Positions 1-64,000 of a stretch of DNA of 64,000 nucleotides are shown here, piece by piece (the stretch's first letter is position 1; every line of letters starts with the position of its first letter). The position numbers and the translations under genes are program-made. A model generated the notes under the pieces. It was not told where the DNA came from and did not search any database. It worked only from the letters and a program-made list of their open reading frames with translations. The DNA is from Mycobacterium sp. HUMS_12744610 (lineage in GTDB: Bacteria > Actinomycetota > Actinomycetes > Mycobacteriales > Mycobacteriaceae), in NCBI RefSeq assembly GCF_041206865.1, contig NZ_JBGEDP010000001.1:248001-312000 (forward strand), given 5' to 3'.

Positions 1-698
1 CCACGTTCGGTGAAGAACGCCTCCAACGCCCGAGCCAGCGATCCCATCGACCGACCCGGCGTGCGGGCCCGCTCGAGCACGCTTTGCGGGTGATTTGGGA
101 AATCGTCTGCGAGCAACCGTGCCAACGTGGTGAGCAGCTTGCATGCCTGCGCCGGGCAGTAATGCGTCGCCAGGTCCGCGACGAAATCATCGAGCCAGCC
201 CGGCGGCTCGGCGAGCCGGGCGGCCAGCGTCTCGCCACGCACGAACGGCCGGTCCGGGCGACGCTGCCAGCATCGCCCACACATGCCGCGCCCGACGTGG
301 CGGCGCAACTCGCCGCAGGACACGCAGACCCGGGGCGGATCCTTCGGCGGACCGGGTCGTGAGCACGAGCCACACCACCCAGTCGACTCGCGCAGATAGC
401 CTGGTTTTCCGCAGCGCGGGCAGGTCGATCTCGCGGCCGCGAGCTTGGCCCGCTTCTGACACGGCCGGCACACCACCTCGTTGCGGAACCGCATCGATCT
501 GCCGCATTCCCGGCAACAGCGCGAACACAGCACGCACCGACCCACCGCCGACACCAGCACCCGGTCGCGCCCACAGCGTGGGCATTGCGCCTTGGCCGCC
601 TGCGTCCGTAACCGGCGGGTGCACAGGCAGCAATGCTCGCGGCCGAGGTATCCGACCGGGGCTCCGCAGTCGACGCAGTCTCGTTGCTTTTTCCCCAT
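1..698 (-). CDS. Zinc-knuckle protein, second copy of the recombinase-operon type (3' end outside window)
   Basis: The minus strand is open from an ATG at 698 to the window edge without a stop, giving at least 232 residues. The translation is studded with CxxC pairs (CVDC, CPRC, CREC, CRPC, CPRC, CGSC, CVSC, CGRC within about the first 150 residues), which suggests several zinc ribbons. It then becomes helical with no motif I recognise. It follows an XRE gene by 32 bases, exactly as the large zinc-knuckle gene ending at 2789 follows its own XRE gene, so I read it as a paralogous second module. The family of that larger protein ends in a recombinase-like domain; whether this copy does is not visible here. 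DNA binding is inferred, not shown. Confidence 0.75.
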   Translation of the reverse strand, partial: MGKKQRDCVDCGAPVGYLGREHCCLCTRRLRTQAAKAQCPRCGRDRVLVSAVGRCVLCSRCCRECGRSMRFRNEVVCRPCQKRAKLAAARSTCPRCGKPGYLRESTGWCGSCSRPGPPKDPPRVCVSCGELRRHVGRGMCGRCWQRRPDRPFVRGETLAARLAEPPGWLDDFVADLATHYCPAQACKLLTTLARLLADDFPNHPQSVLERARTPGRSMGSLARALEAFFTER

Positions 699-730
699 CG
701 GCCGCAACCCGTTCCGAAGCTTCGCCGAAT

Positions 731-1045
731 CTACATCGGCGGCATCGACCGGCCCCGCACGTTGGCTGTCTTCGGTTCCGACGGAACCGACCGCGCCGGA
801 GTGGCGGGCCGTTCGAGCGGGGTGGTATCGGTCTCGAACAGGTCGTCGGGGGTGCACTGCAATGCGGTGCATAACGCGATCAGCGTCGAGAGCTTGATCT
901 GGCTGGGTTCCTTGGTGAACAGCGCCGACACCGACGCCGCCGACATCTCCACCCCGGCCTTCTCTGCCAGCAGTCGCCGCAGCTCGGTTCCGGTCCACAC
1001 CTCACGCTGCGCAGCCGCCATCCGCAACCGCCACCGGATCTTCAT
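731..1045 (-). CDS. XRE-type helix-turn-helix protein (second copy)
   Basis: A 104-residue protein starting at the ATG at 1045, which overlaps the stop of the small upstream gene in an ATGA junction. Residues about 8-65 form a Cro/C1-type helix-turn-helix: an amphipathic start (MKIRWRLRMAAAQ), a recognition region (MSAASVSALF) and the typical ending (ALCTALQCTPDDLFE). The tail is basic and proline-rich. It aligns by eye with the XRE protein at 5222-5554 (shared WRLR-xxMA, Sxxxv-x-L, L-xaLcdxLxC-xxDeL), so the two are paralogues. It probably controls the recombinase operon or acts as a directionality or accessory factor; that role is inference. The longer open frame upstream has no supporting start signal. 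Confidence 0.8.
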   Translation of the reverse strand: MKIRWRLRMAAAQREVWTGTELRRLLAEKAGVEMSAASVSALFTKEPSQIKLSTLIALCTALQCTPDDLFETDTTPLERPATPARSVPSEPKTANVRGRSMPPM

Positions 1046-1200
1046 GCCGTCCCGTCCTCTCCGCTGAGCTCGGCCAAGGTCGAGGTGACCGCACGCCGAT
1101 AAGCGTCCTCGATGAATGTCGCCGACGGACGCTCTGGCGACGTCGGATATCGCAACTGTCGGAATGCCAGGTTGGTCGGGTCCGAGTCTGTCGGTGTCAT
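1042..1200 (-). CDS. 52-aa coupled small protein, unknown function
   Basis: A short frame from an ATG at 1200 to a TGA at 1042. Its start codon overlaps the TGA of the flavin monooxygenase gene (ATGA), and its own stop overlaps the ATG of the following XRE gene (ATGA). This double translational coupling is the main reason to call it real. The product is polar and mildly acidic, begins MTPTDSDPTNLAF and contains a tyrosine-arginine patch (AYRRAVTS). No family is recognised and no signal peptide or membrane segment is seen. Its place between cargo and a DNA-binding pair suggests an accessory role in the element, but nothing in the sequence proves it. Confidence 0.6.
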   Translation of the reverse strand: MTPTDSDPTNLAFRQLRYPTSPERPSATFIEDAYRRAVTSTLAELSGEDGTA

Positions 1201-2792
1201 GTCTGGTTCCGATCGGGGTGTTCGTTGGTCCGGCGCCGGGTCGCGTTGTGTCGGCGAAGGACACCAACCAGGGTGAGAGCGGCAAATGCCGCAAGAGCAT
1301 GCTGGGCGCTCAAGTAGTAGCGGCGACGGTCGATCTTGCGACCGCGGGCCGGGCGCCGTTCTTGGGCGAGGTTTCGGTAGCGTGTCGGCGAGAACGACCC
1401 GAAATATTCGCTGACGAAGTTGCTGGTTCGCCGTGTCGGTAATCCCATGTCGGCCAACAGGTCGTCGATGTGGTGCACCAGGTGCGGTCCGATTTGATAG
1501 CCCTGCGGTCGAGCTGGCATGACCTCCTCCAGCCAGGCCTGCACGCGTCGTATCTCAGTCTGCATTTCATCGAGACTGGGAAGTGCGAGTTCGCCGCGGA
1601 AGCATCGTGAAAGCCAGTGGGCTGAGATTTCTGAGCTGAGCTGACACGCGGTCGATGAGGCGTAGCCCACGAACCCGAGGCGCTGCTCGGTGGGCGGAAG
1701 GATATGCCGGTAGAGCTGGAATCGCCCGTCGGAGACAACGGGTGTCCGCAGTTCGGGCGCTAGAAACGACAACGGCTGGCGCCAGCCGGTGGCGAAAACG
1801 ACGATGTCGGCAGCGATCTGATCGCCGCTGGCCAGCAGGACCTGCGGTCCGCCGAGAAAGGCCGCGACCGAGTCACGCCGCAGGACCAGCCGACCGCGGC
1901 GGGCCATATCGTAGAACTCCTTGCCGAACCCCAGGTTTTCGATTCCAGTAGGCATCGGCTCGTCAGGCACCATGGCCGCAGGCATCCTGAGCAGGAATCG
2001 AAACAGCAGACTCACCACCCGCCAGACCAAGTTGGTCAGCTGCTTGCCCGGCCCGTGCAACAACCTCTCCATCAGGCTGGGGTGGTGGTAGCGGAAGAAC
2101 GCCTCGGTCGAACGTCCCAGAGTCAGCCGGTCGGCGGGAATACCTCCCGGGAAGTAGCGGGGCATCATCCAGTGGGCCTTTCGGAACACCAGCGTGCATT
2201 CCTGCGCGTGCGACCCGGCCCACGCCGCGCAATCCAGCGCGGATTTGCCCGCGCCCACGATCACCACCCGTCGCCCCGCGAACAGGGCAGGATTGGTCGC
2301 TTGGCTTGAATGGACCACCGTCCCGGTGAACCGGTCGGCACCGTCGATCGCAGGCATGTCCGGTTCAGAGAAGGTTCCCGCGCATACCACCGCAAAGTCA
2401 CACACCACGGTGCTCAAACCCGTTGGGCCACAGCTTTCTACCGTGAATTCGTTACCGTGGCGAGACACCCGCACCACCTCAGTCGATAACCGAAGAAGCG
2501 GGGCCAACTCGAACCGGGCCACATACGAGGCCAGATACGCGCGCACCTGCTCAGCGCTCGGGAAGATGTCGGCTGATCGGTCATAGGGATGGTCGGAGAA
2601 TGCGTAGGTGTCGCGTGAGTTGTTGGTACGCAGTCCGGGATAGGTCCGCGATTGGGTCCAAACACCGCCGATCGCCTGCTCCTTCTCGAACACGATCACC
2701 TCGAAGCCGTCCTCGCGCAGCACTTTCGCGGTGACCAGGCCCGCAATTCCCGCGCCGATCACGCCGATCCGCCCGGCCCGCATGTCTGTCAC
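1197..2792 (-). CDS. Flavin-containing (FMO/Baeyer-Villiger type) monooxygenase
   Basis: This 531-residue NAD(P)H-dependent monooxygenase would oxygenate a small organic substrate using FAD. The N-terminal FAD fold shows GAGIAG near residue 13 followed by an acidic end (VFEKE). A second dinucleotide-binding glycine motif (VGAGKS) lies near residue 175, and between them is an FxGxxxHS fingerprint (FTGTVVHSS). A hydrophobic stretch close to the C-terminus (HALAAFAALTLVGVL) could anchor it to the membrane. The GTG start at 2792 overlaps the stop of the preceding zinc-knuckle gene (GTGA); an ATG nine bases further in is the alternative. It is the only metabolic gene in the recombinase operon and looks like cargo. 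The substrate is unknown. Confidence 0.88.
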   Translation of the reverse strand: MTDMRAGRIGVIGAGIAGLVTAKVLREDGFEVIVFEKEQAIGGVWTQSRTYPGLRTNNSRDTYAFSDHPYDRSADIFPSAEQVRAYLASYVARFELAPLLRLSTEVVRVSRHGNEFTVESCGPTGLSTVVCDFAVVCAGTFSEPDMPAIDGADRFTGTVVHSSQATNPALFAGRRVVIVGAGKSALDCAAWAGSHAQECTLVFRKAHWMMPRYFPGGIPADRLTLGRSTEAFFRYHHPSLMERLLHGPGKQLTNLVWRVVSLLFRFLLRMPAAMVPDEPMPTGIENLGFGKEFYDMARRGRLVLRRDSVAAFLGGPQVLLASGDQIAADIVVFATGWRQPLSFLAPELRTPVVSDGRFQLYRHILPPTEQRLGFVGYASSTACQLSSEISAHWLSRCFRGELALPSLDEMQTEIRRVQAWLEEVMPARPQGYQIGPHLVHHIDDLLADMGLPTRRTSNFVSEYFGSFSPTRYRNLAQERRPARGRKIDRRRYYLSAQHALAAFAALTLVGVLRRHNATRRRTNEHPDRNQT

Positions 2793-5218
2793 GTGACCCG
2801 CATCCTTATCTCAGTGGGTGATCGGCGGCTGATTTCGGCTGCGTAAGTGGTCCAGTCGCCGCTGCTGGCGCGCTGCCAGGTCGCGGCGACGCTGATGTGG
2901 ATTCCCAGGGTGCGCGCCAGCACGGCGGCTGGCAGGTCGGTGGCGAGTTGAAACAGGGCGGCGGAACGTGCGCGGCTGGCTTGGATGCCGAGTTGACGGA
3001 GTCGTTCGGCCATGCGGAAGGCGCTGAGGTGGCGGCCGGGCTGCCCGCCGGGGAATAGCCATCGCGAGCTGCGAGGGCGGCCGACGGCGGCGTGAGGTGA
3101 TCGGGTGGAGACCAGGGCGCGGATCAGTCGGTCTAGCGGTGCTGGGATCAGGATCGGCTCGTGTCCGAGCCGCAACCGGACGCTTTCGTCGGTGAGTTCG
3201 ATGTCATCAATGGTCAGTTCGCTTATGGCGGCGGCGGTTTGGGCATAGAGCAGCACCAGCAGGGCAGCGACACGGCCGGCGGTGTCGATCGTGTCGTCGT
3301 GTAGCAGCCAGCGTGCTTGTTCCCAGCGGGTCTCGGTGTCGATGACGCCGCTGGGGCCGTCCCATCGTTGGGCGGCGTGCTCGACTCGGGTGAGCCTGTT
3401 TCGGCGTGCCCAGCGCACGAAGTTGCCGCTGTCGCGACGCTGGCCGGCGGCGGCGCTGGTTAGCCACCGGTCGAGATCTCCCTGTCGGGCAGTGGCAAGC
3501 TTAAGGTTATGCGCGGCAAGCCAATCCAGTAGGGCAGCTGCAGATCTGATGGAGCGCTTGGCGGCGCGGGCTTGCCCGTAGGTGGTGTCGGTGTCGCCGA
3601 CGCGGGCACGCAGGCGGCGGATGACGTGCCAGACGGCGTAGCGGTGCAGCAGGCCGCGCTCCTCGGGATCGACGCGTTCGGTGATGAGGGCGGCGGTCCA
3701 GCGCTGCAACCGCAGCATCTGTTCGTCGCGGTGTGGCAGGGTGCCGATCGCGACCAGGACGCTGCGCAGGTGCTCGACCGGCTTGCCCGCGGGCAGTTCG
3801 TCGAGCGTCTCGTGCGACAGCACGCGCTGACCGGCCTCTAGCTCGCGCAAGATGGCGGGACCGCCGCCGTTATCGAGCCATACCGCGGCCGTGTTGGGAC
3901 GTTCGACCGCGACCAGGGCCTCGTAGAGGTCGCACAGGTCGGGGCGGATGTCACCGCGGGCGTCGCCGAGCAGCTCGCGCAGCCGCTGCTGCACGTTGCA
4001 GCGGGCGCACCGGCTCGTATACCGGCGGCCGCGTTGACCACATCCGGGACAGGTGCGCCAGAAACCGGACTCGTCACGAACGCATTCGGCGCAAAGCGGT
4101 TCGGCCAGCGTGCCGCCGCGGATAGGGCGGAACTCGCCGCACGAAATACATTGGGCCCACCGCTTGTGGCAGGCTTCGCACCACGGGCGGCCGGTGGCAA
4201 TTGAAATCGTGCTCGGCGCGGTCCGTCCGCAGATCGCGCATTCGGCGATCGTCGGCGGGCGGCAACTGGCGCAGCGTGGTCCGTCCTCGCAGCGGATACT
4301 AACCGGTCGGCGGCGGCCGCAGTCCACGCAGACTTCCTGGTTGATCGGATCGGTGACCAGGCAGCTCGGACACACGGGTTGGCCCTGTTCGTCACGGGTG
4401 GCGGCTTCGCGAAGCGCGCCGCAGCGAGCGCATGGTTGGGCACGGGACTTGGCGGTGCAGCTGCGGCATAACCACTTTCCGCCGATAGGCCGGTGCAGGT
4501 GGATGATTCGACCACAACCGGGGCAGGCCGGGTGGACAATGCCTTTCGCTCCGGCGTCCCCGAGCTGGTCGATCAACCGCAGCACCGCAGGATCAGACGC
4601 CTCGGCACCGGCGCCGGTCAGCAGGGCGGGTCGCTGCTGCAATGCCCACGCCAATCGGTATCGGCGTCCGGCACGCGGCACCACCGCCTCGATTGCCGCG
4701 TTGATCTCCTCACCCGACAAGCTCGGGTCTGCTCGCCTCACGACGTCGACGATGAGCGGCGTCGGATCCCGCCCGTCATCGGGCAGGCATCGTGAACACC
4801 TGGGTCGGCCGTCGCGGTCGCGAAGGTAAACCGGCCTGCTCGAGCCGCATATTGTGCAGGGTTCTCGTCGAGGACCGCACTTCGCGCAATACCAGTCATC
4901 CCCGCGTCGCTGCAGGGTGTGTAGATGCTTGCCGCAACCTGCGCAAACCGGAGACGAAATATGCATGGCGCCAGCCGCATTCAGCGCGATCAGCAGCTCA
5001 CCAATCCCACGTGGCGCTGGCGAGCGCCCGTCGGTCAACACTGCGGGCCGGTCCAGCAATGCCTGGGCGAGGCGGCGCCGTTTCGCTCGTCCACCGGCCA
5101 TCGCCTCGACCAGTCCGATGACCGTGCGTCGATCCAGCCCGGGCTTTTCGCCAAGCACCAGATCGACGATGACCCCGATCGGGTCGGCGAGCACCTCAGA
5201 TGCGAATGTCTTTGGCAT
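2789..5218 (-). CDS. Multi-zinc-knuckle protein with degenerate tyrosine-recombinase-like C-terminus
   Basis: An 809-residue protein with three parts. Residues 1-155 and 158-290 are an internal tandem duplication: each has a helical block ending in a RPAxLT motif, then an AGA plus paired CxxC knuckles. Residues 290-410 add more knuckles, giving about 16 CxxC pairs in all. The last 300 residues resemble a tyrosine recombinase fold (helical core-binding part, then a LLVLLYAQTAAAISEL segment where box I would lie and a LARTLGI segment where box III would lie), but the Arg/His/Tyr tetrad is not recognisable. It lies third-from-last among coupled genes after two intact recombinases and an XRE protein. 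I infer a structural or target-recognition partner in recombination. Confidence 0.7.
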   Translation of the reverse strand: MPKTFASEVLADPIGVIVDLVLGEKPGLDRRTVIGLVEAMAGGRAKRRRLAQALLDRPAVLTDGRSPAPRGIGELLIALNAAGAMHISSPVCAGCGKHLHTLQRRGDDWYCAKCGPRREPCTICGSSRPVYLRDRDGRPRCSRCLPDDGRDPTPLIVDVVRRADPSLSGEEINAAIEAVVPRAGRRYRLAWALQQRPALLTGAGAEASDPAVLRLIDQLGDAGAKGIVHPACPGCGRIIHLHRPIGGKWLCRSCTAKSRAQPCARCGALREAATRDEQGQPVCPSCLVTDPINQEVCVDCGRRRPVSIRCEDGPRCASCRPPTIAECAICGRTAPSTISIATGRPWCEACHKRWAQCISCGEFRPIRGGTLAEPLCAECVRDESGFWRTCPGCGQRGRRYTSRCARCNVQQRLRELLGDARGDIRPDLCDLYEALVAVERPNTAAVWLDNGGGPAILRELEAGQRVLSHETLDELPAGKPVEHLRSVLVAIGTLPHRDEQMLRLQRWTAALITERVDPEERGLLHRYAVWHVIRRLRARVGDTDTTYGQARAAKRSIRSAAALLDWLAAHNLKLATARQGDLDRWLTSAAAGQRRDSGNFVRWARRNRLTRVEHAAQRWDGPSGVIDTETRWEQARWLLHDDTIDTAGRVAALLVLLYAQTAAAISELTIDDIELTDESVRLRLGHEPILIPAPLDRLIRALVSTRSPHAAVGRPRSSRWLFPGGQPGRHLSAFRMAERLRQLGIQASRARSAALFQLATDLPAAVLARTLGIHISVAATWQRASSGDWTTYAAEISRRSPTEIRMRVT

Positions 5219-5221
5219 TGC

Positions 5222-5554
5222 TTAGCTTTCAATGCCGCTGATGCGAGCGCGTTTTGGCCGCAGTCCGCCCAGACCGGCGTCGGCGCCGCCAGCGGCACGT
5301 TTCTTGCGCGTCGGCGCGGCTGCGGCGACCGGTTCGATCAGCTCGTCCATCCGGCAGTCCAGGACGTCCAGCAGCGCCATCAGAATATTCAGGCTCAGCC
5401 GCTCGGGTCGCTCGACGACGAGCCGATAGACCTGGCTGGACGACAGATGGATGCCGCGTTGCGCCAACGGCTCTATCAGGTCGGTGGTGCTGAACATCTC
5501 GCGTGCAGCCATCACCTGACGCAGGTGCCATCGGTAGTCGAGTTTGCGGGCCAT
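5222..5554 (-). CDS. XRE-type helix-turn-helix protein (first copy)
   Basis: A 110-residue protein with a Cro/C1-type fold over residues 5-75 (LIEPLAQRG, then the SSSQVYRLV recognition helix, then MALLDVLDCRMDELIEP) and a basic tail (PTRKKRAAGG). Its ATG at 5554 overlaps the TGA of the upstream recombinase (ATGA), so translation is coupled. The next gene starts 3 bases after its stop. In multi-recombinase elements a small DNA-binding protein commonly accompanies the recombinases; here it may be a regulator or recombination accessory protein. It is paralogous to the XRE protein at 731-1045. Confidence 0.82.
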   Translation of the reverse strand: MARKLDYRWHLRQVMAAREMFSTTDLIEPLAQRGIHLSSSQVYRLVVERPERLSLNILMALLDVLDCRMDELIEPVAAAAPTRKKRAAGGADAGLGGLRPKRARISGIES

Positions 5555-6681
5555 CAGGACTCCTTGCCGCTCGTGGGGTCGGGCGCCGTGTCGAACGCCG
5601 GCGCCAGGGCTTTGCGCAGCGCGGTGTTCATGAAGTCACCGGACACGTGGGTGTAGATCGCGGTGGACGTATCGCAGCGATGCCCAACGGCCTCCTGGAT
5701 GAATCGTCGGTCAACGCCCTCCTCAGTAAGGTGCGTCACCCACGAATGCCTAAGGCTATGTGGACTAAGGGTTTTCGGTAGCCCGAGCGCGTCACGGTAT
5801 GTGACGAAGCGGGCGTTGATCTCTGCCGGGGCGATGCGACCGCCACGTTCGGTCACCCACAGTGCCGGATGGTCCTCGCACCCGAAACGGGGCCTGATGT
5901 TGTCGACGTAGTCGGCGACCGCTTCCACCGCCCACCCCATGACCGACGGCACGTTGCGTCGCCGCGGCGGTTGCCCGCGCACCGACTTGCCATAGCGCAC
6001 ATGCAGCATCCCGAACCGGCCGAACTCCGGCACCGCCGGGTTACGGCCCCAGTCAACTACATCCAGCTTCGCCGTCTCGGTCCGCCTCAGGCCCCACCCA
6101 TACACCACTTTGAATAACGTCGCATCCCGGTAGGCGGCCAACGCGCCCTTGCGTTTCGCGCACACCGCACGCTCAACCTGGTCGTCGGCGTAGTCGAGAA
6201 ACCGCTGCAACTCCTCGCGGGTGAATGGCCGGGCCTCTGGGTTGCCCTCGTAGCCATTGAGGTGCTCTATCGTGTTCCACTCATGGCAGATCGGCACCGG
6301 ATGCACACCCGAACCAAACTCCTGCTCGCACACCGCAACCCAGCTATAACGGCCGTCGCACAAATACTCGCTGAACAATCGCAGCTCGGTCTGATAGCCG
6401 CGAATCGTCGAAGGTGCCAGATGCGACTCCGCCATCAACGACTGCGTCCACTCGTCGACATGACCCGGCAGCCAATGCCACGGGTACTCGTTAGTGAACG
6501 TCGCAAACCGGCGCACCAACCGCTCCCGCGGCGCGATGGTCTCCTCCCGCAAACCACGCGCAACCTGCTGGGCACGCCATCCGCGCAACATCGCCTCCAG
6601 CACAGCGTCTTCCGGACGCAACTGCACAACTCCGGAGACCAGCTCCAGATGCGCCGACCCAGCCAGATCTGCCCGCACCAC
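5554..6681 (-). CDS. Tyrosine recombinase (site-specific integrase), second of the pair
   Basis: A 375-residue integrase that would cut and rejoin DNA through a covalent phosphotyrosine. An N-terminal SAM-like core-binding domain (about 25-125) is followed by the catalytic domain with Arg199 (GWGLRR), Lys232 (RYGKS), His308 and Arg311 (HSLRH), His334 (VGHR) and the nucleophile Tyr343 (AIYTHV), so the active site is complete. Its stop overlaps the start of the XRE gene. A gap of 128 bases separates it from the other recombinase upstream, so it may have its own translation signal. It probably works with its neighbour on the same element. Confidence 0.93.
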   Translation of the reverse strand: MVRADLAGSAHLELVSGVVQLRPEDAVLEAMLRGWRAQQVARGLREETIAPRERLVRRFATFTNEYPWHWLPGHVDEWTQSLMAESHLAPSTIRGYQTELRLFSEYLCDGRYSWVAVCEQEFGSGVHPVPICHEWNTIEHLNGYEGNPEARPFTREELQRFLDYADDQVERAVCAKRKGALAAYRDATLFKVVYGWGLRRTETAKLDVVDWGRNPAVPEFGRFGMLHVRYGKSVRGQPPRRRNVPSVMGWAVEAVADYVDNIRPRFGCEDHPALWVTERGGRIAPAEINARFVTYRDALGLPKTLSPHSLRHSWVTHLTEEGVDRRFIQEAVGHRCDTSTAIYTHVSGDFMNTALRKALAPAFDTAPDPTSGKES

Positions 6682-6809
6682 GCCGCCTCCAACCTGAATC
6701 CCCGCAACCGTCCGGCGAAAGGATCATGCATCCAACGGGCGCGATATGCAAGCAATGCAGGTGGGACGCCCTGTCCTGTAGGCGACATGACACCATAGCC
6801 AGATCTGCT

Positions 6810-7838
6810 TCAGCAGGCGACCAGCGGAGACGCGCCCGTCTGATGCAATTTCTGATAGTTCACATAGCGCATGGTCGAACTCACCGTCCAATGACCCAAA
6901 AGCTGTTGGATCGCCACCAGATCAACGCCACGCTCGTAGTTGTGTGTCGCGCAAGCGCGACGCAGCGCGTGTGGGCTGAACCGCTCCGCGACCGGTCGGC
7001 CCTCCAGCTCCATCAGATACCGCAGCCGGTTGCGGATCGTGCCACGATTCAGCGGACCACCGGACTCGTCGGCAAACAACACCGGCGACTCCGGAAACTT
7101 CGGCCGCACATCGGCCAAAAACCACCGCAACAACGCGTCCAACCCGTCCAGCATCGGCACCCACCGCGGCCTAGGACCGGACATGTGGGCGGCCTTGCCG
7201 AATCGCACGTGCAACTTGCCGAACGGTCCACGCCCGAAATGCACGTCCACTATCTCCAGCAGTGCAGACTCTTCCGATCGCAGCCCAGCGTGATACAGGG
7301 TCCGAAACAACGCGTAGTCCCGCGCGGCCGGACCGTACTTGCGGGCGGTGGCGATCCTCGACTTCAAGAACTCGAAGAACTCGCTCACCCGGTCGGGGGT
7401 CGGCGGCGCCCCGACCGCCGGCGACTCGTCACCTACGTGCCGTGAAGCGTTGAACTCATCAACCGGGCACACCAAGCGCACACCGAACCCGGCCTCGATC
7501 TCGGCAGCCTTACGGGCCTGCAGGAACCGGTGAAACCCCTTGAAGATCTGCACGTACTCGCGCCGCGTCGACGCCGAACGGCCCGCCACCGCCAGCTCGC
7601 CAACCACGCGATCGATGTCCTCGCTGGTGACCTCCCACGCCGGACGCCCCAGTGCGGCCAACGTCCGCTCCAACAACCCGATGTCATTGTCGATCGTCAC
7701 CGGGCTAAACCCGCGCGCCCGCCACGACGCCACGAACGCATCGACGCATTCCCGTTGAAAGACAACAGGATCCCTAACAACGGGCTCGACCGGGACGGCG
7801 CCACCGGGAATCAGCCGGAGACCCTCCACCACCCGCAC
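6810..7838 (-). CDS. Tyrosine recombinase (site-specific integrase), first of the pair
   Basis: A 342-residue tyrosine recombinase starting at a GTG at 7838, with a purine-rich GGAAGAAGG just upstream. Catalytic residues are in place: Arg187 (HAGLRSEE), Lys215 (RFGKA), His290 and Arg293 (HALRR), His316 (LGHW) and Tyr325 (MRYV). The first 130 residues form the DNA-binding arm. It is the first gene of the minus-strand run that continues through the second recombinase, XRE protein, zinc-knuckle protein, monooxygenase and second module. Two adjacent non-identical recombinases plus a third degenerate one recall RIT or GInt-type elements, although this gene set does not match my memory of either exactly. 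Confidence 0.93.
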   Translation of the reverse strand: MRVVEGLRLIPGGAVPVEPVVRDPVVFQRECVDAFVASWRARGFSPVTIDNDIGLLERTLAALGRPAWEVTSEDIDRVVGELAVAGRSASTRREYVQIFKGFHRFLQARKAAEIEAGFGVRLVCPVDEFNASRHVGDESPAVGAPPTPDRVSEFFEFLKSRIATARKYGPAARDYALFRTLYHAGLRSEESALLEIVDVHFGRGPFGKLHVRFGKAAHMSGPRPRWVPMLDGLDALLRWFLADVRPKFPESPVLFADESGGPLNRGTIRNRLRYLMELEGRPVAERFSPHALRRACATHNYERGVDLVAIQQLLGHWTVSSTMRYVNYQKLHQTGASPLVAC

Positions 7839-7861
7839 ACCTTCTTCCCACCTAACTCGTT

Positions 7862-7894
7862 AAGGCAGCACCTAACATATCGCGATAATGCCTT
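7862..7894. repeat. Nested inverted repeat upstream of the recombinase operon
   Basis: Outer arms AAGGCA (7862-7867) and TGCCTT (7889-7894) enclose a perfect 10-bp palindrome TATCGCGATA (7878-7887). It lies 24 bases upstream of the first recombinase start and just before a truncated IS21-type relic. It could be a recombinase-binding or terminus site, or an operator for an XRE protein. Only the symmetry is seen. Confidence 0.45.
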
Positions 7895-7929
7895 GAAGAT
7901 CGATGCGACACGCAGAGCAGTCGAAAGTC

Positions 7930-8121
7930 CAGCTAGCAGGGGAAATCGGTCATAACGAACATGTGCCAGCTCCAGTTGAGTGGGGAACCGTCGTGGCCGA
8001 CCCTCGCCTGGTCGCCGCGATCGTGGACCGAATCACCTTCAACGCCCACATCCTCGAAACCGGCACCCAGTCCTACCGGCTACGCACCAGCACGACCCGG
8101 CCAACCAAGAAAACCACCTGA
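7930..8121 (+). pseudogene. istB: IS21-family IstB C-terminal fragment
   Basis: Only the last 45 or so residues of an IstB-like transposition helper ATPase remain, recognisable from VADPRLVAAIVDR, then NAHILETG and SYRLR, the usual C-terminal helix and basic end of that family. The ATPase core and the partner istA are missing, so the element is dead. The open frame extends upstream to 7903 but that part has no family resemblance. The two small genes that follow on the same strand may have been carried by the same element. Confidence 0.6.
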
Positions 8122-8141
8122 GCGGCGAAAGGAAAACGACC

Positions 8142-8342
8142 ATGCCAACCATCACCCTCAACAGCGCCGACGCCTCCGAACTCGCCGATCTGCTGGACTG
8201 TCTACGCGACTGGATCGACCTTGAACAAGACCAACTCGACTCGCTGCTGGCCAAGCACGGCTACGACCTCACCGGCCTGCGCGTCACCCTCGACCGGCTG
8301 ATCTCGCTGCTGGCCCGCAACAACGACGAACCGGCGTACTGA
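8142..8342 (+). CDS. Small leucine-rich hypothetical protein (66 aa)
   Basis: Starts at an ATG at 8142 with AAAGGA eleven bases upstream, and its stop overlaps the next start in a TGATG junction. The product is acidic and helical (LADLLDCLRDWIDLEQDQLDSLL, partly shown by L/D spacing) and probably forms a short coiled coil. No family is recognised. It sits directly downstream of the IstB relic and is coupled to the gene at 8342. Confidence 0.6.
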   Translation: MPTITLNSADASELADLLDCLRDWIDLEQDQLDSLLAKHGYDLTGLRVTLDRLISLLARNNDEPAY

Positions 8343-8962
8343 TGCCAGACACAATCACCGACCATCTCAGCGCCGGTCAACTGGCCGACCGGGCCGCGAA
8401 CGCGATCCACGAGCTCAACCGCCGCACCCACCCGACCAGCAAGGACCTCGTCTATCCCGCCGATGCCGCCGAAATCATCGCCACCCTGGCAGCCATGACC
8501 GGCATGCTCGGCCAGCTGCTCACCCAGCTCACCCGCTGGCTTGCACACCAGCACCGAGACGGCCGGCTGACCCTGGACTCACTTTCACCGCAGCCCGACC
8601 TCGCCTCGGCGATGCGGGCACTGACCAGCAGCCTTCAACACGCCATCGAGCAAGCCCAGCACACCGCCACCGAACTCGACACCGCCCACCAACACGCAGC
8701 ACACCTCGCTGCCGCTCAACCAGCTACCAAACGATCAAAGCCCCAACACCAAGGCCCGGGGCCAAAATTCATGCAGATTGGTGGGGCCAAAACGCTTGAC
8801 GAAACTCAGGCAGCACCGGCACATACGACCATCGCGCCCGCGGGGGATGCAGCAAGAAGTGCTCGACATAGTCGAGCACATCCGTACTGGTACCCGCTGA
8901 CGCGGCCCTGCGCCGAAGAAATTTTCGGCCGGTGCGAGTTCGAAACACCCCGAGCCTTATGA
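8342..8962 (+). CDS. Helical hypothetical protein, 3' part probably replaced at a junction
   Basis: The open frame encodes 206 residues. The first 140 form alanine- and glutamine-rich helices (several HTATELDTAHQHAAHLAAA-like stretches) typical of a coiled-coil protein and are coupled to the 66-aa gene upstream. From about base 8770 the frame lies antisense to a hydrolase fragment, so the last 60 residues are probably read-through after a DNA junction. Two copies of GGGGCCAAAA (8758-8767 and 8783-8792) sit at that junction and may be terminal repeats of the IS21-type element. Function unknown. Confidence 0.5.
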   Translation: MPDTITDHLSAGQLADRAANAIHELNRRTHPTSKDLVYPADAAEIIATLAAMTGMLGQLLTQLTRWLAHQHRDGRLTLDSLSPQPDLASAMRALTSSLQHAIEQAQHTATELDTAHQHAAHLAAAQPATKRSKPQHQGPGPKFMQIGGAKTLDETQAAPAHTTIAPAGDAARSARHSRAHPYWYPLTRPCAEEIFGRCEFETPRAL

Positions 8963-9103
8963 CAACGTTCGACACCAGAACAGAAACCAGCCCAGAGGCC
9001 AGCAAGCGATACCGGCCAAGCCGCGACTCGGTGGGCATCTCCGTGGGGTTGAGCAACACCAAACCCGCAACCTTGTCAGGATGTCGCACAGCGAACATCT
9101 CCG
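8769..9103 (-). pseudogene. Alpha/beta hydrolase, C-terminal piece (interrupted)
   Basis: This frame continues the hydrolase whose N-terminus lies at 12021-12353. The piece reads FAVRHPDKVAGLVLLNPTE, the strand and helix that follow the nucleophile elbow in alpha/beta hydrolases, and ends prematurely at 8769 near a junction with the preceding cassette, so the catalytic Asp/His region is gone. The 8-bp sequence CATCTCCG at 9096-9103 is the left target duplication of the inserted element. Joined across the insertion the frame is continuous and encodes 219 residues. Confidence 0.75.
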
Positions 9104-9163
9104 GGTGGCGTCCGGATTCCGGTGTAAATCGGTGGGCGGAGATTCCGGCTTCGGTGGGTGATG

Positions 9164-10507
9164 TTACGCGGTGGCGCTGACGGTTTGGGTGGTGCTGTCG
9201 GCGGCGTTGGGGATGGGGTGGGGTCGCAGTTGCTGGGGTGGTTGCAGCAGGCTGCGGCGTAGGTCTTGGAGTCCGCGCAGCCCGGCCGGTGTCATGGTCA
9301 GTCCGCGCCAGCCGCGAGATGCCCGGTCGAGCACGGCCCAGGCGATGCTGATGCAGCTGGTCTCGCCGGGGAAACGTCCGATAACCTTTGCTCGGCGCCG
9401 TGTTTCGCCGAAGGTGCGCTCGATGAAATTCGAGTGCCGGATACGGTGATGATGCTCAGCCGGGAACCGCAGATAGGCGGTCAAGCCCTCACGATCGGTC
9501 AACAATATCTTCATCGCCGCCGGGTAGGTGGCGCCGTAGCGGGCAGCGAACGCGTCCAGCCGGGCATCGATGAGTTCGACCAGCCGCGGTCCGGGCTCGA
9601 TGTCGGCCTCGGCGGTGGTATCGAAGAGGGCCCAGTAGCCGTCGCGGATCTCTGGCTGCATCCCGGTGGGGATCTTGGCCAAAACATTGCGCAGTCGATG
9701 AATCAGGCAGCGTTGCCGCAACGCCGCCGGGAAGATCTGCTCGATCGCGGCGATCAGACCGCGGGCGCCATCGGAGACGACCAGCAGCGGACACGAAAGC
9801 CCCCGCTCGGTCAGGTCGGTCAAGAAACCGGCCCAGGCATCAGTGGATTCCCCCGAGCCCGGCGCCAAGCCGACGAAGACGGGCTTGCCGTCGGTGCTCA
9901 CCCCCCAGGCGGCCAGGACCGGCTCGGCCGGCGAGCCGGGATGCATCCGGAAAAACGACGCATCCAAAAACAGGTAGTCCAACACGATCTCGTCGAGGCG
10001 GCGCTTGGCCCAGGTGTCGTACTCGGTCTTGATCGCCTGGCAGACCTGCGAAACCGTCGATTTGGAGATCGCGGCCTGATCACCCAGCGCATCAGCCAGG
10101 GTGGCCTCGACATCGCGTACCGATAGCCCCCGCACGAACGAGGCGATCACCAGTGATTCCAGCGCGTTGGTCTTGGTGACGTGCTTGCCGAACAGCCGCG
10201 AGGCGAATGCGGTGGTCGTGCCGCGCAGCTTGGGTCGCTCCAAGGTGACCGGGCCGGCGGTGGTCTTGACCGACACCGGCCGATAGCCATTGCGCGACCC
10301 AGGCTGGGCATCCGGCGTCGCGCCGGCGCGTTGATAGCGGTCCCGGCCCAGGAATTCGGTCACCTCGGCCTCCAGCGCGGCCTGCATCAGCAACTGCGCA
10401 CCGAGGCGGGCCACCTCCTCGAGGATCTCAGGCAACTCACGATCCGAGGCGAACAGCTCGTCGATCTTGGCACGGACACGATCGGTCGGGGATACTCGTG
10501 CAGGCAC
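9164..10507 (-). CDS. IS256 (Mutator) family transposase, outer element
   Basis: A 447-residue DDE transposase. Visible family features include the N-terminal EAEVTEFLGRDRYQR and RNGYRPVSVKT segment, the DASFF segment that carries the first catalytic aspartate, the DGARGL segment with the second, and a C-terminal FIERTFGETRRRAKVIGRF containing the expected glutamate region. It starts at a GTG at 10507. The nested IS begins 55 bases upstream, so native transcription is probably lost although the coding sequence is intact. Confidence 0.92.
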   Translation of the reverse strand: MPARVSPTDRVRAKIDELFASDRELPEILEEVARLGAQLLMQAALEAEVTEFLGRDRYQRAGATPDAQPGSRNGYRPVSVKTTAGPVTLERPKLRGTTTAFASRLFGKHVTKTNALESLVIASFVRGLSVRDVEATLADALGDQAAISKSTVSQVCQAIKTEYDTWAKRRLDEIVLDYLFLDASFFRMHPGSPAEPVLAAWGVSTDGKPVFVGLAPGSGESTDAWAGFLTDLTERGLSCPLLVVSDGARGLIAAIEQIFPAALRQRCLIHRLRNVLAKIPTGMQPEIRDGYWALFDTTAEADIEPGPRLVELIDARLDAFAARYGATYPAAMKILLTDREGLTAYLRFPAEHHHRIRHSNFIERTFGETRRRAKVIGRFPGETSCISIAWAVLDRASRGWRGLTMTPAGLRGLQDLRRSLLQPPQQLRPHPIPNAADSTTQTVSATA

Positions 10508-10561
10508 GGGCGTAGGTCCTTTCTTCGATGACTTGGTAGGTCTCGAAGCAGAACCTACGCC

Positions 10562-11979
10562 GGGCGTGTCATTCCATCTGTGTAAGTCCGGGGTGGTCCA
10601 TCATCGGACCGCCGTTGGGCGGACAGAAGGAGTGTTTTGTGACCAAGACCATGCAGATGCCGGCTGAGGAGACGACCGCGGCGCGGCGGCTGGCCGAGAT
10701 GTTCACCGAAGAGACGCTGGACTCGTTGATTAAGGATGCGGTGAAGACCGGGACCCCGATCGACGGCGCGGACGGTTTGCTGAACCAGCTGACTAAGGCC
10801 GTGCTGGAGCGGGCGCTGAATGCGGAGCTAACCCACCATCTGGGTTATGAGGCCGGCGATCCGGCCGGACGCGGATCGGGAAATTCGCGCAACGGCACCA
10901 CGCCGAAAACGGTGACCACCGTCAACGGCCCGGTGCAGATCGATGCGCCGCGTGATCGCAACGGCTCGTTTGAGCCGGCGATTGTGCCGAAGAAGACCCG
11001 CCGGCTCAACAACATCAATTCGGTGGTGTTGTCGCTGTATTCACGGGGAATGACCACCCGCGATATCGAAGCCCACCTGCAGGAGGTCTATGGGGCGTCG
11101 GTGTCGCGGGAGTTGATCTCCAATATCACCGAGGTGGTGGTCGATGAGATCAAGGCCTGGCAGGCCCGCCCGCTCGATGAGGTCTACCCGATCCTCTACA
11201 TCGATGGGCTGCGGCTGCGGATCGGCGACAACGGGGTCATCACCACCAAGGTCGCCTATTTGGCCATTGGCGTGGATCTGGAGGGCCGCAAACACGCCTT
11301 GGGCTGCTGGATCCAGGACTCCGAGGGGGCGAAGTTCTGGCAGAAGGTCGTCATCGACCTGCGCAACCGCGGGGTGCGCGACATCCTCATCGCCTGCTGC
11401 GACGGGCTGACCGGTCTGCCTGATGCGATCCGCTCGATCTATCCCGATACCGTGGTGCAGACCTGCGTCGTGCACGTCATTAGGAATGCGATGCGCTTCG
11501 TGTCTTATAAGGACCGCAAGAAGGTCGCCACCGCGATGCGGGCGATCTACAGTGCGCCGACCGTCGATGGAGCCGAACTCGCACTCAAGGAGTTCGACCA
11601 GCAATTCGGCGCCCAATATCCGGGTGCAATTGACGTGTGGCACAACGCCTGGGGGGAATTCGTTCCGTTCCTGGACTATCCGGTGGAGTTGCGCAAGATC
11701 GTCTACACCACCAATGCGATCGAGTCGATCAACTTCCAGTTGCGCAAGATCACCAAGAACCGTGGTCATTTCACGGACAAGGACGCCGCGATGAAGTTGC
11801 TGTACCTCGGGCTGCGCAACATCTCCAGCGAGAGAGGAGGCTATTCGGGTACTGGAACGCACAACTGGACTGTGGCGCTCAACACACTCGCCAGACTATT
11901 CCCTGGGCGAATCCCATTGTGCTAGAATACAACTCGTAGTCAAATCACCTCTGACTTACACAGAAATCGTGACAGGCTC
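10562..11979. mobile_element. IS256-family element, copy 1 (nested)
   Basis: A 1418-bp element flanked by 8-bp direct repeats CCTACGCC (10554-10561 and 11980-11987). The ends are inverted repeats: GGGCGTGTCATTCC then CTGTGTAAGTC at the left, and GAGCCTGTCACGA then CTGTGTAAGTC read inward from the right. A copy of the same length with an identical product lies inverted at 21352-22769. Inserted upstream of the transposase gene of the outer IS256 element. Confidence 0.93.
10639..11925 (+). CDS. IS256 (Mutator) family transposase, nested copy 1
   Basis: A 428-residue transposase. The GTG at 10639 is chosen because AGAAGGAG lies eight bases upstream; a TTG-type start eight codons earlier is possible. 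Family signatures: AELTHHLGYEAGDPAGRGSGN and RNGTTPKTV near the N-terminus, LYIDGLRLRI around the first catalytic Asp, CDGLTGLPDAI around the second, and TTNAIESIN with the C-terminal Glu. The product is identical to that of the copy at 21406-22692, so both copies are recent and probably functional. Confidence 0.93.
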   Translation: MTKTMQMPAEETTAARRLAEMFTEETLDSLIKDAVKTGTPIDGADGLLNQLTKAVLERALNAELTHHLGYEAGDPAGRGSGNSRNGTTPKTVTTVNGPVQIDAPRDRNGSFEPAIVPKKTRRLNNINSVVLSLYSRGMTTRDIEAHLQEVYGASVSRELISNITEVVVDEIKAWQARPLDEVYPILYIDGLRLRIGDNGVITTKVAYLAIGVDLEGRKHALGCWIQDSEGAKFWQKVVIDLRNRGVRDILIACCDGLTGLPDAIRSIYPDTVVQTCVVHVIRNAMRFVSYKDRKKVATAMRAIYSAPTVDGAELALKEFDQQFGAQYPGAIDVWHNAWGEFVPFLDYPVELRKIVYTTNAIESINFQLRKITKNRGHFTDKDAAMKLLYLGLRNISSERGGYSGTGTHNWTVALNTLARLFPGRIPLC

Positions 11980-12020
11980 CCTACGCCCGGCCTCTTTTAC
12001 ACCGGCTTTAGGACGCGACC

Positions 12021-12353
12021 CATCTCCGCGACCAAACCCCCAAGCGTCCAACCGACAACGACCACCGGTGTGACACACCCCGTAATTTGGATCATCGCGG
12101 CCAGATCATCCGCCATCGCGGCAACGTCACGATGTGCTGGGCCATCAGAGCACCCACTGCCGGCGCGGTCATATGTCAGCACGGTCGCAAACGAAGCCAG
12201 GCGTTCTTCTAAGTCGCCGTAGGCGCCCGTGGTGCCTTCACCGGCACCACCCGCACCTCCGGCCTCAAGCACGACCGTTGGGCCACTGCCCCGCACGCGG
12301 ACACACACCGCCCGGTCACCGATATCAATCAACTGCCGATACGGCCCATCCAC
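12021..12353 (-). pseudogene. Alpha/beta hydrolase, N-terminal piece (interrupted)
   Basis: This 111-codon piece begins at the ATG at 12353. It contains the early beta strands (VCVRVRGSGPTVVLEAGG), the TYDRAGSGCSD loop, and ends in VVVVGWTLGGLVAEM, the nucleophile-elbow region, at the outer IS256 insertion. The elbow reads GWTLGG, so threonine replaces the usual nucleophilic serine of GxSxG; that could be decay or a feature of the family. The rest of the gene is at 8769-9095, and joining the halves after removal of one target copy keeps the frame. Confidence 0.8.
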
Positions 12354-12496
12354 ACGTTGATTTTAGCCAGGACCGATGCACGGGCGGGAAGTCTCGCTTT
12401 TAGAGATTCGAGGTCGATCAGATCCCGTCTCGCGGGATGCCTCGGGATTCTCCACCGCCGTGCTGATAATGATTTGATGCGTGCACGCTCTCGGCG

Positions 12497-13081
12497 TTGG
12501 TCAGTGTGGTGAGCCGGGTCGTCCGAGACGGCCGGAGCTGGCTGGTCGGCACGGCTGCGGATGTCGCGTGGATATACGCGGCCACTTCGAGCGGCGTCAG
12601 AATCACTTCGGCGATCCCACCCATGTTTGATGACTACGGCACCGTCGTACTGCCCGACACTCAAGGGGAACACCAGCGGCACGATCGGGCTGTGGTCGCG
12701 TTGCTCCGTAGGCAGTCACCGGAGCAACCGTGGTGGATTGGTTACCTTGACACCGGCTGCGCCGACGTCGTGTTTCCCGACGCGCCGAGGGTGACCTTGT
12801 ATGCGAACTGGCCTTATGTGTTGGTACAGGCCGGACCAGAGCAGGCCGCCGACTGGCGGTCTGGTGACGACTGGTCGTCGAGGTCGACTCGCCTACCGGA
12901 CCTGATGTTCCCGGTAGATCGGTCCTGGCTTGTCTCCACGCTGTGGGACGACGATTGGACCTGCGTCGGTGGACCGGTTGCGCTCTTGGAGGGTTTCTTG
13001 AACGACCCCGATCTGCGGGCCCGCGCGCGGCGTGTGGGCCTCGATGAGGACGCCACCCCACCCGGCCGCAAGGCGATCTGA
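12497..13081 (+). CDS. Conserved-looking hypothetical protein, tryptophan-rich
   Basis: A 194-residue frame, TTG start as drawn; GTG codons at 12503-12509 are alternatives, and the true start is unclear. The protein is soluble, with many tryptophans and aspartates (QPWWIGYLDTG, YANWPYVLVQAGPEQA, WLVSTLWDDDWTCVGG), resembling immunity- or SUKH-like folds only in general character, and no family is recognised. Its codon use is ordinary for the window. It lies between the disrupted hydrolase and the ParDE pair and could belong to the same accessory cassette. Confidence 0.6.
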   Translation: MVSVVSRVVRDGRSWLVGTAADVAWIYAATSSGVRITSAIPPMFDDYGTVVLPDTQGEHQRHDRAVVALLRRQSPEQPWWIGYLDTGCADVVFPDAPRVTLYANWPYVLVQAGPEQAADWRSGDDWSSRSTRLPDLMFPVDRSWLVSTLWDDDWTCVGGPVALLEGFLNDPDLRARARRVGLDEDATPPGRKAI

Positions 13082-13161
13082 CCTACGTGTCGGATCTAGA
13101 CAATCGGGACGTCGCAGTTCCTGCTTTGCGCGCTCGGGTCTGGCGGTATTGACATAAAAAG

Positions 13162-13458
13162 TCAGAAATGGCGGTCGACGTCCATCCGTTGGTGCAGGAT
13201 GCGCACGACGTCGATGACGTTTCCGGCGGTCACCCGGTAGAACAGCGTGTGTGAACCGGCAGCGAGCTTGCGATAGCCGGGGCGGATCTCGTCGCAGGCT
13301 CGGCCGATCCGCGGGTTTGCCGCGATGCGGTTGATGGCGTGTTGAAGTTCGCGCAAGTAGTCCTCGGCCTGGTCAACACCCCAACGGTCGTAGGTGTAGT
13401 CCCAGATTTGTTCCAGATCTGCTTGCGCGGCAGGGGAGAGAAGGTATCGGCCGCTCAC
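13162..13458 (-). CDS. parE: ParE/RelE-superfamily toxin
   Basis: A 98-residue ParE toxin. Features are LSPAAQADLEQIWDYTYDRWG at the N-terminus, an AEDYLRELQHAI helix, NPRIGRACDEIRPGYRKL, and the C-terminal FYRVTAGNVIDVVRILHQRMD. ParE toxins poison DNA gyrase and block replication. It overlaps the antitoxin gene by 4 bases (ATGA), antitoxin first, the usual arrangement that lets the pair autoregulate. The pair would stabilise this accessory region. Confidence 0.93.
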   Translation of the reverse strand: MSGRYLLSPAAQADLEQIWDYTYDRWGVDQAEDYLRELQHAINRIAANPRIGRACDEIRPGYRKLAAGSHTLFYRVTAGNVIDVVRILHQRMDVDRHF

Positions 13459-13706
13459 TGCCCATGCGGTACCTGAGCCCGCTTGCGATCGATGAAGGCG
13501 TCGAAGTCGAACGGTGTCGAGCTGCCGCTGCGTTCGCCGGCCTCGAGAGCATCGCGCAGCGCCCCCAGCTGGGTTTCGCGGTCTTCAAGCAGCCGCAATG
13601 CGGAGCGGACGACCTCACTGGCCGACCGATAGCGCCCCGCGGCGATCTCGCCGTCGATGAAGGCGCTGTAATGCTCATCGAGACTGAAGGACGTATTCTT
13701 ACCCAC
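13455..13706 (-). CDS. parD: ParD antitoxin
   Basis: An 83-residue ribbon-helix-helix antitoxin: SFSLDEHYSAFIDGEIAAGRY with the strand and helix that bind DNA, SASEVVRSALRLLEDRE, and an acidic C-terminus (STPFDFDAFIDRKR) that would wrap the toxin. It is the first gene of a two-gene operon with parE. Just upstream is TGTACCAACTATTGGTACAGT (13714-13734 region), a near-perfect inverted repeat that is a likely ParD operator. Confidence 0.93.
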   Translation of the reverse strand: MGKNTSFSLDEHYSAFIDGEIAAGRYRSASEVVRSALRLLEDRETQLGALRDALEAGERSGSSTPFDFDAFIDRKRAQVPHGQ

Positions 13707-13713
13707 GAACTGA

Positions 13714-13734
13714 CTGTACCAACTATTGGTACAG
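13714..13734. promoter_or_regulatory. Inverted repeat, probable ParD operator
   Basis: TGTACCAA and TTGGTACA form a palindrome centred on CTA, 8 bases upstream of the parD start. ParD-type ribbon-helix-helix proteins bind such repeats in their own promoter. The symmetry is visible; operator function is inferred. Confidence 0.6.
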
Positions 13735-13744
13735 TCCTAACCAC

Positions 13745-14030
13745 ATGGCCGGACCCTGGGCCGTGATGCTCTTCATCAACCACTCCTGCGAACCCAACGT
13801 CGGCTTCGCCGGCAACATCGTGCTCGTCGCCATGCGCGAAGTGACCGCCGGTGAGCAACTGACCACGGACTATGCGCTGTTCGACGACTACGACTGACAA
13901 ATGATCTGCCACTGCAACATAGCCTCCTGCCGGCGCGTGATCGGCGGACACGACTAGCGGCGAAGCGACCTACAGCGCAGGTACCACCGGTACTTCTCGT
14001 GGTACCTCCAACGCAAAATCACCGAAATGC
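13745..14030 (+). pseudogene. SET-domain protein methyltransferase fragment
   Basis: The frame contains the C-terminal half of a SET domain: FINHSCEPNVGFAGNIVLVAMREV, then GEQLTTDYALFDDYD, the NHSCxPN and ELxxDY signatures that bind S-adenosylmethionine and the lysine. Beyond an in-frame TGA at 13895 it continues with a post-SET cysteine region (CHCNIASCRRVI) and after a TAG at 13955 with LQRRYHRYFSWYLQRKI. The N-terminal half is missing. Bacterial SET proteins with a post-SET cluster occur in mycobacteria; this is a decayed copy. Confidence 0.75.
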
Positions 14031-14268
14031 ACGCCAGCGGCACAGAGCGTAGTTCTGTCGACGAGTTCCACCCGAACACCCCTGGATCAAGGCTACGAGC
14101 GGCGCCAGATACGAGACCCGGACCGGTTCCCTGAGCCCCCGGTGTCACAACTCGCTCTCAGGCGGGGAACGCCACTTGATGCTGCCAAGCAACTTAAGGA
14201 AACTCTAAGCACATCCGGCTGATGGCGCGGCTCCGCTCATCGGCAAACATGAACGAAAGGGCAGCATC

Positions 14269-14742
14269 ATGGCCGACGACCTGTCGGAAGCAACACGGAT
14301 CGACCGGCGCGCCGACGAGGATGCCATCCGCGAGCTTCTTGATCGCCAGATCATGGGCTGGGACACAGGGGATCCCCATGCATACGCCAGCGTCTTCACC
14401 CCCGACGCGGACTACGTCACTTTCCTGGGCAGCCACTACAAAGGCCGCGAAGCGATCGCAACGTCTTACGCCCCGCTGTTCAAGAAGCTCTTACGCGGAT
14501 CACGCCTGAATACAGAAATCACCCAACTGCGGTTTCTGACGCCCGACGTGGCGCTGATCCAGGCAAATGCCGCTGTGACGAAGGGGGCGCGGCGGCGGAA
14601 TCGCCGCTACACCCGGGTCAACACCAGCATCGCTGTGCGGACAGACGACGGTTGGCTGTTGACCGCCTCGCAGAACACCACACATCGCCGGTTCGCCGAA
14701 AAACTGATGGACAAACTGGTTTCACGACAATCCCACAAATGA
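14269..14742 (+). CDS. SnoaL-like / DUF4440-type NTF2-fold protein
   Basis: A 157-residue protein with an NTF2-like cone fold: DEDAIRELLDRQIMGWDTGDPHAYASVFTPDADYVTFLG is the classic N-terminal pattern of SgcJ/SnoaL-type proteins, followed by GREAIATSYAPLF and a C-terminal sheet (TSIAVRTDDGWLLTASQNT). GAAAGGGCAG precedes the ATG. Such proteins act as small-molecule binders, cyclases or isomerases, often next to biosynthetic enzymes. Here it precedes the acetyltransferase-decarboxylase fusion by 226 bases on the same strand, so a shared small-molecule pathway is possible. Confidence 0.85.
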   Translation: MADDLSEATRIDRRADEDAIRELLDRQIMGWDTGDPHAYASVFTPDADYVTFLGSHYKGREAIATSYAPLFKKLLRGSRLNTEITQLRFLTPDVALIQANAAVTKGARRRNRRYTRVNTSIAVRTDDGWLLTASQNTTHRRFAEKLMDKLVSRQSHK

Positions 14743-14968
14743 GACAGGATGCGATCACTCCGGTTCCTCTAGAACCAGACACGCCGTTGAGGCCCGCTTG
14801 TAGATGCACGATGATGGCTCCAACAGACGTCGCCGGGCAGGCTGTCCCCCTGCTGCGCATGTGGTGCTACCGCAGAGGTGGCGGCGTAATAATCGTCGGG
14901 CGCGGACGGCCGATCGCTCCTGAACAGGGCGGGCGACGATCTCGGTGTTGAGGAAGTGCGGTGCACGG

Positions 14969-16984
14969 ATGAGCGAGCGAGCGGAGTTGCGGGTCAGGCT
15001 CGCGACGGAGGACGACCTCGTCGGTGTCTGCGAGATCGTGAACTACTTCATCGAGAAAACGGCCTTCAATTTCCGGGCCGAGCCACAGACTGTGGACGAG
15101 TGGCGCTACGACTGGAAACGGCTGCACTCGCGGTTTCCCTGGCTGGTGGCTAATACCGACGACCGGGTTGTCGGAGTAGCGTATGCAGCACCGTGGAAAG
15201 ATCGGACCGCCTATGAGTGGGCCGTCGAGACCACCGTCTATGTCGACGACTCAGAGCGCCGCCGCGGCGCGGGCGACGCCCTGTACACCGAGCTGCTCGG
15301 CCGTCTGCGCCGCCAAGGGTTTCGCAGCGTCGTCGCGGTGATCGCCCTGCCCAACGACCCGAGCGTGCGACTGCACGAGCGCCACGGATTCATTCAGGTC
15401 GGCCAGCTGCCCGATGTGGGCTTCAAGCAGGGTGGCTGGCACGACGTCGGCTTCTGGCAGTGCACGCTGCGCAGCGGTCGCGACGAGATACCGCCGCCGC
15501 GGCCCGTCGAGGAGAAAACAAGCGAAACAGCAGATGCCCAGGAGCGTACGGGGCAATGGCTAAGGGGCGAGCTCGTTGCTGATGTGGCTGCTGAGGCAAT
15601 GGCAGCGGCTGGCGCGTATCTGAAACGGGTGGACTCCGGCCCGGTGTGGCGGCCGATCGACCCGCGCGACCGGGACTGGCTTGTCAACCAACCGTTACCG
15701 GAGGAAGCTCGCTCCCTGCCGGATCTCATCGCCGACATCAACGCCCATGTCCTGCCCTATCCGATGGGCAACGGCCACCGACGCTTCTTCGGATGGATCA
15801 ACTCCCCGCCATCCGCAGCAGGGATAGCCGTTGCACCGTTGGCGGCTGCGTTGAACCCAAGCTGCGCGGGCGGGGAGCACGCCGGCGCACTGTTGGAGCG
15901 AACCGTCCTGCGCTGGCTTGCAGAGCTGGTCGGCTACCCCACCAGCACGTGTGGTGGAATCCTGACCAGCGGCGCATCGATGGCGTCCATCATCGCCCTT
16001 GCCACTGCCCGCAACCGCGTCGCCCGACGACGCGGCGCAAACATGCGGGAGGATGGGCTATGGGATCAGCCGCCGATGGTCATCTACGCCTCATACGAGG
16101 CGCACAGCTGCATCACCAAAGCGGTCGAGCTGATCGGCATCGGTCGGCGATCACTGCGCCGCATCCCGGTCGATGACGCATTCGCGATGGACACCGCGGC
16201 TCTCGTGTCGGCGATCACGGAAGACATCCGCGCAGGACTGGTGCCCTGTGCTGTGGTAGCCACAGCAGGTACGGTCAACACCGGCGCCATCGATGACCTG
16301 GCAACCATCGCCCAGCTCGCCAACGAGTACAGCATGTGGATGCACGTCGACGGAGCCTACGGCGCGCTGGCCGCCGCCAACCTCGCTCTGCGGGCCCAGT
16401 TCACGGGAATGGAACGCGCAGACTCCATCGCCATCGATGCCCACAAGTGGCTTGGCGTACCGATCGACAGCGGCTCACTTCTCGTTCAGGACGCCGATGC
16501 ATTGCGCGAAACCTTCAGCCTTGTCCCGGACTACCTGCGGGACGAGACTGCAGACGACGTCGGGTGGTGGTCGGAATACGGCATCGAACAGACCCGCCCC
16601 TTCCGCGCGCTGCGCACCTGGGCCACCATCGCGCACCTGGGCAGGCGCGGAATCATCGACGTGGTGCGCCGCACAAGCGAGACGGCCGCAAGCTTCGCCG
16701 CCCTGCTTCGGCAAGCACCGGAATTCGAACTGCTCGCGCCAACCACCCTCTCGGTGGTCGCCTTCAGATTCAGCGGCACGGCAGAAAACGACATCGACCG
16801 GATCAACCACGATATACCCGCATTGCTGCAGCGCCGCGGAAACGTGTTCCTCACCGGCACTACACTGCGCGGACGTCCGGCGCTGCGCGTCTGCCTATTG
16901 AATCCGCTTGTGACCGAAGATGATCTGAGATTGCTCATCGAGGAGATCCGGACGGTCGGAGCTCATCGCAGCGAGCAGCAGTGA
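14969..16984 (+). CDS. Phosphinothricin-acetyltransferase-like GNAT fused to group II PLP decarboxylase
   Basis: A 671-residue two-domain protein. Residues 1-170 are a GNAT acetyltransferase of the PAT/MddA type: ETTVYVDDSERRRGAG is the acetyl-CoA pyrophosphate loop, followed by VIALPNDPSVRLHE and GFKQGGWHDVGFW. After a charged linker, residues about 200-671 form an aromatic-L-amino-acid decarboxylase-like PLP enzyme with GGEHAGALLER, a HVDGAYG motif and the Schiff-base Lys493 in IDAHKWLG. Decarboxylating an amino acid and acetylating the amine would be a coherent two-step reaction; substrate and order are inference. ATG at 14969 is preferred (GAGGAAG upstream). Confidence 0.85.
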   Translation: MSERAELRVRLATEDDLVGVCEIVNYFIEKTAFNFRAEPQTVDEWRYDWKRLHSRFPWLVANTDDRVVGVAYAAPWKDRTAYEWAVETTVYVDDSERRRGAGDALYTELLGRLRRQGFRSVVAVIALPNDPSVRLHERHGFIQVGQLPDVGFKQGGWHDVGFWQCTLRSGRDEIPPPRPVEEKTSETADAQERTGQWLRGELVADVAAEAMAAAGAYLKRVDSGPVWRPIDPRDRDWLVNQPLPEEARSLPDLIADINAHVLPYPMGNGHRRFFGWINSPPSAAGIAVAPLAAALNPSCAGGEHAGALLERTVLRWLAELVGYPTSTCGGILTSGASMASIIALATARNRVARRRGANMREDGLWDQPPMVIYASYEAHSCITKAVELIGIGRRSLRRIPVDDAFAMDTAALVSAITEDIRAGLVPCAVVATAGTVNTGAIDDLATIAQLANEYSMWMHVDGAYGALAAANLALRAQFTGMERADSIAIDAHKWLGVPIDSGSLLVQDADALRETFSLVPDYLRDETADDVGWWSEYGIEQTRPFRALRTWATIAHLGRRGIIDVVRRTSETAASFAALLRQAPEFELLAPTTLSVVAFRFSGTAENDIDRINHDIPALLQRRGNVFLTGTTLRGRPALRVCLLNPLVTEDDLRLLIEEIRTVGAHRSEQQ

Positions 16985-17075
16985 CCCACTGTATACGCTC
17001 GGAGTGACTGTCCGGTCCAGGGAGGTTGGCGCCGTCGCTGAGCAGCAGTGCTACTCGCATAGATAGTGTTCTGGT

Positions 17076-17818
17076 GTGCGTGAAGCGTTCGGAGAAAAGT
17101 TCGACGTTCCCGCGGGCTACCTGAACACTGCCGCCATCGGGCTGCCATTTGCCCGCGTAGCCGACACACTGGTCGGCACGATCGCGCAGTGGCGGGCCGG
17201 AGCCCTGCAGCTGGCCGATTTCGATGCCGACGTGGTCGCTGCGCGCAATGCGTGGGCGCGGCTGGTTGGAGTCGCCCCATCCGACGTGGCCACGGGGGCC
17301 AGCGTGTCGCAGCTGATCGGGCTCGTCGCCGCCAGCGTGCCGGACGGCACCAAGGTACTGGCGGTACACAATGAGTTCACCAGCGTGACCTTTCCGTTTG
17401 CCGCACAACGACATCGCGGTATCACGGTGGTGGAAGCGAAACCCGCCGAGTTGTTGTCCCAGCTGCCCGGACACGATCTGGTGGCGGTTAGTGCGGTGCA
17501 GTCCGCAGACGGTGCCGGGCTCGACCTGGATGAGTTGCGCACCGCGGCCGAGGCGGCGGGAGCTCGGGTGCTTATCGACGTCAGCCAGGCCGCCGGCTGG
17601 CAACCGCTGCAGTTGCACTGGGCAGAATTTGTAGTCGGTGCGGCTTATAAGTGGCTCTTGGCGCCGCGCGGCGCCGCGTGGATGGCGGTGCGCCGCGATG
17701 CGCTCGCCGATGTAGTTCCGCAGGTCGCGAACTGGTTCGGGGCAGAGGATATCTGGTCTGGGCTCTATGGCCTGCCGCTTCGCCTGGCCCGCGACGCCCG
17801 TCGACTCGACCTGTCGCC
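17076..17818 (+). pseudogene. Class V aminotransferase / cysteine-desulfurase-like enzyme, N-terminal piece (interrupted)
   Basis: The GTG at 17076 opens a PLP-dependent class V fold protein: YLNTAAIGLP at the N-terminus, VHNEFTSVTFPFA, VDVSQAAGW-like LIDVSQAAGWQPL and the PLP-binding lysine in VGAAYKWLLAPRG. The frame is broken at 17818 by an IS1081-type insertion. The remaining piece is at 19262-19550. Joined without the IS and one target copy the gene is 1032 bases, 343 residues, in frame. It follows the decarboxylase fusion by about 90 bases on the same strand, so both may have served one amine pathway. Confidence 0.85.
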
Positions 17819-19253
17819 AGTTGCGTCCAGGGGCGTGGTGTATGAGCCGGTAAGTCCGGTGGGCGTGTCGTAGCCCGGTAGAGGGCGGTCATCGCGTGAT
17901 CCTTCGAAACGACCAGCAAAAGTCAATCGAAGGAGACAACGCGATGACCTCGTCCCACTTTATCGACCCCGAGCAGCTATTGGCTGATCAACTCGCGAAG
18001 GCAAGCCCGGATGTGCTGCGCGGTCTGTTGTCGGCGTTCATTGCCGCCTTGATGAGTGCCGAAGCCGATGCCTTGTGCGGGGCCGGCTACCGCGAACGCA
18101 GCGACGAGCGGTCCAATCACCGCAACGGCTACCGGCCCCGTGATTTCGACACCCGTGCGGGCACCATCGAGGTGGCCATCCCCAAGTTGCGTCAGGGCAG
18201 CTATTTCCCGGATTGGCTGCTCGAGCGGCGCAAGCGCGCCGAGCGTGCCCTGACTAGTGTGGTGGCGACCTGCTATCTGCTGGGGGTGTCCACCCGGCGC
18301 ATGGAGCGCCTCGTCGAAACCTTAGGCGTGACAAGGCTTTCCAAGTCGCAGGTGTCGATCATGGCCAAAGAGCTCGATGAGGCCGTTGAGGCGTTTCGCA
18401 CCCGCCCGCTCGATGCCGGCCCGTATACGTTCCTGGCCGCTGATGCCCTGGTGCTCAAGGTGCGCGAGGCGGGCCGCGTCGTCGGCGTGCACACCTTGAT
18501 CGCCACCGGCGTCAACGCCGAGGGTTACCGGGAGATCCTGGGCATCGAGGTGACCTCCGCCGAGGATGGGGCGGGCTGGCTGGCGTTCTTCCGTGACCTG
18601 GTCGCCCGCGGTCTGTCCGGGGTCGCGCTGGTCACCAGCGATGCCCATCCCGGCCTGGTGGCCGCGATCGGCGCCACACTGCCCGGAGCGGCCTGGCAGC
18701 GGTGTCGAACGCACTACTCGGCCAATCTGATGTCGGTTACCCCGAAAGCGTCGTGGCCGTGGGTGCGCACCATGCTGCACTCCATCTACGACCAGCCCGA
18801 CGCTGAATCGGTTGTCGCCCAATACGATCGAGTGCTCGACGCATTGTACGACAAGCTCCCCAACGTCGCCGAGCACCTCGACGGCGCCCGCCCGGATCTG
18901 TTGGCGTTCACCGCCTTTCCCAAACAGATCTGGCGCCAGATCTGGTCCAACAATCCCCAGGAACGGCTCAACCGAGAGATCCGGCGTCGGACCGACGTGG
19001 TGGGCATCTTCCCCGACCGGGCATCGATCATCCGCCTCGTCGGGGCCGTACTGGCCGAACAACACGACGAATGGATCGAAGGACGGCGCTACCTCGGCCT
19101 GGACGTCCTCACCCGTGCCCGCGCAGCCACGACCAGCACCGACCAACCAAGCCCACAGCAAACCGACGACACCCCCGCCCTAACCACCTAGACTGCCCCA
19201 CGAAGGGTCACGCGATCGGAACGAACTCCTACACCACGCCAGTGGGCATGACC
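17819..19253. mobile_element. IS1081-like element (IS256 family)
   Basis: Flanked by 8-bp repeats CTGTCGCC (17811-17818 and 19254-19261). Both ends contain GGCGTGGTGTA read inward about 13 bases from the boundary. The 1435-bp length and the transposase identify a close relative of IS1081 of the M. tuberculosis complex. It interrupts the class V PLP enzyme gene. Confidence 0.88.
17944..19191 (+). CDS. IS1081-type transposase
   Basis: A 415-residue IS256-family transposase starting at the ATG at 17944, with GAAGGAG eleven bases upstream. It matches my memory of the IS1081 transposase almost throughout (MTSSHFIDPEQLLADQL, ALCGAGYRERSDERSNHRNG, FLAADALVLKV with a catalytic Asp, TSDAHPGLVAAIGATLPGA with the second, NNPQERLNREIRRR with the Glu). 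No disruption is seen. An upstream start at 17896 is open but lacks support. Confidence 0.93.
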   Translation: MTSSHFIDPEQLLADQLAKASPDVLRGLLSAFIAALMSAEADALCGAGYRERSDERSNHRNGYRPRDFDTRAGTIEVAIPKLRQGSYFPDWLLERRKRAERALTSVVATCYLLGVSTRRMERLVETLGVTRLSKSQVSIMAKELDEAVEAFRTRPLDAGPYTFLAADALVLKVREAGRVVGVHTLIATGVNAEGYREILGIEVTSAEDGAGWLAFFRDLVARGLSGVALVTSDAHPGLVAAIGATLPGAAWQRCRTHYSANLMSVTPKASWPWVRTMLHSIYDQPDAESVVAQYDRVLDALYDKLPNVAEHLDGARPDLLAFTAFPKQIWRQIWSNNPQERLNREIRRRTDVVGIFPDRASIIRLVGAVLAEQHDEWIEGRRYLGLDVLTRARAATTSTDQPSPQQTDDTPALTT

Positions 19254-19261
19254 CTGTCGCC

Positions 19262-19550
19262 TGCGTGGTTCTCGCAACGCGGTGCCGCGGTCTCGCTGCC
19301 GTGGCTGGCCGGGCTTGATCTGACCGCCGTGCGCGAGCACTGCGTGGGGCTCGCCGATACGACGCTGGCCGGCTTAGGCCTTTGTTCACGCGATTCGGCG
19401 ATCATCTCACTCGATGTGCCCGCCCAAGCTGCATGGCGGCTGGTCCAGGCCGGAGTCGTGGTCAGCGCGCGGGCTGGCCGTACCCGATTCTCATTTCACC
19501 TCTACAACACCATGGACGACGTTGAGCTGGTGCTGAGTGCACTACGGTAA
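19262..19550 (+). pseudogene. Class V aminotransferase-like enzyme, C-terminal piece
   Basis: The frame resumes with AWFSQRGAAVSLPWLAGLDL right after the right target copy of the IS1081-like element and runs to the stop at 19550, giving the small C-terminal domain of the class V fold (SLDVPAQAAWRLVQAGVVVSARAG). It has no start of its own. It is the continuation of 17076-17818. Confidence 0.85.
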
Positions 19551-19830
19551 ACCGGCAACGAGAAGCAGTGTGCGGTCGGTCGCGTGAGACAAGATTTGAC
19601 CGACCCCGAATCTCTAGTGACTGCACTGTTGTCTGCGGGGGCCAACCGCCAACTCACTAAACCGGCAAACCAACCAAGTGCGACCGTCCGGGAGTAGTTC
19701 TGAGTTGTCACGCCATTGTCACAACTCGCGTGACACATCTGCGTCACGACGAGATACCGTGAGACGGTTTGCGCAGGTGAGAAGTATTTGTCTAGACACC
19801 GCGAGATACCCTGGTACATGCTGAAAGCAG
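19551..19830. other. Intergenic stretch without a recognisable gene
   Basis: Lower in GC than its surroundings. Both strands have only short frames. A minus-strand frame that crosses into the tRNA remnant gives the familiar EGIRTPNLL artefact. I see no regulatory site here. Confidence 0.4.
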
Positions 19831-19886
19831 GCCGTTTCTGACTACGGATCAGAAGGTTAGGGGTTCGAATCCCTTCGGGCGCGCCA
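19831..19886 (+). repeat. tRNA-Arg(ACG) 3' part, attachment-site copy A
   Basis: The sequence holds the anticodon arm (TCTGA, loop CTACGGA with anticodon ACG, TCAGA), variable loop, T arm (GGGTTCGAATCCC region) and acceptor 3' strand CGGGCGC with discriminator G and CCA ending at 19886. The 5' acceptor strand and D arm are absent, so it cannot be a functional tRNA. Integrating elements commonly carry exactly this 3' part of their tRNA target as an attachment site. Confidence 0.85.
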
Positions 19887-19989
19887 TATCTGCAGGTAGC
19901 GGGCCTTCGACCAACCGTGGGGGCGGTCGAAGCTTCCTCAATCGGTGGGGGCCGACCACGCCACTGCAGACGGTCGCCTCCACTTGCAA

Positions 19990-20598
19990 TCAACTACCGT
20001 CGCGGGTCAGCGGCGGGAGGCCATTCCTGCGAAGGATTTCGCCGAACTCGTCCATGCTGACTTGCCGCCGCTCGTTGAGCGTTGGCGCAAGTGGGTCAGG
20101 GGGTCCCCCTTCGACATTTGCGCACTCGACGATAGGACATATCTCTGTGCTGAGCAGCTCGACCCAGCCCTCGTCACGATCCGGGTGATGCCTCGGGTGG
20201 CAGACAACCGGCAGCGCAGGCACCAGGTCATGCAAAACGTGGGCTTCGCCAGGCTTGAAGGCTGTCCAGCTGCTGACGTCCACCCACCGGTCCTGCGTAA
20301 GTGCTGTTTCTCGCGCATGGATCAATTCCCATGCCAGTGGAGGGAAGTAGACGGAAGCAATAGCGCTGATGCCCAACGGCGCCCCCAAGGCGCTGCGGCG
20401 CAAATGCGGCCCGCGTACGTGTAGGCCGGACATCGGTCCCGCGACACGGGCAGACACACCTCGCGCCAGCGCCAAGTAGAGGCGAATCTCTGGCGGCGTC
20501 TGTAGCGGACTTCCACTCATGAGCTGAGACGGGAAATCGGGCCAATGCTGGTGGATGATCGGCCCGGTGGCGCACATACCCAACAGGATCGAGCGGAT
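19990..20598 (-). pseudogene. HNH-like protein, C-terminal piece (interrupted)
   Basis: The continuation of the gene that starts at 23727. From the ISAs1 insertion point the frame reads ILLGMCATGPIIHQHWPDFPS and runs to a stop at 19990, a helical and mixed domain I do not recognise. Joined to the N-terminal piece without the element and one 10-bp target copy, the gene is 1008 bases (335 residues) with no frame break. An open frame that reaches 20748 contains element sequence and is not native. Confidence 0.75.
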
Positions 20599-20696
20599 CA
20601 GGGTGCCGGAAAAGTTGATGCGTAGTGCTGTGACCTTGGCTGTTATCGCCGCGTGACCGGCGTGGCGTATGTGGCGGGTGTGACTAACGGGTTTGG

Positions 20697-21351
20697 ATGC
20701 AGGTTGCGAATCCATCCATCCGAACCCGAGGTCACACCCGCGTGCCATCTTCTCCTACGCCGCCTGCCGATGCGAATCCGACGCGCCACGAACGACTGCT
20801 GAGTGTCCTCAACACGGTGCCCGACCCACGTGACCGACGCGGGGTGCGTTACTCGTTGGTCGGGGTGCTCGCACTGGCGGTCACAGCTACCTTGGCCGGG
20901 TGCCGCTCGTTCGCGGCGATCGGTCAGTGGGCCGCAGAGACCGCAATTGACAATCTGGCCTCGTTCGGACTCACCAGCGGTAGCGTTCCGGACGAATCGA
21001 CGTTGAGAAAGTTGTTCGCCCGCATCGATGCCGACGCCCTCGACCGGGCGTTGGGCACATGGATGTGGACGCGAACCTTCACCGTCGAGCAACGCCGGGT
21101 GATCGCGTTGGACGGCAAGACCCTGCGAGGTGCGCGCACCCGCCCCGACGGTAAGGCGCCGCAGCTGGTCGCCGCGTTCGACCATGGTGCCGGTGCGGTG
21201 CTCGGGCAGGTGGCCATCGACGCAAAGAGCAACGAAATACCTGCTGTGCGAACACTGTTGGGACAGTTCGATCTGGAAGGGGCGGTGGTGACCCTTGATG
21301 CGATGCACACCCAGACCGACACTGCCACCGCGATCACCGGGGCGGGTGGGG
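20697..21351 (+). pseudogene. ISAs1-family transposase, N-terminal piece
   Basis: The ISAs1 / H-repeat type DDE protein begins with LLSVLNTVPDPRDRRGVRYSL, then FAAIGQWA and the catalytic region IALDGKTLRGARTRP and VVTLDAMHTQ. It is cut at 21351 by an IS256-family element. A GTG at 20743 is a plausible true start. The remainder is at 22778-23295, and the two join to 390 residues in frame. Confidence 0.9.
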
Positions 21352-22769
21352 GAGCCTGTCACGATTTCTGTGTAAGTCAGAGGTGATTTGACTACGAGTT
21401 GTATTCTAGCACAATGGGATTCGCCCAGGGAATAGTCTGGCGAGTGTGTTGAGCGCCACAGTCCAGTTGTGCGTTCCAGTACCCGAATAGCCTCCTCTCT
21501 CGCTGGAGATGTTGCGCAGCCCGAGGTACAGCAACTTCATCGCGGCGTCCTTGTCCGTGAAATGACCACGGTTCTTGGTGATCTTGCGCAACTGGAAGTT
21601 GATCGACTCGATCGCATTGGTGGTGTAGACGATCTTGCGCAACTCCACCGGATAGTCCAGGAACGGAACGAATTCCCCCCAGGCGTTGTGCCACACGTCA
21701 ATTGCACCCGGATATTGGGCGCCGAATTGCTGGTCGAACTCCTTGAGTGCGAGTTCGGCTCCATCGACGGTCGGCGCACTGTAGATCGCCCGCATCGCGG
21801 TGGCGACCTTCTTGCGGTCCTTATAAGACACGAAGCGCATCGCATTCCTAATGACGTGCACGACGCAGGTCTGCACCACGGTATCGGGATAGATCGAGCG
21901 GATCGCATCAGGCAGACCGGTCAGCCCGTCGCAGCAGGCGATGAGGATGTCGCGCACCCCGCGGTTGCGCAGGTCGATGACGACCTTCTGCCAGAACTTC
22001 GCCCCCTCGGAGTCCTGGATCCAGCAGCCCAAGGCGTGTTTGCGGCCCTCCAGATCCACGCCAATGGCCAAATAGGCGACCTTGGTGGTGATGACCCCGT
22101 TGTCGCCGATCCGCAGCCGCAGCCCATCGATGTAGAGGATCGGGTAGACCTCATCGAGCGGGCGGGCCTGCCAGGCCTTGATCTCATCGACCACCACCTC
22201 GGTGATATTGGAGATCAACTCCCGCGACACCGACGCCCCATAGACCTCCTGCAGGTGGGCTTCGATATCGCGGGTGGTCATTCCCCGTGAATACAGCGAC
22301 AACACCACCGAATTGATGTTGTTGAGCCGGCGGGTCTTCTTCGGCACAATCGCCGGCTCAAACGAGCCGTTGCGATCACGCGGCGCATCGATCTGCACCG
22401 GGCCGTTGACGGTGGTCACCGTTTTCGGCGTGGTGCCGTTGCGCGAATTTCCCGATCCGCGTCCGGCCGGATCGCCGGCCTCATAGCCCAGATGGTGGGT
22501 TAGCTCCGCATTCAGCGCCCGCTCCAGCACGGCCTTAGTCAGCTGGTTCAGCAAACCGTCCGCGCCGTCGATCGGGGTCCCGGTCTTCACCGCATCCTTA
22601 ATCAACGAGTCCAGCGTCTCTTCGGTGAACATCTCGGCCAGCCGCCGCGCCGCGGTCGTCTCCTCAGCCGGCATCTGCATGGTCTTGGTCACAAAACACT
22701 CCTTCTGTCCGCCCAACGGCGGTCCGATGATGGACCACCCCGGACTTACACAGATGGAATGACACGCCC
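21352..22769. mobile_element. IS256-family element, copy 2 (inverted, nested in ISAs1)
   Basis: Same 1418-bp element as 10562-11979 in opposite orientation, bounded by 8-bp direct repeats GGGTGGGG (21344-21351 and 22770-22777). Same terminal sequences, GAGCCTGTCACGA at the left here and GGGCGTGTCATTCC read from the right. Confidence 0.94.
21406..22692 (-). CDS. IS256 (Mutator) family transposase, copy 2
   Basis: Identical product to the transposase at 10639-11925 (428 residues from the corresponding GTG at 22692). All three catalytic regions are intact. A longer frame that reaches 22962 runs out of the element into ISAs1 sequence and is not real. Confidence 0.93.
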   Translation of the reverse strand: MTKTMQMPAEETTAARRLAEMFTEETLDSLIKDAVKTGTPIDGADGLLNQLTKAVLERALNAELTHHLGYEAGDPAGRGSGNSRNGTTPKTVTTVNGPVQIDAPRDRNGSFEPAIVPKKTRRLNNINSVVLSLYSRGMTTRDIEAHLQEVYGASVSRELISNITEVVVDEIKAWQARPLDEVYPILYIDGLRLRIGDNGVITTKVAYLAIGVDLEGRKHALGCWIQDSEGAKFWQKVVIDLRNRGVRDILIACCDGLTGLPDAIRSIYPDTVVQTCVVHVIRNAMRFVSYKDRKKVATAMRAIYSAPTVDGAELALKEFDQQFGAQYPGAIDVWHNAWGEFVPFLDYPVELRKIVYTTNAIESINFQLRKITKNRGHFTDKDAAMKLLYLGLRNISSERGGYSGTGTHNWTVALNTLARLFPGRIPLC

Positions 22770-22777
22770 GGGTGGGG

Positions 22778-23295
22778 ACTACGTGTTCACGGTCAAGGCG
22801 AACATGCCCACCCTGCACCAGACGCTCAAGAAGCTGCCGTGGAAGGACATGCCCGCGCACACCGCCACGACTGTTGAGCGTGGCCGGCGGGTCACCCGAA
22901 CGATCAAGGTCGCCGACGCTCCCGACTGGATCGACTTTCCCGACGCAGCCCAAGTCGCCCAACTGCGCCGCACCGTCACCGACAAAGCAACCAAAACCGT
23001 CGAGGTCGTCTACCTGATCACCTCAGCAAACCACACGGCGGCGCCGCCGCAGCGACTCGCCGCCTGGGTACAGGGCCACTGGAGCATAGAAAATCGCCTT
23101 CACTGGGTCCGAGACGTCACTTTCGCCGAGGACGGATCACAGGTACGTACCGGTCAAGCGCCACGCGTGATGGCCACCTGCCGCAACCTCGCCATCGGAA
23201 TACTCCGCATCACCGGATGGGACAACATCGCCGCCGGCCTCCGCCACCACGCCAGACACCCAGATCACGCCCTCAAATTGATCCTGACCTCATGA
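22778..23295 (+). pseudogene. ISAs1-family transposase, C-terminal piece
   Basis: Continues from 21351: DYVFTVKANMPTLHQTL, then RGRRVTRTIKV and the conserved ISAs1 ending HWSIENRLHWVRDVTFAEDGS with the catalytic glutamate, then RNLAIGILRITG. No own start codon; the stop is at 23295, 23 bases before the element boundary. Confidence 0.9.
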
Positions 23296-23318
23296 GACGT
23301 GACTTTTCCGGGACCCTG

Positions 23319-23727
23319 TCGAGCGGATGACCGCGCCGGGGTCGAACGTAATGGATGGAGTCGAGATCAGCGGCAAGACCTCTATTTGCCAGGGCTTCAC
23401 CCAAAATGGGCGTAATGCCTCGGCGAAGTGGCCGTAGGCCCCGTCGTATTTGCCAGCATCGCTGTTGCAGTCCTTGCACAGGCCGTACAGGTAAATTCCG
23501 CCAAGGTCTTGGCGACCCGAACCGACCACGTGTTTGTTCGCAATCAGGCGGTACCGCTTGACTAACATCTCGTTGCCTGCGCAACGCGGCGGGACGTGTG
23601 CCTGCGACATCCGCTTCGTGACCCCACAGATTCCGCAGGGACGTTTGTCGCCGCGCTGGTGGATCAGGCCCAGAACCTGAACGGGCTTATCGCTCCGTTT
23701 CGACTTCGACGACATCCACGGCCTCAA
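23319..23727 (-). pseudogene. HNH-like protein, N-terminal piece (interrupted)
   Basis: Starts near 23727 and carries a zinc-finger nuclease-like pattern: CGICGVTKRMSQAHVPPRCAG, then YGLCKDCNSDAGKYDGAYG, that is CxxC, an AHVPP histidine, and a second CxxCN. This arrangement is typical of HNH endonucleases, which cut DNA in phage defence or mobile elements. The ISAs1 insertion truncates it after about 136 codons. The gene in its original form would be 335 residues. Activity as a nuclease is inferred from the motif only. Confidence 0.72.
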
Positions 23728-23943
23728 CCACGGTCATACGGAAGACGATACGTCGATGCTCGTAGCTCGCTACGACTTTTGGCTGTCGGCCGGGCCAGTC
23801 GGCTACCTCAACATCCGGCGCGGAATGCCCGCCCAAGTCGACCGTCGCGACCATCCATGGCCCCTGACCGTCACGGCCAGGTACTCGCTGTCCTGCCTGA
23901 CCGCGCCCACGCGATACGCAGTCGCCATTCTCCCCGGGCCGTT

Positions 23944-24644
23944 CTAAATGGGCTTCAGCTCGTCGTGCCCAAAGCAGTAAGTGCCCGAAAGAGGCCCAAA
24001 TTTCACGTGCACGTCGCCGTTGTCGAGAATTCCCTTAACCATGCCAACCTTCCCGTCAAAATCATCGCCGGATAAAACCACGCGCACCCGACGACCCACT
24101 TGTAGGTCGCTTGCGCTTGAACTCCCTATCGGTATCGGGGCTTTTCCCAGGCTTTCAGGCACGTCGTTCGAGGCCGGTCGCGGTCTTGGCTGAGTAGGTA
24201 CGGGCGATTTGGTAATAGGTTCGGAACTGGCTACCGGGGCGGGAGCGAAGCGGTACCCACAGTGCTTGCATACCCTGGCGTCGGCGAGCACCGTCTCGGC
24301 GCAATCGGGGCACTTCTTCGTTTTTGCCTCCACATTCTGTGAAGTCCACGAGTCCACCAACTCGTCATCGGCAGCTTCTAGAGCTTGCGTCGCGATTCGC
24401 AAAAGCATTAGCGAGCCAACGGATGCCGCGGCGACGCCCGCCCCCGCAACATAGATGGCGATGCCGAAGTCCGCGAGCGTCCCCGGCTGAGTAGTGATGG
24501 GGTTTCCATCGGGACCGATTGGATAAAGAGTCCGCAAGTCCTTATTAGTGACATAGCCGACGACCAACATCGCAGCCACGACGCACAGCACGATAGGTAA
24601 CCATCGAACCGACCACCTGCCCCGGCTAAGCCGATAGCCGCTAA
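23944..24644 (-). pseudogene. Membrane protein with zinc ribbon and KOW-like tail, main piece (interrupted)
   Basis: After the IS1380 boundary the frame reads SGYRLSRGRW, two transmembrane helices (WLPIVLCVVAAMLVVGYV and an IAIYVAGAGVAAASVGSLML-type segment), a zinc ribbon (KCPDCAETVLADARVCKHCG), a proline-rich linker and a C-terminal KOW/SH3-like module (GRRVRVVLSGDDFDGKVGMV). The N-terminal helices lie at 26342-26529. The joined gene is 885 bases, 294 residues, in frame. Function unknown. Confidence 0.8.
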
Positions 24645-26341
24645 CCTGGATTTTTCATCGAATGTGGAGCTCAGGGGTGTCGTTAACGTGAAAGGTGCAC
24701 TGCCGCAAGGATAATCGGAGTATTCGAGGCTCGGTTATCCAGGATGGGAGTGCACCTGTCAGATGCAGGCTACTACGGATTGGTCGAAGAATGTCCGAGT
24801 TGAGGTCCGTGGCGACGACGTGGTCGGGCACGCCGGTAACGTGATACCCCGGTTGCTGGCCGACAATCTGGGTTTGACCAGCGGTTTGTCGTCGGTGCTG
24901 TCGCGCCCAGAAGTCACCCACGACCGAGGCGCGGTGTTGCGCGATGTGGCGGTATCGATCGCCGGCGGCGCGCAGAACCTGGCCGGCACCGCGGTGCTGC
25001 GCGATCAGCACCGGTTGTTTCAGGCGGTGGCGTCGGTTCCGACGATGTGGCGGTCCCTGGGCGAGATCGACGAGCAGAGCATCACCGAGGTCACGGCCGT
25101 GCGCAACAAGGTCCGCTCTCGGGTGTGGGAGGCGATCGAGGCCCGCCACGGTGCGATCCCGGCTTCGCAGACCTGCTATGGGGACCTCGGGGACACGATC
25201 GTGATCCGCATCGACGCGTCGCTGATTCAGTCGCACAGCGATAAGCAGCACGCCGCAGGCAATTTCAAAGGCGGGTTTGGCTTCCACCCGCTGTTGGCGT
25301 GGTGTGACAACACCGGCGAACTGCTGGCGGTGATCGCCCGTGCAGGCAACGCCGGCTCGAACACCGCGGCCGATCATATCGCGATCATCGACGCCGCGAT
25401 CGCGGCGATCCCGGCCAAGTGGCGCCGCAAGTTGCTGGTCACCATCGACGGCGCGGGTTCAAGCCACGCCGTCGTCGAACACCTGGAGAAACTCAATGCC
25501 CGGCCGGGGATGTCAGTGGGCTACTCGGTCGGATTCGACCTCGATGAGCGGGTCCGGGTCGCGATCGGCCAGATGCCCGATGCGGGATGGCAAGCCGCAC
25601 TGGATGCCACCGGAGCGGCCCGTGACGACGCCCAGGTCGCCGAGTTGACCGGGCTGCTGCGCCACAGCACCGGAGGGGATCGGCTGGTCGGCTGGCCGGC
25701 CGGCATGCGCATCCTGGTGCGGCGCGAAGAAATCGAACACGGCACCCAGTTGTCATTGTTCGAGCAGCTGGCCGGCTACCGCTACCAGGTCCTCGCCACC
25801 TCGACTGCCGGTGGACAACCCCAGCGACTGGAAGCCCGCCACCGCGTCCACGCCCGGGTGGAGGGCTTCATCCGCACCGGCAAAGACACCGGCCTGGCCC
25901 GCTGGCCCTCACACTCGTTCGCCATCAACACCGCTTGGGTCACCGCCGTCGCGATCGCCATCGACCTGCTGTGCTGGATGCGACTGCTACTCCTGGACGG
26001 CCCACTGGCCAAAGCCGAACCCGCCACCCTGCGCTACCGGCTGCTGCACGCCGCGGCCCGGCTGATCAAACGATCCCGCTACCTGATCCTGCGGATCCCC
26101 CAAACCTGGCCCTGGGCACAAGAATTCGCCGACGCCCTCAACAGGGTCCGCGCCATACCCTGACCCACAGGCCCCTATGCCCTCTCGACCCCAAGAAAGG
26201 AGTAACCACCCCCGGGATAAAGGACCCGGCGTCACCGCACGACACGCGGCGCCGCCGCCTACCCCCAGCCTCAAAACCTCGACAAAGCTGCCGCCCCGCA
26301 GACCGCCACAGCAGAACCCGGGCCACCGTGAAATTCTGAGG
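24645..26341. mobile_element. IS1380-family element, copy 1
   Basis: 1697 bp, flanked by the 4-bp repeat CTAA (24641-24644 and 26342-26345). Ends begin CCTGGATTTTTCATC at the left and CCTCAGAATTTCAC read from the right. It interrupts the zinc-ribbon membrane protein gene. An identical-length copy is at 28599-30295 in the same orientation. Confidence 0.92.
24763..26163 (+). CDS. IS1380-family transposase, copy 1
   Basis: A 466-residue DDE transposase. Markers are GHAGNVIPRLLADNLGLTSGL at the N-terminus, VIRIDASLIQSHSDKQ with the first Asp and KGGFGFHPLLAWCDNTGE, LLVTIDGAGSSHAVV with the second Asp, and the late RLEARHRVHARVEGFIRT region with the conserved Glu. No frame break. ATG at 24763 is preceded by an untranslated 118-bp left end. 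Confidence 0.94.
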   Translation: MQATTDWSKNVRVEVRGDDVVGHAGNVIPRLLADNLGLTSGLSSVLSRPEVTHDRGAVLRDVAVSIAGGAQNLAGTAVLRDQHRLFQAVASVPTMWRSLGEIDEQSITEVTAVRNKVRSRVWEAIEARHGAIPASQTCYGDLGDTIVIRIDASLIQSHSDKQHAAGNFKGGFGFHPLLAWCDNTGELLAVIARAGNAGSNTAADHIAIIDAAIAAIPAKWRRKLLVTIDGAGSSHAVVEHLEKLNARPGMSVGYSVGFDLDERVRVAIGQMPDAGWQAALDATGAARDDAQVAELTGLLRHSTGGDRLVGWPAGMRILVRREEIEHGTQLSLFEQLAGYRYQVLATSTAGGQPQRLEARHRVHARVEGFIRTGKDTGLARWPSHSFAINTAWVTAVAIAIDLLCWMRLLLLDGPLAKAEPATLRYRLLHAAARLIKRSRYLILRIPQTWPWAQEFADALNRVRAIP

Positions 26342-26529
26342 CTAACGGCGATGCCCAAGGCGAGCGCGACGAGCGTCCAGCCGTCGTGCTGGATAAGAGT
26401 GTTGTCGGCAACCCTGCTAAATGTGACTATGGGTTCGACCAGCGGCAAGAACGTCGAGATATCAATCGCGACGGCACCGACGATAACTAGGCCCAGACCG
26501 AGAGGATTGTCAGACGCTGCTCTGTTCAT
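26342..26529 (-). pseudogene. Membrane protein with zinc ribbon, N-terminal piece
   Basis: From the ATG at 26529: MNRAASDNPLGLGLVIVGAV, a first membrane helix, a loop, then HDGWTLVALALGIAVSV as the second helix, where IS1380 copy 1 interrupts. It continues at 24640. The reading frame across the junction was checked base by base and gives VSGYR at the join. Confidence 0.8.
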
Positions 26530-26923
26530 TGCGCCCCCGCTATTCGGTAGTTCGGAGTGGTTTCGCTCCTACCGGGAGTGTGGACTGAGCGCGTGGCAGA
26601 CGTGTCTACAACCTGAGGCATGTACAGGAGATTCGCAGGCGGCTTTTCTCGTGTTACGGGTTCCGAGCGCCCCTGGCCTCAGGCAACGTCGGCCTGCCCG
26701 CCGCGGATGGCGGCCGAGTGGACATGCGCAACCCCCAGGCGCCCCATGGACACCATTGGCAGCAAACGCTGGCGCCCTTCACCAGTCTCCACTTTACTGA
26801 TACAAACCCGATAGATGCGCCCGGATTCAACCGGTTTAGCACGGACGCTGTGCCTACAGAAACTATTGTGCTGCAATACATTAACGGACGCACGCGGACG
26901 GTCTACTGGCGGTTGGATACGCC
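26530..26923. other. Spacer of unknown content before attachment-site copy B
   Basis: No recognisable gene. A plus-strand frame from 26718 to 26933 would encode 71 residues and ends at the tRNA remnant; its composition is not obviously non-coding, so it may be the 5' part of a gene cut by integration, but nothing identifies it. Confidence 0.3.
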
Positions 26924-26957
26924 AGAAGGTTAGGGGTTCGAATCCCTTCGGGCGCGC
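26924..26957 (+). repeat. tRNA-Arg(ACG) 3' part, attachment-site copy B
   Basis: Holds AGAAGGTTAGG followed by the T arm (GGGTTCGAATCCC region) and acceptor end CGGGCGCGC, matching copy A for 34 bases and diverging on both sides. The anticodon arm is lost. Confidence 0.82.
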
Positions 26958-27121
26958 TCAGGTCAGACCTTTTTGGCCGCCGTGTCGGGGCGATACCCAT
27001 ACGTTTGACGACACGATTCCTGTCGATCGTCGATGAGGCTGACCACCTGATTCCCGAGCAACTGCCTGTAGCTCGGGCCGTACGCTTTGGCCGTGTAACG
27101 CTACGCGGTACGCTTTGATTT

Positions 27122-27403
27122 GTGATCCAGGCGTTCGCCGACAAGGACACAGAGAAGCTGTTCAACGGACGCCGAGTAAAGAAGTACAGCCCGGAACTCA
27201 GCGATCGAGCGCTCCAAAAGCTTCTGATGCTCAACGCGGCCAACCAGATCAGTGATCTCAGAATGCCGCCCGGTAACCGTCTCGAAGCCTTGGGTAGTGA
27301 CCGCAAAGGCCAGTACAGCGTCCCCATCAACGGCCAATACCGCATCTGCTTCGTGTGGACCGCCGCCGGCCCGCGCGACGTTCAAATCGTCGACTACCAC
27401 TAG
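27122..27403 (+). CDS. higB: HigB-type toxin (RelE superfamily)
   Basis: A 93-residue GTG-started protein: IQAFADKDTEKLFNGRRVKKY, LQKLLMLNAANQISDLRMPPGNRLEAL, and the C-terminal QYSVPINGQYRICFVW with DVQIVDYH, the HigB/RelE pattern. HigB toxins cleave mRNA on the ribosome. The toxin gene precedes the antitoxin, as is usual for hig loci. The pair lies alone between attachment-site copies B and C and is probably the stabilising content of that segment. Confidence 0.94.
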   Translation: MIQAFADKDTEKLFNGRRVKKYSPELSDRALQKLLMLNAANQISDLRMPPGNRLEALGSDRKGQYSVPINGQYRICFVWTAAGPRDVQIVDYH

Positions 27404-27418
27404 GGAAAGGACATCACT

Positions 27419-27703
27419 ATGAGGGATATTGCGCCGGTTCACCCCGGCCGGATTCTCGCCGACCAGTACCTCGCTGACCTCGGTCTTTCACAGCGCAAGC
27501 TCGCTGATCTGATCGATGTACCGCCGCGGCGCATCAATCAGATCGTGCACGGTCAGCGTGCCATCACGCCCGACACGTCGTTGCGGCTCGGGAAGCTGTT
27601 CGGCCAGTCGGACACTTACTGGCTGAACCTCCAGAAGCACTACGACATCGAAGTCGCACGTGAAACAGCCGACTTGAGCCGCGTTCAAGTTCTGGCGTCG
27701 TAG
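27419..27703 (+). CDS. higA: HigA-type antitoxin (XRE)
   Basis: A 94-residue antitoxin with an XRE helix-turn-helix: HPGRILADQYLADLGLSQRKLAD, then VPPRRINQIVHGQRAITPDTSLRLGKLF, and the typical YWLNLQKHYDIEVAR ending. It starts 15 bases after the toxin stop with GGAAAGGA upstream. It would neutralise HigB and repress the operon. Confidence 0.95.
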   Translation: MRDIAPVHPGRILADQYLADLGLSQRKLADLIDVPPRRINQIVHGQRAITPDTSLRLGKLFGQSDTYWLNLQKHYDIEVARETADLSRVQVLAS

Positions 27704-27856
27704 CCACAACCAACGTGGGGGACGCGCAACCCTGTTTGCGGTCGGCGGGTCCACGTCAGTTAGTTACCTTCGAACACCGCCAGCACCCCGTCGCCGAGGC
27801 GGGCGGCGGACGACATTTCTGACGACAGTCAGGCATCCCTGCACTGCTGGCTACAC

Positions 27857-27881
27857 GGTTCGAATCCCTTCGGGCGCGCCA
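27857..27881 (+). repeat. tRNA-Arg 3' part, attachment-site copy C
   Basis: GGTTCGAATCCC through CGGGCGCGCCA: T-arm half and acceptor with CCA only. The bases that follow (ATAnnTGCAGGTnGCnGGC) also match those after copy A, so the similarity extends about 20 bases past the tRNA end. Confidence 0.8.
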
Positions 27882-27937
27882 TAGATGCAGGTGGCAGGCA
27901 CCACGAACCCCGCGTCGTTCACATCGAGGTGTGGCTC

Positions 27938-28598
27938 TCACCGCCGGGTCGCGAGGTAGATGGTCGCGGACGACTTGCCTCTGGTGAGGGGGTTGTCGAA
28001 CCAGATATGCCTGGCCTCGACGTCGGTGAAGACGGCCTCGAGGATGGAGCTGAAGCTGTCGTCCGGTGCATCGTCGGACCACATGGCGAACGTGCCGCCG
28101 GGGGCCAGAAAAGCCGACATGGCGTGCAGGCCGTCGTAGGTGTAGAAGTCTGCGTGCGGATGGTGTAGCACGTGGCGGGGCGAGTGATCGATGTCGAGCA
28201 GGATCGCGTCATAGGTTCGGCCGGGCTGGGCAGGATCGAAGCCCACCGAGTCCGTCGTCGCCGCGAAGAAGTCCGCGCACACCAGCGCCACACGGTTGTC
28301 AGCGGCTAGGCCGGCTGTGTCAGGTAGCAGGTCGCGTTCATGCCAGCTGATGACGGCATTGGAGTATTCGACCACAGTGAGTGTCCGAATCCGGTTGCAT
28401 TCCAGTGCTTCTCGCGCGGTGTAGCCAAGGCCGAGTCCACCGATTACCACGTCGAGGCCCGCTCCTGGCGTCCGTGCCAATCCCAGCCTTGCGAGTTCCC
28501 TTTCGGCGACGGTGAACAGGCTCGACATCAAGTACTCGTCATCGAGCTTGACCTCATAGACATCGGCGCGCACCGTCAGATCGAATCGGCGCCGCAGG
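27938..28598 (-). pseudogene. Spermidine-synthase-like methyltransferase, main piece (interrupted)
   Basis: Rossmann-fold, spermidine synthase-like: DEYLMSSLFTVAERELAR, DVVIGGLGLGYTAREAL (nucleotide-binding glycine loop), TVVEYSNAVISWH, YDAILLDIDHSP and a C-terminal TIYLATRR. Proteins of this kind use (decarboxylated) SAM, but many mycobacterial members have no known substrate. The first 20 codons are at 30296-30355 on the far side of IS1380 copy 2. Joined, the gene is 717 bases, 238 residues. Confidence 0.85.
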
Positions 28599-30295
28599 CC
28601 TGGATTTTTCATCGAATGTGGAGCTCAGGGGTGTCGTTAACGTGAAAGGTGCACTGCCGCAAGGATAATCGGAGTATTCGAGGCTCGGTTATCCAGGATG
28701 GGAGTGCACCTGTCAGATGCAGGCTACTACGGATTGGTCGAAGAATGTCCGAGTTGAGGTCCGTGGCGACGACGTGGTCGGGCACGCCGGTAACGTGATA
28801 CCCCGGTTGCTGGCCGACAATCTGGGTTTGACCAGCGGTTTGTCGTCGGTGCTGTCGCGCCCAGAAGTCACCCACGACCGAGGCGCGGTGTTGCGCGATG
28901 TGGCGGTATCGATCGCCGGCGGCGCGCAGAACCTGGCCGGCACCGCGGTGCTGCGCGATCAGCACCGGTTGTTTCAGGCGGTGGCGTCGGTTCCGACGAT
29001 GTGGCGGTCCCTGGGCGAGATCGACGAGCAGAGCATCACCGAGGTCACGGCCGTGCGCAACAAGGTCCGCTCTCGGGTGTGGGAGGCGATCGAGGCCCGC
29101 CACGGTGCGATCCCGGCTTCGCAGACCTGCTATGGGGACCTCGGGGACACGATCGTGATCCGCATCGACGCGTCGCTGATTCAGTCGCACAGCGATAAGC
29201 AGCACGCCGCAGGCAATTTCAAAGGCGGGTTTGGCTTCCACCCGCTGTTGGCGTGGTGTGACAACACCGGCGAACTGCTGGCGGTGATCGCCCGTGCAGG
29301 CAACGCCGGCTCGAACACCGCGGCCGATCATATCGCGATCATCGACGCCGCGATCGCGGCGATCCCGGCCAAGTGGCGCCGCAAGTTGCTGGTCACCATC
29401 GACGGCGCGGGTTCAAGCCACGCCGTCGTCGAACACCTGGAGAAACTCAATGCCCGGCCGGGGATGTCAGTGGGCTACTCGGTCGGATTCGACCTCGATG
29501 AGCGGGTCCGGGTCGCGATCGGCCAGATGCCCGATGCGGGATGGCAAGCCGCACTGGATGCCACCGGAGCGGCCCGTGACGACGCCCAGGTCGCCGAGTT
29601 GACCGGGCTGCTGCGCCACAGCACCGGAGGGGATCGGCTGGTCGGCTGGCCGGCCGGCATGCGCATCCTGGTGCGGCGCGAAGAAATCGAACACGGCACC
29701 CAGTTGTCATTGTTCGAGCAGCTGGCCGGCTACCGCTACCAGGTCCTCGCCACCTCGACTGCCGGTGGACAACCCCAGCGACTGGAAGCCCGCCACCGCG
29801 TCCACGCCCGGGTGGAGGGCTTCATCCGCACCGGCAAAGACACCGGCCTGGCCCGCTGGCCCTCACACTCGTTCGCCATCAACACCGCTTGGGTCACCGC
29901 CGTCGCGATCGCCATCGACCTGCTGTGCTGGATGCGACTGCTACTCCTGGACGGCCCACTGGCCAAAGCCGAACCCGCCACCCTGCGCTACCGGCTGCTG
30001 CACGCCGCGGCCCGGCTGATCAAACGATCCCGCTACCTGATCCTGCGGATCCCCCAAACCTGGCCCTGGGCACAAGAATTCGCCGACGCCCTCAACAGGG
30101 TCCGCGCCATACCCTGACCCACAGGCCCCTATGCCCTCTCGACCCCAAGAAAGGAGTAACCACCCCCGGGATAAAGGACCCGGCGTCACCGCACGACACG
30201 CGGCGCCGCCGCCTACCCCCAGCCTCAAAACCTCGACAAAGCTGCCGCCCCGCAGACCGCCACAGCAGAACCCGGGCCACCGTGAAATTCTGAGG
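28599..30295. mobile_element. IS1380-family element, copy 2
   Basis: Same 1697 bp as copy 1, same orientation, flanked by its own 4-bp repeat CAGG (28595-28598 and 30296-30299). It splits the spermidine-synthase-like gene after codon 20. Confidence 0.93.
28717..30117 (+). CDS. IS1380-family transposase, copy 2
   Basis: 466 residues, identical to the product at 24763-26163; all catalytic regions intact. The identity of two copies 4 kb apart argues for recent movement and provides direct repeats through which the segment with higBA could be deleted. Confidence 0.94.
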   Translation: MQATTDWSKNVRVEVRGDDVVGHAGNVIPRLLADNLGLTSGLSSVLSRPEVTHDRGAVLRDVAVSIAGGAQNLAGTAVLRDQHRLFQAVASVPTMWRSLGEIDEQSITEVTAVRNKVRSRVWEAIEARHGAIPASQTCYGDLGDTIVIRIDASLIQSHSDKQHAAGNFKGGFGFHPLLAWCDNTGELLAVIARAGNAGSNTAADHIAIIDAAIAAIPAKWRRKLLVTIDGAGSSHAVVEHLEKLNARPGMSVGYSVGFDLDERVRVAIGQMPDAGWQAALDATGAARDDAQVAELTGLLRHSTGGDRLVGWPAGMRILVRREEIEHGTQLSLFEQLAGYRYQVLATSTAGGQPQRLEARHRVHARVEGFIRTGKDTGLARWPSHSFAINTAWVTAVAIAIDLLCWMRLLLLDGPLAKAEPATLRYRLLHAAARLIKRSRYLILRIPQTWPWAQEFADALNRVRAIP

Positions 30296-30355
30296 CAGGC
30301 TGATCACGCCCATCGGAGTCTGTTGCCAGCCCAATTCCTCAAAGCGTGCGCTCAT
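30296..30355 (-). pseudogene. Spermidine-synthase-like protein, first 20 codons
   Basis: ATG at 30355 opens MSARFEELGWQQTPMGVISL, then the frame enters IS1380 copy 2. It continues at 28594 with RRRFDLTVRADVYEVKLDD. The joint keeps the frame. Confidence 0.8.
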
Positions 30356-30450
30356 CGAGGATGACGATAGTCCGGGCGTGGAAAGCGATTGCGCGGCGGA
30401 ATTTGAAGTTGAGCGTGACGTTGCCCGACAAGGTTTCAGAAAGGAGCTGC

Positions 30451-30503
30451 GCCGTTTCTGACTACGGATCAGAAGCTTAGGGTTCGAATCCCTTAGGGCG
30501 CGC
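30451..30503 (+). repeat. tRNA-Arg(ACG) 3' part, attachment-site copy D, right edge of accessory region
   Basis: Matches copy A from GCCGTTTCTGACTACGG through the T arm, with small changes (AGAAGCTTAGG, CCTTAGGGCGCGC) that weaken stem pairing. To its right the backbone genes begin. No tRNA 5' half is present next to it. Confidence 0.82.
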
Positions 30504-30538
30504 TTCGCGCAGGCGTTTACCGAATTGCTCGTCAGGGG

Positions 30539-31292
30539 ATGCTTCCGGACGTGTACGCCATCGCCTCACTGCTCGCGGTGCTGGCCGTCTCTGCTCGTCA
30601 CCAGGGTCGCCACCGTGGTGCTGGCCGCCTCCGGGATGTCCGGGGAGTCCGCGCGATTCCAGGCCCGCTCGGCGTTCACCGGTTCGGGCTTCACCACCAC
30701 CGAGTCCGAGGTCGTGGTGTCGCATCCGCTGCGCCGCCGGGTGGTGATGCTGCTGATGCTGGTCGGCAACATCGGTTTCGTCGCGGCCGCGAGTTCGCTG
30801 ATCCTCGGTTTCCGGGACGGCGCCACGGGGACCTCGTGGATGCGGGTCATCGAGCTGGCCGCTGGATTGATCGTGCTGGTGTTCCTGTCCCGCAGTCCCC
30901 GGGTGAGCCGCTGGCTGACCGGGCTGATCGGCCGGGCGCTGCACCGCTGGACCGACCTGGCGGGCCGCGACTCGACGGTGCTGGCCGAGCTCGGCGGCGG
31001 ATACGTGGTCAGCGAGCTGGCGATCGCCGCGGACGACTGGGTGACCGGGCGCCCCCTCGAGGAACTCGGGTTACCGGACGAGGGCCTGCTGGTGCTGCGG
31101 ATCAACCGGAAGGAAAGCGACGACGTGGCGTGCCCGGTCCCGGGCACCAGGCTGGCGTGCGGCGACGTGGTGGTGCTCTACGGCCACACCGACGCGATCA
31201 CCGATCTCGACCACCGCGGCGCCGCCGACGGCGACGACTCCCACGCCCGTGCGGTGGGCCGACACGCGGCCCGCGGCGGCGCTCGCGGGTGA
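30539..31292 (+). pseudogene. Membrane protein with TrkA-C-like domain, frameshifted near its start
   Basis: The first 18 codons (MLPDVYAIASLLAVLAVS) are in one frame, and the rest (LLVTRVATVVLAASGMSG to the end) in the next, the switch falling near 30592. It is consistent with one inserted or two deleted bases. The rest shows four hydrophobic helices, TGSGFTTTESE and SRWLTGLIGRAL, and a cytoplasmic RCK_C/TrkA-C-like domain (WVTGRPLEELGLPDEGLLVLRI, CGDVVVLYGHTDAI). It is probably a potassium-sensing or transport-linked membrane protein. It could be a sequencing error. Confidence 0.75.
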
Positions 31293-31299
31293 CGCCGGG

Positions 31300-32037
31300 T
31301 TACCGGTGGCCCGGCAGGGCTTGCAGGTCGCCCTCGATGCCCTGCAGATCGCCTTGGATGCCTTGCAGTTTGCCCTCGATGGCCTGCAGGTCGGACAGCG
31401 CCTTGTCCAGGCCCGGTTGCGTCTCGCCTGCGCTCGCGGGATGGAACTGCGGGCAGTACGAGACGATGGCACCGGCGGTGACGGCGGTGCTCTGGTCGGC
31501 ATCCCAGATCGACGATCGCTGCACGAAGCGGACGGCGTCGGCGAAGTCGGGCCGGTTCTTCAGGAATTCGCAGACGGCATGCCCCTGGCTGGCGACGTAG
31601 TCGCGGCCGGGAACGGGCACGCCTTGCTGCTGCAACGCGTCGGTGAGCGCCCTGTCGGCGATGTCGGACGCCGAGGTGGGAGCCTTCGTCGGCATGACCG
31701 GGGCGGGTGGCGCCGCCCGTGGCGGGGTCTCGGTCGGCTGCGCCGCCGGCGGTGCTTCGCGGCCCGCGAGGATCACGACCACCGCGGCGACGACCGCGAG
31801 CAGGGACAGCGGCAACACCGCCAGGGGACCGAAGCGGCGCAGCGTACTCTTGCGGCGCGGCCGGACGGGGCCGGGGGTTGCGATGACACCTCCCGGCGCC
31901 GCCGGGAGGTGGCCCAGGCGTTCGTCGAGCAGTTCGTCGACCCGCTCGCTGAACCGTTGACCGCCCTGTTCGCGGATCGACCGGCGCCCCAGGGCGAGGA
32001 GCCGCAACTCGGAGTCGATCGTCTCGCGATCGCGCAT
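31300..32037 (-). CDS. DUF732 membrane-anchored exported protein
   Basis: A 245-residue protein: cytoplasmic N-terminus (RERL-rich, FSERVDELLDERLG), one membrane helix (PLAVLPLSLLAVVAAVVVIL), a proline- and threonine-rich linker, then a DUF732 domain (DRALTDALQQQGVPVPGRDYV to AIVSYCPQF) with two cysteines probably forming a disulfide. The last 30 residues are four imperfect 7-residue repeats (LQAIEGK, LQGIQGD, LQGIEGD, LQALPG) that suggest a coiled coil. Function unknown, mycobacteria-specific family. Confidence 0.85.
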   Translation of the reverse strand: MRDRETIDSELRLLALGRRSIREQGGQRFSERVDELLDERLGHLPAAPGGVIATPGPVRPRRKSTLRRFGPLAVLPLSLLAVVAAVVVILAGREAPPAAQPTETPPRAAPPAPVMPTKAPTSASDIADRALTDALQQQGVPVPGRDYVASQGHAVCEFLKNRPDFADAVRFVQRSSIWDADQSTAVTAGAIVSYCPQFHPASAGETQPGLDKALSDLQAIEGKLQGIQGDLQGIEGDLQALPGHR

Positions 32038-32083
32038 GTCAATCAGTCTGCGGGGGCGGCGAGGTTGTCACAAGTCCTCGTAC

Positions 32084-32704
32084 TCAGACCGGCGCCCAGG
32101 TGGCCCAGGACTCGCCGAAATCCAGGGTCGCCGCGGACGGGCGGGCGGTGCCGATGATTTCGCGGAAGTGGTCTTGCCAGCCCCACCAGAGGCAGATGAT
32201 GAAGACGTATTGGTACCAGCTGAGCTGGTAGCCGTCGGGTATGGCCTCGCCCTTGCTCTCCGGTGCCAACACGGCGATCGCCAGCAGGCCGATCACCACC
32301 GACGCCGGCAGCCCGATCTTGCCCTCCCGCCAGATGTGCACTCCCCGCGGCCGCGGTCCGTCCGGGGTCAGTTCGAACCCGTTGGGCAACTCGTCAACGT
32401 GGCCGTGGCTCCATCGGTGAGCGCCGTACAAGACGTCGGCGATGTCGGGACGGCCGTCCGGCAGGTCCGACCGCACCGCGATGGGAAAGCGGCTCTGGTC
32501 GAAGTCGATGCCGGGTGCCGCCATCGCGCCGAAGATGTCGAGCGAGTCACGGACCGTGCGTTTGAACCTGGCTGCCAGCCCCTGCTGCGGATATCGCCTC
32601 GCCGCGGTCTCGGCGAGAGCGTTGCAGGCGTGGCTCATCGCCGAATCCCACTCACGCCTTTCCCAATGGTCCAGCGAGCGCCTGACCGAGTCCCCGACGT
32701 CCAC
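32084..32704 (-). CDS. Conserved hypothetical protein (206 aa)
   Basis: Starts MDVGDSVRRSLDHWERREWDSAMSHACNALAETAARRYP, a helical repeat-like segment, and has DIADVLYGAHRWSHGHVDELPNGFEL, a pattern seen in hypothetical actinobacterial proteins. A hydrophobic segment (LPASVVIGLLAIAVLAP) is followed by a tryptophan-rich end (YQYVFIICLWWGWQDHF), perhaps another membrane-associated stretch. Monocistronic by spacing. No function assigned. Confidence 0.7.
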   Translation of the reverse strand: MDVGDSVRRSLDHWERREWDSAMSHACNALAETAARRYPQQGLAARFKRTVRDSLDIFGAMAAPGIDFDQSRFPIAVRSDLPDGRPDIADVLYGAHRWSHGHVDELPNGFELTPDGPRPRGVHIWREGKIGLPASVVIGLLAIAVLAPESKGEAIPDGYQLSWYQYVFIICLWWGWQDHFREIIGTARPSAATLDFGESWATWAPV

Positions 32705-32750
32705 ACGTTGAAGGTTAGCTGGACGACGCCCGATATGGACCGTTTGTCGA

Positions 32751-33803
32751 TCAGGACCCGCTGTCGATGAGGGCCAACGCCCGCTCGAACAGGTGGACCG
32801 TCGCCGCGTGCAGCTGGTCGCCGACCTGCTTCTCGGCTTTGCCCGCGCACGCGCGGGCCAGGGTTCCCTCGATCACGATGCCCAGCTTGAAGCAGGCCAG
32901 CACGGTGTACCAGGTGATGTGCGACAGGTCGCGGGTGCTGTTGGCGGCGTACCGGGCGAGCAGCTCGCCGGTGCCGGCCAATCCGTCGTGACCGCCCAGC
33001 GCGTGACTGAACACGCTGGACCCGTCGGGCTGGCGCCACGTGGCCAGCAGCCAGCCCAGGTCCAGCAGCGGGTCGCCGATCGTGCACATCTCCCAGTCGA
33101 CGATGGCGACGACGTCGGGTCCGGTGCGGGAGAACATCACGTTGGCGGCGTGGTAGTCGCCGTGCATGATGCCGGGCGTCCAGGTCGCCGGCCGGTGGCC
33201 ATCCAGCCATGCCGCCACCCGGTCGACCCCCGGGATCTGCGGCCCCGGGTAGTTCTCGTACTGCTGGTAGGACTCCAGCTCCGAAAGCCAGCGCGGCACC
33301 TGCCGCTCCAGGAAGCCGTCGGGCTTGCCGAAGTCGGCGAGGCCGACGGCGACGTGGTCGACGGCGCCCAGCCTGGCCAGCGCCTCAGCCATCGACAGTC
33401 CCATCCCGTGCCGCACGCCGGCGTCACCGGCATGCAGCGGCGGCAGCCCCTCGCCGGCGTTGAACCCGTCGACCGGGTCCATCAGGTAGAAGACCGCGTC
33501 GCCGAGGACGCCGGGGTCGTCGCACGTGGCGATCAGGCGCGGGTGCGGGACGTCGGACCCGGCCAGTGCCGCAAGGACTTTCGTCTCCCGCAAGATCACG
33601 GTGTTGCTGCGCGGGCGCAGGTGCCGCGGTCCGCGCCGCAGGACGTAGGGCCGGCCGGCGCGAGTGAACCGCAGCATGACGTTCTGGGTTCCACCGGTGA
33701 CGGCCGAGACGTCCTCGAGGGGGCCCTCGCCCAGCCCGCGCCCCGTCATCCACTGCGCCACGGCATCGAGGTCCACAGGACTGTCCTGCGGCGTGGGTGG
33801 CAT
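32751..33803 (-). CDS. APH-fold phosphotransferase family protein
   Basis: A 350-residue aminoglycoside-phosphotransferase-fold kinase. GGTQNVMLRF is the glycine loop, HGDYHAANVMF the catalytic loop (Asp with Asn), and IVDWEMCTIGDPLLDLGW the metal-binding DxE-like motif. Mycobacterial members often lie near acyl-CoA dehydrogenase genes and probably phosphorylate a hydroxy-acyl or lipid substrate rather than an antibiotic. The ATG at 33803 is chosen, since homology begins just after it; a longer frame to 33890 is basic and unlikely. Confidence 0.86.
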   Translation of the reverse strand: MPPTPQDSPVDLDAVAQWMTGRGLGEGPLEDVSAVTGGTQNVMLRFTRAGRPYVLRRGPRHLRPRSNTVILRETKVLAALAGSDVPHPRLIATCDDPGVLGDAVFYLMDPVDGFNAGEGLPPLHAGDAGVRHGMGLSMAEALARLGAVDHVAVGLADFGKPDGFLERQVPRWLSELESYQQYENYPGPQIPGVDRVAAWLDGHRPATWTPGIMHGDYHAANVMFSRTGPDVVAIVDWEMCTIGDPLLDLGWLLATWRQPDGSSVFSHALGGHDGLAGTGELLARYAANSTRDLSHITWYTVLACFKLGIVIEGTLARACAGKAEKQVGDQLHAATVHLFERALALIDSGS

Positions 33804-33936
33804 GGCGCTCCTCTCCCAACCTGTGGGCCCCCTGGGAAAGAGCGTAGGCCACCGGCGCCGGACGCCCCGGTCCCGCGGCGGCTGGAACAATAGTGCGTAG
33901 AACTAACTTACTTACGGGCTGGGAAGGGAACTGGCG

Positions 33937-34881
33937 ATGGCGCGTACCGACAACGATTCCTGGGACATCACCCAAAGCGTGGGAGCCACCGCGCTCGGTG
34001 TCGCCGCGGCCCGCGCCGCGGAGACCGAAAGCGACAACCCGCTCATCAACGACCCGTTCGCGCGCGTGTTCGTCGACGCCGCGGGCGAGGGCATGTGGAG
34101 CATCTACGCCGACCCCAAGCTGTTGGCCAAGGCCGTCGAACTCGAGCCCGAAGTGCGCACGCGGATCCAGCTGATGATCGACTTCATGGCCACGCGGACA
34201 GCGTTTTTCGACCAGTTCTTCCTCGCCGCCGCCGACGCCGGCGTCCGGCAGGTGGTGATCCTGGCGGCCGGCCTCGACGCGCGCACCTGGCGGCTGCCGT
34301 GGCCCGACGGGACGGTGGTCTACGAACTGGACCAGCCCAAGGTGCTCGAGTTCAAGTCCGACACCCTGCGCGACCACGGCGCCCGCCCGGCGGCGGAGCT
34401 GGTGAACGTCCCGGTGGACCTGCGCCAGGACTGGCCGAAGGCGTTGCGCGAGGCGGGATTCGACCCGTCGCGGCCGAGCGTGTGGTCGGCCGAGGGCCTG
34501 GTCCGCTACCTGTCGTCACAGGCCCAGGATCTGCTGTTCGAGCGGATCCACGAGCTCAGCGCCCCGGGCAGTTGGCTGGCCTCCAACGTGCCCGGCGAGG
34601 GGTTCACCGACCCGGAACTGGTGCGGCGCCAGCGTGCGGACATGCAGCGCATGCGCGCCGCGGCCGCCAGACTGGTCAACGCCGAGATCACCGACTTCGA
34701 CGACCTGTGGTATCCCGAGGAGCGCACCGCCGTCGACCGCTGGCTGAGCGAGCACGGCTGGGACACCTCGGCCCAGACCTTCCCTGAACTGATGGCCCGG
34801 TACGGGCGCAGCATCCCGCGGGGCGCCGAGGACTCGATGCCGCCAACGCTTTTCGTGTCCGCGCAGCGCCGGGCGGGCTGA
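33937..34881 (+). CDS. SAM-dependent methyltransferase, TIGR00027 / Rv3767c-like
   Basis: A 314-residue mycobacterial methyltransferase of the leucine carboxyl methyltransferase-like family: [14 protein letters not shown] near the N-terminus, [30 protein letters not shown] (SAM-binding strand), [13 protein letters not shown], and [22 protein letters not shown]. In M. tuberculosis Rv3767c sits beside tcrX/tcrY; the same arrangement, allowing two small genes between, is seen here. Substrate unknown. Confidence 0.93.
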
Positions 34882-34898
34882 GGGGCCCGTCTGGCTAA

Positions 34899-34924
34899 CT
34901 CGCCGGGCCTCCCGGCGAGGTTTA
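34899..34924 (+). terminator. Probable intrinsic terminator after the methyltransferase gene
   Basis: Perfect stem CTCGCCGGG / CCCGGCGAG with loop CCT, followed by GTTTAG, 17 bases after the stop codon. GC-rich stem with a short T run, plausible for mycobacteria. Confidence 0.7.
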
Positions 34925-34990
34925 GACATACGTCGAACGGGTATGGGTGGGCGTACGGATATCGATCTCTCGAGCACAGCGGAGGTCCCC

Positions 34991-35221
34991 ATGCGCGGTC
35001 GCGGCATCATCGGCGCGGTTGTCCTGGTGTGGCTGGTCATCGGAGTGATCGCGACATGGCAGCGCGGCTACTTCACGGGCGGGTCGACCAGCTGTGTCAC
35101 GGCGGGCAACGTCGCTCTGACGGTTCTGGCGGGACCGTTGAACTACGCGGGCGTCGACCCGAAGGTCAGGGACTGCCACATACCGCAACCCAGTTCGATG
35201 CCGGCGACCCCGGTGTCCTAA
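34991..35221 (+). CDS. Small exported or membrane protein (76 aa)
   Basis: GGAGGT lies ideally before the ATG at 34991. The product starts MRGRG, has one hydrophobic helix (IIGAVVLVWLVIGVIA), then a short extracytoplasmic part with two cysteines (SCVTAGNVAL and VRDCHIPQP). No family name known to me. The neighbouring DUF6131 gene follows by 22 bases on the same strand, so they are probably cotranscribed. Confidence 0.8.
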   Translation: MRGRGIIGAVVLVWLVIGVIATWQRGYFTGGSTSCVTAGNVALTVLAGPLNYAGVDPKVRDCHIPQPSSMPATPVS

Positions 35222-35243
35222 CCCTCAACCGAAGGAAGTCGAA

Positions 35244-35399
35244 ATGATCGTCTTAGGTGTGGTGCTGCTGATTCTCGGGTTCGTGTTCGGGATTCCCCTG
35301 TTGTGGACGCTCGGCATCGTCGCGCTGGTGATCGGTGCCGTGCTGTGGATCATGGGCTCGGTGGGCCGCCCCGTCGGGGGCCGGCGTTACTGGTACTAG
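35244..35399 (+). CDS. DUF6131-type small membrane protein (51 aa)
   Basis: A 51-residue protein with two short hydrophobic helices (IVLGVVLLILGFVFGIPLL and IVALVIGAVLWIMGS) and a glycine/arginine ending (VGRPVGGRRYWY). GAAGGAAG precedes the start. This matches a small actinobacterial membrane protein family of unknown role. It is directly followed by a strong terminator. Confidence 0.85.
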   Translation: MIVLGVVLLILGFVFGIPLLWTLGIVALVIGAVLWIMGSVGRPVGGRRYWY

Positions 35400-35413
35400 A
35401 CATTCACCGATCG

Positions 35414-35450
35414 AAGTCGCGTGACCGCTTGGCGGTCACGCGACTTTGTT
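35414..35450 (+). terminator. Strong intrinsic terminator
   Basis: A 14-bp perfect stem, AAGTCGCGTGACCG (35414-35427) and its complement at 35433-35446, loop CTTGG, then TGTT. It separates the small membrane genes from tcrX. Confidence 0.9.
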
Positions 35451-35511
35451 TCACAGCCCGCGCATAGCAACGCCTTAGCGGCGGCTCAGGAGGCCGCGCA
35501 TACTGGAACTC

Positions 35512-36252
35512 GTGACGCAGCCCCGGGTCTCAGTAGAGCGGGTGGTCATGTGCCGCGCCGACGGCAACCCGATCAACGTGCTGGTCGTCGACGACGAGGC
35601 CGTCCTCGCCGAGATGGTGGCGATGGCACTGCGATACGAGGGTTGGAGCATCGCCACCGCCGGCGACGGGACGTCGGCCATGGCGGCAGCGCGCGCCCAG
35701 CGGCCGGACGTGGTCGTCCTCGACGTGATGCTGCCCGACATGAGCGGGCTGGACGTGCTGCGCAAACTGCGCGAGGAGAATCCGCAGCTGCCGGTGCTGC
35801 TGCTCACCGCCAAGGACGCGGTGGAAGACCGCATCGCGGGGTTGACCGCGGGCGGCGACGACTATGTCACCAAACCGTTCAGCATCGAAGAGGTGGTGCT
35901 GCGGCTGCGGGCGCTGCTGCGGCGGACCGGGGTGACCACACTGGACAGTGGCGCCCAACTGGTGGTCGGCGACCTGGTGCTGGACGAGGACAGCCACGAG
36001 GTGACCCGCGCCGGCGAGCCGATCGCCTTGACCTCCACCGAATTCGAGCTGCTGCGTTTCATGATGCGCAACTCCCGGCGCGTGCTGAGCAAGGCGCAGA
36101 TTCTCGACCGGGTATGGAGCTACGACTTCGGCGGCCGCTCCAACATCGTGGAGCTCTACATCTCCTACCTGCGCAAGAAGATCGACAACGGTCGTGAGCC
36201 CATGATCCACACGCTGCGCGGGGCGGGCTATGTCCTCAAGCCGGCCCGCTAG
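35512..36252 (+). CDS. tcrX: OmpR-family response regulator TcrX
   Basis: A 246-residue response regulator. The receiver domain has the acidic pair in VVDDEAVL, phosphoacceptor Asp71 (VVLDVMLPD), a TAKDA switch residue and KPFS lysine. The C-terminal winged helix ([45 protein letters not shown]) is OmpR/PhoB type. The start at GTG 35512 is followed by an M-C-R-A-D-G segment also found in TcrX as I recall it. It is translationally coupled to the kinase, overlapping by 23 bases. M. tuberculosis TcrXY responds to iron limitation; that is known for the orthologue only. Confidence 0.92.
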   Translation: MTQPRVSVERVVMCRADGNPINVLVVDDEAVLAEMVAMALRYEGWSIATAGDGTSAMAAARAQRPDVVVLDVMLPDMSGLDVLRKLREENPQLPVLLLTAKDAVEDRIAGLTAGGDDYVTKPFSIEEVVLRLRALLRRTGVTTLDSGAQLVVGDLVLDEDSHEVTRAGEPIALTSTEFELLRFMMRNSRRVLSKAQILDRVWSYDFGGRSNIVELYISYLRKKIDNGREPMIHTLRGAGYVLKPAR

Positions 36253-37741
36253 CAGCGGGTCGCGGCCGTCGGCTGGCCCCCGGCGCGTCTGGTCGCTGCG
36301 GCTTCGGCTGCTGGTCGGGCAGGTCGTGGTGCTCGCGGTGGTGTGCATCGGGATCACCGCCGCGACCGAGCTGTCGCTGCTGCGCCACCTCGTGACCCAG
36401 CTCGACGGGCAGCTCGCCGGGACCTCCTACCGCTCGGCGCTGATGTATCCCGAACGGAACCGTTCGGGCGGCAAGTGGATGCACCATTACTGGCGGCCCG
36501 GGCCCGGCCCCATGTTCCTCGACGCCCCGGGCCAGCCCGCGGGCATGGTCGCCGCGGTGGTCAGCGACGGCAGGACGGTGGAGGCTGGCTACCTGACCCC
36601 CAGCGGCACCCGGGCCGACGTGACCCCTGCCGCCCAAACGCAACTCGCGAACATCGCCGGCAGCCGCACACCGGTGACGCTCGAACTCGACGGCCTCGGC
36701 CGCTACCGCGTCGTCGGCGCCCCGAGCCGCAGCGGCAACGACATCATCGTCACCGGGCTGTCGATGTCCAACGTCGACGCCACCATGATCCGCATGCTGG
36801 TCATCCTGGGGATCGTCACCGTGGTCGCGCTCGTCGCCGCGACGACCGCCGGTGTCGTCATCATCCGGCGCGCGCTGGCACCACTGCGCCGCGTCGCCCA
36901 GACCGCGCGCGAGGTCGTCGAAACCCCGCTGGACCGCGGTGAGGTCGAGCTGCCGGTGCGGGTCCCCGAACCCGACGCCAACCCGCACACCGAGGTGGGG
37001 CAGCTGGGTTCGGCGCTCAACCGGATGCTCGACCACATCGCCGCCGCGCTGTCGGCGCGCCAGGCCAGCGAGACCCGCGTCCGCCAGTTCGTCGCCGACG
37101 CCAGCCACGAGCTGCGCACCCCGCTGGCCGCGATCCGCGGTTACACCGAACTCACGCAGCGCATGGGGGACGACCGCGAGGCGGTGGCCCACGCGATGAG
37201 CCGGGTGGCGTCGGAAACCGAGCGGATCACCCGCCTCGTCGAGGACCTGCTGCTACTGGCCCGCCTGGACTCCGGCCGTCCGCTGGAGCGCGAGCCGGTG
37301 GACCTGTCGCGGCTGGCGGTCGACGCGGTCAGCGACGCACACGTCGCCGGGCCGGGCCACCGGTGGGAGCTGGACCTGCCCGAGGAACCGGTGATCGTCA
37401 CCGGCGACGCGGCGCGGCTGCACCAGGTGGTCACGAACCTGCTCGCCAACGCCCGCATCCACACCGGCGCGGGCACGATCGTGACGACGCGGCTGAGCAC
37501 CGAACCCGGGCAGGCCGTGATGCAGGTGATCGACAACGGCCCGGGGGTTCCCGCGGCGCTGCAATCGGAGGTGTTCGAGCGGTTCGCGCGCGGTGATTCC
37601 TCCCGCTCCCGCAAGGGTGGCAGCACCGGACTGGGCCTGGCGATCGTCTCCGCGGTTGTCCGCGCGCACCACGGGACCATCACGGTGGACAGCAGGTCCG
37701 GTCACACCGAATTCACGGTGCGATTACCGCTTAGCGATTAG
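36230..37741 (+). CDS. tcrY: Sensor histidine kinase TcrY
   Basis: A 503-residue membrane kinase. Helix 1 ([21 protein letters not shown]) and helix 2 ([23 protein letters not shown]) frame an extracytoplasmic sensor of about 130 residues. A HAMP-like linker ([14 protein letters not shown]) leads to the HisKA domain with His293 ([13 protein letters not shown]) and the ATPase with N box (NLLANARIH), G1 (DNGPGVP) and G2 (GLGLAIV). It pairs with TcrX. Its stop overlaps the lpqH stop on the other strand. Confidence 0.93.
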
Positions 37742-38218
37742 CTGGAGCAGGTGACGTCGATTTCGAAAGGCTTGTTCACCGGCTGCATGGGGTTTGCCAT
37801 GTCCACGCCCGTGGCCGTGCCGGTGATCTTGTAGCTGTTGCCGTTCTTGGTCGCCGAGGCGTTGCCCTGGCCGGTGCCCGGCGTATAGCCGAGTGTCACC
37901 CCGTTGACATTGCCCAGCCCGACGGATTTCACCTGGGGAGGGTTGGCGTCGGTGAGCACCGCGGCGATGCCGGTCGTCGAGCCGCCGATCGCGATGTTGA
38001 CGGTGCCGCCGCTGGTGCTGCACACCGTTGTGCCGCTGACGTTTTGGTCCTTGCCGTCGATGATGACCTTGGTGCCGGCCGAGCCGGTGGCTCGCCGGCG
38101 CGCTCGTGCCCGAGCTGGACCCGGAACTGCTGGTGGTCGACTTGTTGCTCGAACAACCGGAAATTCCCGCCGCCAGAATCGCCGCTCCGGTCACCGCGAC
38201 CGTCAGTCCTCGCTTCAC
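37738..38218 (-). pseudogene. lpqH: LpqH-type 19-kDa lipoprotein gene, frameshifted
   Basis: The ATG at 38218 opens a lipoprotein signal ([22 protein letters not shown], lipobox AGISGC with the lipidated Cys) and a Ser/Thr linker. At about 38090 the frame shifts; in the next frame the mature domain continues intact ([59 protein letters not shown]). LpqH is a major mycobacterial TLR2 agonist and is normally conserved, so either a real loss or a read error in the GC-rich linker explains this. Confidence 0.88.
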
Positions 38219-38358
38219 CCGTGCTCCTTTGCCCGATGTTGACGGTCCTTGGGCTTTCGGGACCGTGCGGGCAGTATGCGGGTTTGCCGGGACAAAGACC
38301 AGGGCCGGCGGAAACTCTTTCCGTGTTCATTAGCTGCCGGACGTGGCAGGCTATTGCC

Positions 38359-40233
38359 GTGAATCACAAAACCCCCACCGCGGCCATCGAGTCGGCGCAT
38401 CGCGAACACGATCTGCCGTTCGAGGACACGACGGATTTCCGTGACGCCGACCGCGGTTTCATCGCCGCCCTGTCCCCGTGCGTCGTCAAGGCGGACGACG
38501 GCCGGGTCGTATGGGACAACGACGCCTACGCCTTCCTCGGCGGTCCCGCGCCGACCACGGTGCACCCCAGCCTGTGGCGGCAATCGACCCTGGCCGCCAA
38601 ACAGGGCCTCTACGAGGTGGTTCCGGGAATCTATCAGGTGCGCGGCCTCGACCTCTCGAACATCACCTTCGTCGAGGGCGACACCGGGATCATCGTCATC
38701 GATCCGCTGGTGTCCACCGAGGTGGCCGCCGCGGCGCTGGGCCTGTACCGCGCCCACCGCGGCGGCGACCGCCCCGTCGCCGCGGTCATCTACACCCACA
38801 GCCACGTCGACCACTTCGGCGGCGTCCTGGGCGTCACCTCGCAGGCCGAGGTGGACGCGGGGGCCGTCGCCGTGCTGGCCCCGGAGGGGTTCATCGAACA
38901 CGCGGTGCAGGAGAACGTGTTCGCCGGACCGGCGATGACCCGGCGGGCCACCTACATGTACGGGACCCTGCTGCCCCGCGGCCCCCACGGCCAGGTGGGC
39001 TGCGGGCTCGGGCAGGCCCCGTCCACCGGCGAGGTGGCCGTCATCGTCCCGACGGTCGTCATCCGGCGGACCGGCGAGAAGCACGTCATCGACGGCGTGG
39101 AGATCGAGTTCCAGATGGCGCCCGGCACCGAGGCGCCGGCCGAGATGCATTTCTATTTCCCGCGTTTCCGCGCGCTGTGCATGGCCGAGAACGCCACCCA
39201 CAACCTGCACAACCTGCTGACCCTGCGCGGCGCGCTGGTGCGCGACCCGCACGCGTGGTCGGGCTACCTCACCGAGGCGATCGACACGTTCGCCGACCGC
39301 GCCGACGTGGTGTTCGCCTCCCATCACTGGCCGACCTGGGGGCGCGAGAGCATCGTCGAGTTCCTGTCGCTGCAGCGAGACCTGTATGCCTACCTGCACG
39401 ACCAGACGCTGCGGTTGCTGAACCGCGGCCACACCGGGGTGGAGATCGCCGAGATGTTCCAGCTGCCGCCGGCGCTGGAGCGGGCCTGGCACACCCACGG
39501 CTACTACGGTTCGGTCAGCCACAACGTCAAGGCGGTCTACCAGCGCTACATGGGCTGGTTCGACGGCAATCCGGCCCGGCTGTGGCCACATCCGCCGGAG
39601 GCGATCGGGCCCCGCTACGTGGCCGCGATGGGCGGCATCGACCGGGTGGTCGAGGTGGCCGCCGCGGCGTTCGAATCCGGCGACTTCCGCTGGGCGGCAA
39701 CGCTGCTCGATCACGCGCTGTTCACCGACAGCGGCCATGGCCCTGCCCGTGAGCTGTACGCCGACACCCTCGAGCAGCTCGCCTACGGCGCGGAGAACGC
39801 GACCTGGCGCAACTTCTTCCTCAGCGGCGCAACCGAATTGCGGGACGGCAACCTCGGCACCGCGACCACCGCCACCTCGCTGTCGCTGCTGGGTCAGCTG
39901 ACCCCGGAGCAGATCTTCGACGGCCTGGCCATCCGCGTCGACGGGCCGCGCGCCTGGGGACTCGACCTCGACCTCGACGTCGAATTCGCCGAGCCTGCGG
40001 AGAACTACCGGCTCACGCTGCGCAACGGGGTGCTGATCTATCGGAAGGGGGCCGCCGACCCGACGACCGCGTCGGTGACTGTGAGCGTGGGCAGCAAGCT
40101 CCGGCTGCTGACCGTCGCGATGGGCGACTTCGACTCGCCCGGGTTGCGGATCTCCGGCGACCAGTCGGCGCTCCAGGCGTTTCTCGGCGTGCTCGACGAG
40201 CCCGACCCTGCCTTCGACATCGTCACGCCGTGA
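38359..40233 (+). CDS. Alkyl/aryl sulfatase, metallo-beta-lactamase type (Rv3762c-like)
   Basis: A 624-residue linear alkylsulfatase that would hydrolyse alkyl sulfate esters. The MBL domain shows the zinc-binding THSHVDHFGG at about residue 147, AENATHNLHNL and SHHWPTWG; a helical dimerisation domain follows (WHTHGYYGSVSHN, RYMGWFDGNPARL), then a SCP2-like C-terminal domain (LAIRVDGPRAWGLDLDLDVEF). The GTG at 38359 is chosen; the open frame upstream is antisense to lpqH. In M. tuberculosis this gene also lies next to lpqH. No signal peptide. Confidence 0.92.
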   Translation: MNHKTPTAAIESAHREHDLPFEDTTDFRDADRGFIAALSPCVVKADDGRVVWDNDAYAFLGGPAPTTVHPSLWRQSTLAAKQGLYEVVPGIYQVRGLDLSNITFVEGDTGIIVIDPLVSTEVAAAALGLYRAHRGGDRPVAAVIYTHSHVDHFGGVLGVTSQAEVDAGAVAVLAPEGFIEHAVQENVFAGPAMTRRATYMYGTLLPRGPHGQVGCGLGQAPSTGEVAVIVPTVVIRRTGEKHVIDGVEIEFQMAPGTEAPAEMHFYFPRFRALCMAENATHNLHNLLTLRGALVRDPHAWSGYLTEAIDTFADRADVVFASHHWPTWGRESIVEFLSLQRDLYAYLHDQTLRLLNRGHTGVEIAEMFQLPPALERAWHTHGYYGSVSHNVKAVYQRYMGWFDGNPARLWPHPPEAIGPRYVAAMGGIDRVVEVAAAAFESGDFRWAATLLDHALFTDSGHGPARELYADTLEQLAYGAENATWRNFFLSGATELRDGNLGTATTATSLSLLGQLTPEQIFDGLAIRVDGPRAWGLDLDLDVEFAEPAENYRLTLRNGVLIYRKGAADPTTASVTVSVGSKLRLLTVAMGDFDSPGLRISGDQSALQAFLGVLDEPDPAFDIVTP

Positions 40234-41197
40234 CGTCGATGACGACCTTGCCGATCGCCTTGCGGTCGGCCACGTGCCGCAGGGCCGCCGCCGCCTCGGC
40301 CAACGGGAAGCGGGCGCCGATGTAGGGCCGGACCGTGCCGGCGGCGAACAGCTGCGCGAGCTCGGCCATGTCGCGCGCGGCGTCGTCGGGCCGGTCGGCC
40401 ATGAAGGTGCGGATCTCCATGCCGCGCACCGTGATGCCTTTGAGCAGAACAAGGTTCAAGGGGATCGACGGTATGGTCCCCGCGGCGTAGCCGAGGGTGA
40501 CGAACGTCCCGCCGCGGGCCAGGGCGCGCAGCGCCGGCTCGGCGTAGGGCCCGCCCACGGGATCGAGGACCACGCGGGCGCCGTCGCCGGTCAGCTCGCG
40601 GATGCGCGACTTGAGGTCCTCGGTGGCGTAGTCGACGACCGCCGCGGCGCCCCGCTGCCGGCACAGCGCGAGCTTGTCCGGGCTGGACGCGGCCGCCAGC
40701 ACCCGGGCGCCCATCGCCACGGCCAGGTCGACGGCCGCCAGCCCCACGCCGCCGGCGGCGCCCAGCACCACCACCCAGTCGCCTTGGCGGACAACGGCGA
40801 TCGAGCGCAGGGCGTGGTAGGCGGTGCGGTAGGTGACGCCGAACGCGGCCGCCGAGGCGAAGTCGGCGCCGTCGGGGATGGGCGTCACCGACGCCGCGTC
40901 GAGCAGGGCCTGCTCGGCGAAGGCCCCGGTGGGCGTCGTCGCCGCGACCCGCTGGCCCGGCCGGAACGGCGCGCCCGCGCCGACCGCCACGACCTCGCCG
41001 GCCAGCTCGCTGCCCGGGACGAACGGCACCGGGATCTTGACCTGATACCTGCCCGCGATCAGCAGCACGTCGGGGAAGTTGACCGCGGCGGCGTGGATCC
41101 GCACCACGACCTGGCCGGGGCCCGGGACCGGGTCGGCCAGCTCGTCGACGACCAGGTCCTCCGGTGCGCCGTAGGAACGACAGACGACCGCGCGCAT
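40223..41197 (-). CDS. Zinc-independent MDR-family NADPH:quinone oxidoreductase
   Basis: A 324-residue medium-chain oxidoreductase of the quinone reductase type: AAAVNFPDVLLIAGRYQVKIPVPFVPGSELAGEV, the nucleotide motif VLGAAGGVGLAAVDLA, DYATEDLKSRIRELTG and DPVGGPYAEPALR. No structural zinc cysteines. It starts at the ATG at 41197 in a TGATG junction with the upstream TetR gene, so it is the last gene of the five-gene minus-strand cluster beginning at 44901. Its end overlaps the sulfatase stop by 11 bases. Confidence 0.9.
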   Translation of the reverse strand: MRAVVCRSYGAPEDLVVDELADPVPGPGQVVVRIHAAAVNFPDVLLIAGRYQVKIPVPFVPGSELAGEVVAVGAGAPFRPGQRVAATTPTGAFAEQALLDAASVTPIPDGADFASAAAFGVTYRTAYHALRSIAVVRQGDWVVVLGAAGGVGLAAVDLAVAMGARVLAAASSPDKLALCRQRGAAAVVDYATEDLKSRIRELTGDGARVVLDPVGGPYAEPALRALARGGTFVTLGYAAGTIPSIPLNLVLLKGITVRGMEIRTFMADRPDDAARDMAELAQLFAAGTVRPYIGARFPLAEAAAALRHVADRKAIGKVVIDVTA

Positions 41198-41853
41198 CAA
41201 CCGACCCCCAACCCGTGCAGGCAGAACCGCACCACGTGCGCGATGTCGTCGGGGCCGGGCCGGTCGGCCGACCCGACGTAGCGGCGCATGGTGGCGGCCG
41301 TGCAGTCGAACACGGCGTCGACGTCGCGGTCCACGTCGGTGCTGCCCAGCGCGGCAACGGGTGCCAGGAGCAGGTCCCGCAACGGGCGCATCATCTCCTG
41401 GTCGGCCGCCCGCCAGTTCGTGGCCGCCGACAGCTGCCCGGCGGCCGCGCGGCTCATGCTGATCAGGTGCGGATCGGCGACCTGCGCCAGCGTGCCCTCG
41501 ATCCAGCGGGCGACCTGGTCGGCCGGTCGCGACTCCTTGGCCATCTGGTGCTCGAGATAGGAGACCACGATCGCCACGCCCCGTTCCATGACGGCCAGGA
41601 TGAGGTCGTCCTTGCCGGCGAAATACCGGTAGAACGCCTTGTTCGACGAGCCGGCCTCGGTGACGATGTCGCTGACGCGCGGCGGCTCGGGCGCGACGCG
41701 TTCCATCACCCGCACCGCGGCGGCCAGGATGCGTTCGACCTCCTCGGTGGCCTCCCGCTGCCGCTCGTCGAGCGCCCGCTCGACGGCCGCGGTGACCCGG
41801 TCACCGGTCAACGAGATCCCCGTATTTGGCGCGGGCGGCCTCGCGGCGGACAT
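41197..41853 (-). CDS. TetR-family regulator
   Basis: A TetR protein: REATEEVERILAAAVRVMERV, then VSDIVTEAGSSNKAFYRYFAGKDDLILAVMERG as the helix-turn-helix, followed by a ligand-binding domain. The drawn start at 41853 overlaps the acyl-CoA dehydrogenase gene by 53 bases; a TTG at 41811 gives 204 residues and less overlap. It lies inside the APH-SDR-ACAD-TetR-quinone reductase cluster and probably regulates it in response to an acyl-CoA. Confidence 0.87.
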   Translation of the reverse strand: MSAARPPAPNTGISLTGDRVTAAVERALDERQREATEEVERILAAAVRVMERVAPEPPRVSDIVTEAGSSNKAFYRYFAGKDDLILAVMERGVAIVVSYLEHQMAKESRPADQVARWIEGTLAQVADPHLISMSRAAAGQLSAATNWRAADQEMMRPLRDLLLAPVAALGSTDVDRDVDAVFDCTAATMRRYVGSADRPGPDDIAHVVRFCLHGLGVG

Positions 41854-43084
41854 CCAGCATCTCGCTGGGCCACTCGGCGTCTTCGGCCTCGTACCCCTTG
41901 AGCAGCATCTTGGCCAGGTTGACCTTGTGGGCCTCGGTGGGGCCGTCCGCCAGCCCGAGCACCACGCCGCCGAGCAGGACGTTGACCAGCGGCAGCTGGT
42001 CGGTGGTGCCCAGCGCGCCGTGCACCTGGATCGCGCGCATGCCGATCGATTTCAGCACCTGCGACGCCAGGATCTTGCAGGCGGCGATCTCCTGGCGGGC
42101 CGCGTGCTCGCCGGCGGTGTCGATGAGCCAGGCGGCGTGCAGCACGGCCAGCCGGAAGGGCATCAGCTCGGTGTAGGAGTCGGCGACGAACGCCTGCACC
42201 AGCTGCTTGTCGGCCAGCGAACTACCTTGGGTGAAACGGCTTTTCGCGCGCCGCGACATCATCTCGACGGCGCGCTGGGCCACGCCGATCGAGCGCATCG
42301 CGTGGTGCAGCCGCCCACCGGCCAGCCGCGCCTGCAGGATCATGAAGCCCTGACCGGGCTCCCCGAGCAACGCGTCGGCGGGCACCCGCACCCCGTCGTA
42401 GTGCACCAGGGAATGCCCGGCCTCGTGGGGCAGCGCACCGACCAGGTGGTGGGTGGCCTCGACCTTCAGCCCCTCGGTGCCGGCCGGGATCAGGAACGTC
42501 GAGGCCCCGCGGTGGACCGGGACGTCGGGGTCGGTGATCGCGACGACGATGAAGAACGAGGCGACAGATGCGTTGGAGGAGAAGTACTTCCGCCCGGTGA
42601 TCACCCAGCCGTCCCCGTCGGGCACGGCGCGGGTGGTGAACACGCGGGGGTCGGAGCCGCCCTGCGGTTCGGTCATCGAGAAGCACGAGAAGATCTCGCC
42701 GGAGAGTAGCCCGGACAGGTATCGGTCCTTCTGCTCCCGGGTGCCGAAGCGGGCGATGATCTCGGCGTTGCCGGTGTCGGGCGCCTGCGTGCCGAACACG
42801 ATCGGCGCCCACGGGCTGCGGCCCAGGATCTCGTTGATCAGCGTGAGCTTGACCGCCCCGAATCCCTGCCCGCCCAGTTCGGGGCCCAGATGCGGTGCCC
42901 ACAAGCCGTTGTCGCGGACCTGCTGCTTGAGCGGATCGACGATCCGGCGGCGTTCGTCGTTCAGTGGCAGGAACTCGCAACCGGGGAACACCACCTCGAG
43001 GGGTTCGACCTCCTCGCGCACGAACTCGCGGATCCAGTCGAGTTTCTTCTCGAACTCCGGCTCGGTGGAGAAGTCCCAAGGCAT
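41801..43084 (-). CDS. Acyl-CoA dehydrogenase
   Basis: A 427-residue FAD-dependent acyl-CoA dehydrogenase: CFSMTEPQGGSDPRVFTT and FSSNASVASFFIVVA contact FAD and substrate; GQGFMILQARLAGGRLHHA and QVHGALGTTDQLPLVNVLLGGVVLGLADGPTEAHK are the C-terminal hallmarks. Catalytic Glu placement resembles the ACAD10/11-like branch (YxDGPxEVH-like ADGPTEAHK). It follows an SDR gene and an APH-fold kinase gene on the same strand, the two-protein equivalent of the fused animal ACAD11. Confidence 0.93.
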   Translation of the reverse strand: MPWDFSTEPEFEKKLDWIREFVREEVEPLEVVFPGCEFLPLNDERRRIVDPLKQQVRDNGLWAPHLGPELGGQGFGAVKLTLINEILGRSPWAPIVFGTQAPDTGNAEIIARFGTREQKDRYLSGLLSGEIFSCFSMTEPQGGSDPRVFTTRAVPDGDGWVITGRKYFSSNASVASFFIVVAITDPDVPVHRGASTFLIPAGTEGLKVEATHHLVGALPHEAGHSLVHYDGVRVPADALLGEPGQGFMILQARLAGGRLHHAMRSIGVAQRAVEMMSRRAKSRFTQGSSLADKQLVQAFVADSYTELMPFRLAVLHAAWLIDTAGEHAARQEIAACKILASQVLKSIGMRAIQVHGALGTTDQLPLVNVLLGGVVLGLADGPTEAHKVNLAKMLLKGYEAEDAEWPSEMLDVRREAARAKYGDLVDR

Positions 43085-43100
43085 CGAAGGCTCCTATCGG

Positions 43101-43859
43101 TTAGGGGATTCCGCCGTCGGCCCGCACGATGGAGCCGGTGGTGAAGCTGGATGCGTCGGAGGCCAGGAACAGCGCGGCGCCGACGATCTCGGGTGGGTCG
43201 CCGGCGCGTTTGAGTGCGAGGTGGCCGAAGTTGTTGTCGCCGGACAGATCCCACGCCTTGCTGACGTCGGTGAGAAACGGGCCGGCCATCAGGGTGTTCA
43301 CGCGGACGGTCGGCCCGAACGCCTGCGCCAGGCCTTCGGTCATCGCGTTGAGGCCGGCCTTGGCGGCGGCATAGGGGATGATGCCGCCGTTGGGGCGCAG
43401 CGAGCCGGTGGAGCTGACGTTGATGATCGAGCCGCGCCCGGCCGCCACCATGCGCTCGCCGACCAGCGCCGACAACCGGAACGGCCCCTTGAGGTTGAGG
43501 TTGACCACCGCGTCGAACAGCTTCTCGGTGACGTCGGTCAGCTTGTCGTAGAGCGGCGACATGCCGGCGTTGTTGATCAGGGTGTCGACCTTGCCGAACC
43601 GGTCGTAGGCCGCCTCGACCAGCCCGTCGAGCTGATCCCAGCGGCCCACGTGCACCTGGTATGGCATTGCTGTGCGGCCGGTTTGGGATTCGATCTCCGC
43701 GGCGGTCGCGACGCAGTTGTCCATGTTGCGACTGGCGATCACCACGTCGGCGCCGCAGCGGGCCGCGGCGAACGCCATCTCCCGGCCCAGGCCCCGGCTG
43801 CCGCCGGTGATCAGCACCACCCGATCGGTGAGGTCGAAAAGCCCGTCGGCATAACCCAT
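43101..43859 (-). CDS. Short-chain dehydrogenase/reductase
   Basis: A 252-residue classical SDR: cofactor loop TGGSRGLG, NNAG, catalytic Ser (NVSSTGS) and YAAAK with Tyr/Lys, and TGSIVRADGG at the C-terminus. It would oxidise a hydroxyl or reduce a ketone with NAD(P). It starts 1 base after the APH gene stop and ends 16 bases before the acyl-CoA dehydrogenase start, so all three are one operon. Confidence 0.93.
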   Translation of the reverse strand: MGYADGLFDLTDRVVLITGGSRGLGREMAFAAARCGADVVIASRNMDNCVATAAEIESQTGRTAMPYQVHVGRWDQLDGLVEAAYDRFGKVDTLINNAGMSPLYDKLTDVTEKLFDAVVNLNLKGPFRLSALVGERMVAAGRGSIINVSSTGSLRPNGGIIPYAAAKAGLNAMTEGLAQAFGPTVRVNTLMAGPFLTDVSKAWDLSGDNNFGHLALKRAGDPPEIVGAALFLASDASSFTTGSIVRADGGIP

Positions 43860-43860
43860 T

Positions 43861-44901
43861 TCAGCGTCCCTTGCTCGTGCGGGCCAGTTCGGCGGCGGTG
43901 GCGATCAGCCTGGGGATCATCGCCCCGAAGGCGTCCTGCACCTTGGGGTCCACCTTGCCGGTGCGCACCCCGGCGGCGTAGGTCTTCTCCAGCACGATGC
44001 CCAGTTTCCAGTTGGCCAGCACCAGGTAGTAGTCGATGTTCTCGGTGGACAGCCCGCTGAGCTTCTCGTAATGGTCGAGCAGCTCGCTGCGGGCCGGCAT
44101 CCCCGTCATGTCCAGATAAAACCCGTCTTCGCTGGGGTTTTCGCCGTCGTAGCCCAGCAGCGCCCAGGCCAGGTCGAGCAGTGGGTCGCCGACCGTGGTC
44201 ATCTCCCAGTCCACGATCGCGGCCAGCCGGGCCGGCTCCGCGTGCGCGAACATCACGTTGGCGAACTGGTAGTCGCCGTGCATGATGCCCGCCTGATACG
44301 ACGCGGGGCGGTTGCGGCGCAGCCAGTCGGCGGCCACGTCCAGGCCGGGAAGCTCGCGCACCCGGTAGGCGTCGAGGAAGGCCAGCCAGCGGTCGACCTG
44401 CCGCTCGTGGAACCCGTCGGGGCGGCCGAAGCCCTCGAGGCCCTGCGCGCGCCAGTCCACCCGGCCCAGCTTGGCGGCGCCCCCGACCAACTCGAACGCC
44501 AACCCGCGGCGGGCGGCCAGGTCGACGTCGAACGGCGGCTGCCAGCCGCCGTCCATCGGGCTCCAGCCGTCGATCGCGCGCATTACGTAGAAGGGCATGC
44601 CCAGCACGGCGCCGGTGTCGTCGGCGGCGATCAGTTCCGCGTGCGGGACGTCGGTGCCCGACAGCGCCCGCACCAGGCGGATCTCGCGCAGCAATCCGGC
44701 GATGCGGGCGGCGTCGGCGCGGGCGCCGGGCATCCGCAGCACCATGCGCTCCCCGCCGCGCTCGAGAAGGTAGAGCGTGTTCTGCGAACCGCCCTTCAGC
44801 TGTTGCAGCGACGGTTGCTCGCCGCCGCCCGGGGCGCCGTTGGCGTCCAGCCAGCGGCCGAGGACGCCCGCATCGAGTCCGGTCTCACCGGCAACACTCA
44901 T
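43861..44901 (-). CDS. APH-fold kinase, acyl-CoA-dehydrogenase-associated
   Basis: A 346-residue APH-fold protein: LKGGSQNTLYLL (loop), GIMHGDYQFANVMF (catalytic Asp and Asn), IVDWEMTTVGDPLLDLAW. ATG at 44901. First gene of the cluster with SDR, ACAD, TetR and quinone reductase. In animals a fused APH-ACAD protein phosphorylates 4-hydroxyacyl-CoA and then eliminates phosphate, so a similar role is plausible here; that is inference from gene order. Confidence 0.9.
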   Translation of the reverse strand: MSVAGETGLDAGVLGRWLDANGAPGGGEQPSLQQLKGGSQNTLYLLERGGERMVLRMPGARADAARIAGLLREIRLVRALSGTDVPHAELIAADDTGAVLGMPFYVMRAIDGWSPMDGGWQPPFDVDLAARRGLAFELVGGAAKLGRVDWRAQGLEGFGRPDGFHERQVDRWLAFLDAYRVRELPGLDVAADWLRRNRPASYQAGIMHGDYQFANVMFAHAEPARLAAIVDWEMTTVGDPLLDLAWALLGYDGENPSEDGFYLDMTGMPARSELLDHYEKLSGLSTENIDYYLVLANWKLGIVLEKTYAAGVRTGKVDPKVQDAFGAMIPRLIATAAELARTSKGR

Positions 44902-44983
44902 CGCACACCCCAATCTCCGCGCAGAGAATAGCATTCTCCACCGGCCGGGAAGGGCGCCGCCGCTGCATGCGAGGCTTGGTGGC

Positions 44984-45619
44984 ATGCAAGTGCTTCTGGT
45001 CCGGCATGCCCTTCCGCTGCGCAGCGAACCCGGTGAGGGCTCCGATCCCGAGCTTTCGGAAGAAGGGCTGGCGCAGGTCGGGCGCCTGCCCACCGCACTG
45101 GCCAGGTTCGGCGTCGGCCGCGTGGTGAGCAGCCCCCAGCGCCGCGCCGTCCAGACCGCCGAACCGGTCGCGGCGGCCCGCGAACTGCCGATCGAGATCG
45201 ACGACCGGTTCGCCGAATACGACCGCGACCTTCCCCTCTACATCCCCGTCGAACAGATCCGCGCGGAGCGGCCCGAGGAGTGGGCGCGCATGGCCTCCGG
45301 GCACCTGCCCAGCGCGGTCGACGAGGAGGCGTTTCGCGCGCGGGTGCGCGCCGGGCTCGACGACGTCGTCGCGGCGGCCGACCACGAGGACACGGTGGCG
45401 GTGTTCAGCCACGGCGGGGTGATCAATGTGTTGCTGCACGAGATCCTGGGTACGGCGCGGCTGCTGTCCTTTCCCATCGACTACGCCTCGGTCACCCGCC
45501 TGTTGTTCTCGCGGTCGGGCCAGGTGACGGTCGCCACGGTCAACGCCACCGACCACGTCTGGGACCTGCTGCCCCGAAATCAACGGCGGGTGACCGGCGG
45601 TGGTAAACAAGTCCGGTGA
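44984..45619 (+). CDS. Histidine-phosphatase-superfamily protein (phosphoglycerate-mutase-like)
   Basis: A 211-residue phosphatase: LLVRHALPL with the RH(A) motif, ELSEEGLAQVGRL, VVSSPQRRAVQTAEPV (second Arg), FAEYDRDLP (Glu) and VFSHGGVINVLL with the second His. It acts on a phosphorylated small molecule or protein; the substrate is unknown. Its stop overlaps the start of the fadE36-like gene by 4 bases (GTGA), so the two are cotranscribed; pairing a phosphatase with an APH-fold kinase is notable. Confidence 0.9.
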   Translation: MQVLLVRHALPLRSEPGEGSDPELSEEGLAQVGRLPTALARFGVGRVVSSPQRRAVQTAEPVAAARELPIEIDDRFAEYDRDLPLYIPVEQIRAERPEEWARMASGHLPSAVDEEAFRARVRAGLDDVVAAADHEDTVAVFSHGGVINVLLHEILGTARLLSFPIDYASVTRLLFSRSGQVTVATVNATDHVWDLLPRNQRRVTGGGKQVR

Positions 45620-46662
45620 CTTCAGCTGACCAACCCGAGGGCCTCGACCTGGCCGGGCTGGACCGGTATCTGCGTTCGCTCGGCATCGAACGCGACGGCG
45701 AGCTGCGGGCGGAGTTCATCTCCGGCGGCCGTTCCAACCTGACGTTCCGGGTCTACGACGACAAGGCCGACTGGCTGGTGCGGCGCCCGCCGCTGCACGG
45801 GCTCACCCCGTCGGCGCACGACATGGCCCGCGAGTACCGGGTGGTCGCCGCCCTGCGGGACACGCCCGTACCGGTGGCGCGCGCGATCGCGCTGTGCGAG
45901 GACGAGTCGGTGCTGGGGGCGCCGTTCCAGGTCGTGGAGTTCGTCGCCGGGCAGGTGGTGCGCCGGCGCGCCCAACTGGAGTCCCTCAGTCACACCGTGA
46001 TCGACGGTTGCGTGGACTCGTTGATCCGGGTGTTGGTCGACCTGCACCGCGTCGACCCCGACGCCGTCGGTCTGGGCGACTTCGGCAAGCCCAGCGGATA
46101 CCTGGAGCGCCAGGTGCGCCGCTGGGGAGCGCAGTGGGAGCTGGTGCGCCTGCCCGACGACCACCGCGACGCCGAGGTGCAGCGGCTGCACGCCGGCTTG
46201 CGCGATTGGATCCCGGACCAGAGCCGGACCTCGATCGTGCACGGGGACTACCGCATCGACAACACGATCCTGGACGCCGACGACCCGACCCGGGTGCTGG
46301 CCGTCGTGGACTGGGAGCTCTCGACGCTGGGGGACCCGCTGTCCGACGCGGCGCTGATGTGCGTGTACCGCGACCCCGCGCTGAACCTGATCGTCAACGC
46401 GCAGGCCGCCTGGACCTCACCGCTGTTGCCGACGGCCGACGAGCTGGCCGACCGGTACTCGCTGGCCTCCGGGTGGCCGCTGGCGCATTGGGAGTTCTAC
46501 ATGGCGTTGGCGTACTTCAAGCTGGCCATCATCGCCGCCGGCATCGACTTCCGCAGGCGGTTATCCGACCAGGCCCAGGGGAAGGCTTCCGAGGACGCGC
46601 CCGAGGTGGTGGCGCCGCTCATCTCGCGCGGGCTGGCCGAGCTCGCCAAGCTGCCCGGTTAG
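45616..46662 (+). CDS. fadE36: APH-fold protein, FadE36-like (Rv3761c)
   Basis: A 348-residue APH-fold kinase: FISGGRSNLTFRV loop, GDFGKPSGYLERQVRRWGAQW, SIVHGDYRIDNTIL, VVDWELSTLGDPLSD. The orthologue is called fadE36 as an acyl-CoA dehydrogenase in older annotation, but nothing in the sequence fits that fold; it is a kinase-like protein. It is translationally coupled to a phosphatase gene upstream, and its stop meets the LapA-like gene tail to tail. Confidence 0.9.
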   Translation: MTSADQPEGLDLAGLDRYLRSLGIERDGELRAEFISGGRSNLTFRVYDDKADWLVRRPPLHGLTPSAHDMAREYRVVAALRDTPVPVARAIALCEDESVLGAPFQVVEFVAGQVVRRRAQLESLSHTVIDGCVDSLIRVLVDLHRVDPDAVGLGDFGKPSGYLERQVRRWGAQWELVRLPDDHRDAEVQRLHAGLRDWIPDQSRTSIVHGDYRIDNTILDADDPTRVLAVVDWELSTLGDPLSDAALMCVYRDPALNLIVNAQAAWTSPLLPTADELADRYSLASGWPLAHWEFYMALAYFKLAIIAAGIDFRRRLSDQAQGKASEDAPEVVAPLISRGLAELAKLPG

Positions 46663-47021
46663 CGTCCCTGGCGGGCGATCGTCGCGTGCTGTTTCTTCGC
46701 CGTGCGGCGCAACTGCAGGATCCGGGCGGTGCCGACGGCGACGGTGATCAGCCCGCCGACGACCGCCGCCAGCAGGATGGCCACCCCCAGCGGCAGGTGC
46801 CAGTGCCAGCCCAGGAACGTGAACGCCGTCGTTTCTGTGTTCTGGGTGATGAAGACCAGCAACAGGATCAGGATCAGGAAACCGGCGATCAGCGACGACC
46901 ACAACGCGCCGGCGCGAGTGAACGCGATGGCCGGCTCCCCGGGTTTGGCGCCGGACTTGGGCGGCGGGGCGGGCTTCTTGGTGGGCGGCTGGTCGGGGGA
47001 GGCAGGGATGTTGCTGCTCAT
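46659..47021 (-). CDS. LapA-like (DUF1049) inner-membrane protein, Rv3760-like
   Basis: A 120-residue protein: a proline/lysine-rich cytoplasmic tail, helix 1 (LWSSLIAGFLILILLLVFITQ), the NTETTAFTFLGWHWHLPLGVAILLAAVVGGLI block typical of DUF1049/LapA proteins, and a basic end. Related proteins act in lipopolysaccharide or envelope assembly elsewhere; the role in mycobacteria is not known to me. Confidence 0.88.
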   Translation of the reverse strand: MSSNIPASPDQPPTKKPAPPPKSGAKPGEPAIAFTRAGALWSSLIAGFLILILLLVFITQNTETTAFTFLGWHWHLPLGVAILLAAVVGGLITVAVGTARILQLRRTAKKQHATIARQGR

Positions 47022-47082
47022 GGTGACATCTTTGTCCCATCCGGCACGGAATGAAACCGAACGCCGGAGGCGGGCACGCTAG

Positions 47083-48040
47083 GCTGACCGTGGTCCATCT
47101 GCGGCCGTCGCTGGTGCCGGTGTCGATCGGTGCCGCGGTCGCGGCGTGGTGTTCACCATCTCGTCGCTGGCGCTGTTCGTGGCGCTGCCGACGGTCATCG
47201 GCACCCGGATCCTCGATGAGGCCAACGTGGTCGTCGCGCTGACGGCCTACACGGCCGCTTTGCTGGTGCGCGCGGTGTCCGAGGCGCTGCACGCGGTGCC
47301 CGCCGCGGTGCGCGACATTGCCCCCGCCGTCGGCTACCCGGGGTTGCGGCGGATGCTCGCGGTGGAGCCGGCGCTGTCACTGCCGGTAGCGGTCGTCGGG
47401 GTGCGCGTGGTGGTGGCCACCAACATCGCCATGGTCGCCGTGGGTGCGGTGGTCGGCATCGGGGGGCTGGGCGGCTGGTTCGCCCAGGGCTACCAGACCG
47501 ACAAGAGCGATCAGATCGTGGCCGGCATCGTCGCGTTCCTGGCGCCGGCCCTGGCGCTCGTCGTCGACGCGCTGATCGTGGTGGCCGGCCGGCTGTCCCC
47601 GGTGGTGGGCTGCTACCTGCTGACCGCAGACAACTGGACCGGTCCGGCCGGCCTCGGGGCGCGGAGCCTCGAGTATCTGGAGTACATCGTCGTGGCGGTG
47701 GGCGCGGTCAACGGGCTGCGCTTGCTGCCGACGCTGGGTGTGTTGCAGCTCGGGGTGCTGCTGTTCGGGCTGGGCCTGGGCCCGCCGCTGTTCGCGCTGC
47801 GGGGCGGCACCTACGCCGGCGTGGCGGGCGTCGAGCCGGCGGTGGTGGACGCCGCCCGCATGATGGGTATGACCGAGGCGCAGGTGGTGCTGCGCGTCGA
47901 GGTGCCCAACGCACTTGCCGCTGATCCTGGGCGGTGTGCGCAACGCGACCCTGCAGGTGGTCACCACCGCGACGGTGGCCGCCTACGCCAGCCTCGGCGG
48001 GCTGGGCCGGTAAGTGATCGACGGCATCAAGGATGCGTGA
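47083..48040 (+). pseudogene. Decayed proW-proZ osmoprotectant ABC permease genes
   Basis: The first half reads like ProW (LALFVALPTVIGTRILDEAN, VRAVSEALHAVPAAVRDIA, GVVGIGGLGGWFAQGYQTDKSDQIVAGIVAF-type segments), missing its 5' part and shifted near the start (about 47150). The second half is ProZ (YLLTADNWTGPAGLGARSLEYLEY, VEPAVVDAARMMGMTEAQVVLRVEVPNAL), lacking an internal block and shifted again near 47920 (the frame then gives PLILGGVRNATLQVV), with in-frame stops at 48011 and 48038. proX and proV, expected upstream by synteny, are gone. The glycine-betaine/choline importer is therefore lost here. Confidence 0.85.
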
Positions 48041-48198
48041 GTTTCATCTCGCGTTGGTGGGTGCGCTGCTGGTGGCGGCAGCGGTGTGGGCGTCGGCGCC
48101 AGGCACCGGGCGGCTGAGCGGGCCGCTGCACCGGCTCCCGGCGCACGCAGTTGCCGACTCCCCCGCCGCGGACCGAGACCACGATTTACGGTAGACGG

Positions 48199-48798
48199 GT
48201 GAACGCAGACCCCGCAGATTCGACCCGGCGCGTGTGGCAGGCGATGCTGACCTGGCGCGCGCAGGATGTTTCCCGCATGGAATCGGTGCGAATCCAGGTG
48301 TCCGGCAAGCGGCTCCGGGCCAACGGGCGCATCGTGGCCGCGGCCACCGACACCAACCCGGCCTTCGGAGCCTATTACGACGTGCAGACCGATGAGACCG
48401 GCGCCACCAGGCGCCTCGGCATGACCGTCACGCTGGCGGAGCGGGAACGCGTGCTCTCCGTCGCCCGCGACGAGGAGAACATGTGGCTGATCACCGACCA
48501 CCAGGGGGACCGGCGCGCGGCCTACGACGGCGCCCTCGACGTCGACGTGGTGTTCAGCCCGTTCTTCAACGCGTTGCCGATCCGGCGCCTCGGCCTGCAC
48601 GAACGCGCGGAGTCGGCGACGTTGCCGGTGGTGTACGTCAACGTCCCGGACATGTCCGTCGCCGCGGCCAGCGTCAGCTACACCAGCACGGGGAGGCTGG
48701 ACGGCATCAAGTTGCGTTCCCCGGTCGCCGACACCGTCGTGAGCGCCGACGACGAGGGTTTCATCGTGAACTATCCCGGGTTGGCAGAGCGGATCTGA
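48199..48798 (+). CDS. Conserved mycobacterial protein, Rv3755c-like
   Basis: A 199-residue protein starting at a GTG at 48199, preceded by CGGTAGACGG. It begins [35 protein letters not shown] and has a beta-rich middle ([44 protein letters not shown]) ending in [29 protein letters not shown]. Putative glycolipid-binding/DUF1794-like beta structure is possible, but no function is known. It overlaps tyrA tail to tail by 38 bases, same as in M. tuberculosis by recollection. Confidence 0.85.
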
Positions 48799-49732
48799 TC
48801 ACTCCGCCCGCCCGACCGGCGGCGGCCAGTTCCTCGCGCCAGTCCTCGGCGCCGACGACGACCGCGATGATGTCGTGGCGCGGGAAGCTGTCATAGCGCG
48901 TACGCGCCGCGTGGCCGGCCTCGACGAGCTCGGCCACCGAGCCGTGGCCCGCCAGCGACTCGCGGGTGCGGCCGAGCAGCTCGATGGCGTGGTCGAGGAC
49001 GGGCAGCAGCTGACCGGCGTTGCCCTCGCACATGGCCCGCACCAGGTCCGGGGCGGTGCCCGCGACCCGGGTGCCGTCGCGGAAGGAGCCGGCCGCCAGC
49101 GCGAAGGCCAGTGGGACCTCCCCGGCGGTGACGGCGAGCGCCTCGGCGAGCAGGTGCGGCAGGTGCGAGATGGCCGCCGCGGCCGCGTCGTGCTCGTCGG
49201 ACCGGGCCGGCACCACCAGGGCGCCGCAGTCCAGCGCCAGGGCCGTGACCGTCGACCACACCCCGGGGTCGACGTGGTCGTCGACGCTGACCACCCACGG
49301 CGCCCTGGTGAACAACCCGGCATAGCCGGCGGCCCACCCCGAGTCCGCGGTGCCCGTCATCGGGTGGCCGCCGACGAAACGCCGGAGCAGCCCGGCGGCG
49401 GCGACCTCGTCGTGCACCGCGCCCTTGACGCTGGTGACGTCGGTCAGCGGGCAGTCCGGCGCCAGCTCGGCGACGTGGGCCAGCATGCCCGGCAGCGCCG
49501 GCATCGGGACCGCGAGCACGATCAACGCGCCGGTGTCCGCGGCGCGGGTCAGCGTCTCGGCGAGGTCGGTGCTGGCGGCGAAGCCGTCGGTGACGGCCGC
49601 GTGCGCGCCCTCCACCGACCGGTTGTAGCCGAACACTTCGCGGCCGGCCGCCGAGGCCGCCCGCATGATCGAGCCGCCGATCAGCCCCAGGCCGAGCACG
49701 CACACCGGTGGTTTCAAAACAGGGCTCGCCAC
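48761..49732 (-). CDS. tyrA: Prephenate dehydrogenase
   Basis: A 323-residue NAD-dependent prephenate dehydrogenase, catalysing oxidative decarboxylation of prephenate to 4-hydroxyphenylpyruvate on the way to tyrosine. The Rossmann loop is [23 protein letters not shown] and [16 protein letters not shown] carry the catalytic His; PWVVSV and the helical dimer domain follow. It starts at a GTG at 49732. No ACT domain is present. Rv3754 orthologue by position. Confidence 0.93.
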
Positions 49733-49824
49733 AGTCCAAGGTTTGCATAGACCCGTGAGGCGGTGCCGTGGGTGGCCGGGTTCGTCTGGTCAAGAGGCCA
49801 GGTCAACGACTAGCGTAGGCGCCC

Positions 49825-50346
49825 ATGGAAGCACAACGGGCCTCGGCCCAGGGCCCGTCCGCGGACACACCGGACGGGTTCGGGGTCGCCGTCGTGCGTG
49901 AAGAGGGCCAGTGGCGGTGTTACTCCCTGTCGGCCACGGCGCTGACGAGCCTGAAGACCGCGGAGACCGAGCTGCGCGAACTGCGCAGCGCGGGAGCGGT
50001 GTTCGGGCTCCTCGACGTCGACGACGAATTCTTCGTCATCCTTCGGCCGGGCCCGTCGGGGACCCGGCTGCTGCTGTCGGACGCCACCGCAGCGCTGGAC
50101 TATGACATCGCCGCGGAGGTCCTGGACAAGCTGGACGCCGACCTGGATCCTGACGACCTCGAGGACGCCGAGCCCTTCGAGGAGGGCGACCTGGCGTTGC
50201 TGGCCGACATCGGACTGCCCGAGGCGGTGCTGGGCGTCATCCTCGACGAGTCCGACCTGTACGCCGACGAGCAACTGGGCCGCATCGCCCGGGAGATGGG
50301 CTTCGCCGACCAGCTGTCGTCGGTGATCGACCGCCTCGGTCGGTGA
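49825..50346 (+). CDS. tRNA adenosine deaminase-associated protein
   Basis: A 173-residue acidic protein: DGFGVAVVREEGQWRCYSLS, LRELRSAGAVFGLLDVDDEFFVILRPGPSGTRLLLSDATAALDYDIAAEVLDKL, and EEGDLALLADIGLPEAVLGVILDESDLYADEQLGRIA. This family is always next to tadA in actinobacteria and its stop here overlaps tadA by 4 bases (GTGA). Role unknown; presumably linked to tRNA editing. Confidence 0.92.
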   Translation: MEAQRASAQGPSADTPDGFGVAVVREEGQWRCYSLSATALTSLKTAETELRELRSAGAVFGLLDVDDEFFVILRPGPSGTRLLLSDATAALDYDIAAEVLDKLDADLDPDDLEDAEPFEEGDLALLADIGLPEAVLGVILDESDLYADEQLGRIAREMGFADQLSSVIDRLGR

Positions 50347-50813
50347 CTTCGGAGCCAGGCGCCGACGAGGACCTGATCCGCGCCGCGCTGGCGGCTTCGG
50401 CGACCGCCGGTCCCCGCGACGTGCCGATCGGCGCGGTGGTCGTGGGCGCCGACGGCACCGAACTCGCCCGCGCGGTGAACGCCAGGGAGGCCCTGGGCGA
50501 TCCGACCGCCCACGCGGAGATTCTGGCGCTGCGGGCGGCGGCCCGCGTGCTCGGCGACGGGTGGCGCCTGGAGGGCGCCACGCTGGCGGTCACCGTGGAG
50601 CCGTGCACGATGTGTGCGGGTGCGCTGGTACTGGCCCGCGTCGCGCGGCTGGTGTTCGGCGCGTGGGAACCCAAGACGGGGGCGGTCGGGTCGCTGTGGG
50701 ACGTCGTTCGCGACCGCCGGCTCAACCATCGCCCGGAAGTGCGCGGCGGTGTGCTCGCCGACGAGTGCGCCGCGCCGCTCGAGGAGTTCTTCGCCCGGCA
50801 GCGATTGGGTTGA
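50343..50813 (+). CDS. tadA: tRNA-specific adenosine deaminase
   Basis: A 156-residue deaminase that converts A34 of tRNA-Arg(ACG) to inosine. Catalytic HAE (TAHAEILAL) and zinc site PCTMCAG are present, followed by ARLVFGAWEPKTGAVGSLWDV. GTG start. It is interesting that its substrate tRNA, tRNA-Arg(ACG), is the gene whose fragments mark the accessory region at 19.8-30.5 kb. Confidence 0.95.
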   Translation: MTSEPGADEDLIRAALAASATAGPRDVPIGAVVVGADGTELARAVNAREALGDPTAHAEILALRAAARVLGDGWRLEGATLAVTVEPCTMCAGALVLARVARLVFGAWEPKTGAVGSLWDVVRDRRLNHRPEVRGGVLADECAAPLEEFFARQRLG

Positions 50814-50842
50814 GCGGCCACCGGTTCGGTAAGCTGCTCGAC

Positions 50843-50932
50843 GGTGGCGTGTCCGAGCGGCCTAAGGAGCACGCCTCGAAAGCGTGTGACGGCTAACACC
50901 GTCCGAGGGTTCAAATCCCTCCGCCACCGCCA
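50843..50932 (+). tRNA. tRNA-Ser(CGA)
   Basis: 90 bases with acceptor GGTGGCG / CGCCACC, long variable arm (TGACGGCTAACACCGTC), T arm with GGTTCAAATCC, anticodon loop CTCGAAA (anticodon CGA), discriminator G and encoded CCA. It corresponds to serX next to tadA in M. tuberculosis. Confidence 0.96.
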
Positions 50933-51048
50933 AAGCATCAACGCCGGCCGTCAGTGGCAGGGCTGGTACATCTGCACGTAGGTGACGGTCCACAGTCGTA
51001 GGCGTCGTAGGGTCAGTCGACCACCCGCCCGCCGCAGCGCTCGCCGTA

Positions 51049-51085
51049 CAGGTTGTAGTCGCCGTACAGGTTGTAGTCGAAGGTC
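51049..51085. repeat. 18-bp tandem duplication in a coding relic
   Basis: GCCGTACAGGTTGTAGTC occurs twice in a row. On the minus strand it would encode repeated YNLYGD (ending YNLYGERCGGRVVD), the tail of an unidentified protein. Confidence 0.5.
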
Positions 51086-51245
51086 TTCTGGTCGAACGCC
51101 ACCATGGGTGGTGTCTGCTGCACTAGGAGCGTGGTTCAGTATTGGGATTTGAGGAAACCCGCAAAATCGCGAGGCCCTGAGATCGCCGCTGACGAACGAA
51201 AACAGGCCGGTCCATCAAATCTAGGCAGCGCGGATCCCGAAGTTT

Positions 51246-52631
51246 GGCTCTATTGACATGAATGTGGGTGGCCCCTGGTGTGGTATGGGAGTTCGAGGGT
51301 GACCGGTCCGCAAGCCAGGAGGATGAGAGCGAGGGCAGCTTGAGCGCTGTGGAAGCCGTAGGCACGGCGCACGAGGAGACGCACCTTGGTGTTGAGCCCT
51401 TCGTGGCGTCCGTTCGACAGGTTCCTCTCGATGGCGGCGTTGATGCCGGCGCGGTGTTTGCGGATGGTGCGCCCGGCCTTGACGAACTCCGGGATGCGGC
51501 TGCGTTGGGCTCGCGAGCACCAACGATCCAGCAGTTCGGCGACGGTGGCGGCGTCGAGGTCGCCGGCGAAGACCTCGCGCAACGCTTCTTTGAGTTGATA
51601 GGCGCGCCAAAGGATCCCGCCGCTGCGTTTCATTTCCCGCAGGGTTTCGGCTTGGGTGTCGGTGAGGTCGGCGGGGTTCTTCAGCAGCGCCCAGCGCGCA
51701 CCCTTGAACGTGCGAGCGATGCGCTGATCGGGCAGCGTGCGGGCGGCCTGCCACACCTGGCGGCGCACCGCATCGAGCGCGTCGGTGACGAGCTTGACAA
51801 CGTGGAACGGGTCGACGCAGATCACCGCCGCCGGCACCCGCTGGCGCACCGCTTTGGCGTAGGCGGGTCCCATGTCCATCGACACCGCTTCGATGGACGC
51901 ACCTTCGTCGGGCAGTTCATCGAAGAAGGCGTCCAAGGTGTCGCTGTCCTTGCCGGGTTTGCCCCACACGATGGTGCCGCTGTCGTGGTCGGAGACCAGC
52001 GTCAAATACCGGTGGTGTTTGCACCAGGAGATCTCGTCGACGCCGATGTCGACCAGCCCGCACAGCCGGTTGGGGTCGAGCACGTCGGGGGCGAGGCGTT
52101 CGCAGATTGCGCCTACGGTGCGCCAGGCCACCCTGGCGAAGGTGCTGACGGTGGTTTTGTCGGTCTTGGTGACCAGCCAGGCCACCAGGTCCTCGAAGTC
52201 GCGGGTGTGGCGGGAGCCGGGGCGGGCGAACGGCACCGCTTCGGCCAGCACACCATGTGTCGGGCAGCGCAGCCGCCTGCGCCGCAACAGGATCCGGCAT
52301 ATCCGCCCGGCGGTGTCCAGATGCCGCCACGACGAGTCCACCTCCCGGGTGTCATAGCGATGCCGGGTCGTAAACGAGCAGTGCGGGCAGCCAAGCCGGC
52401 GCCGGCGCAAGCTAACCGTGACGCGCAGCTCACCACCGTGCACAGCGGCCGCGCCGACGCGCACGCCAAGCAGATCGAGCAGGGAATTGAGTAGGGTTGA
52501 TGCGCGCACGGACGGCTCCAGGATCGATCGGGGTTAAGGCCATCGAACCTAGATCACCGTCCGTGCGCCCCGCTCACCATCCCCGCCGCCATACCACACG
52601 CTCCCTGATCCACATGAACGTCAGGAGAGCC
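51246..52631. mobile_element. ISL3-family element (1386 bp)
   Basis: Flanked by 8-bp repeats CGAAGTTT (51238-51245 and 52632-52639). The ends read GGCTCTATTGAC and, from the right, GGGCTCTCCTGAC, the usual ISL3 type GGCTCT start. Inserted within the miniature element described at 51126-52680. Confidence 0.92.
51250..52509 (-). CDS. ISL3-family transposase
   Basis: A 419-residue transposase with an N-terminal zinc-finger (CPHCSFTTRHRYD, RCPTHGVL), a DDE core (VDIGVDEISWCKHHRYLTLVSD with the first Asp, SMDMGPAYAKAVR with the second) and a C-terminal SNGRHEGLNTKVRLLVRRAYGF with the Glu. GTG at 52509. The stop (TAG at 51250) lies inside the terminal repeat. Confidence 0.94.
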   Translation of the reverse strand: MRASTLLNSLLDLLGVRVGAAAVHGGELRVTVSLRRRRLGCPHCSFTTRHRYDTREVDSSWRHLDTAGRICRILLRRRRLRCPTHGVLAEAVPFARPGSRHTRDFEDLVAWLVTKTDKTTVSTFARVAWRTVGAICERLAPDVLDPNRLCGLVDIGVDEISWCKHHRYLTLVSDHDSGTIVWGKPGKDSDTLDAFFDELPDEGASIEAVSMDMGPAYAKAVRQRVPAAVICVDPFHVVKLVTDALDAVRRQVWQAARTLPDQRIARTFKGARWALLKNPADLTDTQAETLREMKRSGGILWRAYQLKEALREVFAGDLDAATVAELLDRWCSRAQRSRIPEFVKAGRTIRKHRAGINAAIERNLSNGRHEGLNTKVRLLVRRAYGFHSAQAALALILLACGPVTLELPYHTRGHPHSCQ

Positions 52632-52840
52632 CGAAGTTTCACCTGCAGAACTCGTGATTGGTATTACTGACCCACGCTCCTAGGTCGTCGCGCGACTGAA
52701 TCGGACTTGAAACCCTGCTTCACTTGGCATGGTCATCGGGCCTCGGCAGGCAAACCTTCGAAGGTGAACCTGTAGCGCCGGGCTCGGCTACCGTCAAATT
52801 GTGAGTTAGACTATCGCAACAATTCGAATGGTCTTGGGGG

Positions 52841-52857
52841 GGAGGTGATTTCAAATC
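52841..52857 (+). promoter_or_regulatory. Strong Shine-Dalgarno sequence before a non-standard PPE start
   Basis: GGAGGTGA at 52841-52848 lies 6 bases before ATC at 52855, the codon that precedes DFAILPPE in the frame. An ordinary PPE start (GTG or ATG then GATTTC) is missing here, since an in-frame TGA lies just upstream at 52846. Confidence 0.6.
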
Positions 52858-52869
52858 GATTTTGCGATA

Positions 52870-54081
52870 TTGCCGCCAGAGGTCAATTCTGGTCTTTTGT
52901 ATACGGGTCCCGGGTCAGCCCCAATGTTGGCTGCCGCTGCCGCGTGGGACGGTGTGGCCGCAGATTTGGAGATCATGGCGGCCGCCTACTCGTCGATGAC
53001 TTCTGGGCTGGCTAGCAGATGGCATGGCCCGTCGTTCGCGGCGATGGCCGCCGCGGCGCGGTCGTATACGACATGGCTCGACACCAGCGCCGTCCGCGCG
53101 CGCCAAACCGCAGCCCAAGCCCGTGCCGCGGTGGCCGCCTACGAGGCTGCATTTGCCGCTACCGTGCCGCCGTCGGCCGTCGCGGCCAATCGCAGCTTAT
53201 TGGCATCGCTGGTGGCAACCAATATTTTCGGGCAGAACACCCCAGCTATCGCGGCTACCGAACTCGATTACGCCGAGATGTGGGAGCAAGACGCCGCGGC
53301 CATGTACGGTTACGCCAGTTCTGCTTCGGCGGCATCCGCGGTGACTCCGTTCGACGAGCCGCCGCCGACCACCAACCCCAGCGGTCTGGTTGCGCAGGCC
53401 GCAGCAGTAACCCGCGCCGCCCAGACACCGGCACAAACATTGCCGGCTCTGTTGTCCTCGGTTCCCCAGTTACTGCACACCATGGCGGCCCCGGCGGGCG
53501 CCGCGCCGGCGGCGGCCTCCCCGCCTTCGCTCGTTGACGTGCTGGTAAATGTCACCATCGGGTCGCTATCGCCAATCGATTTGTTTTCCGGGCTTCCGGA
53601 AGGCGAGCTTGTAAGCCTGTTGCTCTACTCGGTAACCCAAACCGGAGTCAACTTTGCGAACGTAGCCAGCAAGTTCGACAAGGTCGTGCTAGGTCTCCCG
53701 CCGGGCGTGTTTGGTTCCGGAGGTGTGCTGGCCAGCTCGGCGACGCCGGCGCAAGTGTCAGTCAGTGTGGGCCGCGCGGCTTTGGTCAGTAACATGTCGG
53801 TACCGCACAGTTGGGTGCTGGCGGCCCCGGAAATCAAGCCGGCTGCCGTGCTTGTGCCGGTGTCGGACCCGGCTGCGGCCGTGGCAGCGGTCACTGCCGC
53901 CGAAGAAGGAAACCTATTCGGTGGCATGGCGCTCTCCGGCCTGGCCGGACGGGCGATCGTCGGCACCGGCACCGGCACCGGCACCGGCACCGGCACCGCC
54001 GGCAAAGTGCGCACCGCGGATGCTGTGGCGGCAGACGATGCGACCATCAACATCATCCTGATAACCGAAGACGACGAATAA
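52870..54081 (+). CDS. PPE protein, SVP subfamily
   Basis: A 403-residue PPE-family protein: LPPEVNSGLLYTGPGS, WxG-type SSMTSGLASRWHGPS, the 180-residue PPE domain to ATNIFGQNTPAIAATELDYAEMW, and the C-terminal SVP motif (MSVPHSW). It would be exported by a type VII system with a PE partner. A (GT)x6 tail region (six CGGCAC units) precedes the acidic end (ILITEDDE). TTG at 52870 is the first conventional start, but the DFAI residues of the usual PPE N-terminus lie upstream from 52855 after a strong ribosome site. Confidence 0.88.
   Translation: MPPEVNSGLLYTGPGSAPMLAAAAAWDGVAADLEIMAAAYSSMTSGLASRWHGPSFAAMAAAARSYTTWLDTSAVRARQTAAQARAAVAAYEAAFAATVPPSAVAANRSLLASLVATNIFGQNTPAIAATELDYAEMWEQDAAAMYGYASSASAASAVTPFDEPPPTTNPSGLVAQAAAVTRAAQTPAQTLPALLSSVPQLLHTMAAPAGAAPAAASPPSLVDVLVNVTIGSLSPIDLFSGLPEGELVSLLLYSVTQTGVNFANVASKFDKVVLGLPPGVFGSGGVLASSATPAQVSVSVGRAALVSNMSVPHSWVLAAPEIKPAAVLVPVSDPAAAVAAVTAAEEGNLFGGMALSGLAGRAIVGTGTGTGTGTGTAGKVRTADAVAADDATINIILITEDDE
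53961..53996. repeat. Hexanucleotide tandem repeat (CGGCAC)6 in a PPE gene
   Basis: Six perfect units of CGGCAC giving an alternating Gly-Thr stretch. Length changes would be in frame and could vary protein length. Confidence 0.85.
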
Positions 54082-54129
54082 CCCTTGACCGCACGGTGCA
54101 ACGGGACACCCTAGACCGAAGGGGTAGGG

Positions 54130-55527
54130 ATGGATTACGGGATGTTGCCGCCGGAAATCAATTCCGGCCGAATCTACGCCGGCGCCGGGTCCGGATCAAT
54201 GTCGCAGGCCGCGGCGGCGTGGGATATTCTCGCCGCCGAGCTGCGCTCTGCGGCGAATTCTTACGCGTCCACATTGTCGACACTGTCAGCGCAATGGCGC
54301 GGCCCTTCGGCGGTGCGGATGGCGGCCGCGGCCAGTCAGTATACAACGTGGCTGCGTGACACCGCTGCGCGAGCCGAGCAAGTCGCCGTCCAGGCCAGGA
54401 TGGCCGCCCACGCCTACCAGACAGCCTTCGCTGCGACGGTGCCCCCGGCGGTCATCGCAGCTAACCGCAGCGAGTTGGCGGCATTGATCGCGACGAACGT
54501 TTTCGGCCAAAACGCGCAGGCGATCACGGCTGCCGAGGCGCAGTACGCGCAGATGTGGGCTCAGGACACCGCTGCGATGTACGACTATGCGGCGTCGTCC
54601 GCGGTTGCCACCCGTTTGGCGCCGTTCACTGCCGCGCCCCCCACGACAAATCCGGGCGGCGCCGCGGCTCCAGCCATCTCGGCCGCTCAGGAGATCGGCG
54701 CGTCAGCGGGTGGGGTGCAGCCGATCCTCTCACAGCTGGCCGACCTGATGTCCACGACACCGCCAGCGCTGAGCAACGCCGCGACTTCGGCGCAGACGTT
54801 CTCGCCGGCGATAACGTCGCTGCTCGATCTATTGAGTTCGTCGTCGCCGTTGTCGATCGCCGCGGATCTCCTGGATACGGGCGGGCGAGCTGTACTAGTG
54901 GGAGCCTCCGGCCTGGTCAACACCATGTTCGGCATGAACCTCGACATTTTGTGGATGCAAGGCGCGATATCCTCAGTTGGGTTGTCTACGGCGTCGGGGC
55001 CACAATTGGCTGCATCGATGACGGCGCTGAATACGGATCTGACGGCAGCCACCCCGGTGGTCTCAGCGCAGCTGGGCAGCGCTGGTCTGACGGGTGGGTT
55101 GTCAGTACCGCCAAGCTGGGCGGCGGCCACGCCCACCGTCAAGCTGGTGGCCTCCGGATTGCAGGGTACCGGTGCAGCCCCTGCGGTCGCGGCAAAGGCC
55201 ATCGAAGACCTGACTGGTCAGATGATCCTGGCAAGCGCGGTCGGCGGCGCACTCGGCAAGGCAATGCCGCCCGCGGTCAACGTGACAACGGTGCACCGAT
55301 CAGAGACGGCCCGCGACAAGGACGGTTCGAAACCCAGCAAATTCGAACGCGTCCTCGCCGAACTCTCCCAGAAGCCCGAGTCGGTTCAGCACTGGCACTC
55401 CGACAAGGCTCAACTTGAGAGTCTGCTGGACCAACTGTCGAAGAAACCGGGTACCCATGCGGTACACATCCACACCGGCGACAAGAAGAAAAGGGGCTCT
55501 TGTGACAACCCCGTGGGTGGGTTGTGA
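54130..55527 (+). CDS. PPE protein, SVP subfamily, with charged C-terminal tail
   Basis: A 465-residue PPE protein starting [13 protein letters not shown], with GAAGGGGTAGGG upstream. The PPE domain ([16 protein letters not shown] to [15 protein letters not shown]) is followed by a hydrophobic middle and the SVPPSW motif. The last 70 residues are highly charged ([51 protein letters not shown]), which is unusual for the SVP group. It follows the first PPE gene by 48 bases; no PE gene lies beside them. Confidence 0.9.
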
Positions 55528-55724
55528 TTTGAGGGGGGGCACGTCCAATCAGCCGACATCCCCGATCCAAGGGGGTGGATCGAGGTAGCCGCGCCAGATC
55601 GTCGCCCCCATGGGTTCCAGCCCGTGGTCGGTCGTCGGCGCCGCGGGGGTGTGCGTGTCGACGAGTGCGGCCGCCCCACAAACGGTCGACACCACGAGCT
55701 GCAGGACCGGCCACACCAGGTCAA

Positions 55725-55868
55725 TGTGCCCGCCCCGCCGCCATCACCGCAGCCGAAAAGCGCGCCAACGCAGCATCATGCGGCCATACCGGCTGGCTGA
55801 AAGACGTTGATTACGACCATCTCGTGCCAGCCGAACTTGGCGGGGACCCGAACGATCCCCGGAATCTG
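55725..55868 (+). pseudogene. HNH-family fragment
   Basis: A 48-codon piece of an HNH-family exported nuclease-like protein: CARPAAITAAEKRANAASCGHTG, then DVDYDHLVPAELGGDPNDPRNL, with the DHLVPxELGG motif. The frame has no start and continues into unrelated sequence. The stretch from 55528 to 55724 holds no identified gene. Confidence 0.45.
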
Positions 55869-55942
55869 GCAAAACCTTGGCTGCCAAGCTTTTTGACGCA
55901 AGCCCGGGCGTGCGGCGGGGGAGTCCCGCCGTGCGTCGTCGG

Positions 55943-56335
55943 TCAGGCGAAAGCGGCGGGCGGCGGGGCTCCCCAGCTACTCACTGCCAGCGGCAGCGAA
56001 ATGGTTTCGCCACCGCCGGTCACCTCGACGACCCAGCGCCCGTCGAAAGGCAGCGTGACGGCGATGTCGAAGAAGGCGAATCCCGGGAATTCGCCGACCG
56101 CGGCTTCGGGGGCCTCGAACGACATGCGCAGCGGTTCGTCGAGCGTCGGCGGGACGATCTTGACCTCGACGCGGCGATCGCCGTCCTCGCCGTCGGCCCG
56201 CGTCAGCACCACGAGCACGAAACGGGCCGTGCGGTCCGGGCCGAGCGCGAACCGCGCCAGCACGCCGCCCGACACATCCAGTTTGTTGTTGACCGTCCTG
56301 GCGCCCTCGGCCAGGAAAGCTCCGGTGAGAATCAC
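55943..56335 (-). CDS. Conserved hypothetical protein (DUF6941-like)
   Basis: A 130-residue protein, GTG start at 56335: LTGAFLAEGARTVNNKLDVSGGVLARFALGPDRTARFVLVVLTRAD, then PPTLDEPLRMSFEAPE and GFAFFDIAVTLPFDGRWVVEV. It is a beta-sandwich-like protein known from actinobacteria, function unknown. Single gene; the following DUF2237 gene is divergent. Confidence 0.8.
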   Translation of the reverse strand: MILTGAFLAEGARTVNNKLDVSGGVLARFALGPDRTARFVLVVLTRADGEDGDRRVEVKIVPPTLDEPLRMSFEAPEAAVGEFPGFAFFDIAVTLPFDGRWVVEVTGGGETISLPLAVSSWGAPPPAAFA

Positions 56336-56420
56336 AGGTCAAAACCTATCGTGCGGTGGGTACGGTGCAGCGCCGAAATTTACCTTCGAAGTTCGTCGCC
56401 GGGAGCGCAATACTGAGGGG

Positions 56421-56807
56421 GTGCCTGATCGTAACGTGCTGGGCGGTCCGCTCGAACCCTGTGGTACCGAGCCGCTCACCGGCTTCTACCGCGACGGGTG
56501 TTGCGCGACCGGCCCCGAGGACCGGGGCCGGCACACGATCTGCGCGGTGATGACCACCGAGTTTCTGGAGCACCAGCGTTCCATCGGTAACGACCTGTTG
56601 ACGCCGGTCCCCGAATACCGGTTCCCGGGACTGCTGCCCGGCGATCGCTGGTGCGTGACCGCGGTGAACTGGCTGCGGGCCCACCACGACGGTCATGCCG
56701 CCCCCGTGGTGCTCGCGTCCACACATGAGCGGACGCTCGAGGTGGTGCCGCTCGAGACGCTGATGGAGCACAAGGTCGACGTTCCCGACGACCTGGCTAA
56801 CCTCTAG
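56421..56807 (+). CDS. DUF2237 family protein
   Basis: A 128-residue protein: NVLGGPLEPCGTEPLTGFYRDGCCATGPEDRGRHTICAVMTTEFLEHQRSIGNDLLTPVPEYRFPGL, GDRWCVTAVNWLRAHHDGHAAPVVLASTHERTLEVV. The conserved C and H pattern hints at metal binding. GTG at 56421. Its stop overlaps that of the IclR gene. Function unknown. Confidence 0.92.
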   Translation: MPDRNVLGGPLEPCGTEPLTGFYRDGCCATGPEDRGRHTICAVMTTEFLEHQRSIGNDLLTPVPEYRFPGLLPGDRWCVTAVNWLRAHHDGHAAPVVLASTHERTLEVVPLETLMEHKVDVPDDLANL

Positions 56808-57694
56808 GCCCCGCCAGTGAGCGCCCGGATCCGGGCGGCGGCGGCGCGGACCTGCCCGCCCAGCCGCTCGACGCCGGCCGCGGAGAGCTCGGCGAACGGC
56901 GCGGCGCTGACCGACATCGTGACCAACCCGTCCTCGTCGGTGATCGGTGCGGACACCGTGGCGATGCTGTGCGTGCCGGCCGCGGCGAGCTCCGAGCGCA
57001 GCACGTCGATCACTGTGAGGTCGGCGAACGCCCGCGCGAGGCGCTGGGTGATGGCGTCGGGTTCGCCGTCCGCGCCGAGCGCTCGCAGCGCGGCGTACAC
57101 CCGCAGGTATTCGCGGCCGAGCCGCTCCACCGCGTAGCCGCGCTCGCGAATTTCGTCGAGGACGGCGGCGATTCGTCGCGACAGGGCAGGGGAGGGTTTG
57201 CCGATGCCCTCCAGCCAGGCCCGCCGCGGGCCGGCGGCGCTCCACGCGAGGTAGTCGCGCCCGAAGGGCGCGACGAGGGGGATGCGCGTTCCGCGGTCCA
57301 CGCGCATCCCGGACGCGGATTCGCCGGCGCTGTCGGCGACGACGACGGTGTTGCCGGCGCGCCGCGCCAGAAACGCTTGGGCGCCGGTGGATTCGGAGAG
57401 CTCGCGCAGGATGCCGTGGTAGACGCGGTCGCCGTCCCGGCTCAGCGCGGCGACACCTGGTCCGCAGCAGTAGGCGGCGGTGGCCGGGTCGCGCACCACC
57501 CAGTGGTGGGCGGTCAGGGTTGCCAGGATGGCGTGGCCGGTGGCGCGGCTGATGCCCAGCTCCCGGGTGATCTCGGCGAGGGAGAACGTGCGCGCGGGCT
57601 GCGCGCCGAGCAGTCGCATGATCGCCACCACCCGCTCGGTAGGCGGGGAGGCCGGTTGACGGCGACTCACGTGCGCGGCTACCGTCTGTCCCAT
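56804..57694 (-). CDS. IclR-family transcriptional regulator
   Basis: A 296-residue regulator. N-terminal winged helix: PTERVVAIMRLLGAQPARTFSLAEITRELGISRATGHAILATLTAHHWV; C-terminal GAF-like effector domain: AFLARRAGNTVVVADSAGES, RIPLVAPFGRDYLAWSA, and the usual IclR C-terminal IDVLRSEL with SAPI and VTMSV. ATG at 57694 is chosen; a longer frame to 57727 adds residues over the operator. It faces the sulfotransferase operon and probably controls it. Confidence 0.9.
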   Translation of the reverse strand: MGQTVAAHVSRRQPASPPTERVVAIMRLLGAQPARTFSLAEITRELGISRATGHAILATLTAHHWVVRDPATAAYCCGPGVAALSRDGDRVYHGILRELSESTGAQAFLARRAGNTVVVADSAGESASGMRVDRGTRIPLVAPFGRDYLAWSAAGPRRAWLEGIGKPSPALSRRIAAVLDEIRERGYAVERLGREYLRVYAALRALGADGEPDAITQRLARAFADLTVIDVLRSELAAAGTHSIATVSAPITDEDGLVTMSVSAAPFAELSAAGVERLGGQVRAAAARIRALTGGA

Positions 57695-57697
57695 ATT

Positions 57698-57721
57698 TCG
57701 AATGGTACGTCGACTATTCGA
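57698..57721. promoter_or_regulatory. Imperfect palindrome between iclR-type gene and sulfotransferase operon
   Basis: TCGAAT (57698-57703) and ATTCGA (57716-57721) are perfect inverted repeats, with GT and AC also matched inside. It lies in the 50-base divergent gap, touching the regulator start. It is a probable operator for the IclR protein. Confidence 0.6.
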
Positions 57722-57744
57722 CGCCACGTCGAGGAGGCGGTCGC

Positions 57745-59016
57745 ATGGGCTCTGCCGGCCCCGACGTCGCCGACATCGACTTCGACGACCTGACGGCGCC
57801 CCGGCTGACCGACGTGCAGCGCCAGATCCTGGAGTTCACCGAGGCCCGGCCCGTGGACCTCGACGTGGGCCGGATGCGCGCCGATGCGCTCGAGCAGGCG
57901 GGGGGACCCGAGGACCTGGACGAGGCCGACGGCTTCGCCGACCGGTTGGCCGCGCACGTCGCCGCCATCGAGGCCGACGACGGGCTGCGCCAGCTCACCC
58001 GCGGCTCGCTGCGGCAACGGGTGGTTCGCCTGCTGCGCAACCGGTTGTCGCTGACCGAATTGCTCCGGCGCTACCCCGAGATCGAGTCGATCCGCATCGA
58101 GAAACCGTTCGTCGTCGTCGGCATGCCGCGGTCCGGCACCACGCACCTGGTCAACCTCATCGCGGCCGACCCGCGCCGGCGCGCGCTGCCGTACTGGGAG
58201 AGCCAGGAACCCATCCCCGCCCGCGGCCAGGGGCCCGACATCTTCGGCGTCGACCCCCGCTACGCCCGGGCCAAGGCCGAACACGACGCGCTGATGGCCA
58301 GCGCCCCGGCCGTCGCGGCCATGCACGACCGCTTCCCCGAGGCGATCGAGGAGGAGGTCGAGCTGCTGGACCTCGACCTGGCCGCCTATGTGCTGGAATG
58401 GCATGCGCGCGTGCCCGATTGGCGGGACTACTACCTGCGGCTGGACCAGACGCGGCACTACGCGTACCTGAAGAAGGTGCTGCAGGCGCTGACCTTCCTG
58501 CGCGGACCGCGCACCTGGGTCCTCAAGAGCCCGCAGCACGCGGAGCAACTCGGCCCGCTGATGGCGACCTTCCCCGACGCCACGGTGGCGTTCACGCACC
58601 GCGACCCCGTCGCCGTGATCCAGTCGGCGATCACGATGATGGCCTACTCGGACCGGCTGCGCCGCACGAGCATCGACCCGGCCTGGCTGCTGGAGTACTG
58701 GAGCGACCGGGTGCACCGGCTGCTCAGCGCCTGTGTGCGCGACCGCGACCTGGTGCCGGCCGAACACAGCATTGACATCGGCTTCCATCAGCTGGGCGGA
58801 AACGAGATGGCGCTGCTCGACGAGCTCTACCGGCGCGGCGGGACAGAGCTGACCCCGCAGGCGCGCGTCGGCTTCCAGCGGTACCTCGACGGTAACCCGC
58901 GCGGCAAACACGGCCGCGTCCGTTACGACCTGCAACGCCACTTCGACGTCTCGGCCGACGAACTGCGCGGGCGTTTCGGGTTCTACTTCGACCGGTTCGA
59001 CGTGCGCGATGAGTAG
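57745..59016 (+). CDS. Sulfotransferase
   Basis: A 423-residue PAPS-dependent sulfotransferase of the mycobacterial Stf type. The 5'-phosphosulfate loop is VVGMPRSGTTHLVNLI, the 3'-phosphate motif is FTHRDPVAVIQSAITMM, and there is a helical N-terminal extension (about 110 residues). First gene of a four-gene operon with an MBL hydrolase (8-base overlap), a VOC protein and a flavin oxidoreductase. It probably sulfates a hydroxylated lipid or sterol-like substrate; inference. Confidence 0.92.
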   Translation: MGSAGPDVADIDFDDLTAPRLTDVQRQILEFTEARPVDLDVGRMRADALEQAGGPEDLDEADGFADRLAAHVAAIEADDGLRQLTRGSLRQRVVRLLRNRLSLTELLRRYPEIESIRIEKPFVVVGMPRSGTTHLVNLIAADPRRRALPYWESQEPIPARGQGPDIFGVDPRYARAKAEHDALMASAPAVAAMHDRFPEAIEEEVELLDLDLAAYVLEWHARVPDWRDYYLRLDQTRHYAYLKKVLQALTFLRGPRTWVLKSPQHAEQLGPLMATFPDATVAFTHRDPVAVIQSAITMMAYSDRLRRTSIDPAWLLEYWSDRVHRLLSACVRDRDLVPAEHSIDIGFHQLGGNEMALLDELYRRGGTELTPQARVGFQRYLDGNPRGKHGRVRYDLQRHFDVSADELRGRFGFYFDRFDVRDE

Positions 59017-60253
59017 CTTCGAACCGGTCTACCGGAGCCGGCCCGGCGCCGAGGCAATGCGCCCGGCGGCCGCCGAGCGGGCCGAGCAGATCGCCCCGGG
59101 GCTGTGGTGCTCGCCGGGCCTGTCCAACTCCTACCTGTTGACCACCGGCGACGGCCGGGTGATCGTCAACACCGGCATGGGCTTCGAGGGCCCGGTGCAC
59201 CGCGCCAACTTCGACGCCGTCGACTCCTCCCCGGTGCGCTACGTGATCATCACCCAGGGCCACGTGGACCACGTCGGCGGCCTGGACAGCGTGCGCGATC
59301 CGGACACGACCGTTGTCGCGCAGGCGAACTGGACCACCTGGCGCGACGACAACGAACGGCTCATGCCCTACCGCGCCAACCGCAGCGCGTTCGCCTTCAA
59401 AGACACGCTGGCGTCGGGCATCCGCGCGATTCAGCGGCGCCTCGGCACCACGCGGCTGCCCGGCCAGAGCGTCCCCGTAGTCGACCTCGACTTCGAGGAC
59501 ACCCTCACCCTGGAGGTGGGAGGCCGGCGCCTGGAGCTGCTCTCCGTGCCCGGCGGCGAAACCACCGACTCGCTGGTGGTGTGGCTACCGGAGGAACGTA
59601 TCTGCTTGTGCGGCAATGCCTTCGGCGCGCTGTTCGGCCACATCCCCAACCTGGTGACGATGCGCGGCGACCGCTACCGCGACGCCCTGACCGTCATCGC
59701 CTCGGTCGAGCGGGTGCGCGAGCTGCAACCGGACCTGCTGGTGACCGGTCACTTCGCGCCGATCGCGGGCGCCGAGCGCATCCAGGACGAGCTGACCCGG
59801 CTGGCGGGCGCCGTCCGGTACGTCCACGACCGGACCGTCGCCGGCATGAACGCGGGCAAAGACGTCGCGACCCTGATGCGCGAGATCACCCTGCCCGCGG
59901 AATACGAAGTGGGACAGGGCTACGGGAAGGTGTCCTGGGACGTGCGGGCGGTGTGGGAGAACTACTCGGGCTGGTTTCACCACCGGTCGACCACCGAGCT
60001 GTACCCGGTCGGGTTCGACGCCGTCGCCGCCGACGTGGTCGAGCTGGCCGGCGCCGAGGCGCTGGTGCAGCGCGCGCGGGCCCACCTGGACGCCGACCGC
60101 CCGCTGCACGCCATTCACCTGGCCGAGCTGGTGCCCGCGGGCCACGCCGGCGCCCGCGACGTGCTTGCGCAGGCCCACGAGAGGCTGTTGGCCGGCAGCA
60201 CGAACTTCTGGGAAACAGCTTGGCTGAAAGAGCAATTGGCGAGGAAATCATGA
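59009..60253 (+). CDS. Metallo-beta-lactamase-fold hydrolase (alkylsulfatase-like)
   Basis: A 414-residue MBL protein. The metal motif reads IITQGHVDHVGG, with Gln in place of the first His of HxHxDH, as found in some MBL sub-branches. Further His/Asp are at LLSVPGGETTDSLVVW and LVTGHFAP. The C-terminal region (WDVRAVWENYSGWFHHRSTTELYPV) resembles the alkylsulfatase dimerisation region, so it may be a sulfatase paired with the sulfotransferase upstream. ATG at 59009 overlaps that gene. Confidence 0.9.
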   Translation: MSSFEPVYRSRPGAEAMRPAAAERAEQIAPGLWCSPGLSNSYLLTTGDGRVIVNTGMGFEGPVHRANFDAVDSSPVRYVIITQGHVDHVGGLDSVRDPDTTVVAQANWTTWRDDNERLMPYRANRSAFAFKDTLASGIRAIQRRLGTTRLPGQSVPVVDLDFEDTLTLEVGGRRLELLSVPGGETTDSLVVWLPEERICLCGNAFGALFGHIPNLVTMRGDRYRDALTVIASVERVRELQPDLLVTGHFAPIAGAERIQDELTRLAGAVRYVHDRTVAGMNAGKDVATLMREITLPAEYEVGQGYGKVSWDVRAVWENYSGWFHHRSTTELYPVGFDAVAADVVELAGAEALVQRARAHLDADRPLHAIHLAELVPAGHAGARDVLAQAHERLLAGSTNFWETAWLKEQLARKS

Positions 60254-60729
60254 CGTTTGCGCTGCGGCCGGACGACTTCTACCACACCGGCATCGTCGTG
60301 TCCGACCTCGACGACGCGATGGCGCGCCTGAGCGCGCTGGCCGGCTACACCTGGATCGCGCCGATGAGCTACACGCTGCCGTTCCGCACCGCCGCAGGCA
60401 CCCGCGAACTCACCTCGACGTTCGTCTACTCGCTGCAGAGCCCGCACGTGGAGTTGATCCAAGAGGTACCCGACAGCCCGTGGACGGCACCGCGCGGCAA
60501 CGCGATTCACCACCTCGGCTACTTCACCGACGACCTGACGGCGACGGCGCGCGCGCTGGAGGACAACGGCTTCGTGTTCGAAGCGACCGCCGACGTCTCG
60601 CCACCGGGGCTCGCCCTGTTCGCCTACTACGTCGACTCGTCGGGCACCCGCATCGAGATCGTCGACCGGTCGCTGTTCCCCGACTTCGCCGCGTTCCTGC
60701 GGTCCGCGGCAGCGCCGGAGCAGGGCTGA
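60250..60729 (+). CDS. VOC-family (glyoxalase/dioxygenase-fold) protein
   Basis: A 159-residue VOC protein: HTGIVVSDLDDAMARLSALAGYTW, VELIQEVPDSPWT, HHLGYFTDDLTATARALEDNGF, and YYVDSSGTRIEIVD with metal-ligand His and Glu positions. The start overlaps the MBL stop (ATGA). It could be an isomerase, lyase or dioxygenase in the operon's pathway. It has paired beta-alpha modules in one chain. Confidence 0.9.
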   Translation: MTFALRPDDFYHTGIVVSDLDDAMARLSALAGYTWIAPMSYTLPFRTAAGTRELTSTFVYSLQSPHVELIQEVPDSPWTAPRGNAIHHLGYFTDDLTATARALEDNGFVFEATADVSPPGLALFAYYVDSSGTRIEIVDRSLFPDFAAFLRSAAAPEQG

Positions 60730-60737
60730 GGCCGGAC

Positions 60738-61709
60738 ATGCTGCTCACGGTGTTACGCTTCAACTTCGGCTCGCCGCAGGGAACCCCACGGACGCAAGGC
60801 GAACTGGTCCGCATCGCGCTGGAGATGGCGCAGTGGGCCGAGTCGCACGGCATCACCTCGGTGAGTGTCGACGAACACCACGCGACCGGGCACGGGTGGA
60901 GCTGCAACCCGATCATGGCCGCGGCGATGTTCCTGGCGCGCACGACGACGCTGATCGCCAGCGTGGACTGCGCGCTCGGACCGCTGTGGCACCCGGTCCG
61001 GCTCGCCGAGGACATCGCCCTGGTGGACAACATGAGCCGGGGGCGGCTGCACACCACCGTCGGCCTGGGTTACCGCACGATCGAATACGACGCGCTGGGA
61101 GTCGATTTCGGCCGGCGCGGCGAGCTGATGGACACCCTGATCGCCCGGCTGCTGGCGGTGTGGGCCGGCACCGACCCCGGTGGGCCCATCTGCACCGGGA
61201 CGTGGAGCCGCCCGCACCCACCGCTGTACGTCGGCGGTGGCGTGCGCGCCACGGCGAGGCGCGCGGCGCGCTTCGGCCTGCCGCTGAGCCTGGCCGACCA
61301 CCTGCCCGACGTCGCCGCGCACTACCGGCGGCTGTGTTCGGACTCCGGCGTCAAGCCCCTGGTGATCATGCCCGGCCGGGTCAATCGCGGAATGATCTTC
61401 CTGCACGAGGATCCGGAGCGGGCCTGGGCGCAGCTCGGCGAGCACATCCTCTGGGAGGCGGTCACTTACGGCGGCTGGTCCACCGAGGAGCGTTCCCTGA
61501 TGCACCTGCCGGGGGTGCGGACCCTCGAGGAGGTCAGGGCGTCCGGGCGATACCGGTTCCTGACGCCCCAGGAACTCATCGCCGAGATCAGGGATTCCGA
61601 CGACTACGGACCGCTGGTGATGCACCCGCTCGTCGGCGGCATGCCGGCCGACGAGGCGTGGAGATCGGTCCAACTGCTGGCCGACAAAGTTTTGCCCGCG
61701 TTCACCTGA
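60738..61709 (+). CDS. LLM-class flavin-dependent oxidoreductase
   Basis: A 323-residue luciferase-like monooxygenase: VLRFNFGSPQG, ALEMAQWAESHGITSVSVDEHH, LIASVDCALGPLWHPVRLAEDIALVDNMSRGRLHTTVGLGYRTIEYDALGVDF and PPLYVGG. It uses FMN or F420; in mycobacteria both are possible. Last gene of the Stf-MBL-VOC-LLM operon, 8 bases after the VOC stop. Confidence 0.92.
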   Translation: MLLTVLRFNFGSPQGTPRTQGELVRIALEMAQWAESHGITSVSVDEHHATGHGWSCNPIMAAAMFLARTTTLIASVDCALGPLWHPVRLAEDIALVDNMSRGRLHTTVGLGYRTIEYDALGVDFGRRGELMDTLIARLLAVWAGTDPGGPICTGTWSRPHPPLYVGGGVRATARRAARFGLPLSLADHLPDVAAHYRRLCSDSGVKPLVIMPGRVNRGMIFLHEDPERAWAQLGEHILWEAVTYGGWSTEERSLMHLPGVRTLEEVRASGRYRFLTPQELIAEIRDSDDYGPLVMHPLVGGMPADEAWRSVQLLADKVLPAFT

Positions 61710-61791
61710 CAGGTATCCAAGCCGTGATTGGGCAACCACGGCACCGGGTACGGCTTTGATACGGCAGGTTTCAACAGAATTGGGGGAATTG

Positions 61792-62022
61792 ATGAGCTTC
61801 GAGATACGTAGGGCAGTCGGACTGTTGGGCGGCGCCGCGGCGTTGACCACGGCGGTTGGCGTCGGTGTGCCGGCGCCCGACGCGACCGCGGCACCGCCCG
61901 CTCCGGCCGCACCGCAGGCGCCCGCCCCGAACCCGGCGCCGCCACCGCCGCCCGCCAACGGTCACGGCACCGCCGTGGAATACAGCCACGCTTCCCACAG
62001 CGGCCGCAGCTCGTCGGAGTAG
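61792..62022 (+). CDS. Small exported proline/alanine-rich protein
   Basis: 76 residues from the ATG at 61792, preceded by GGGGGAATT. A signal peptide-like start (MSFEIRRAVGLLGGAAALTTAVGVGVPAPDATA) is followed by an AP-rich stretch (APQAPAPNPAPPPPPANG). The last 20 residues lie opposite the M1 aminopeptidase tail (61962-62022), so the end may be artefactual. No family known. Confidence 0.5.
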   Translation: MSFEIRRAVGLLGGAAALTTAVGVGVPAPDATAAPPAPAAPQAPAPNPAPPPPPANGHGTAVEYSHASHSGRSSSE

Positions 62023-63258
62023 CCCGCGGCCAGGCCGGTGAAGTCGTCGGTGACGACGGTGCCGTGACGGTGCCGGTCCGTCCAGTCCCGACAGGGCAAA
62101 GAATTTCGCATCGCCGAGCCGGCCGCGCAGCGCGTGCAGGGTCAGCGCGCCGCGCTTGTACACGCGGTCGTCGAACATGTGCCGCGGCCCCGGGTCGGCC
62201 AACACCAGGTCCTGCGGCTTGGCGCGCAGCTGGTCGTGATGCAGCCGGGCCAGTTCGTCGGCGCCGGGTCCGCCGCTGCGCTCCGACCACAACCACTCGG
62301 CGTAGCAGGCGAAGCCCTCGTGCAGCCAGATGTCGCGCCAGCGCCGCGCGGTCACCGAGTTGCCGAACCACTGGTGGGCCAGCTCGTGGGCGATCAACCG
62401 CTCGGCGGCCCGTGACCCGTCGCAGTGGTTGGCGCCGAATATTGAAATCCCTTGGGCCTCAAGGGGGATGTCCAGGGCGTCGTCGGTGACCACGACCGTG
62501 TACCCACTGCTCAGCGGATAGGGGCCGAACAGGTCCACGAACAGCGACATCATCTCGGGCTGGCGCGCGAAGTCGTGCCCGAACGCGCCCCGCAGCCGCG
62601 CGGGCAGCGCCGACTGAATCGGCACCGGTGCCCGCGCCAGCCGCACCAGCTCGTAGGCGCCGATCTGCAGCGTGATCAGGTAGGTCGACGTCGGCTCGGG
62701 TTGTTCGTAGGTCCACACGGTCTGCGACGCCCGGGTGCGGGTGCCGACCAGTTTCCCGTTGGCGACGACGCGGTAGCGGCCTTCCGTGCTGACCTGGATG
62801 CGGAAGGCTGCCTTGTCGCCGGGGTGGTCGTTGCAGGGAAACCACGACGGGGCGCCGTTGGGCTGACCGGCGACCAGCACCCCGTCGGTCAGCTCCTCGA
62901 AACCGACGTCGCCCCATAGGGTTCGGATGGGCTTCGGCGCACCGCTGTAGCGCACCACGATGGCCATCGCCGCACCGCATGCCAGCCTCGACGCCAGGCG
63001 GACGCGCAACTTGCCGCCGCGGCAGGAGAACTGCTGCACGCGTTTGCCGTTCACCGTCACCTTGGCGACCGACAGCGATCCGGACAGGTCGAGGCTGAAC
63101 TGCTGCAGCTCTACGAGCGTCACCGCGGTGATCGTCGCCGTGCCGGACAGCCGGTTGATCGCGACCCGGTATTCGAGGTCGAGTTCGTAGCGCGACACCC
63201 GGTAGCCGGGATTGCCGTTTTTCGGCAGGTAGTCGTCGATGACCGGCGCGGACTTCAT
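61962..63258 (-). pseudogene. M1-family aminopeptidase, frameshifted near the C-terminus
   Basis: From ATG 63258 the protein reads as a gluzincin aminopeptidase: N-terminal beta domain, PSWFPCNDHPGDKA, and the catalytic HELAH at residues 291-295 with Glu314 (WLHEGFACYAEW). The usual GAMEN exopeptidase motif is altered (LEAQGISIF). At about 62093 the frame changes; the proper ending (RDWTDRHRHGTVVTDDF to WLYSTAVP) is in another frame and stops at 61962, so two bases seem to be missing. It follows the NRPS-like gene by 11 bases. Confidence 0.87.
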
Positions 63259-63269
63259 AGCCGGAACTT

Positions 63270-64000
63270 TCACGCCGCGGCGCCCCGCTTCGCCGAGTTC
63301 TTGGCCCGGCCCTTCTTGCGGCCCGCCCCCCACGGTTTGATCGGATTGCCTTGCCAGCGAGTCGATCCCGGCACCTTGTCGCCGCGCACCACCAGCGACG
63401 CCGGGCCCACGGTCGCCCCGGCCCCGATCCGGGTGGCCGGCAGCGCCACGCAGTGCGGCCCGAGCGTGGCGCCGGGTTCGAGCACGACGCTGTCCATGCG
63501 CATGATCCGGTCGTGGAACAGATGCGTCTGCACCACACAGCCCCGGTTGACCGTGCTGCCGGAGCCGAGCGTGACGAGATCCGCCTCGGGCAGCCAATAG
63601 GTTTCGCACCACGTGCCCCGCCCGACGCGGGCGCCCAGCGCGCGCAGCCACAGGGTCAGCAGCGGCGTGCCGACGGCCGCGCGGGCGAACCACGGCGCGG
63701 CGACAGTCTCGACGAAGGTGTCGCAGACCTCGTTGCGCCAGACGAACGACGACCACAGCGGGTACTCGCTGGCCCGGATCCGCCCCACGGTCAGCCATTT
63801 GGCGGCGACCGTGACGGCCCCCGCGACGGTGCCCGCCGCCAGCAGCACCAGCCCGCCGCACAACGCGGCCGCCCAGACGCCGAAGATCCGCGCCAGCGCC
63901 TGCAGCGCACCCAGCACCGCCAGCCCGATCCCGACCGTCACCACCACGGGCAGCAGCCGGCAGGTCTCCACCACCGCGCGCCGAACCTTGAGCCGCGCCG
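63270..64000 (-). CDS. Pls/PosA-type NRPS, C-terminal membrane and LbH domain (5' part outside window)
   Basis: The frame is open to the right edge and ends at 63270. The visible 243 residues have hydrophobic helices (LLPVVVTVGIGLAVLGAL, LCGGLVLLAAGTVAGAVTVAA) and left-handed beta-helix hexapeptide repeats (LVTLGSGSTVNRGCVVQTHLFHD, VLEPGATLGPHCVALPATRIGAGATVGPASLV), as found at the end of Pls/PosA synthetases, which assemble epsilon-polylysine-like chains. Adenylation and carrier domains would lie outside the window. Confidence 0.75.
   Translation of the reverse strand, partial: ARLKVRRAVVETCRLLPVVVTVGIGLAVLGALQALARIFGVWAAALCGGLVLLAAGTVAGAVTVAAKWLTVGRIRASEYPLWSSFVWRNEVCDTFVETVAAPWFARAAVGTPLLTLWLRALGARVGRGTWCETYWLPEADLVTLGSGSTVNRGCVVQTHLFHDRIMRMDSVVLEPGATLGPHCVALPATRIGAGATVGPASLVVRGDKVPGSTRWQGNPIKPWGAGRKKGRAKNSAKRGAAA

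Follow-up and report, generated by a model that had tools for sequence, protein, structure and literature searches.

A candidate site-specific transposon of actinobacteria, nested in a sister element and recurrent at the catalytic-tyrosine codon of other tyrosine recombinase genes

The window studied here is a stretch of 64,000 nucleotides from Mycobacterium sp. HUMS_12744610 (contig NZ_JBGEDP010000001.1, positions 248,001 to 312,000), and it begins with two nested elements, each with one complete tyrosine recombinase (YR), one XRE regulator and one zinc or degenerate-YR protein. The inner element interrupts the YR gene of its sister one codon past the catalytic tyrosine. Its relatives, nearly all from Actinomycetota, share this habit: of 65 distinct sites read under one left-end rule, 50 lay in widely differing YR genes, at the codon for the catalytic Tyr. 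Sequence comparison gives the ends of the inner unit, the lack of a target duplication, a hexamer (mostly TAYNNN) kept at the left, the recurrent catalytic-Tyr target, a single orientation and nesting in sister elements. We consider it quite probable that the unit is a site-specific transposon with a rec, XRE and ZnR core and optional cargo, working as a whole by the mechanism proposed below. The features are as follows.

1132..6860, minus strand: inner element, complete, 5729 bp; recurs in unrelated flanks in L010 and L011
6861..6866, minus strand: target hexamer TATGTG, two codons of the invaded YR, the first being that of the catalytic Tyr
6840..6860, minus strand: left terminal sequence AACTATCAGAAATTGCATCAG; relatives keep AACCCTCGGGAATTGCATC
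1132..1137, minus strand: right-end hexamer CCAGAG, identical in L009, L010 and L011, where the left hexamers differ
5554..6681, minus strand: rec2, active-looking YR of 375 aa (PF00589)
5222..5554, minus strand: XRE1, HTH_26 regulator of 110 aa (PF13443); in 90 of 90 long-enough loci
2789..5218, minus strand: ZnR1, zinc-ribbon protein of 809 aa that includes a degenerate YR domain (AF2 model; weak PF00589 in relatives)
1197..2792, minus strand: cargo, FMO-like flavin monooxygenase of 531 aa (PF00743); none in L048
6810..7838, minus strand: rec1 ORF; its own sequence is 6861-7838, and 6813-6860 is a 16-aa tail from the inner element
1042..1200, minus strand: 52-aa junction ORF; inner right end (1132-1200) and displaced rec1 C-terminal codons (1042-1131)
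731..1045, minus strand: XRE2 (PF13443), 35% identical to XRE1 over 71 aa
1..698, minus strand: ZnR2, 541 aa in all, extending past base 1
1..7977, minus strand: outer element, in-window part; also in L012 and L014, where the istB-type flanks differ

A preliminary description had read positions 1..7838 as a single operon or element. All eight minus-strand ORFs that it listed are present, and the ATGA or GTGA overlaps that it saw at four junctions agree with the ORF coordinates, which give 4-nt overlaps at 5554, 2792, 1200 and 1045. Pfam found PF00589 in both YRs, HTH_26 in both XRE proteins, an FMO-like domain in the 1197-2792 protein and DZR_2 in the second zinc protein; at E 0.1 it returned no match for the 809-aa protein. 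The one-operon reading itself was dropped, since solo copies of 1132-6860 in the genome rule against it. A single composite element, carrying a pair each of recombinases, XRE proteins and zinc proteins, would suit the co-directional, overlapping genes and the recovery of the entire arrangement in L012 and L014, but it is very improbable given that the 1132-6860 unit stands alone in L010 and L011, that relatives such as L048 are three-gene elements and that the outer family occurs without the inner element in L184-L190. Thus the proposed set of two complete recombinases, an inactive third and a second regulator module in one element gives way to two nested elements. The genome copies show 1132-6860 to be a separate unit with its own ends. 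It interrupts another element, to which rec1, XRE2, ZnR2 and the 3' portion of the 52-aa ORF belong. The supposed 52-aa protein gene is a junction ORF, in which 23 codons of the inner right end are followed by the last 29 codons of rec1. The claim that this is mobile DNA holds, as the inner unit lies in unrelated flanks elsewhere in the genome.

As for the outer element, uninterrupted rec1 orthologues in L184-L190 read straight through the site. Its other end is near C1:245085, beyond the window, and a pattern search located outer-family right ends in three of seven loci. A Pseudonocardia plasmid has, by annotation, the gene order YR-[YR-XRE-ZnR]-XRE-zinc protein, as in the window, and its left junction falls at a YR Tyr codon. 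Nesting explains actinobacterial runs of the order recombinase, recombinase, XRE, zinc protein, XRE, zinc protein.

The core of the inner family is stable. In a seven-row alignment of rec2, R, H..R, H and Y are invariant, and we take these to be the catalytic residues of the YR motif. The order rec-XRE-ZnR was kept in 88 of 90 long-enough loci, and XRE and ZnR both occurred in 89 of them, in line with the earlier expectation that the core travels together. The cargo was expected to vary and does differ among relatives; it lies after ZnR, and in L048 the right end directly follows ZnR without the FMO gene. Relatives carry variants of CCAGAG as right-end hexamers, and the terminal motifs of the family let annotators locate element ends. 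Two other identities were considered for the unit and rejected: a defence system, for which PADLOC returned one weak match only, to the FMO, and a phage element, for which 50,697 phage records gave zero matches at E 1e-40. Three viral contigs were matched, and of the two inspected (L201 was left out), the left end was present in L199 only.

The target was surveyed in 92 sequences (L104-L183, L048-L055 and four copies from the own genome). We dropped those whose left end was absent (six: L113, L117, L122, L134, L160, L178) or whose contig starts at the left end (nine: L105, L112, L135, L137, L138, L147, L166, L168, L182), duplicates (six: L054, L106, L115, L116, L118, L152), spurious matches (three: L104, L109, L144), one sequence masked upstream (L164) and two tandem junctions (L176, L180), keeping the 65 sites; L012 and L014 are at the same site as L009 and were not counted separately. 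The tandem junctions are the nearest hint of excision, a circle or movement. YRs were called from the C-terminal motif read by eye, with a Pfam check on 58 fragments that detected PF00589 in 40; for L111, L126, L131 and L143 the call was made from a reading frame one base off, adopted once every frame had been read. Among the 50 YR sites, four are offset by 4 nt and three fall at a double Tyr. Non-YR genes were the target in 14 of the 65, and one site was too short to call. A hold-out of 12 of the 40 listed plasmid matches, picked by identity (H3, H4, H6-H15), placed the site at the catalytic-Tyr codon of a YR in 10 of 11. Beyond the insertions, the flanks continue as YR C-termini. With a leave-one-out DNA matrix, the true site came first or second for 24 of the 31 YR sites scored and 5th to 77th for the other seven. 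More distant relatives of rec, in G245 and G143, have other targets and variable hexamers at the left end.

Many of the matches are on plasmids (184 records), so that insertions might merely pile up in DNA rich in mobile elements, where YR genes abound. We give this reading hardly any credence, because the invaded YRs are only 14-39% identical to the first alignment row and yet are entered at the same codon and in a single orientation, with the element genes co-directional with the target gene. Moreover, the left hexamer is TAY in 56 of 65 sites against a background of 0.93% at that place; right hexamers are TAY in none of 69 loci. A family that prefers the nucleophile codon of another recombinase amounts to element-on-element parasitism with codon precision.

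The insertion changes the end of the invaded gene. After the Tyr, an in-frame tail (often NPRELHQTG...) is found at the sites, and a 32-codon tail is common to 39 loci. The Tyr codon might then be targeted because the element end supplies a working new C-terminus and the invaded YR stays active, as with gene-restoring elements. The outer element with tailed rec1 at three istB-type sites would fit this, as would the finding of no uninterrupted rec1 in the own genome at E 1e-40. However, the three outer copies were possibly invaded after spreading, and differences in the tail show little bias among codon positions (6179, 5855 and 7003; 6852, 5711 and 6925 past the stop), so that coding selection on the tail finds no support. 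We regard this reading as unlikely. The small codon-position bias raises the possibility that the conserved start of the tail is a DNA-binding site. An invaded YR, which keeps its Tyr and gains a foreign C-terminal tail, is probably disabled or altered, and the inserted element may be transcribed from the promoter of its target.

In the mechanism that we propose, rec would carry out the chemistry. The two ends would pair around a 6-bp core (CCATTA-type in the element, TAYNNN in the target) with no match required between them; the core is our reading of a weak inverted similarity between the element ends. ZnR, apparently an inactive YR that bears between six and eight putative zinc sites, would pick the target DNA. 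The element would retain its own right hexamer, so that excision would restore the invaded gene.

The 809-aa protein had been described as a degenerate recombinase with zinc motifs, and this agrees with our results. Seven of 31 relatives of ZnR1 match PF00589 weakly. In the AF2 model of ZnR1, the part from about residue 513 to 791 corresponds to YR folds (VIA-align), giving the C-terminal domain a YR fold. The catalytic Tyr is absent; Trp781 is at its place (placement by eye), invariant in 31 of 31. A profile comparison of ZnR with rec gave no match, and the ZnR profile against PDB sequences gave weak matches, mostly to zinc proteins and none to a YR.

A role of ZnR in target choice is suggested by four elements inserted in ISL3 transposases, whose ZnRs have 12 CxxC instead of 16. 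These ZnRs form one clade and both ZnR halves group all four, whereas a single clade of the four recs was rejected (AU p 0.013; tree without L104), which suggests that ZnR reads the target DNA, the support being four elements in two pairs at p 0.013. Target choice does not follow from the zinc-motif count by itself, because L181, at a DNA-ligase gene, has an ordinary ZnR with 16 CxxC. That rec chooses the target and the ZnR correlation is accidental seems to us rather unlikely, though not negligibly so: the ISL3-type elements are only four, in two pairs, and the rec tree also recovers each pair as a clade. Against it stand the rejected four-member rec clade and the case of L148. The rec of L148 is nearer the recs of YR-site elements (84-86% to L139, L140, L150, L156, L157 and L174; 83% to L167) than that of L116 (79%), and its ZnR shows the reverse, with 63% to L116 and 42-49% to the ZnRs of its YR-site relatives. 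On the reading that ZnR chooses, it would be a modular, exchangeable DNA reader, in which the zinc-ribbon array of an inactivated recombinase directs its partner, and exchange of ZnR would retarget the element between conserved genes of mobile elements (the YR active-site codon, the ISL3 transposase and others). The family would then be a true recombinase predator that hits the active site of its rivals and exits without a scar. We hold this larger picture to be an even call. Should ZnR prove to be such a reader, a recombinase that needs no matching core for insertion would have practical appeal.

The inner-element family probably works like RIT, GInt, SE and Tn554-like elements, with a 6-bp core and no target duplication. 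The earlier view that it is distinct from RIT and GInt stands, as their defining genes are absent, and so does the suggestion of a perhaps undescribed type: we found no description of the family in searches of an open-access library. RIT elements are trios of adjacent YR genes whose products all have a possible catalytic motif (Van Houdt et al., 2012; PMC3414803). They resemble the inner-element family in overlapping genes, multiple copies, a size of about 3.5 kb and one reported case inside a transposase gene, but the inner element has a single YR with the catalytic motif, besides one HTH_26 protein and a degenerate YR in which Trp stands where the Tyr would be.

GInt elements comprise two full-motif YRs, GinC without the first Arg and the helix-loop-helix GinD, with 6-nt staggered cuts proposed and inexact att sites (Bardaji et al., 2017; PMC5385486). 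Shared features are a YR operon with one degenerate YR and a small protein, and cargo behind the operon, as after ZnR here; our putative 6-bp core is read from ends and hexamers. In gene content the inner element departs from ginABCD, its only full YR being accompanied by an HTH_26 protein and a degenerate YR that bears zinc motifs.

SE (strand-biased circularizing integrative elements) have the active YRs intA and intB plus tfp and srap; they circularize without leaving an empty site, and their new right end receives the left hexamer of the donor (Idola et al., 2023; PMC10214605). Both systems have 6-bp hexamers at the junctions, a target hexamer kept left, presumably YR-only chemistry, and a YR-fold partner without RHRY (Tfp in SE). 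In contrast to the intA-tfp-intB-srap set, one full YR and no other lies between the inner-element ends; left hexamers vary with the target as in SE, but right hexamers are element-like and never TAY in 69 loci. Multi-protein YR elements have catalytically dead partners such as GinC and Tfp, for which our family suggests a possible role in testable form, since here the phylogeny of the dead partner, not of the enzyme, tracks the target.

Actinobacterial Tn554-related transposons are likewise multi-gene YR elements that pair an ordinary protein with a very long one and occur in several copies per genome. Their long partner is a YR that has a potential catalytic motif, and TnpC (DUF6262) is present in many of them (Van Houdt et al., 2012; PMC3414803), whereas our long partner, ZnR, is a degenerate YR and XRE1 is an HTH_26 protein, not TnpC. 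Compared with three pBD2 sets, ZnR1 and XRE1 had no significant match and rec2 showed general YR similarity only (best E 1e-8); ZnR1 reached E 0.79 at best against the three long proteins and thus is no such long YR partner, and XRE1 gave no blastp match to the two DUF6262 proteins. Proteins like the pBD2 short YRs serve as targets of the family (L050, L171), and in L212 it is the long YR of a Tn554-like trio that is interrupted. Finally, transposons of the Tn5053 family, the res-site hunters, insert by DDE transposition into resolution sites. They too home in on recombination machinery that belongs to other mobile DNA, but the inner-element family would do so by YR-type insertion in the coding sequence of a recombinase active site.

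Eight minus-strand ORFs stand at the start of the window (C1:248001-312000, in a genome of 6.4 Mb), and the ORF coordinates confirm both the genes and their 4-nt overlaps. Pfam recognized two tyrosine recombinases (YRs), two HTH_26 regulators and one FMO-like enzyme, and gave a zinc-ribbon signal for the second zinc protein (ZnR2); the 809-aa protein (ZnR1) had no match in Pfam. The preliminary description had taken all eight genes as one operon of a single multi-recombinase element with a duplicated XRE/zinc-knuckle module. This is contradicted by comparison of 20-kb stretches around the own-genome copies, from which the element limits were taken: the window holds two nested elements, because unit 1132-6860 lies between unrelated flanks at two other loci of the genome (L010 and L011), and at L009 (the window), L012 and L014 it is lodged within a larger, outer element. 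This genome contains four full-length copies of the 809-aa gene, all identical, along with additional partial ones.

Elements and neighbouring features in the window
1132-6860, minus strand: inner element, 5729 bp, with recombinase rec2, XRE1, ZnR1 and the FMO cargo
Around 1132-6860, continuing past base 1: outer element, with recombinase rec1, XRE2 and ZnR2 (541 aa)
9164-10507 and 10615-11925, pointing in opposite directions: transposase-like ORFs adjoining the element, mutator/IS256-like by eye; the latter is also separately inserted in L012 and L014
50843-50932: tRNA-Ser (cga) gene, away from both ends of both elements

The inner element starts directly after TATGTG, a hexamer made up of the rec1 codon for the catalytic Tyr and one further codon. 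Its last bases are CCAGAG, after which the target resumes as RPSATFIEDAYRRAV. Seven uninterrupted rec1 orthologues (L184-L190, 69-86% identity) read continuously through this point as TMRYVRPSETFIEDAY; therefore, the last 16 aa of rec1, the first recombinase of the preliminary description, are a foreign tail, and the 52-aa ORF, previously counted as a gene, is a junction ORF. L010 has an equivalent insertion in another sister element, with TTARYI before and HVHATHVEDAW after the junction, and L011 is a non-YR site adjoining an acyl-CoA synthetase-like ORF (named by eye).

The outer element occupies istB-type genes (a name partly by eye) in L009, L012 and L014; the flanks of L014, once joined, are continuous (TSNRSPD-EWLAVMTDP), and those of L009 and L012 were judged by eye. 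L015 is chimeric, with the right flank of L009 and a different YR gene on the left. Beyond window base 1, the outer element is cut near the end of ZnR2 by a CTAG-bordered insertion of ~1.9 kb (L009 oriented 12917-14829) with an opposite-strand 580-aa ORF, absent from L012 and L014 in the 20-kb comparison, which looks like an insertion sequence. By eye, relatives of the outer element also sit in transposition genes: istB-type at L185, L186 and L189 as at the three own-genome sites, and IS256-type at L184 and L188. L187 and L190 have a different target in common. At all three own-genome istB-type sites rec1 is interrupted, and a search of this genome at E 1e-40 gave no intact rec1. Two readings fit: rec1 with the tail is still functional, or the outer element had already spread when the inner one entered it.

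Matches to rec2 at E <=1e-60 occur in 72 of 301 genomes of the host's family, and rec2 also matches in 184 of 72,556 plasmid records. To collect relatives, an alignment of seven close recombinases was searched against genome_contigs; among the best 80 of 127 loci (identity at least 72%), record titles named Actinomycetota in 78, a Dormiibacterota MAG in one and an Acidobacteria MAG in one. The left end was sought in 92 sequences, and 65 distinct sites with upstream sequence were kept. In 50 of the 65, by a motif judged by eye, the frame ends at the junction with the catalytic Tyr of a YR C-terminus, mostly Tyr plus one codon (4-nt offset in four, double Tyr in three), and right flanks continue as YR C-termini in many sites. 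Pfam, run on 58 target fragments, found PF00589 in 40, ISL3 in three and DNA ligase in one; several of the remaining fragments are short. The non-YR sites (14/65) are four in ISL3 transposases (at one common site; the name confirmed by Pfam in three and partly given by eye), one DNA ligase and nine other or unnamed; one site was too short to call. The target YRs are highly diverse (14-39% identity to the first row of their comparison), and at L107 and L128 the target is, by eye, a recombinase of the same family. All these results rest on sequence from public genomes, which are a biased sample.

Twelve plasmid loci outside the first set, picked by identity, were fetched once the Tyr-codon rule was known. 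The left end was located in 11, and a YR Tyr codon was the insertion site in 10 of these (4-nt offset in L202 and L203); the exception, L209, was assigned by eye to an IS3-type transposase. Annotation shows the arrangement of the window again in L204 (Pseudonocardia) and places the L212 insertion inside the long YR gene of a Tn554-like trio. On a viral contig (L199), the element lies within a phage-type integrase.

The right terminal sequence is CAGTTCCAATACCCGACGTCACCA followed by three further bases. The inverted similarity of the ends (CCAATACCCGA versus TCGGGAATTGC), centred on CCA|TTA, suggests a 6-bp core. Left hexamers begin with TAY in 56/65 sites (background 0.93%), while right hexamers begin with CC in 68/69 (CCATTA 30, CCAGAG 15) and never with TAY (0/69). 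Hence the right hexamer seems to stay with the element and the target to retain its own. At L176 and L180, a right end immediately precedes a left end, in a tandem- or circle-like manner. A 5730-bp contig of Mycobacterium helveticum (L105) has almost exactly the length of the inner element including its cargo (5729 bp). Several other contigs, of 4.1-4.8 kb, likewise start at the left end, as expected of collapsed multi-copy repeats. Distant recombinase relatives occur as six near-identical copies in genome G245 (L068-L073) and three in G143 (L074-L076); at their left ends, conserved ATAAT-like and TTATCGGC-like arms enclose hexamers that vary, and the sequence varies again in a stretch ~7 bases further in.

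Among the 90 of 92 loci long enough for a core-gene test, XRE was present in 90, ZnR in 89 and the expected gene order in 88; L170 has no ZnR within 5.2 kb. The cargo is placed after ZnR and before the right end; in loci with a clear right end, this interval measures 11 bp to ~3.9 kb.

Cargo genes
Inner element of the window: FMO
L206: HAD hydrolase
L207, L208: MFS transporter and MerR regulator
L211: GNAT

We found no published description of this element family in the open-access literature searched. Its gene content sets it apart from RIT, GInt and SE elements. In a comparison with the Tn554-like pBD2 pairs (L196-L198) that Van Houdt et al. list, neither ZnR1 nor XRE1 had a significant match and rec2 showed only general YR similarity; recombinases resembling those of Tn554-like elements are among the targets (L050, L171, L212). 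According to PMC10214605, the hexamer of the SE joint passes to the new right end, whereas here the right hexamer seems to be retained by the element. In outline, the family probably works like Tn554, GInt and SEs: a YR, assisted by a partner protein without the catalytic Tyr, would insert the element at preferred sites by way of a putative short core. Since this outline is probably shared and the genes differ, the new parts, as judged from sequence, are the choice of target and the putative zinc-bearing dead partner.
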